Virus record (IMG/VR): IMGVR_UViG_3300013101_000133
Location: 1 to 20,099 of that record
Reading direction: 5' to 3' (one strand)
Source: a virus
DNA length: 20,099 nt
Part shown: positions 1 to 20,099 of the stretch, in pieces
Layout of the letters: each line of letters opens with the position of its first letter
Numbering within the stretch: the stretch's first letter is position 1
Notes under the pieces: generated by a model
What the model was told of the DNA's origin: nothing
What the model saw: the letters and a program-made list of their open reading frames with translations, nothing else
Database searches by the model: none
Translations under genes and position numbers: made by a program

Positions 1-654
1 AAAGTGCTAGAACACACATATGAACAAGAGCAAGATTGGCGGGATGCGTGTATTAAAGAAAACTCACAACGTGAAAGAGCCGCTACAGGCATCAACACGC
101 TTGACGTGCTAAGACAGGCTAAGGCTTTGATGGATAATGGTTACACTGAATCAAAGCATCGTAAGGACTTAGGGAATAAAAAAGTCGGCTTAATCCAACA
201 AGCCTGGCGCTTTTTGAAACTTTCGAATAGTCATCCAGACCTTAACTTGTACGACAGGGCTTTGCTACCTGAAGAGAATAAAAATCGTATTGCTTACAAG
301 TCATTGAACAAAGAAGCATTAAGAAAGTTTCTTGTTACTGATGACAATGGTGACATGGCGACAAGTGAGCAAGTTTTAGCGTATATTAGTGAGCCGCTTA
401 AAAAGACGAATAAGCCGCTAACGGGCGCGGATTTGAAGGCTATCAGAGAGAACGCACCTTGTAAGCTTTTAAAGGTGTTATTGAATGACATCGCAACGGG
501 TAGACGTGACACTATCACAAGCCTAAATAATAATTCTACATTATTCAACGCTATAATCATGCCTGAATCTGTTCTGTCAATTCAAGAATCAATTGAAGCC
601 TTACACGTTGCAATTGACCTACTAACTCAAAAACAAAATGAGTTGAACGGTTAA
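1..654 (+). CDS. ParB-like DNA-binding protein, C-terminal part (5' end outside window)
   Basis: The reading frame is already open at base 1, so the GTG at position 4 is probably an internal Val codon and the gene starts upstream. The first visible part fits the end of a ParB/Spo0J nuclease-like domain, with an acidic helix leading into IKENSQRERA, which matches the usual 'IENLQR' motif. Next comes a helix-turn-helix-like stretch around residues 35-75, ending in QAWRFLKLS, comparable to the ParB 'RLLKLP' ending. The rest is helical with no motif I recognise. ParB-family proteins bind centromere-like sites for DNA segregation, and phages also carry ParB-like proteins as regulators or nucleases. 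A 50-codon ORF and a terminator follow, so it belongs to a transcription unit separate from the late genes. The family call rests on motif resemblance only, and the N-terminal catalytic/CTP-binding part is not visible. Confidence 0.55.
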   Translation, partial: KVLEHTYEQEQDWRDACIKENSQRERAATGINTLDVLRQAKALMDNGYTESKHRKDLGNKKVGLIQQAWRFLKLSNSHPDLNLYDRALLPEENKNRIAYKSLNKEALRKFLVTDDNGDMATSEQVLAYISEPLKKTNKPLTGADLKAIRENAPCKLLKVLLNDIATGRRDTITSLNNNSTLFNAIIMPESVLSIQESIEALHVAIDLLTQKQNELNG

Positions 655-678
655 TCATTCACTTTTTAGGAGAACAAG

Positions 679-831
679 ATGAGAGCATCAAGAATCACCC
701 ACCTGATACATGCACTTGAGATGCAAGTGATGAGCGGTAGGGCTTTGACCGACAAACAAGCGTACTGGCTATTGTGTATTAAGGACTACGCACCGAATCG
801 GATCAATTTTATATTGGAGTTGGAAGCATAA
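679..831 (+). CDS. Small hypothetical protein, 50 aa
   Basis: An ATG ORF of 50 codons begins 24 bases after the ParB-like gene. A clear Shine-Dalgarno sequence, AGGAGA at 668-673, sits five bases before the ATG. It ends TAA six bases before the base of the intrinsic terminator, so it is the last gene of the upstream transcript. The product has no predicted membrane segment or signal peptide and no family I recognise. It begins MRASRITHLIHALEMQ and looks like a small helical soluble protein. The good ribosome binding site and the placement between a gene and its terminator are the main support. Small accessory or regulatory proteins are common at this place in phage operons, but no function can be assigned. 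Confidence 0.6.
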   Translation: MRASRITHLIHALEMQVMSGRALTDKQAYWLLCIKDYAPNRINFILELEA

Positions 832-836
832 TACCT

Positions 837-887
837 GTTGCTTGTCAAGTAAAAAGATTTTACTTGACAAGCGGCTCTTTCTTTTTT
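837..887 (+). terminator. Strong rho-independent terminator
   Basis: CTTGTCAAGTAAAA (841-854) is followed by a 3-base loop and its exact reverse complement TTTTACTTGACAAG (858-871). The stem can extend outward to about 837/875 with G-C and G-U pairs. A T-rich run, TCTTTCTTTTTT, follows at 876-887. It would end transcription from the ParB-like/50-codon unit and isolate it from the late promoter downstream. The stem ends are the near-palindromes CTTGTCAAG and CTTGACAAG, and a related CTTGACAGG follows at 890-898, so a second role as a protein site is possible but not shown. Confidence 0.9.
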
Positions 888-909
888 CCCTTGACAGGGT
901 AGCTAATTT

Positions 910-936
910 GTGCTAGTGAAATGGGATCACTAGCAC
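910..936. repeat. 10-bp perfect inverted repeat (operator, centromere or packaging site candidate)
   Basis: GTGCTAGTGA (910-919) and TCACTAGCAC (927-936) are exact reverse complements separated by 7 bases. No T-run follows, so it is not a terminator. It stands alone between the terminator and the tandem repeat array, as expected of a dimeric protein's binding site. With a ParB-like gene upstream and a terminase operon downstream, a partition, regulatory or packaging role are all possible. Confidence 0.6.
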
Positions 937-972
937 GATTCGTGCCATACCTACTGTCGATTCTCGTTCAGA

Positions 973-1073
973 TAAAAAAGTAACAAGTAACAAGTCTCTA
1001 AAAAAGTAACAAGTAACAAGTCTCTAAAAAAGTAACAAGTAACAAGTAACAAGTAACAAGTAACAAGTAACAG
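973..1073. repeat. Tandem repeat array: 26-bp units merging into 7-bp GTAACAA iterons
   Basis: Two identical 26-bp units lie at 973-998 and 999-1024. Each has an A6 tract after a T, then GTAACAAGTAACAAG, then TCTC. A third unit starts at 1025 but continues into five full GTAACAA heptamers and one partial (1032-1073). About ten heptamers occur in all, all in the same orientation. There are no unique spacers, so this is not CRISPR. Arrays of short direct repeats are typical of initiator, partition-protein or small-terminase binding sites. The position, about 210 bases before the terminase start and about 320 bases after a ParB-like gene, fits a packaging site, a centromere or an origin. Confidence 0.85.
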
Positions 1074-1080
1074 GGTAGGT

Positions 1081-1106
1081 AAATACCTCTACCAAATACC
1101 TCTACC
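1081..1106. repeat. 13-bp perfect direct repeat, two copies
   Basis: AAATACCTCTACC occurs twice head to tail, at 1081-1093 and 1094-1106. It lies directly after the GTAACAA array and before the operator/promoter cluster, and it differs in sequence from both. It is a short second class of repeat in the same non-coding interval, and no binding protein can be named. Confidence 0.8.
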
Positions 1107-1154
1107 ATTCTAAAATAGGCCATGATTTCAAAATCAGATTTTCAAATTTGAGTT

Positions 1155-1174
1155 ACCATGATTCCAAATCTGGG
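1155..1174 (+). promoter_or_regulatory. Operator-like element, copy 1 (upstream of promoter)
   Basis: ACCATGATTCCAAATCTGGG lies with its end 13 bases before the -35 box. Its first 17 bases match 1241-1257 at 16 of 17 positions. Bases 1158-1174 match the reverse complement of 1261-1277 at 15 of 17. A weaker relative, ATGATTTCAAAAT, lies at 1122-1134. Repeated elements bracketing one promoter suggest a repressor or activator site. Confidence 0.6.
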
Positions 1175-1187
1175 CGAAACTCTTATC

Positions 1188-1216
1188 TTGACATTTCGGC
1201 ACACATGGGGTATAAT
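1188..1216 (+). promoter_or_regulatory. Consensus sigma70 promoter driving the late (terminase/head/tail) operon
   Basis: TTGACA at 1188-1193 and TATAAT at 1211-1216 are both perfect, with a spacer of exactly 17 bases. Transcription would start near 1223, giving a leader of about 58 bases before the ATG at 1281. No other convincing promoter or terminator was seen by eye in the downstream genes, so it could drive much of the morphogenetic block. A perfect promoter would fire constitutively, so the flanking repeated elements probably hold it in check. Confidence 0.85.
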
Positions 1217-1240
1217 AGTGTTAACTACAATGGAAACATG

Positions 1241-1277
1241 ACCATGATTCCATATCTTGTACCAAATTTGGAATCAT
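1241..1277. promoter_or_regulatory. Operator-like elements copies 2 and 3, inverted pair in the leader of the terminase transcript
   Basis: Copy 2 (1241-1257) is direct and copy 3 (1261-1277) is inverted relative to copy 1. Together they form an inverted repeat, ATGATTCC (1244-1251) against GGAATCAT (1270-1277). The second arm contains the palindrome CCAAATTTGG (1262-1271). On DNA the pair could bind a protein dimer just downstream of the start site. In RNA the two arms could pair and hide the weak GGAA ribosome binding sequence (1270-1273) that sits seven bases before the ATG at 1281. Confidence 0.55.
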
Positions 1278-1280
1278 ACT

Positions 1281-1778
1281 ATGGAACGCGCACAAAACGA
1301 AGAAGAAAGATGCCAGTATCATACCTGTAATCATAAGAAGAATGGCTTGTCTAGCTACTGTACCCATCACGGTGGTACAAAAGACGACTTGAACAGGCAG
1401 AAAAGAGCTGCAACATCTTACAAGCTATCCTTGTTTCAAGCAAGAGTGGATCAACATGCACTAGACCCTAACATTAAAAACCTTAGAGGTGAGATAGGTA
1501 TACTACGTATGTTAATCGAGACCCGCTTGAATGAGTGTAAAGATGACTACGATCTAATGCTACAGTCTGCTGCTATTGCTACTTTAGTAACACAAGCAAA
1601 TGCATTAGTAACGAGCTGTCATCGTATCGAAACGTTAACAGGTCAACTACTAGACAAACAGAGCTTGGCTGAGTTTGCTGTACAAGTGGTAGATATCATC
1701 AGTGCCGAAGTTGACCCAGAAGAAGCAGACGCCATCGCAGAAAAGATTATTGCTGCTATGCCATCGGAGGACATCTAA
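1281..1778 (+). CDS. Putative terminase small subunit (Cys/His cluster DNA-binding protein), 165 aa
   Basis: Small terminases recognise the viral packaging site and recruit the large terminase. I assign this role mainly by position: first gene of the late operon, beside a repeat-rich non-coding site, with the large terminase two genes on. The N-terminus holds a zinc-binding-type cluster, Cys11, Cys16, Cys27 and His30 (CQYHTC and YCTHHGG), followed by a basic stretch. The remainder, about residues 60-165, is helical, as expected of an oligomerisation domain, with an acidic C-terminal tail (DPEEADAIAEK). A TTG eight codons upstream is possible, but the ATG at 1281 keeps the promoter leader and operator repeats non-coding. 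The ribosome site is weak (TTGGAA). It could instead be another Cys/His DNA-binding regulator. Confidence 0.55.
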   Translation: MERAQNEEERCQYHTCNHKKNGLSSYCTHHGGTKDDLNRQKRAATSYKLSLFQARVDQHALDPNIKNLRGEIGILRMLIETRLNECKDDYDLMLQSAAIATLVTQANALVTSCHRIETLTGQLLDKQSLAEFAVQVVDIISAEVDPEEADAIAEKIIAAMPSEDI

Positions 1779-2026
1779 TGCCAGACAGTATGGAATGCCT
1801 TGTAGGACAACTAATAGCAAGTGTAACAGATCTCAAAGACGAAATTAAAGAACTCAAAGTAGAGATGAAAGAGCTCAAAGTAGAGATGAAAAAAGACACA
1901 GAAGCCTTAGAGCTGGACGTGGACAAATTAGTAGCACTCCGTAACAAAGGAGCAGGTATCTTTTTAGCTACAGCCACCTTCTTTACCTTTGTCGGCTGGT
2001 GCGTCACACACTTCTTTACAAGATGA
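1778..2026 (+). CDS. Small coiled-coil plus single-membrane-segment protein (XhlA-like; possible holin-associated protein)
   Basis: This is an 82-residue protein. Residues 13-55 form a charged coiled coil with a near-exact heptad duplication, KELKVEM twice (1847-1867 and 1868-1888, 20 of 21 bases the same). Residues 59-79, GAGIFLATATFFTFVGWCVTH, form one strongly hydrophobic segment. This architecture resembles XhlA/hemolysin-type small phage membrane proteins and some holin or antiholin accessories. The start overlaps the previous stop (TAATG) and has a strong ribosome site, GGAGG at 1766-1770. The end overlaps the large terminase start (ATGA). Lying between the two terminase genes is unusual, and a role at the membrane in lysis or as a tether for packaging is an inference. 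Confidence 0.7.
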   Translation: MPDSMECLVGQLIASVTDLKDEIKELKVEMKELKVEMKKDTEALELDVDKLVALRNKGAGIFLATATFFTFVGWCVTHFFTR

Positions 2027-3666
2027 ACATGCAAGACTACTTACGCAACCAGATCATTAAAGGTCTGAAGCGTAAGTCTCTAAGAAAAGAATCTGTTTGG
2101 GCTGAGCGTTATAGGATTATGACTAAGACGTATCCAGGCCCTTGGACTTTTGATCACCATCCCTGGACGCGTGAAATGCACGACGACCAGTCAGAAGTAA
2201 TCATTGGTCAAAAAGCAGCACAGATGGCTTTTAGTGAGTGGGCAATAAACAAAACATTTTTCTGGTTAGACATCTTAGGTGAGGACGTTCTATATCTCCT
2301 TCCTAATAGTAAGCCAGACTCAAGTGACTTCTCAGTCGGGCGTTTTGAGCCAGCACTAGCAGCTAGTGAACATATCCAAGACATGTTCTCAGAAACAAAG
2401 AACGTAGGTATGAAGAAGGCAGGGCAAGCCATATTATACATACGTGGATCACGAAGCGAGTCTCAACTGAAGTCAATACCCACAGGTAGGATGGTGTATG
2501 ATGAGTATGATGAAATGGCTCCAGGTGTAAGAGCACTAGCACAAGAAAGAATGTCAGGGCAAACAAGTCGACAAGAGCTTCTAATAAGCACACCGACAAT
2601 CCCTGATTTTGGAATCAATGAAGAGTTCCTAGCCAGCGACCAAAAACAGTTTTTCTTCAAATGCCCACGATGTAACCAATGGGAGCAACTAACGTTTGAT
2701 CCTATGGGGAAGGATAAGGATTCCATAGTGATCGTAGGAGATAAGTTCAATGACCCACGCATTATTGAGAGTCATCTCGTATGTAAGAATACGAATAAGG
2801 TGCTGCACCACGAAGACAAAGTCAACTGGATGCAGGATTCGCAATGGGTTAAGCAGTACGATAACACGACTATTAGTGGCTATCATATTAATCAGTTGTA
2901 TAGTATGGCTGCGCATCCAGGTAAGTTTGCTGAGAGTAAGTTGCGCGCAGACACGAATCCAGCTTACGCTCAGGAGTTCGCGAAGTCGAAGTTGGGTATG
3001 CCCTATATTGAGTCTGGTTCTCGCGTTACTGACGAGGAATTAGAACAGTGTGTTCGGCCCTACCACACAGTGCATCAGTGGCAAGGCGGCTTCACAATGA
3101 TGGGAGTCGATGTTGGTACTAGATTGCACTATGAAATAGCAGAGTTCACGTTCCAAGGACATGGTATTGACGTCAATAATTTGGCTCAGAGCAAAGTGCT
3201 CAAGGCTGGATACGTAAAGGACTTTGAGGAATTAGATCAGTTGATGGCTGCATTCCATATTGTGCATTGCGTAATTGATGCCAACCCTGAACGTAGAAAA
3301 GCCACTGAGTTTGCAGAGCGCCATTTAGGCCGTGTAAGCTTATGCTATTATATTGTAGGATTAAGTAATGCTAATCCTATATCCATCCAACCAGAATTGT
3401 TAGCTGTCAAAGTAGACAGAACAAGCTGGTTAGATCTTACCCTGAGTCGCTTTAGGAATAAAACAAAAGTTACACCTTGCGACATATCAGAAGAATATAA
3501 CCCACATATGAAAGCTCTTGTACGTAGATACAATATTGCTAAGAATGGCGACATATCAGCTACGTATGTGAATGCCTCAACAGCGGATCATTTAGCTCAC
3601 GCTGCTAACTATTGCGACATTGCTTTACGTGTTGCTTGCTCAACTGGATCGGTACAAAATATATGA
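2023..3666 (+). CDS. terL: Terminase large subunit, GpA-like (packaging ATPase and nuclease)
   Basis: This motor cuts concatemeric DNA and pumps it into the prohead through the portal. With the ATG at 2023 the protein has 547 residues. The Walker A region is the divergent GQKAAQMAFS (62-71), comparable with the non-canonical P-loops of the GpA family. Walker B is MVYDEYDEM (158-166). A zinc-ribbon-like CPRC (214-217) follows, with a single later Cys (254) where many GpA proteins have a second CxxC. The C-terminal RNase H-like nuclease shows GVDVG (Asp363), VIDAN (Asp419) and ADHLAHA (Asp522). The start overlaps the upstream stop by ATGA, with no good ribosome site, so translation is probably coupled. 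A GTG at 1999 would lie inside the preceding gene. The family call is firm; the residue roles follow from alignment by eye. Confidence 0.92.
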   Translation: MNMQDYLRNQIIKGLKRKSLRKESVWAERYRIMTKTYPGPWTFDHHPWTREMHDDQSEVIIGQKAAQMAFSEWAINKTFFWLDILGEDVLYLLPNSKPDSSDFSVGRFEPALAASEHIQDMFSETKNVGMKKAGQAILYIRGSRSESQLKSIPTGRMVYDEYDEMAPGVRALAQERMSGQTSRQELLISTPTIPDFGINEEFLASDQKQFFFKCPRCNQWEQLTFDPMGKDKDSIVIVGDKFNDPRIIESHLVCKNTNKVLHHEDKVNWMQDSQWVKQYDNTTISGYHINQLYSMAAHPGKFAESKLRADTNPAYAQEFAKSKLGMPYIESGSRVTDEELEQCVRPYHTVHQWQGGFTMMGVDVGTRLHYEIAEFTFQGHGIDVNNLAQSKVLKAGYVKDFEELDQLMAAFHIVHCVIDANPERRKATEFAERHLGRVSLCYYIVGLSNANPISIQPELLAVKVDRTSWLDLTLSRFRNKTKVTPCDISEEYNPHMKALVRRYNIAKNGDISATYVNASTADHLAHAANYCDIALRVACSTGSVQNI

Positions 3667-5249
3667 AAACAATGAGGTATAAAGACTATAAAAACGACGC
3701 CTTATCTTGGAAGAAGTGGCGATTAGTTTTTGAAGGTGGCGACGACTTTATATCTTCTTACTTGAAACAGTTCTCACATCGTGAGAACAGTGAAGACTTC
3801 TTAGCTCGTAAGGCTATGACGTACAGTCCTTCTTTTGCTAAAGAAGCAATAGTAGACATACGGAACTCTATTTTTCAAAGAATGGTAGAGATCAGACGTA
3901 CAGGTGATGAAGCATATATCGAAGCTTGTAACAATGACGTAGACGGTAATGGCACTACTATGACTCAGTTCATGGGTGCCCATGTCTTAGATGAATTACT
4001 TACAATGCGGAAGGTAGGTGTATGGGTTGACAAAGGTGAAGACAAGCCTTATATGTACCTGTATCAAATTGAAGACATCTATAACTGGGACACAGAAGGT
4101 AATCCTACAGCTGTGCTCTTAAGAGACTACGAACCTGTATTTGATGATCTTTTTGGTGTGACCTTAGCGCCTAAAGAAACTTACCGTCATGCACAAGTAG
4201 TAGACAATAAAGTACATGTCAAGTTCTTTAATGAAAAGAAAGAGCAACAGGGTGAGACAGAGATATTAGACTTTGATCGTCTGCCTTTTGTTGTACTTCA
4301 GATACAAGAGTCATTACTTAAAGACGTAGCTAACTATCAAATAGCTTTACTTAATGTTGCTTCATCTGACTTGTCATACGTCTTACGTGCCAACTTTCCT
4401 TTTTATACTGAACAGTATGACATGAAAGCTGACATGATGCAAAAGTATGTAGCACCAGTTGAAACAAGTGCGGATGTAGTACAAGACGTAGAAGGTAAGT
4501 CAACTGAAGTAGGTGTGACACGCGGTAAGAGATACCCTTTGGGTGTTGAGAGACCAGGATTCATTGCCCCACCTGTAGAACCTCTTGAAGCTTCTATGAG
4601 GAAACAAGACCAGTTGAAACAAGAAATTAGAACCCTTGTTAATCTGTCCTTGTCAAACATAAGCCCAACAAGAGCTAGTAGAGAGTCTAAGCAACAAGAT
4701 GAAAAAGGTCTTGAAGCTGGATTATCTTTCTTAGGCCAAGAATTAGAAAAAGCAGAAAAGAAAATTGCTTATTTCTGGCAAGAGTATTTAGGTTCTAAAG
4801 TAGTACCTGAAGTGTCTTACCCTAAAGATTACAGCCTAAAGACTGACGAGCAACGTCAAGCTGAAGCTGAAGCTGATCTTGAGCTAATAGACAAATTACC
4901 TTCACAAGCTGCAAAGAAAGCCTTAGCTAAGAAGATGATGACTACTTTATTCGGTGGTAGATTATCTGCCAAAGAACTAACAGTCATCTTAAAAGAGATT
5001 GATGCTTTAGAAGTAGTTGTGACTAGTCCTAGCACACTCTTTCTAGACATTGAAAATGCATTAGTAGGTAATAACCTTGCCTCTAAAATTAGAGGTTACC
5101 CTGAAGGAGAAGCAGATAAAGCTATTGCAGATCACACAGAGAAACTAGCACGTATTGCTATTGCTCAGAGTGAAGCTGCTAACATTGGTAACAATGCTCC
5201 TGGGACTGAATCTGTTTTGACAGAGAAAGAAAAGAAAGGAGACCTATAA
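3663..5249 (+). CDS. Portal protein (DUF4055-like)
   Basis: This is the probable dodecameric ring at one capsid vertex, through which DNA enters and to which the neck attaches. The product has 528 residues, in the usual portal range, and lies straight after the large terminase. The N-terminal half contains DVDGNGTTMTQF followed by LDELLTMRKVGVWVDKGE and a later IEDIYNWD, a pattern seen in DUF4055-type portals. The middle has the long helix-rich region with LNVASSDLSYVLRANFPF. The segment around QDEKGLEAGLSFLGQELEKAE resembles the portal stem/wing helices. The C-terminus is charged. The chosen ATG overlaps the terminase stop by ATGA; a second ATG nine bases on is equally plausible, as neither has a clear ribosome site. 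Assignment is by motif and context. Confidence 0.75.
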   Translation: MKTMRYKDYKNDALSWKKWRLVFEGGDDFISSYLKQFSHRENSEDFLARKAMTYSPSFAKEAIVDIRNSIFQRMVEIRRTGDEAYIEACNNDVDGNGTTMTQFMGAHVLDELLTMRKVGVWVDKGEDKPYMYLYQIEDIYNWDTEGNPTAVLLRDYEPVFDDLFGVTLAPKETYRHAQVVDNKVHVKFFNEKKEQQGETEILDFDRLPFVVLQIQESLLKDVANYQIALLNVASSDLSYVLRANFPFYTEQYDMKADMMQKYVAPVETSADVVQDVEGKSTEVGVTRGKRYPLGVERPGFIAPPVEPLEASMRKQDQLKQEIRTLVNLSLSNISPTRASRESKQQDEKGLEAGLSFLGQELEKAEKKIAYFWQEYLGSKVVPEVSYPKDYSLKTDEQRQAEAEADLELIDKLPSQAAKKALAKKMMTTLFGGRLSAKELTVILKEIDALEVVVTSPSTLFLDIENALVGNNLASKIRGYPEGEADKAIADHTEKLARIAIAQSEAANIGNNAPGTESVLTEKEKKGDL

Positions 5250-5653
5250 TGTATGTCACTTTAGACGAAGCAGACTTGTATTTAGAGGCTGTGATGTACA
5301 CTGACCCTTGGGACTTAAGTACAGATATTTTAAGAACTAAGGCCATTAAAGCTTCTCAAAAAATTATTGAAGCGCTGAACACAACAGGTACCCTTGTCGA
5401 TGGGGCACCTGTACAAGATATAAAGGATGCGACGGTTGAAATAGCATTAAAACTCTTAGACGGGTACGACCCTGAACTAGAGATGCATAATGCTACTATC
5501 AAAGAAATGGAATTTGATCGACTAAGACAGACTAATAAGTCTGGTGAAACACCACTGCATATCATTGCAGGAGTACCAAGCATTATTGCTTTTAACATCC
5601 TACGGCGCTACATGCCGGATATAACTACTGTTCGTTTGAGCAGGATAGACTGA
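5249..5653 (+). CDS. Head-tail connector/adaptor protein (DnaT-like/gp6-like)
   Basis: This 134-residue protein begins MYVTLDEADLYLEA, the opening typical of small phage head-tail adaptors ('YVTLAEADAYL...'), followed by a helical bundle containing LRTKAIKASQKIIEAL and VEIALKLLDGYDPELE. Such proteins dock under the portal ring after packaging and are often labelled DnaT-like because of a distant fold resemblance. The start overlaps the portal stop (TAATG) and has a good ribosome site, AAAGGAG at 5235-5241. It is in the usual position for this class, although here it precedes the scaffold and coat genes. Confidence 0.6.
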   Translation: MYVTLDEADLYLEAVMYTDPWDLSTDILRTKAIKASQKIIEALNTTGTLVDGAPVQDIKDATVEIALKLLDGYDPELEMHNATIKEMEFDRLRQTNKSGETPLHIIAGVPSIIAFNILRRYMPDITTVRLSRID

Positions 5654-5661
5654 GAAAACAT

Positions 5662-6387
5662 ATGAAAAAATACTTAAGAGCTGCACCCTTCCCATTGTAC
5701 TTTGATGAAGGTGAAAAAAAATCAGAAGAAAAAGCAGCAGCTAAGCCTGCAACATTCACACAAGAACAAGTGAATGCAATGCTAGCTAACAATAAAAAGA
5801 GTCTTCAAGCTGAAGTTAGCAAGAAGACTCAAGCATTGTTAGATGCCCAGCAAGATGCTAATCTTTCTCAAGAAGAGAAAGATGCTTTAGACATTCGCGT
5901 TAATGAATTAGAGTCACTTATGATGACTGATAAAGAATTAGCCGCCCGTGACAAAAAGAAAGCAAAAACTGAGTATGATGCAGCTTTAGACATATCATCT
6001 AAAGACGTTACTAAGTGGAAAGGCTTACATGACAAGATGTTAATTGAAACAGCTATAACACAAGCTAGTCTTGTGGATGGCCAAAAAGCAGTTAGCCCTG
6101 GTCAACTAGTCTCTTTGTTCGCTAAAGACGCTACAGTTACTGAAGTGGACGGTCTTTTTTCTGTACAACTTGACGTTACAACTATTGGTGAAGACAAGAC
6201 TACTAAAGTTTTGAAACTAGACCCAGCAGCTGCAATTAAAGAGTATGCTTCTCGGCCTGAATATTTAAATCTTTTTGAAGACCCTAGCAAAGAGGGCTTA
6301 CACAAACGTAAGACTTCTTTAAAGCAAGGTGCTTTACCATCTAATATGGCCGAATATAAAGCCAACCGTAAGGAAATCCTTAAATGA
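5662..6387 (+). CDS. Capsid scaffolding protein
   Basis: The protein has 241 residues and lies directly before the coat gene, the standard place for a scaffold, which guides coat assembly inside the prohead and then leaves. Its composition fits: very rich in Lys, Glu, Ala and Gln, with a predicted coiled coil over about residues 30-110 (TFTQEQVNAMLANNKKSLQA onward), and a basic C-terminus (KANRKEILK) such as scaffolds use to contact coat protein. A middle segment, about residues 145-185, is less charged and may be globular. The ribosome site is weak (GAGAAA). Its stop overlaps the coat start by ATGA. No protease gene is seen beside it, so scaffold exit without cleavage, as in P22, is the simpler reading. 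Confidence 0.75.
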   Translation: MKKYLRAAPFPLYFDEGEKKSEEKAAAKPATFTQEQVNAMLANNKKSLQAEVSKKTQALLDAQQDANLSQEEKDALDIRVNELESLMMTDKELAARDKKKAKTEYDAALDISSKDVTKWKGLHDKMLIETAITQASLVDGQKAVSPGQLVSLFAKDATVTEVDGLFSVQLDVTTIGEDKTTKVLKLDPAAAIKEYASRPEYLNLFEDPSKEGLHKRKTSLKQGALPSNMAEYKANRKEILK

Positions 6388-7748
6388 AAAAAACTAAAAT
6401 AGCAGCTCTATTAGCAGCTGCTCAACCTGTATATGCAGACAATAATATCGATGCCTTAGTCCCAGAACTTTGGGCTATGGAGTCATTACTGCAACTGGAA
6501 AAATTGTCTGTAATGCCTTGGTTAGTGCATCGTGACTTTGAAAGTGCTGTTGCGAACTTTGGTGACACTGTAAATGCTCACCTACCTGCTGACTTCAAAT
6601 TAACCCGTAAAGGTGTTAATGATGACGTCGAAACTCAAGATGCAACTGCTGCTACTGTGCCTGTCAAACTAGACCAGCACTTAGTTGTATCATTTGTAAT
6701 TAAAGATGGTCAAGAGTCTAAAGCATTCAAAGATCTTATCTCTACTTTCTTAGAGCCTGCAATGCGCACAATCTCTGAAGGTATTGATAAAATGTTGGCT
6801 GGCCAAGTGTTCAACTTTGTCGAAAACTCTGTAGGCGCTGCTGGAACAGCTGCTGGTGCAGACAGCTTACCTGATCTTAAAGCTCTTATGACTAACAACC
6901 GCGTTCCTGGTTCTGGTCGTAACAACGTTCTTTCAGCTAACACTGAAGCTGCTTTGACTAAGCTTGACTTATTCATTGGCGCTGACAAAGTTGGTGATGA
7001 CGGTTCTGCTTTACGCGAAGGCTCTTTAGGCCGTAAGTATGGTGCATCTAATGTAACTGACATAGCTATCCCTTCATTGAAAGGTGGTACTGCTGGCTTG
7101 GCTAAAACAGTCAACTTTGGTGCTGGATATGTAGAAGGCTACACTGGTTCAATCGTATTAGACTCAGCTACAGCGCACGCAGCATATTCTGTTGTTGAGA
7201 TTGCTGGCTCTGTGTATACTGTTACTTCTGGCGGCGCTACTGCTGTTGTCCTTGATCAGCCTTTGAAAGCTGCTTTAGCTGACGGTGCTACTATTAATCA
7301 AGTTGCTGATGGTACTATTGGTGCTGCTTACGCAATCGGTTACGAAAAAGGTATCTTAATTACTGGTATTCGTGGTGCTGTAGGCGAAGCAATTCGTACT
7401 GCTACTGGCGAAATCTACTCTATTGTTGAGGCTACCGGTGTAGCAGACACTTACTTGCTTGATCGTCCATTAGCTGTAGCATTGTCTAATGCACAAAAAG
7501 TTGGTGTGTTCCCTGATGGCGACTACAACTTCTCTTTCCACTCAAATGCTTTAGCATTAGTAACACGTCCATTGGCTGCCCCTAAAACTGGTTCAGGCGC
7601 AATTAGTGCTGTTGTAAATGAAAATGGTGTAGGGGTTCGTGTTGTAATCACTTATGATGGTAAAGCTCAAGGGCATCGTGTTACTATCGATCTGTTAGCT
7701 GGTATCAAAGTGCTTAACACTAAGCTAGGTGCGGTATTGCTTAGCTAA
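6384..7748 (+). CDS. Major capsid (coat) protein, P22 coat family
   Basis: The coat protein forms the icosahedral shell. The 454 residues begin with a short N-terminal arm and then VPELWAMESLLQLEK. The segment LVVSFVIKDGQESKAFKDL and the late SFHSNALALVTRPL are hallmarks of P22-type coat proteins in marine and enteric phages. Residues 246-310 and about 320-379 look like two copies of an inserted small module, each ending in a LD[QR]PL..AL motif and then DG. Codon choice is noticeably richer in GCT, GGT, CGT and AAC than in neighbours, consistent with high expression. The ribosome site is AAGGAAA at 6369-6375. Start and stop overlap neighbours (ATGA and TAATG). The first 18 residues look like a signal peptide, but export makes no sense for a coat protein. 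Confidence 0.85.
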   Translation: MKKTKIAALLAAAQPVYADNNIDALVPELWAMESLLQLEKLSVMPWLVHRDFESAVANFGDTVNAHLPADFKLTRKGVNDDVETQDATAATVPVKLDQHLVVSFVIKDGQESKAFKDLISTFLEPAMRTISEGIDKMLAGQVFNFVENSVGAAGTAAGADSLPDLKALMTNNRVPGSGRNNVLSANTEAALTKLDLFIGADKVGDDGSALREGSLGRKYGASNVTDIAIPSLKGGTAGLAKTVNFGAGYVEGYTGSIVLDSATAHAAYSVVEIAGSVYTVTSGGATAVVLDQPLKAALADGATINQVADGTIGAAYAIGYEKGILITGIRGAVGEAIRTATGEIYSIVEATGVADTYLLDRPLAVALSNAQKVGVFPDGDYNFSFHSNALALVTRPLAAPKTGSGAISAVVNENGVGVRVVITYDGKAQGHRVTIDLLAGIKVLNTKLGAVLLS

Positions 7749-8470
7749 TGGCCTCACAGACTGATAGAGCTTTAAAGCTCTTGCTGAGGAACAAGCGACT
7801 TTTTGTTGCTTGTTACTCACCAGTCAAGAGCTTACCAAGTATCGATTTTACGACTGGTGTTCAAGCTAAAACAAATGTAATCACTTTTACAGAAGGTGCA
7901 ATTTTAAGTAAGACCGAAATACGTTCTTTTCTTAAGGAAATGATAGTCACAGGTAACAACGAGGTGTACTTAGTCCTCGAAGACCCTAAGACTGAAATAG
8001 ACTTAACTACTAGGATTGTTGTTAACGGTTTGACTTATAATACTAAGAAAGTATTTGATTCAGTATATTCAAAATTCAACTTACTAATACTAGAACGTTC
8101 TACTAGTTCTGAGATTATGCAAGATGAAGTTAAAGACCTATATGTTTCAGACAAGACCAAAGCTTATATAGACTGGTTAGTTGTCGAAGTGAAGAAAGTC
8201 TTTAATAATGATTTACCTACTGACTTAGTATTATGGCCTGTGGCTGGGTTCGACTTAGCTGCTAGTTTGAAATACATCTACCCTGTAGGATTAGTTGCGC
8301 CTACTTCTGGGTCTGTTACTTTTAAAGAAATAGGCCGTAAAGCAGGATACGTAGGTACAGGTTTGGTTGATGGAGCAGCTCCTAAGAAAGCTACCTCATA
8401 TGGTCAGACTAATTACAACGAAGTGATTCCTTTAATTGAACAGTTCAATACTTACATGGGGCGGTTATGA
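7748..8470 (+). CDS. Unassigned head/neck protein, 240 aa
   Basis: The product is 240 residues and follows the coat gene with a TAATG overlap and no visible ribosome site, so translation is likely coupled to the abundant coat message. It has no membrane segment or recognised motif. The N-terminal half is beta-rich and polar, with VYLVLEDPKTEIDLTTRIVV. The middle is helical and ends in a Gly-rich stretch, about residues 185-220. The position between coat and tail-tube genes is where neck, head-closure and head-tail joining proteins are encoded, and that is the best guess. The confidence covers the gene being real and part of the virion module, not a specific function. Confidence 0.6.
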   Translation: MASQTDRALKLLLRNKRLFVACYSPVKSLPSIDFTTGVQAKTNVITFTEGAILSKTEIRSFLKEMIVTGNNEVYLVLEDPKTEIDLTTRIVVNGLTYNTKKVFDSVYSKFNLLILERSTSSEIMQDEVKDLYVSDKTKAYIDWLVVEVKKVFNNDLPTDLVLWPVAGFDLAASLKYIYPVGLVAPTSGSVTFKEIGRKAGYVGTGLVDGAAPKKATSYGQTNYNEVIPLIEQFNTYMGRL

Positions 8471-9021
8471 CTTATGACGACATTGATAAAGACATATTCG
8501 CTTCTTTAGGTAGACATTTTCAGACTGCTTTGACCCTGCCTGTGTTTTTTGAGGGTCAGCATATGGATGGCACACCGAGTATTGACTACATTGAGGCAAG
8601 GATTGAAGGCCCTGAGATAGATGAGATTGCCAAAGGGCAATATCATATACTAGTAGAGGTTAACTTAAAGATTGTCAGACGTAAGACTGACAATCTTTTT
8701 ACTATCCGTAAGGATGTAGGTGAGTGTGCTGAAGCTTTAAGACGAGGTATACCTTACGTCCATGAGGCTGCAGACACTACTATTGCAGGCCCAGGAGTAG
8801 TATACCCTTACTGCGACTTAGCAGCAGGTGAAACGTATGTAGACGGCAGCGGTACGAATACGGTGCTAGTCATACCTACACCTGATGTGCAGCTAGGTTG
8901 TTTAGAAACTCAAAGCTTAGGTGGACGCCGCCATAAAATCGAAACACACCATTACGGCCAATTAGCAAACAAACATACACTTGTTTCTACAGTGGCTACA
9001 ACACTTTCAATATTACTATAA
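8467..9021 (+). CDS. Putative tail terminator/tail completion protein, 184 aa
   Basis: The reading frame starts by ATGA overlap with the preceding gene. It begins MTYDDIDKDIFASLGRHFQT and continues with a short strand-rich core containing YHILVEVNLKIVRRKTDN, then a helix (DVGECAEALRRGI). This alpha-beta order (N-terminal helix, strands, helix, strands) is typical of the lambda U/tail-terminator and head-tail joining fold, whose hexamer caps the tail tube. The C-terminus, HTLVSTVATTLSILL, is hydrophobic but short. The following gene encodes a tail-tube-like protein, the usual order for a terminator. Sequence resemblance is faint, so the call rests on size, fold impression and context. Confidence 0.5.
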   Translation: MTYDDIDKDIFASLGRHFQTALTLPVFFEGQHMDGTPSIDYIEARIEGPEIDEIAKGQYHILVEVNLKIVRRKTDNLFTIRKDVGECAEALRRGIPYVHEAADTTIAGPGVVYPYCDLAAGETYVDGSGTNTVLVIPTPDVQLGCLETQSLGGRRHKIETHHYGQLANKHTLVSTVATTLSILL

Positions 9022-9030
9022 GGATCTTAA

Positions 9031-9477
9031 ATGCCTATTATGAATCTACGTACTGCCACCTTAAACATAGGTGGTATTACAGTAGAAATTGGAGAGGGTA
9101 ATCTTACCTACTCTGAAAAACGTCCGCTGGAGTATGTAACTGATGGTAATGCCATTAGTGAAGTACGTGAAGCTGACGAGGAGGCGTTAGACTTAAAGAT
9201 GGACTTCACATGGAAACGTGTGTCGGACTCTTTTGCTGCGCTAATTAACAAAATTGATAACCGTGAAGTGGATCAAGTATCTTCTGACTCAATTGAATGT
9301 CGCCCATACGCGGTAGACGTGAAATTGATGTACCCAGATGCTTGTACTGTCCCTTCGAGTAAAAACATCAATTTTGACGACTTTCGATATGAGACACTTG
9401 ATTACGATATTAAAGCAGGGACTATTTCTTGTGGCGGTAAGTGTAATATTTCATACCCAACTATAACGGACGTATAA
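9031..9477 (+). CDS. Tail tube-like protein A (148 aa), paralogue of the next gene
   Basis: This 148-residue protein is beta-rich. The core motif, IGEGNLTYSEKRPLEYV followed by SEVREADEEALDLKMDFTW, and the ending FRYETLDYDIKAGTISCGGK are shared with the next gene product. A position between terminator-like and chaperone genes is where siphovirus tail tube proteins lie, and a simple beta-sandwich fits the tube fold. The ribosome site is AAGGAT just after the previous stop. The two genes meet at ATAACATG, as does the downstream junction, which supports tandem duplication. Which copy is the main tube subunit cannot be told from sequence; this is the shorter one and lacks the insertion seen in the second. 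Confidence 0.65.
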   Translation: MPIMNLRTATLNIGGITVEIGEGNLTYSEKRPLEYVTDGNAISEVREADEEALDLKMDFTWKRVSDSFAALINKIDNREVDQVSSDSIECRPYAVDVKLMYPDACTVPSSKNINFDDFRYETLDYDIKAGTISCGGKCNISYPTITDV

Positions 9478-9478
9478 C

Positions 9479-10033
9479 ATGGCACAAGTTGATTTAAAAC
9501 GCGCCGACATTTCGTTAGTGCCTGGGACTGGCCCAGTAGTTAAGCTTAAAATTGGGGAAGGTACTCTTACTTATACAGAAGGGCGCCCTATCCAATATGT
9601 CAAAGACAGAGGGCTATTAGACGAAGTACGTCTTGATAAGCCCGTGCCTTTAGACGTAAAGATTGACGCCATGTGGGTGGCTATTGGGACAGACGTAGTT
9701 GTGCATTCTAATGATGTGCCGTCTGTACCAACCACTGTGAACTATGCTAAGGACTTAGTAATGGAGACATTACGTGGTACCTTATTATGGGATGATGATG
9801 CTGACGGTGGTACAACACCTGAAGTATTGATCACTTCGTCTGACTCAGACACAACCCGTCCATTCGCTGTGCATATTGAAGTTGATTATGTTACAGAGGG
9901 TGCAACACCTAACACTAAAATCCGTTTACCGAATTTTAGATATGAACAGGCAGACTTTGACCTTGATGCTGGTACTATTAGCCTCTCAGGTAAATGTTTT
10001 GCTCTTAAAGCAATAATCACGGAGACAGCATAA
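9479..10033 (+). CDS. Tail tube-like protein B (184 aa), paralogue of the previous gene
   Basis: This protein aligns end to end with its neighbour: IGEGTLTYTEGRPIQYV against IGEGNLTYSEKRPLEYV, LDVKIDAMW against LDLKMDFTW, RPFAVHIEVDY against RPYAVDVKLMY, and NFRYEQADFDLDAGTISLSG against its partner ending. It is 36 residues longer, mostly through an insertion in the middle (about residues 75-115, with WDDDADGGTTPE). It is probably the second subunit or a specialised variant of the tail tube, for example at one end of the tail. It starts one base after the previous stop and ends one base before the chaperone start. The weak GGAC at 9468-9471 is the only ribosome-site candidate. Confidence 0.7.
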   Translation: MAQVDLKRADISLVPGTGPVVKLKIGEGTLTYTEGRPIQYVKDRGLLDEVRLDKPVPLDVKIDAMWVAIGTDVVVHSNDVPSVPTTVNYAKDLVMETLRGTLLWDDDADGGTTPEVLITSSDSDTTRPFAVHIEVDYVTEGATPNTKIRLPNFRYEQADFDLDAGTISLSGKCFALKAIITETA

Positions 10034-10034
10034 C

Positions 10035-10511
10035 ATGAAAATGAATGGTGCACTAGTCGACGCTACTTATATTGAAACTGTCGTTATACCTAGGGGTGAC
10101 GCGCAGTATGTCTTTAAAGCGCGACCCCTTACGGCTGAGGATGAAGAATTCTTTGTAGAAGTTTGTCCAAAACCTACACCGCCTACATTTCAAGTCCCAG
10201 GCGGCAAGGTAGAAACAGACTTAACAAATGCCCAGTATGTACTTGCTCTTAGTACATGGTCAGACATGCGTTCTGAGTTCTTATTTTATCAGTCTTTGAA
10301 AGCTACTGAAGACTTAGAATGGGAAAATATTACAGAGTCTGACCCGTCTACATGGGGTAAAGTTGAAGAAGAATTATTGGCTGCTGGGTTCTTAAGCCCA
10401 GAAGTTGTAAGGATCTTTAACGCAGTCGTTATTGCTAATGGCCTAGATCAATCTAAAATTGATAAGGCTACCAAATCTTTTTTAGCTACTCAGGCGGCGG
10501 AACAAGCTTAA
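10035..10511 (+). CDS. Tail assembly chaperone, short (G-type) product, 158 aa
   Basis: Siphovirus tail assembly chaperones bind the tape measure and recruit tube subunits. They are made in a short form and a frameshifted long form. This ORF sits in the canonical place, between the tail tube and tape measure genes. It contains KARPLTAEDEEFFVEV, a mixed helical middle, and ends SFLATQAAEQA. Codons 148-150 (TCT TTT TTA) create the heptamer T_TTT_TTA, the classical slippery arrangement, nine codons before the TAA stop. The -1 frame after it stays open to 10684. The short form terminates normally and should be the major product. No sequence family is claimed beyond the chaperone role. Confidence 0.8.
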   Translation: MKMNGALVDATYIETVVIPRGDAQYVFKARPLTAEDEEFFVEVCPKPTPPTFQVPGGKVETDLTNAQYVLALSTWSDMRSEFLFYQSLKATEDLEWENITESDPSTWGKVEEELLAAGFLSPEVVRIFNAVVIANGLDQSKIDKATKSFLATQAAEQA

Positions 10512-10684
10512 AGTTGCCACCTGCTAGGACCGGACATTACGGTACTTGGCGAGCTTGTGAGAGATTTGGTATATTACCACCAGGACTAGCTTCAGCTTGG
10601 GACGACTGCACAGCAGTTGCTCAAGCTGAACTACTAGCATACGATACTATAAGAAGAGTAGAGGATATACCAGATGAAGCTTAG
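10035..10684 (+). CDS. Tail assembly chaperone, long (GT-type) product by programmed -1 frameshift at 10478-10484
   Basis: After slipping one base back on T_TTT_TTA, translation continues at AGC (10484) for 66 codons to TAG at 10682-10684. Added to the first 150 residues this gives a 216-residue fusion. The extension has little open-frame alternative and no good start of its own. Its sequence, with ERFGILPPGLASAWDDC and AQAELLAYDTIRRVEDI, matches the C-terminal T-domain style of other phage chaperones ('WERFGVLPPG...AELLAYDQIR'). As in lambda, a few percent of ribosomes would be expected to make this form, which contacts the tape measure. The region would otherwise be a 160-base gap in a tightly packed operon. 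Confidence 0.85.
10478..10484 (+). promoter_or_regulatory. Programmed -1 ribosomal frameshift heptamer T_TTT_TTA
   Basis: Six T residues (10478-10483) followed by A lie in register X_XXY_YYZ with the zero frame, TCT TTT TTA. Both tRNAs can re-pair after a one-base slip. The -1 frame is open for 66 codons and encodes a recognisable chaperone T-domain. A weak imperfect stem between GGCGGC near 10493 and GCCACC near 10515 is possible, but no strong pseudoknot is obvious. Confidence 0.85.
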
Positions 10685-11018
10685 AGCTTTCCACGGCTAT
10701 AATGGCCTGTCAATAGAAGAAAAAGCAAAAATATGTAATGGAGCTGGGGCGGCAGGAGACTGGCGTTCTAGATTCATACCAAATTCAATGTGGGGTTTGA
10801 GCTTAAAAGAAGTCTTTTACCGCCACGACTATGATTACTACATTGGGCGTACAGACGAAGGTAAGTGGGATGCAGACATCAACTTACTTATTAACTGTAT
10901 CATACTAATCTTAGAAGCGGAAAGCAACATTTTCCTTACTTATGCACGAATGGCTAGGGCTATTAAGTATTTTCTAGCAGTGCATTATAAGGGACATGAT
11001 GCTTTCTATGCCTCGTGA
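10674..11018 (+). CDS. Small phospholipase A2-like protein (His-Asp motif), 114 aa
   Basis: The start overlaps the end of the chaperone T frame and has a ribosome site, GAGG (10661-10664). The protein has CNGAGAAGD (21-29), then IPNSMWGLSLKEVFYRHDYD (35-54) with HDxDYY (51-56) and a later DAD (66-68). The order small/Gly loop, IPD/N, helix with HDxxY, then Asp is that of bacterial and viral phospholipase A2-like domains, where the loop and Asp bind calcium and the His is catalytic. Residues 69-82 are hydrophobic (INLLINCIILILEA) and could associate with membrane. If active it might help the phage cross membranes, as the parvovirus domain does, but it might be an inactive structural relative. 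Lying between the chaperone and tape measure is unusual. Recognition is by short motif only. Confidence 0.5.
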   Translation: MKLRAFHGYNGLSIEEKAKICNGAGAAGDWRSRFIPNSMWGLSLKEVFYRHDYDYYIGRTDEGKWDADINLLINCIILILEAESNIFLTYARMARAIKYFLAVHYKGHDAFYAS

Positions 11019-11575
11019 GCTATGAAGTAGGGCAACGTAAGTCTAGCCAAAGATTCTTAAGGAACAAGGTACATACAGTCCAAAAAATCACTAAGGCTGA
11101 GCATACAAAACTATCGCACTTATGGGACGACAGTGCTAAGGCTTTCTTAAGAGCTATTGTACTTAGTGACGTAATTAAGGTAGACACAGGGATGTCTAAA
11201 GCATCTTTGTTACCACTAGCTAGATACTTAAAGATGTACACGGCAGTAAAAGGTAGTATCAATCCTAAAAACTCTGAGCAAAGAGGCTCATTCACCTTAG
11301 ATGGGGTGTGGCAACCTGATATCAATAGGAGTGCAGCTTTAGGCGAAGCATCTAGTAGCTTGCGAGCAGGCTACAACATACTATATGGTAGTAACAAACG
11401 TATGGTTTTTGTATTTGACTTCGAAGTACGTGTATGGCAATATTTACTACATGAGCAAGGCTTAGGTAAAGGGCCAGCTTGGGACACAATAAGTATAGGG
11501 CGTGCTGCTTTCTACGACCACTTAACAAATAATTTTACTCTCTTTGACTTGAGGGAATGGGGGCTACATGGCTGA
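11015..11575 (+). CDS. Unassigned virion-type protein upstream of the tape measure, 186 aa
   Basis: The 186-residue ORF starts GTG in a GTGA overlap with the preceding stop; no in-frame ATG lies nearby. It begins basic (GQRKSSQRFLRNKVHTVQK) with no signal peptide. The C-terminal third, VFVFDFEVRVWQYLLHEQG then PAWDTISIGRAAFYDHL, resembles a motif I associate with small phage virion proteins (W.S/T...GRAAF..YL), often found near tail-completion genes. The stop overlaps the tape measure start by eight bases. Encoded between chaperone and tape measure, it could be a minor tail, tail-completion or tape measure partner protein. Function is not assignable, but the frame is well supported by the tight overlaps on both sides. 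Confidence 0.6.
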   Translation: MSYEVGQRKSSQRFLRNKVHTVQKITKAEHTKLSHLWDDSAKAFLRAIVLSDVIKVDTGMSKASLLPLARYLKMYTAVKGSINPKNSEQRGSFTLDGVWQPDINRSAALGEASSSLRAGYNILYGSNKRMVFVFDFEVRVWQYLLHEQGLGKGPAWDTISIGRAAFYDHLTNNFTLFDLREWGLHG

Positions 11576-14500
11576 TGACGTATATAAAATTAAGGCGGAT
11601 GTCTCTCAGTATCATACAGCGATAGACAAACTTGTCACATCGCATGAAAAATTACTACAGGCTGAAAGCGCCCATGCTTCAAAGTTAGCTACTTTAGAAG
11701 CTGCAGAAAAAGGTGCTACACACTCTATTAGTGGTGTAACAAAAGCAGGTCTAGCTTTCTCTAGTACTTTTAAAGAAGCTAATGGTGTACTAACTCAGAC
11801 TGCTGCTAAGTTAGACGTTCTAAAAACAAAAGGCGGCCAATCTGTATTAGGTTCTATTTCTAAGACAGTCTTGAGTCAAGCTAAAAATGTAACTACACCT
11901 CAAGTAGTTAAGATTGACAAAGCTGTAGGCCAGCTAGATGAACTTATAACTAAAAATAAGTTCTCAAAGAAACAGCTAGAAAATGTCTGGAGAGATCTTC
12001 AACTTGGGATAGGGTCTAAGTTGGAAGGCGAGCTAGGGAAAGCTCAAGCTGTACTTAGAACACTAAGTAATCTTACTAAGCAAATAGAGGTTAAAACTTT
12101 AACCCCTGATTTCTCTAAGAATAGTGCCACTGTTTCTAGTCTGAGTAAAGACAAAGCAACAGATACAGTAGCTCAAACTGCTAGGATTAAAGCTGTAACT
12201 GCAGCTGAAGCAACTGCTAATAAGCTAGAAAGTATCGAAATAAAAAGCGCAGCAGACATATTAGCTATTAAGAAGAAAGCTAATGCTGCGCTTTTAACAG
12301 TTGAAAAAGCTAAGAGGGCCCAGTTAAAAGCTACAAATTCTATAGCAGGTGTTCGAGCGCAAGCAAAAGCACAGCGGGAAATTGAAGAAGGCACAGTCCA
12401 AGCAATTATTAAAATAGCTGAAAAGAAGAAAAAGGCTTTAGATGCCCTACTGTCTAAGCTTAATACTGCTAGGAGTGCACATAATACAACTGTTGAGAAT
12501 CTAGAGAAAGGTCTTAATGTTAAGTTAGCTGCTCTTTTAAAGGCACAAGAGGTTGCGTATAAAGCATCCTTAGCTAAAAAGCTTGCAGCTTTTAGAACTG
12601 CGAAAGAAAAAGAAAAGGCATTAGCTGGGAAACAAACAGGCATCTTGTTGCGACAAGAGGAGGAATATAAAGCATCCTTAGCCCGAAAACTTAAAGCTCT
12701 TAAAATTGCAAAAGACAAAGAGAAAGGGTTAACTAGGCAGCGAGCAGCAGCTCTTTTACAGAAACAAGAGGCAGGCTACAAAGCGTCTTTAGCTAAAAGA
12801 CTTAAAATTTTTAAAGCTTTTAAGAAGGCAGAAAGGGCAGAAGCTGCAAGACAAGCCGCCAACTCTGCTGAAGAGACTAGAGTTCGAAAGGATCGAGGTG
12901 TAGTAACTGGCCTCCCAGTAGGTAAGAAGGTTACGTCTAAAGGGCTGATAGACTTACATAAGACAGAAGCAACCTTACTAAAATTCTTAGCTGCTAATCG
13001 TAAAGGTGTAGCAGACCAAATAATATCTATCAAACGTTTAGGTGTCATTTGGAAAGCTGTAGGCGAGAAAAATATACGCACCTTGAAGCTCACTACTTTG
13101 GCTGAGCAGGAACTCTTAGATAAGATCAATGACGTAAGACATGCCCACTCAAGAGCTACGGCTACTGGTGGTCACTCTTCTAATAAGTTAATCCGGCAGT
13201 CACATGCCTTAACAGGTGCTTTAGAGCAGCAAAAGAAACAGTTGCTAGGTGTAACATTATCCTGGCAAACAATGTTTCGTTTGATAATCTCTCAAGCAAC
13301 CAGTAGGGTATTAACAAGCTTCTTAAGTGAGTTACGTGAAGCTAGAGATACTGCATTAGAGCTTTCTAAAAACTTTGCTAGGATTCAAACACTAGACAAT
13401 ACTAATACACCTATTTCTGCTTGGACTGCTGGTGTTAGAGAGCTGAGTGAGAATAGTGGCTTAGACATCTTAGACCAGACTAAAGCTGCTTATGAAGCTT
13501 TGTCTAATCAGATAGGTGAAGGTACTTCTAGCCTAGGATTTTTAAATGACGCAAATGAGCTAGCAATCATAAGTGGAGCTTCTGCTGCTGAGGCTGGAAC
13601 TTTGTTGGCAGATGCTATACATGCTTGGGGCCTTGAAATAGAAGACTCAGGTGCAATAGCTGCCAAGTTCTTTAAGATTGTCGATTTAGGTCGTGCAACT
13701 GTAGCTGAAATGGCTCCTAACTTAGGTAGAGTAGCTGTACCGGCTGCGCAGCTTGGTGTCACATTAGAAGAAGTGGGTGCAGCTTTAGCTACCACAACCA
13801 TCAAAGGTGTTAAGCTAGAGACAGCATCTACCCTCCTGCGGAATGTCTTATTAAAACTAGCAAAACCTTCTGAGGCTCTTAAAGAGTTAATGAATAAGCT
13901 AGGGTTCGAAACAGGTGAAGCCTGGATTGAGACAAGAACATTAGGTGGTGTATTAGCTGACTTAGAAGTTGAGGCTGGCGGTAGTTCATCTGCTATAGCC
14001 AAGTTATTCCCAAATATTAGATCCATGACCGGTGCAACAATCTTTGCAGGTGACGGTCTTAATATTTATAAACAAAGCTTAGAGGGTATTAATAAGGCTA
14101 CTAAGGACTATGACAACAATGTTCAAAAAGTTAAAGATAGCTTAGGTGTATTATATGATGTAGCTTCTGAAAAAATAAGTAATATTTTTATCTTTGACAC
14201 AGCTCAACCACTACTACAGTATGTTGCAGACCTAACAAATAACTTTGATGACTTAGTAGGGCTTGTTGAAAAAGCCAGAGTTGCTTTTATAACTCTGGGT
14301 ACAGCAGCTTTACCTATAGCCGCTTTAGGTGTTCTGCAGTTAGTTAAAGCTACTGCTGGGTTAGCAATAACAATCTTAGGATTGTCTAACCCATTCTTAG
14401 CTGTTGCAGCTGTTGCGGCTACAGCCTATGGGGCTATAGCAGGCTTCTCAGCAGCAACTGCTGCTGACATTAAGCGAGACAACGCAAAGTTATTTGTTGT

Positions 14501-16658
14501 TTGGCTTAAAGACTTTGAAAAAGTGGAGCGCGTTTCTAAAGAGACGTATGCAGCACTAAGGGCTGAAACAAATGCTACTTTTAAACGAAACTTAGCGCCT
14601 GTTCGAGACTACTTCAGACAAGTTGCAATAGCAGCTAATAAGATTGCTGGAGTAAACAAAGAAACTCTTAAAACATTAAATGCTAATATACGTGAGCAAG
14701 AACGCTTAGGCTTAGACAGCTTAAATAAAACATTAGCAACGAGTCGTCAAAAAGTTTCAAGCTTGACTACTAGCTTAGATGCTTTAAAACAAAGTGCAGT
14801 TGAGATAGCAGCAGCCGTAGCTGGGTCTGAATTGAATACGTCTTTAGTAGGGGAAACAGACTTACAAAAGATTATAACACTCAATGATGAGATAGAAAGG
14901 CTAAATGTACTAAGAGGCCAAGCTGAAACTCAACAAGAGTTTCAAGGTCTGTCGAAGCAAATAGATGCAGCTACTAGGCAGAAGCATGATATCCAGTTAA
15001 AAATAACAGCTGACCCTGCTGCGTTAGAAGCAGCATACGATGATGCTTTTGACAGAATTGAAGCTAGACTTAGAGTATTTAAGAATCAAGGAAACACGTT
15101 AGGTGTAGCTGAAACTAAAGCAGAGTACATTAAGTTACTAGCATTATATAAGACTGACACAGGGCTTAAGGATGTTAGCAACCAGTATGCAAATATCCTA
15201 GCTGATATTAAGATTGTTAAAGCAGAATTAACAGCGGCTGAGAAAGGCTCTAACTTATTCTTTAATTTGAAGAATGAGTTAGCTAACTTAGAGCAGTTAA
15301 AAGAAGGCATTGGTTCTATATTTCAAACAACTAAAGCTACAGGTTTCAATACAGCTTTTAAAGATGCTAAAGCAGAAGAGTTACAGCAACAGAAACAATT
15401 AACTATTGCTTTAGAAGCGATGCGGCAGAAAGAACTCTCAGCCATAGACGCTCAAAGAACAGTTATAGCTAGTTTGACTGCTGACTATAAAGCCTTAACA
15501 TCCTTTAAAGTAGAGGACTTTAAAACAACTGAAGCTACTACTAAAACTTTAAAAACTCAATTAGAGTTGATTAGGAAGATACGTGGTGTACAGGGTAAGG
15601 GTGCGTTAGGAGGAGCTGAATTTGAGCTTAGAGGATTAGCTAGAGACAATACTGCTAAAACTTCAGGCATAGGCGGACGAGACTCTAGGGTAGACCTCGA
15701 GCGTCTTGTCAAAGAGTCACAAACTCAACAGGCTGAAGCTAGTAGGAATGTTAAAGCAGCTGATACAGCAGTACAAGAAGCTGTAGGCACTATTTTAGAC
15801 TTTGCAGCTAAGCTTAATGTTACTGAAGCTAGAGACACATCAGTACGTAGCCAAGCAGCACCTCCAGAACTTTTGGATGCTTTGTTTGAGTCTATGACTG
15901 GTTGGTTTTCTGCTTTCGCAGCAGGATTTCGAGGTGAGCTAGTTAATCCACAAGCGGCTTTGTTAGGGCCTGAAAACCCTCAGTACATCAGTATTGTTGA
16001 CCCTGAGGTTACAAAAGCTTTAAAAGCAACAGCCAGTGAAATAGTGGCTATATCTGCAATTTCAAAAAAGGCACCTACAGACCCTAAAGCTTTAGATGAA
16101 CTAAAGGGTTTGCTACAAAGCTTAGAGTTGAGAGACCCGAAAGTCGAAAAAATACGTACTACAGACCCGTCTAAGTTAGACGCAGACGGCCGTATTAAGT
16201 TAGCTGAAGCTATATCTAAGCTTACAATTGTTGAACAGTTGTTAGTTAAAATGACACAGGAGAATACACCAGAGGCTTTAGGTAAAGCTAGAGAACAGCA
16301 GGGTACGGCTAGAAGTGAGTTGGTCGCCTTAGACCAGAAAATAGCTAAAATAGGTGAGAACTTCCCTAAGCTAGAATCTGCGACAAAGGAAAATATTACT
16401 GAACTAAAAAGTAACACAACAGCTGTAGACAAGCTAGCTTTAAAAATGGACAAAATGTCTCAAGCTTTAACTGGCGCCCCTAGCTTAAAAGTATTACCCA
16501 ATACAAAACAGCAACAGGTATTACCACAGGCTGGTGATGTTATTAATATAACAAATAATGTAAATGTTGACAGTCCTACAGATGCCGAAATGGCTAAGAG
16601 GATTGTAGACCCACTAACACGCTTACAACGTCTAGCGAATGTAAGAAAAGTAAGATAA
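11568..16658 (+). CDS. Tail tape measure protein (TP901/PhageMin_Tail family), 1,696 aa
   Basis: The tape measure sets tail length and is ejected with the DNA. It is the longest gene here, starting at an ATG preceded by GAGGG and GGGGG runs. The N-terminal third (to about residue 430) is charged coiled coil, including three repeats at about 36-37 residue spacing whose YKASLA motif recurs at residues 331, 367 and 404. A TP901-type region spans about 590-860, with NFARIQTLDNT, ASAAEAGTLLADAI and LGRVAVPAAQLGVTLEEVG. A hydrophobic block at about 903-969 (ITLGTAALPIAALGVLQLVK and the following Ala-rich stretch) may form the membrane-interacting helices. The rest is coiled coil again, ending with NITNNVNVDSPTDAEMAKR, typical of tape measure C-termini. 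At roughly 0.15 nm per residue, tail length would be near 250 nm, which fits a siphovirus. Confidence 0.93.
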   Translation: MADDVYKIKADVSQYHTAIDKLVTSHEKLLQAESAHASKLATLEAAEKGATHSISGVTKAGLAFSSTFKEANGVLTQTAAKLDVLKTKGGQSVLGSISKTVLSQAKNVTTPQVVKIDKAVGQLDELITKNKFSKKQLENVWRDLQLGIGSKLEGELGKAQAVLRTLSNLTKQIEVKTLTPDFSKNSATVSSLSKDKATDTVAQTARIKAVTAAEATANKLESIEIKSAADILAIKKKANAALLTVEKAKRAQLKATNSIAGVRAQAKAQREIEEGTVQAIIKIAEKKKKALDALLSKLNTARSAHNTTVENLEKGLNVKLAALLKAQEVAYKASLAKKLAAFRTAKEKEKALAGKQTGILLRQEEEYKASLARKLKALKIAKDKEKGLTRQRAAALLQKQEAGYKASLAKRLKIFKAFKKAERAEAARQAANSAEETRVRKDRGVVTGLPVGKKVTSKGLIDLHKTEATLLKFLAANRKGVADQIISIKRLGVIWKAVGEKNIRTLKLTTLAEQELLDKINDVRHAHSRATATGGHSSNKLIRQSHALTGALEQQKKQLLGVTLSWQTMFRLIISQATSRVLTSFLSELREARDTALELSKNFARIQTLDNTNTPISAWTAGVRELSENSGLDILDQTKAAYEALSNQIGEGTSSLGFLNDANELAIISGASAAEAGTLLADAIHAWGLEIEDSGAIAAKFFKIVDLGRATVAEMAPNLGRVAVPAAQLGVTLEEVGAALATTTIKGVKLETASTLLRNVLLKLAKPSEALKELMNKLGFETGEAWIETRTLGGVLADLEVEAGGSSSAIAKLFPNIRSMTGATIFAGDGLNIYKQSLEGINKATKDYDNNVQKVKDSLGVLYDVASEKISNIFIFDTAQPLLQYVADLTNNFDDLVGLVEKARVAFITLGTAALPIAALGVLQLVKATAGLAITILGLSNPFLAVAAVAATAYGAIAGFSAATAADIKRDNAKLFVVWLKDFEKVERVSKETYAALRAETNATFKRNLAPVRDYFRQVAIAANKIAGVNKETLKTLNANIREQERLGLDSLNKTLATSRQKVSSLTTSLDALKQSAVEIAAAVAGSELNTSLVGETDLQKIITLNDEIERLNVLRGQAETQQEFQGLSKQIDAATRQKHDIQLKITADPAALEAAYDDAFDRIEARLRVFKNQGNTLGVAETKAEYIKLLALYKTDTGLKDVSNQYANILADIKIVKAELTAAEKGSNLFFNLKNELANLEQLKEGIGSIFQTTKATGFNTAFKDAKAEELQQQKQLTIALEAMRQKELSAIDAQRTVIASLTADYKALTSFKVEDFKTTEATTKTLKTQLELIRKIRGVQGKGALGGAEFELRGLARDNTAKTSGIGGRDSRVDLERLVKESQTQQAEASRNVKAADTAVQEAVGTILDFAAKLNVTEARDTSVRSQAAPPELLDALFESMTGWFSAFAAGFRGELVNPQAALLGPENPQYISIVDPEVTKALKATASEIVAISAISKKAPTDPKALDELKGLLQSLELRDPKVEKIRTTDPSKLDADGRIKLAEAISKLTIVEQLLVKMTQENTPEALGKAREQQGTARSELVALDQKIAKIGENFPKLESATKENITELKSNTTAVDKLALKMDKMSQALTGAPSLKVLPNTKQQQVLPQAGDVINITNNVNVDSPTDAEMAKRIVDPLTRLQRLANVRKVR

Positions 16659-16677
16659 CTTAAACAAAGGTATAAAG

Positions 16678-17325
16678 ATGAAATTTGAACAAATTGCTGA
16701 TTTTGAAATCAAGCAAAAAGACGCTGCCACTGTCCGCCTTAATAACGAAAGGCTACAAGCTGTTCCACTTGCTGTATTGGGCCTTAAAGGTAAAATATCT
16801 CAAGATGAGCTTGTTAAGACGTTTGGTGACAGTGCTCTTAAGTTAGAGAATACTTTTACTGTCGAACAGATACGTGATGGTAAAGTAATCCGTACTGAGA
16901 CAATTAGTAACGGTGTTACTAATGTAGCTCTCGATGACATCCTTGACACGTATTTTGGTGCAACAGCTAAGAAAGCTGCATTTTATCTGGGCTTAATTGA
17001 CAGTGTTGGATTCACTGCCGTAGCAGGAGCTGACACCATGGCATCCCATGCAGGGTGGTCTGAGTTCGCAACATATAACGAAGCTGTTAGACAGACTTGG
17101 ACACCAGCAGCTGCTAGTGGTCAAGCTATGACTGGTGTGGCAGTGAGTGAGTTCACTATTGGTACTATATCTAATCAGAACTTACAGGGTCTGTTTGTTA
17201 CTGACAGTAGTACTAAGAGTGGTGCGACTGGGTTCTTGTGGTCTACTGCTTTATTTTCTTCTCCAGCCCCTATTGTGACTGCTGACGTATTCCGTACAAC
17301 TTACACTCTTAGAATAGGTAACTAA
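16678..17325 (+). CDS. Distal tail/virion protein with HAGW motif, 215 aa
   Basis: The gene starts after a 19-base gap with an AAAGG ribosome site. The protein begins MKFEQIADFEIKQKD, then a helical stretch, then YFGATAKKAAFYLGLID, ADTMASHAGWSEFATYNEA and VRQTWTPAAASGQAMTG. The order 'YLGLI ... DT..SHAGW.E ... R..W' recurs in phage structural proteins encoded after the tape measure, usually of unknown role. The C-terminus (TSTTYTL-type strands, DVFRTTYTLRIGN) is beta-rich. It may be a distal tail or baseplate decoration, or a small fibre-base component. No enzymatic motif or membrane segment is visible. The call as a virion protein is good on context and motif; the exact location in the tail is not known. 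Confidence 0.65.
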   Translation: MKFEQIADFEIKQKDAATVRLNNERLQAVPLAVLGLKGKISQDELVKTFGDSALKLENTFTVEQIRDGKVIRTETISNGVTNVALDDILDTYFGATAKKAAFYLGLIDSVGFTAVAGADTMASHAGWSEFATYNEAVRQTWTPAAASGQAMTGVAVSEFTIGTISNQNLQGLFVTDSSTKSGATGFLWSTALFSSPAPIVTADVFRTTYTLRIGN

Positions 17326-17327
17326 TC

Positions 17328-18602
17328 ATGAGGATGACTGGGCCTTACGGCAGGGTAGAATATGCTGGGTCTAAGGGTTCAGGGTCTGCAGAAGACCCTT
17401 ATATCCCAGAAGTTTTAGACATTAGCTTAGAGTCATATGCCACTATTGACTCTACACTAAGAGTGGGATCAGTTACAACTATAGGTGACTACAAACAAAT
17501 ACTAGGTAAAGACACTATTTTGTTTGATGAACAGCTAAGTGGCGGTGCTACTTCTGTCTTTGAGCAAGAACATGATGGCGTGAAAATGTCTGTCTTTGCT
17601 GATGGTGACTATGTTATCCGTGAAACAAAGATGGCCCATAACTATGTGAGTGGTAATCCGCACATCTTTGAACAAACAACTATAGACATGACACCTGTAG
17701 CTGGTGTGGTTAAAGAAATGGGGTACTTTTCTACTAGCGACGTTGCACCCTTTGAAGCGGAAAAAGATGGCTTTGCACTTGTGACTGACGACACGACTAT
17801 ATACCTTAAGGTGTGTAAGCGTGGGGTAGAGATCTTTAGTGCAGCTCAAGCAGACTGGGACGACCCTTTAGATGGTACAGGGCCAAGTGGCTTAACTGTT
17901 GACCCCTCAGCTTTTAATGTACTTATTGGTGAGTTCTTATTTTTAGGTGGCACAGTCTTTAGAGCTGGATTCATTGTTGGCCCGGAAGTTACTTGGTTTC
18001 ATACATTTAAGAATAGTAATCATAAAGCCTCTGTGTTTGTTGGATCACCTACTCAGCCCCTTAGATGGTCTATACGCTCAACAGGTGGTGCTGGTTCTTT
18101 CTACCATATTTGCGGTAAGGTAGGTACTATAGGGCAAGTAGCAGTTAAAGGTATTTCAAGGTTGCACAGTAATGGAGCTACTTTTATAAATGCTAATGTG
18201 AAAGGTACAACTTACGCTCTGCTAGGTATACGCCCTAGCTCTAGATTTGTTACAGTTAATCCTGCCGCTATAGGTGGTATGGCTGGGACAGCAGACCAAT
18301 TCTTGTTAGAGATTAGGCTTAATCCTGTCATTGCAGGGACAGTCAATTGGGTAGATCCAGGCGGGCATCATCATCATGACGAATTCATTGGTGCTTCTAA
18401 TGGGTCTAATACAGTCACAAACGGTATAGTACTAGGCGGCATGTATATTACAAATAAAAGCACTGCAGATATATCTCTTAACAATCTATTACGTCCTGGA
18501 TGCACCATTGATGGTGTACACGACGAACTTGTACTATGTGCTACACCTTTAGGGGCTAACTTAAATGTGTATGGCTCTATGCAAATAACAATACAACCAT
18601 AA
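17328..18602 (+). CDS. Distal tail/fibre-type structural protein, 424 aa
   Basis: This is a 424-residue beta-rich protein. After a glycine-rich opening (MRMTGPYGRVEYAGSKGSGS) there is a region of strands with TILFDEQLSGGATSVFEQE, then domains rich in Gly, Thr and Val through to AGFIVGPEVTWF. The C-terminal third, about residues 280-424, resembles fibre tip sandwich structure, with the tetra-histidine HHHHDEF at residues 347-353. No helix bundle or enzyme signature is seen. It lies between distal tail and fibre genes, and the start is separated from the previous stop by only two bases. A role in the tail tip or as a fibre or fibre base is inferred from composition and place. Confidence 0.6.
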   Translation: MRMTGPYGRVEYAGSKGSGSAEDPYIPEVLDISLESYATIDSTLRVGSVTTIGDYKQILGKDTILFDEQLSGGATSVFEQEHDGVKMSVFADGDYVIRETKMAHNYVSGNPHIFEQTTIDMTPVAGVVKEMGYFSTSDVAPFEAEKDGFALVTDDTTIYLKVCKRGVEIFSAAQADWDDPLDGTGPSGLTVDPSAFNVLIGEFLFLGGTVFRAGFIVGPEVTWFHTFKNSNHKASVFVGSPTQPLRWSIRSTGGAGSFYHICGKVGTIGQVAVKGISRLHSNGATFINANVKGTTYALLGIRPSSRFVTVNPAAIGGMAGTADQFLLEIRLNPVIAGTVNWVDPGGHHHHDEFIGASNGSNTVTNGIVLGGMYITNKSTADISLNNLLRPGCTIDGVHDELVLCATPLGANLNVYGSMQITIQP

Positions 18603-18613
18603 GGTAACTAATC

Positions 18614-19303
18614 ATGTCTTTAAAAGATGGTTTCCGTATTAAGGAAACTTCAACAACCACAGGGGCAGGCACTGTAACAGTTGCTGGCGCTCCTGCCACT
18701 TACAATACTATTTTGTCAGAGATAGGGGAAGGTAACTCTTTTTTATATGCTCTATTTGACGCTGATGGTATTAATTGGGAAGTAGGCTTAGGTGTAGTCA
18801 CTGGCGCTACTTTTACAAGAGCAGCAGTCATACGTTCTTCAAACAGTGATGCAGCTCTTATTTTAACTGCTGGTACACACACTATTGTTAATACTCCGGT
18901 ACCTGGACATGCAACAGGCGACATGGACTGGGCTGAGACTACTGTTTTAAATGCCGTAATCAAAGCTTACAGTGAAGCTTTACAAACACCCTCTAGTGCT
19001 GCTGGTGTGCTGACCTTAGACTTAGCTACAGGGAATAACTTCCATGTAACTATGACAGAAGACATTACGTCTGTTGTTATTAGTAATCCTAAAGCAAGTG
19101 GCGTTAGTCAGAACTTTACTGTTAAGTTAGAGCAAGGTGGTGCAGGCTCTTTTGCTATCACTTTACCTGCCGCTGTAGCTTACGATGGCGGCTCGGCTCC
19201 TACACTTGTTACTGCTGCAGGGGAATACGATCGTCTTGGATTCATCTCTGAAGATGGCGGCACTCAGTGGGACTTAGTACATGCTGGTGGTGCATTCGCA
19301 TGA
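18614..19303 (+). CDS. Phage tail-fibre-associated structural protein with conserved N-terminal module, 229 aa
   Basis: The N-terminal 100 residues carry a pattern widely shared by phage structural proteins: FRIKETSTTTGAGTVTVAGA, a strand with YALFDADGINWEVGLGVVTG, then TFTRAAVIRSSNSD and AGTHTIV. Residues 115-229 form a second beta-rich module, with AGVLTLDLATGNNFHVTMTE, ITSVVISNPKA, FTVKLEQGGAGSF and a closing GFISEDGGTQWDLV, also a common phage fibre or neck-appendage module. The start follows an AAGG ribosome site, and the 14-base sequence around the ATG repeats that of the previous gene. Its stop overlaps the next gene by ATGA. Function is inferred to be structural in the tail tip or fibre. 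Confidence 0.7.
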   Translation: MSLKDGFRIKETSTTTGAGTVTVAGAPATYNTILSEIGEGNSFLYALFDADGINWEVGLGVVTGATFTRAAVIRSSNSDAALILTAGTHTIVNTPVPGHATGDMDWAETTVLNAVIKAYSEALQTPSSAAGVLTLDLATGNNFHVTMTEDITSVVISNPKASGVSQNFTVKLEQGGAGSFAITLPAAVAYDGGSAPTLVTAAGEYDRLGFISEDGGTQWDLVHAGGAFA

Positions 19304-20099
19304 TAGGACAAAACAAACTAACACAAATCGCTGCTGCTGTAAAGCGGCAGGGAGGTGGCGGGGAACTAACAAAAGTCTATGCTACTTGGGATCCTAACTA
19401 TAAAGATGTAGGTGACACTTTAAGTAATGGTGATCTTTCAAGTACAGGCTCTCAACAAACTGGTCTCACACGAGCAACTATTGGAAGCACTGTAGACAAG
19501 TATTATTTTGAAATTAATGTTGCAGCGGCTTCCAATAGTTTTATTGGTGTTGTTGACGCAAGTAAAGCAGCTACCTCTGATGTATTTGAGGACAGTGCTG
19601 GTGGTGTATACGACGGGGGTGTACATAAGATAATCATCAACGGAGGGTATGGGGGTAACATCCCCGATTTTACAGATGCTAATACATTAAGTTTTGCTGT
19701 TGACCCAGCCACACGCGAATTTTGGTTTGCAATAGATGGTGTATGGGTGCTTAGCGGGGATCCAGCAAATGGCATAAATGCTGCAGGAACTCTTAATGGT
19801 GCAGGGGCTATATACCCAGCTGTAACCCCGTGGGGCACAGTGACAGCTAACTTTGGAGCATCAGCTTTTGCACATACAGTGCCAGCTGGTTTTAATGCTG
19901 GTGTGTATACAGAAGAGCCTCCTGCTGGGGCCTATGTACCACCTAACTTGGCTGTAGCCGTATTTGACGGCGTTATTTTTGACGCATCAGCGCAAGACAC
20001 CGTACTTAGAGGGTTGACATTCAAGCCTGATGGTACAAAGATGTACTTAGTAGGTGGGGTTACTGGCACAGTGTACCAGTATACTTTAAGTACAGCTTG
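19300..20099 (+). CDS. Tail fibre/receptor-contact protein with SPRY-like domain and start of a beta-propeller (3' end outside window)
   Basis: The frame opens at an ATG overlapping the previous stop (ATGA) and runs uninterrupted for 266 codons off the window. Residues 1-22 are a short lead ending in QGGGGE. Residues about 26-203 look like a SPRY/B30.2 domain: ATWDPNYK, LSNGDLSSTG, VDKYYFEINV, FIGVVDAS, NTLSFAVDPATREFWFAIDG, AIYPAVTPWGTVTANFG and VPAGFNAG. After a Pro-rich linker (EEPPAGAYVPP), residues about 217-266 match the first blade of a phage beta-propeller, with LRGLTFKPDGTKMYLVG and VYQYTLST. These folds bind proteins or sugars, so a host-receptor or fibre-shaft role is likely. Later blades and any tip domain lie outside the window. 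Confidence 0.75.
   Translation, partial: MIGQNKLTQIAAAVKRQGGGGELTKVYATWDPNYKDVGDTLSNGDLSSTGSQQTGLTRATIGSTVDKYYFEINVAAASNSFIGVVDASKAATSDVFEDSAGGVYDGGVHKIIINGGYGGNIPDFTDANTLSFAVDPATREFWFAIDGVWVLSGDPANGINAAGTLNGAGAIYPAVTPWGTVTANFGASAFAHTVPAGFNAGVYTEEPPAGAYVPPNLAVAVFDGVIFDASAQDTVLRGLTFKPDGTKMYLVGGVTGTVYQYTLSTA

Follow-up and report, generated by a model that had tools for sequence, protein, structure and literature searches.

The stretch of DNA analysed here (hereafter the window) is an entire virus record of 20,099 bases. It carries a tandem repeat array within a non-coding gap of 449 bp, which extends from an ORF at 679-831 to the gene start at 1281 (Table 1). The array is followed by the genes for a 165-aa protein, an 82-aa protein, a large terminase (TerL) of the gpA type, a portal protein, and a P22-type coat protein. 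TerL matches the Pfam domains GpA_ATPase (PF05876, 1e-23) and GpA_nuclease (PF20454, 8.5e-7) as well as phrog_675 (5.6e-84). The 165-aa protein is a putative small terminase (TerS), as judged from synteny and a sequence motif and not from its fold. Synteny is kept in that a TerS-family gene directly precedes the TerL gene in 46 TerL loci, the window being counted among them. The protein has an N-terminal Cys/His motif of the zinc type (C11, C16, C27, and H30 are invariant) and a helical body; its structure model is helical (pLDDT 89.6), and there is a weak PHROG match to the TerS family phrog_10899 (E about 0.01). Structure searches with this model gave no fold match and none to a solved TerS, a missing match being no evidence; structure and sequence searches with the protein gave no informative match. 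Starts of terS were taken from ORFs. For the 82-aa ORF, which lies between terS and terL, no homologue was found among the loci.

The initial annotation had called the gene upstream of the gap ParB-like. As this gene has no significant match among the Pfam, PHROG, and NCBIfam profiles, the term derives only from remote similarity of its product to proteins of relatives, namely the upstream proteins of loci L050 (E 3e-4) and L114 (E 0.002). In relatives, upstream neighbourhoods of the L050/L114 type hold ParB-N-like proteins. The designation thus finds weak support in divergent ParB-N-like proteins encoded 1-3 kb upstream of terS in relatives and none in a profile match.

Several further elements were recognised in the gap (Table 1). 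The terminator-like hairpin probably closes the upstream genes. A near-repeat, ACAGGGTAGSTAA, occurs on both sides of the array, at 894-906 and, at the array end, at 1070-1082. These copies lie within two G-rich boxes, of which box 1 scores below 8 with the family matrix and is uncertain. The score of box 2 is by itself unremarkable in 20 kb, so that this box counts only via its place. GATT..AATC dyads were found around the predicted promoter.

Table 1. Features at the head of the terminase operon in the window
Feature	Position	Strand	Remarks
Upstream gene, possibly ParB-like	1..654	+	5' end beyond window edge
Terminator-like hairpin	837..885 (hairpin 840-872 within)	+	18 pairs, then TCTTTCTTTT; 15-bp perfect stem, -20.2 kcal/mol
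G-rich box 1, weak (GACAGGGTAGCTAAT)	892..906	+	12/13 identical to box 2
Dyad GTGCTAGTGA-n7-TCACTAGCAC	910..936	.	Hairpin
Tandem array	973..1073	+	26-bp units 973-998 and 999-1024; third from 1025, passing into heptamers to 1073
G-rich box 2 (ACAGGGTAGGTAAAT)	1070..1084	+	Matrix score 13.5; adjoins array end
13-bp direct repeat x2 (AAATACCTCTACC)	1081..1106	+	TRF, repeat finder
Two GATT..AATC dyads, upstream of promoter	1124..1171	.	Class enriched after box in the group
Late promoter TTGACA-17-TATAAT, predicted	1188..1216	+	12/12 sigma-70 consensus positions
Dyad ATGATTCC...GGAATCAT	1244..1277	.	Between promoter and terS start
Putative small terminase (TerS), 165 aa	1281..1778	+	Homologues before TerL, Cys/His motif, helical model
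82-aa ORF	1778..2026	+	Coiled coil (21-bp x3 repeat), one C-terminal hydrophobic stretch
Large terminase (TerL), gpA type	1999..3666	+	Pfam, PHROG

The initial annotation described the array as two perfect 26-bp units and a partial third, and direct reading of the sequence, TRF, and a repeat finder all agree that the first two units are identical. The third unit diverges from the 26-bp unit after 1047 and continues as heptamers. TRF reports 973-1072 with a period of 26, 3.8 copies, and a score of 154, and also calls a period of 7. A run of about ten heptamers in one orientation had also been described. The count holds, with nine exact copies of GTAACAA, all on the + strand (at 980, 987, 1006, 1013, 1032, 1039, 1046, 1053, and 1060), and the inexact GTAACAG at 1067-1073 as the tenth heptamer; they do not form a single run but are grouped 2 + 2 + 6. 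The A6 tracts recur every 26 bp, about 2.5 helical turns, as had been noted (974, 1000, and 1026). In the whole window GTAACAA occurs 22 times (4.55 expected), a count reached in 0 of 100 shuffles. GTAACAA was rejected as a family marker, only four unrelated contigs sharing one stretch of two or three heptamers. Heptamer arrays were also seen in unrelated phage contigs (L007 at 8091-8121, 6833-6872, and 8760-8827; L006 at 3178-3196), one of them with the unit AAGTAAC, resembling that of the window.

There is no DNA similarity to isolated phages. Relatives were found only among the uncultured phages of IMG/VR, with best TerL segments that are 27-48% identical. A TerL profile built from two sequences retrieved 80 loci from IMG/VR, and a profile from five TerS proteins retrieved 71 viral loci, most of them new. 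A scan of genomes for prophages with the TerS profile gave a single match, a Planctomycetota MAG contig without an array. Isolated phages with a gpA-type TerL (Vibrio phages SHOU24 and PS14A.1, Achromobacter phage 2-1, Bacillus phage Goe26, and Pseudomonas phage Lana) have neither box nor array adjoining terL and are too distant to serve as a test. Every relative that was checked is classed as a linear record, often a fragment. Contig ends cluster 200-500 bp before terS, many of them within arrays (contigs L034, L045, L046, L102, L111, L122, L124, and L128 end inside the array); their interpretation as virion ends was rejected, and we read them as assembly breaks. Because so many contigs of the group end inside this array, arrays are under-counted and their copy numbers are minimal values.

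Arrays with other units occur at the equivalent place in 47 loci of the group. Within 400 bp before terS, arrays were detected in 12 of 32 and 12 of 38 loci of the first set (two 200-bp bins), while most bins further upstream had arrays in roughly 5-10% of loci and downstream bins in near 0-1%. Of 38 independent loci on other contigs, none of which had contributed to the hypothesis, 19 carry an array in the 500 bp before terS, compared to 20 of 167 upstream and 4 of 272 downstream control windows (Fisher p about 1e-6 for the comparison with the upstream windows; control genes were called mechanically). In about half of the loci no array could be detected. The layout array, promoter, terS (973-1073, 1188-1216, and 1281 in the window) recurs in relatives, and the region directly adjoins terS in most loci, including L038, in which several kb separate terS from terL. 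A comparison of the locus in related phages had been suggested, with a lack of array conservation among close relatives as a refuting outcome; such a lack was found for the sequence of the unit and not for the position. The non-coding region thus keeps its place beside terS across very divergent phages, which makes a site linked to packaging or late control plausible.

Several relatives have a second cluster of arrays, some with palindromic units, at a distance of about 3-5 kb upstream of terS (relative to terS: L106 -3337..-3255, L092 -4595..-4496, L024 -5082..-4627, L114 -3859..-3751, and L080 -4139..-4105; also in G013 at 64.8-66.3 kb). It is possibly an origin or another control region.

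The oriented G-rich box (GGGTGGGTCAAA-like, consensus (A)G(S)nGGGTGGGTCAAA) is common to part of the group. Within 500 bp of terS it was found 58 times in forward and 4-7 times in reverse orientation, in 34 of 89 loci; about 60% of the loci are without it. Its density is 1.46 per kb near terS and 0.10-0.17 per kb elsewhere, and hence about ten times higher. As the box matrix was trained on the very region in which boxes were counted, the counts for the reverse strand and for other regions are the fair controls. A strict pattern, written by eye from the same data, gave 27 forward and 0 reverse matches. In 20 whole records (31-107 kb) this pattern has at most one site or tight cluster each, and none in 11 of the 20. 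Two boxes often flank an array or a pair of palindromes. Dyads of the GATT..AATC type reach 3.4 per kb after the box, compared to 0.61 per kb elsewhere in the group, and are 5.5 times enriched between box and terS. The distance from box to -35 element is typically 50-115 bp, with extremes of 13 and 400. In L127, L033, and L132, terS lies inside the operon, and the boxes are found at the operon head, 4-8 kb upstream of terS; in L127 this region carries a 35-bp x5 array.

The array unit differs in almost every phage, with periods from 6 to 87 bp. Many units are palindromic (such as TGTAGGATTACCCTACA and TGTCATAATGACA). Periods divisible by 7 are over-represented (30/84 vs. 22/142, p 0.001), and CAAG occurs on the + strand of 19 of 47 array units, compared to 8.2 ± 2.5 after shuffling and to 3 for CTTG. 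A general heptad code, GANNCWW, which a motif search had made to look striking, was rejected: the signal was gone once repeated heptads were counted only once and reverse strands and downstream DNA were equally optimised, and held-out tests left an excess over downstream DNA in which strand preference was only weak. Taken together, GANNCWW, CAAG, and the period-7 excess amount to a hint.

Sister phages illustrate the turnover. L155 and L156 have identical or nearly identical TerS and nearly identical upstream DNA, the array being about 100-160 bp longer in one of them. L010 and L015 (TerS 86% identical) have both boxes, a CCCCAC element, and the promoter in common, while their arrays upstream of box 1 are unrelated. 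The C-rich element common to this pair (CCCCACTTTnTGTCA) lies between the two boxes at about -240 before terS; similar CCCCA stretches were seen by inspection in other loci. L019 and L023 (TerS 90% identical) have different arrays at two equivalent places. These comparisons indicate that boxes and promoter evolve with the phage and that the array turns over much faster. Because arrays are unrelated or collapsed between sisters whose TerS proteins are 86-100% identical, the array unit cannot be a strictly co-evolved TerS site. Specific binding of the iterons by a conserved protein via GTAACAA therefore finds no support, the unit being different nearly everywhere and swapped or expanded while TerS remains 86-100% identical.

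Our preferred, though tentative, reading is that of a composite region which combines a late promoter with packaging initiation (pac- or cos-type) and of which the array is the fast-evolving part. The region at the head of the late operon would be laid out as terminator, G-box 1, array, G-box 2, GATT dyads with promoter, terS, and terL. Its position and anatomy, the conservation of box and promoter, and the rapid turnover of the array are features of the genomes themselves; that the 165-aa protein is TerS and binds the region, that cleavage takes place there, and that the array assists are what we infer. Terminase would start packaging within the region, and this pac- or cos-type site would share sequence with the late promoter, as is the case in phage SPP1. 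Recognition or cutting may be the role of the oriented boxes, which are conserved, and the array may be an accessory, replaceable repeat platform for TerS binding or bending. With arrays that change next to an almost constant TerS, the protein would have to recognise shape, spacing, or a few bases (CAAG being over-represented) and not the whole unit. The position of the array directly before terS in most loci, the oriented box with at most one box site or tight cluster per record, the gpA-type TerL, the SPP1 parallel, and CAAG argue for packaging. Against it stand the array turnover between sisters of near-identical TerS, the absence of the array in about half and of the box in about 60% of the loci, and a TerS model that matches no solved TerS. 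No contig ends at a fixed distance from the box were seen among the loci, which is no more than weak evidence.

Phage lambda has a terminase of the gpA family that recognises a specific site beside terS, and its cos is compact, with repeated TerS sites just before terS (nu1). The window resembles this arrangement (cosN-cosB beside nu1) in having a gpA-type TerL and a candidate site just before terS. However, the cosB sites are few, are conserved among relatives, and have no late promoter inside, and no cohesive-end element was recognised in the window. The best published parallel is pac of phage SPP1, which has three sets of direct repeats and overlaps late promoters and the start of terS; its repeats are only moderately conserved in phage SF6, and less so than the promoters (PMC4737164, PMC6316719). 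DNA binding by the SF6 small terminase was reported to be largely non-specific (PMC4737164). As in the window, sets of direct repeats at the start of terS overlap a late promoter in SPP1 and SF6. These phages have a few short boxes and a TerS of the HTH type, whereas the window group has long arrays of 2-18 copies whose unit differs from phage to phage, G-boxes that are conserved, and a TerS carrying a Cys/His motif at its N terminus; here, the pac role is that of a candidate. In the herpesvirus a sequence, conserved pac motifs lie beside tandem direct repeats that differ in number from strain to strain and among progeny (PMC10763189). Its arrangement pac1-(DR4)m-(DR2)n-pac2 resembles that of the window group in placing conserved motifs beside copy-variable repeats. 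This is a distant analogy of layout only, at genome termini and not beside a terminase gene, and no sequence relation is claimed.

The strongest objection to packaging initiation is the placement of the boxes at the operon head in L127, L033, and L132, an arrangement that a promoter-linked role would explain at least equally well. The region could be a control region of the late operon, in which a phage regulator binds boxes, dyads, and arrays and thereby activates the late promoter, while packaging starts elsewhere. We consider this unlikely, but to be taken seriously. The perfect consensus promoter with its flanking GATT dyads, the retention of box and array at the operon head even where other genes intervene before terS, and the palindromic nature of many units would all fit. 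However, the distance from box to -35 element varies more widely than expected for a classical activator site, the box pattern is confined to a single place in a genome instead of preceding several operons, and a promoter matching the consensus at 12 of 12 positions needs no activator. Packaging initiation and late control are not mutually exclusive.

The other explanations rank below these two. The array might be a nearly neutral minisatellite: slippage arrays would gather in the longest stretch that is not constrained by coding, perhaps via frequent breaks or stalled forks there. Units that differ almost everywhere and that expand or vanish between near-identical phages (L155/L156) would be expected in that case, and GTAACAA-type heptamers occur in unrelated phages as well. 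We nevertheless regard it as improbable, given that only 8 of 133 other non-coding gaps of at least 150 bp (in 11 long records) contain an array, that units show the CAAG strand bias and the excess of periods that are multiples of 7, and that the arrays are placed among conserved oriented boxes. Little credence is given to a replication origin whose iterons would serve a phage initiator: such repeats normally remain associated with their initiator, but the units of this group change from one sister phage to the next, a place beside terS is atypical for origins, and no GC-skew switch was seen at the region in 11 long records, a test weakened by the nearly one-stranded gene orientation. In its favour, phage origins typically have direct repeats next to AT-rich DNA. 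The SPP1 origins oriL and oriR are direct repeats bound by gp38 (PMC6316719).

A loading or centromere site for the upstream ParB-like protein, serving partition or a ParA-less clamp that regulates transcription, appears very improbable. It would be in line with the ParB-N-like proteins encoded 1-3 kb upstream in several relatives and with plasmid F, in which sopC consists of tandem direct repeats near the ParB-type gene sopB. The window, with its possibly ParB-like upstream gene, resembles F in this respect; unlike there, no ParA partner was found, and the array of the window group belongs with terS and the late operon and not with parB. A ParA-type ATPase was detected neither in the window nor in any of 20 related records (up to 107 kb; these may be fragments), while 14 of 14 control genomes were positive, and a tyrosine integrase was likewise not detected in the 20 records, again with positive controls. 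This disfavours the plasmid-type centromere that the initial annotation had considered. In addition, stronger ParB_N genes, usually two per genome, lie elsewhere, often tens of kb away, and the ParB-like gene in the vicinity of terS frequently has the opposite orientation, with at least 1 kb in between. The proteins encoded 1-3 kb upstream of terS are conserved, have 370-420 aa and a ParB-N-like GxRR/GRHR motif, and are below Pfam detection; the genes L106:1745-2956, L108:1830-2945, L080:1892-3094, L024:1719-2882, and L136:724-1989 are all on the - strand. The clear ParB_N genes of most records are usually a pair a few kb apart, without ParA.

In our literature search, the coverage of which was partial, no paper was found that describes such a region of array and box. 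Returning to packaging initiation, the region might represent a packaging signal built on a new plan, in which conserved oriented G-boxes fix the site and the adjoining repeat platform receives a different unit in nearly every phage, at a pace exceeding that of the terminase itself. Specificity would then reside in spacing or shape and not in the sequence of the repeats, or the turnover would bar cross-packaging between phages. We put this forward as a speculative and rather unlikely proposal. There is still no agreement on how small terminases find their DNA. With the site kept while repeats are swapped between sisters of near-identical TerS, these phages provide natural swap experiments in which the effects of array, box, and TerS are separable. 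For uncultured phages, the combination of box, array, and promoter is a simple marker by which the head of the late operon can be located. The array before terS may explain why many contigs of the group break there.

Follow-up and report, generated by a model that had tools for sequence, protein, structure and literature searches.

The gene at positions 10674 to 11018 of the viral stretch analysed here very probably encodes a phospholipase A2 (PLA2)-type enzyme, judging from its family profile and its modelled fold, and the gene neighbourhood of its relatives indicates that the product probably helps in the final stage of infection, when the host membranes are broken, rather than during phage entry. 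The stretch, called the window below, comprises positions 1-20,099 of IMG/VR record IMGVR_UViG_3300013101_000133, and the protein is designated P0004. The explanation that fits best, and towards which we lean, is that of a small phage PLA2 attacking the host envelope at lysis, which has here been moved into the late structural operon. The features on which the argument depends are the following.

10035..10511, plus strand: upstream ORF of 158 aa, a G-like tail assembly chaperone by its place
10466..10684, plus strand: -1-frame extension (T-like) of the 158-aa ORF, with the slippery heptamer TTTTTTA at 10478-10484, in frame
10660..10664, plus strand: AGAGG, likely ribosome-binding site 9 nt 5' of the PLA2-like ATG, as read from the sequence
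10674..11018, plus strand: PLA2-like gene (P0004), ATG start, ORF of 114 aa
10734..10760, plus strand: Gly-rich loop CNGAGAAGD, residues 21-29, with G23 and G25 invariant in 44/44 aligned proteins
10824..10841, plus strand: HDYDYY, residues 51-56, with H51, D52 and Y55 invariant in 44/44 and falling on His64-Asp65-Tyr68 of the Streptomyces PLA2 1faz
10854..10916, plus strand: helix 61-81 of the structure model, with D68, N74 and the hydrophobic stretch NLLINCIILIL
10869..10877, plus strand: DAD, residues 66-68, with D68 invariant in 44/44 and falling on Asp85 of 1faz, partner of the His/Asp dyad
10929..10991, plus strand: helix 86-106, third core helix of the model, Arg-rich in many relatives as read from their sequences (LRRRRALKYYEAV type)
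11015..11575, plus strand: ORF of 186 aa with a GTG start, flanked by the PLA2-like and tape measure genes
11568..16658, plus strand: tail tape measure protein of 1696 aa, part of whose first 811 residues matches annotated tape measure proteins

The preliminary description of this DNA had named the ORF together with its CNGAGAAGD, IPN (residues 35-37), HDYDYY and DAD motifs and an adjacent hydrophobic helix, and all of them are there, the last as NLLINCIILIL. It had placed the gene between a chaperone and the tape measure gene, a position which holds except that the 186-aa ORF intervenes before the latter. The PLA2-like gene overlaps the upstream -1-frame extension by 11 bases and the 186-aa ORF by 4 bases. 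Since TTTTTTA is in frame for a -1 slip, the 158-aa ORF and its extension look like a frameshifted tail assembly chaperone pair, so that a programmed -1 frameshift is likely at 10035-10684; the 158-aa ORF gave no PHROG match and no accepted Pfam match. P0004 is not a chance ORF, because relatives with 49-54% identity exist and 11 positions (G23, G25, P36, H51, D52, Y55, G58, D68, N74, V103 and G107) are identical in 44/44 aligned proteins.

Elsewhere in the window, PHROGs recognise a terminase gene for packaging (phrog_675, E 5.6e-84) and a portal gene (phrog_145, E 9.3e-29), and searches with the tape measure and capsid proteins reach distant phages only. The 186-aa ORF gave no relatives in viral contigs or named phages; a search of viral contigs for relatives of the 184-aa ORF at 9479-10033 found no version of the operon lacking the PLA2-like gene, and the annotation of Marinobacter phage PS3 shows no PLA2-like gene 5' of its tape measure gene, the small genes there being unnamed. 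When the other window ORFs (n=20) were compared with genes of the relatives' loci, the capsid protein was the sole phmmer match (E <=0.01). A 424-aa protein at 17328-18602 matches phrog_1645, a virion structural protein (E 5.6e-39). Directly 5' of the terminase gene lies an 82-aa ORF (1778-2026) that overlaps both flanking ORFs and combines a heptad-like, charged stretch with a membrane segment at its C-terminus; it reads like a holin or holin partner, with no clear family. A lipobox scan of the window returned two short matches, which we do not believe, both lying inside other genes.

Relatives were collected from viral contigs and, in a single scan, from species genomes; the scans gave 1, 17, 2, 47 and 3 loci in overlapping sets. 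Duplicate rows were removed, L007, L036, L048, L056, L057, L058 and L060 being identical proteins, and the resulting 44-row alignment is without L013 (a near-copy of L010), L020 (a fragment) and the Thiohalocapsa phage protein (P0002, L003), which had been included in a 20-row alignment. The relatives are 110-187 aa long, and 0/44 are fused to a structural protein. Among named phages, tblastn found a "phospholipase A2 domain protein" of Vibrio phage 1.097.O (33%, E 3e-4) and the Thiohalocapsa phage protein (36%, E 2e-3); the label "DNA binding protein" carried by the latter was set aside, as no match that we saw supports it. Across 293 genomes of the order of a Motiliproteus host, strong matches occur in that host only, with weak partial ones in two more, and the family looks phage-bound and patchy. 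The Motiliproteus host of locus L023 (genome G040) has two PLA2-like copies on different contigs, an intact one and another, on contig C34 at 85029-85355, that contains a single in-frame TGA.

P0004 alone matched no PLA2 family in the Pfam, PHROGs or PDB searches. Its best Pfam row, DUF1181 (E 0.063), was taken as a chance one, this family matching 1/44 relatives; a PHROG 1515 match (E 0.084) was also taken as chance, as were histone methyltransferase rows in PDB (E about 0.1), which are gone from the list given by the family profile. The PLA2 link is thus visible only because a family profile was used. The 20-row profile retrieved the Streptomyces PLA2 1faz from PDB with E 1.9e-7, and the 44-row profile retrieved 1faz (2.6e-8), 4aup (7.8e-7), 7ygk (1.9e-5) and 8k1w (7.1e-5), all of them PLA2, with bacterial and fungal enzymes among them. 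In the profile alignment H51, D52, Y55 and D68 fall on His64, Asp65, Tyr68 and Asp85, which we take to be the catalytic residues of 1faz. PMC11525133 describes a His/Asp dyad in group XIV enzymes that is consistent with this assignment. The PLA2 reading proposed in the preliminary description is borne out by this alignment, and the His/Asp conservation that it called for among relatives is complete, with H51, D52 and D68 present in 44/44.

The structure model built with the alignment reached pLDDT 92.6 and pTM 0.85; the model built without it was poor (pLDDT 50.3) and was discarded. In the comparison with solved folds, which had also been proposed at the outset, PLA2 rows come first in both Foldseek and VIA: the top five Foldseek rows against PDB are all PLA2 chains, the best with a weak E of 0.039 and a probability of 1.00, and VIA gave Z of 10.5 (97 residues, 2.6 A), 8.5, 8.2 and 7.9 for four PLA2 entries, ahead of a next row at 5.5, with the caveat that a Z under 13 can reflect only a common helical arrangement. 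Because such Z arise among helical proteins, we read the fold match jointly with the independent sequence profile. Rows that rank lower than the PLA2s, such as an EED binder, MIT domains and ribosomal S20, are regarded as common helical arrangements. Against a viral structure library the Vibrio phage 1.097.O protein came first (E 4.7e-6, TM 0.88); a Siphoviridae "Phospholipase A2" was next, and many densovirus VP1 proteins came after it with weak matches. P0004 has the HD..Y helix, the second catalytic Asp on the next helix and, in the model, the helical core of the PLA2 superfamily, and its residues strongly suggest that it would be catalytic.

Its place among known PLA2s can be described from both sides. 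With group XIV PLA2 (Streptomyces violaceoruber 1faz/1lwb; Tuber borchii 4aup; PF09056) it shares the His-Asp...Tyr helix, a second catalytic Asp, the Pro turn that precedes the first core helix and the Tyr/Val/Gly pattern at the C-terminus, and it finds its best fold matches there, the models being 16-20% identical where they align; unlike these enzymes it is phage-encoded and has neither a signal peptide nor the two disulfides (four Cys), and its Gly-rich loop, with the invariant G23 and G25, precedes the start of the alignment to solved PLA2s, so that no counterpart of the calcium-ligand residues is aligned. Like the DUF1353 family (PF07087, phrog_1158), to which TtaP belongs, it is a small stand-alone protein with no signal sequence, and TtaP has the same H-D...D set, with 15 residues from H to D (H70, D85) against 17 in P0004. 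According to PMC11525133, lysates with TtaP have PLA2 activity that is lost in the D85A mutant, and the protein has no overt secretion signal and lacks the four cysteines of group XIV enzymes.

At E <=0.1, DUF1353 matches 20/44 relatives (best 3.5e-5) and Phospholip_A2_3 (PF09056) 17/44 (best 1e-4), while the parvovirus VP1 PLA2 profile PF08398 weakly matches 2/44 (best E 0.012). The phage family thus stands between group XIV PLA2 and DUF1353, and P0004 would be expected to work like the enzymes of both. We do not file it under either, because PF09056 is unlisted for it at E up to 5 and DUF1353 has no match in the window. A named viral counterpart, AUR87155.1 of Vibrio phage 1.097.O, belongs to the same family at 33% identity and is the best viral fold match; unlike P0004 it has a Cys pair, and its gene lies between the terminase and head completion adaptor genes, after an ORF with a lipoprotein signal.

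A column count of that pair, at positions 24 and 48, found both cysteines present in 29/44 and both absent in 15/44 proteins. Position 48 is three residues before the catalytic His, and in the alignment 1faz has a cysteine at the corresponding site. That the two are gained or lost together is as expected of a disulfide, which fits an enzyme acting outside the cytoplasm. P0004 is among the proteins lacking the pair, its only cysteines being Cys21 and Cys75, and three changes are required on the tree to explain the absence, the clade of the window being covered by one of these, so that few events rather than many are involved. A simple scan found a hydrophobic N-terminal 15-mer in 2/44 members, P0004 not being one of them; with so few, release through a holin rather than by a signal peptide would be the simplest route.

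The preliminary description had suggested that the enzyme is a tail-borne entry aid. The relatives point elsewhere, as their genes sit preferentially beside endolysins, lipoproteins and holin-like proteins, an arrangement which points to host lysis. With neighbour genes called by a simple longest-ORF script, short lipobox ORFs make up 13/86 of the genes at +-1 vs 5/420 at +-3 to 8 (p 1.8e-7), and short membrane-segment ORFs 23/86 vs 29/420 (p 8.6e-7); the counts at +-2, outside this test, are 3/84 and 13/84. These offset counts are without L048, L057 and L014, and the count per locus, with near-copies removed, is also without L005, L034, L035, L038 and L039. Per locus, a lipoprotein lies within +-2 in 15/39 vs a control mean of about 3%, and a lipoprotein or membrane ORF in 23/39 vs 22% in the control, a control gene being available in 30 loci. 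Small lipoproteins with later cysteines (e.g. YPEEGIC) also recur beside the PLA2-like gene (L026 7374-7583, L001 6586-6879, L064 6742-6951, L065 2954-3256, L052 6633-6908), and these may be spanins of an undescribed type.

Endolysins give a similar picture. When 111 same-strand neighbours (55-420 aa, within +-2) were compared with PHROGs, endolysins accounted for 8 of the best 25 of 74 families; for neighbours at +-3 (51 scanned) they were 2/25 families among the matches listed, and at +-5 to 7 (126 scanned) 0/25 among the matches listed. Pfam adds Peptidase_M15, Amidase_3, Glyco_hydro_108, Phage_lysozyme and two holin families within +-2. Seven endolysin families were then searched record-wide: PF08291 over 39 records, phrog_33083, PF05838, phrog_465 and PF13539 over 38 each (L027, a near-copy of L028, being dropped), and PF01520 and PF00959 over 24 (the window plus 23 others that mostly had no near match until then). 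A match was found in 21/38 records and the nearest one lies within 1.5 kb of the PLA2-like gene in 17/21, where uniform placement would give 3.5/20, or about 3.6/21, a contrast biased upward since the endolysin families were partly picked from neighbours, and one drawn from loci that are not independent. Of these 17, 16 were computed (L028 via its neighbour, confirmed record-wide) and L044 was placed by hand, its lysozyme match abutting or overlapping the start of the PLA2-like ORF as called. The nearest endolysin is 6.7-20 kb off in the other 4/21 (L049, L062, L016 and L040), the Vibrio phage among them. The remaining 17/38 records have no match to the endolysin families searched in each; most are short and may be fragments. 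From this gene context a lysis role of the PLA2-like family is fairly likely.

For the copy in the window the chances of such a role are about even. It has no visible lysis cassette around it, being embedded in the tail operon with a tail-gene overlap at either end; Amidase_3 (PF01520) and Phage_lysozyme (PF00959), the two endolysin families searched there, have no match in the 20 kb of the window. With no endolysin found beside the gene, its role has to be read from its relatives. In the tree P0004 joins L026, L001, L005 and L006 in a clade of 12 (support 100/99), and in the same clade an endolysin lies 9-482 bases from the gene in L033, L039, L032 = L008, L038, L035 and L028 = L001. The branch of P0004 is long (1.48), with all invariant residues kept. 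In L026 a membrane-segment ORF is followed by the PLA2-like gene, a lipoprotein ORF and a head-tail adaptor gene, so PLA2-like genes can sit within a structural module.

It is from such positions that the entry reading draws its strength. The PLA2 of parvovirus VP1 is a capsid-fused entry enzyme of animal viruses, whose domain is thought to aid endosomal escape, and by analogy a PLA2 borne by the virion in or near the tail could open the host membrane for genome entry. The window gene, overlapping both neighbours inside a tail operon, would suit this, as would the L026 relative, directly 5' of a lipoprotein ORF and a head-tail adaptor, and the Vibrio phage relative beside terminase and head completion genes. 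P0004 and VP1 (PF08398) are alike in having a PLA2 superfamily domain in a virus, but the phage proteins are stand-alone, none of the small relatives being joined to a structural protein. A late-operon position does not by itself place a protein in the particle, and the over-representation of endolysin and lipoprotein genes next to the PLA2-like gene among the relatives also argues against this reading, which we consider unlikely.

A late membrane-modifying enzyme working outside lysis, in envelope remodelling, in phage exclusion or as cargo acting on the lysogen or on competitors, would accommodate the varied gene orders and positions of the relatives, but the repeated pairing with endolysin and lipoprotein genes is unexpected for a general cargo gene and the way the genes overlap at their ends in the window points to late expression alongside the tail genes, so that we hold this possibility to be rather improbable.

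Very improbable, in our opinion, is a tail assembly or chaperone factor with a PLA2-like fold and no catalysis, which could be argued from the match of phrog_1158 ("tail assembly chaperone") to 20/44 members, from the DUF1353 gene named tail assembly chaperone in Aeromonas phage ZPAH34 and from the place of the window gene after the frameshifted chaperone-like pair, but which is opposed by the invariance in 44/44 of the catalytic His, both Asp and Tyr that a scaffold would not need, by the PLA2 activity of TtaP from the related DUF1353 family (PMC11525133), by the location of the ZPAH34 gene beside tail fibre/spike genes on the other strand, not a chaperone position, and by the lack of any phrog_1158 match in the window, P0004 included. 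The label "tail assembly chaperone" on DUF1353/phrog_1158 phage proteins looks wrong, because matching relatives (e.g. L070 5824-6174) keep the full PLA2 active site and the tested DUF1353 member is a PLA2.

Returning to a small PLA2 that acts at lysis, we infer for P0004 the use of calcium, release through holin lesions and action at the end of infection. The enzyme, probably calcium-dependent, would be made late alongside the virion genes with no signal peptide and would remain in the calcium-poor cytoplasm until lesions of the holin type gave both it and the endolysin a way out. Once released, it would cut the sn-2 ester of envelope phospholipids, and the resulting lysolipids and fatty acids would weaken both the inner and the outer membrane as the wall is removed by the endolysin.

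Phages of Gram-negative bacteria are usually described as lysing their hosts by means of holin, endolysin and spanin, the disruption of the outer membrane being physical. Among phospholipases, the patatin fold is unrelated to the PLA2 type of P0004. In the open-licence literature we found a phospholipase in a phage lysis cassette proposed only for Wolbachia phage WO, where a patatin-like phospholipase beside a holin-like gene is proposed as a lysis gene (PMC9203015). That proposal, as given there, rests on the usual lysis genes being missing, whereas the relatives of P0004 often adjoin an endolysin. DUF1353 genes are found in both kinds of surroundings: in Fusobacterium phage FNU1 one lies two genes before an amidase (PMC6591296), and in Francisella phage KIRK one lies between head-joining-like and tail-fibre-assembly-like genes (PMC7924643), a gene order which does not fit a lysis cassette.

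We may tentatively suggest, with somewhat less than an even chance of being right, that phages of diverse Gram-negative hosts carry a dedicated PLA2 lysis enzyme beside holin, endolysin and spanin-like lipoprotein, silenced by low cytoplasmic calcium until the membrane is breached, that the phage DUF1353 "chaperones" are enzymes of the same kind, and that TtaP beside the muramidase TtsA is a captured piece of such a cassette. The authors of the TtaP study favour a part in toxin release, for which TtsA is insufficient, and leave the matter open (PMC11525133).

With a phospholipase found repeatedly in the lysis cassette, phage lysis would gain a step in which the membranes themselves are attacked enzymatically. 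The lysis reading would also give a function to the apparently mislabelled DUF1353/phrog_1158 phage family, and it would provide a concrete hypothesis for why the typhoid toxin islet pairs a PLA2 with a muramidase.
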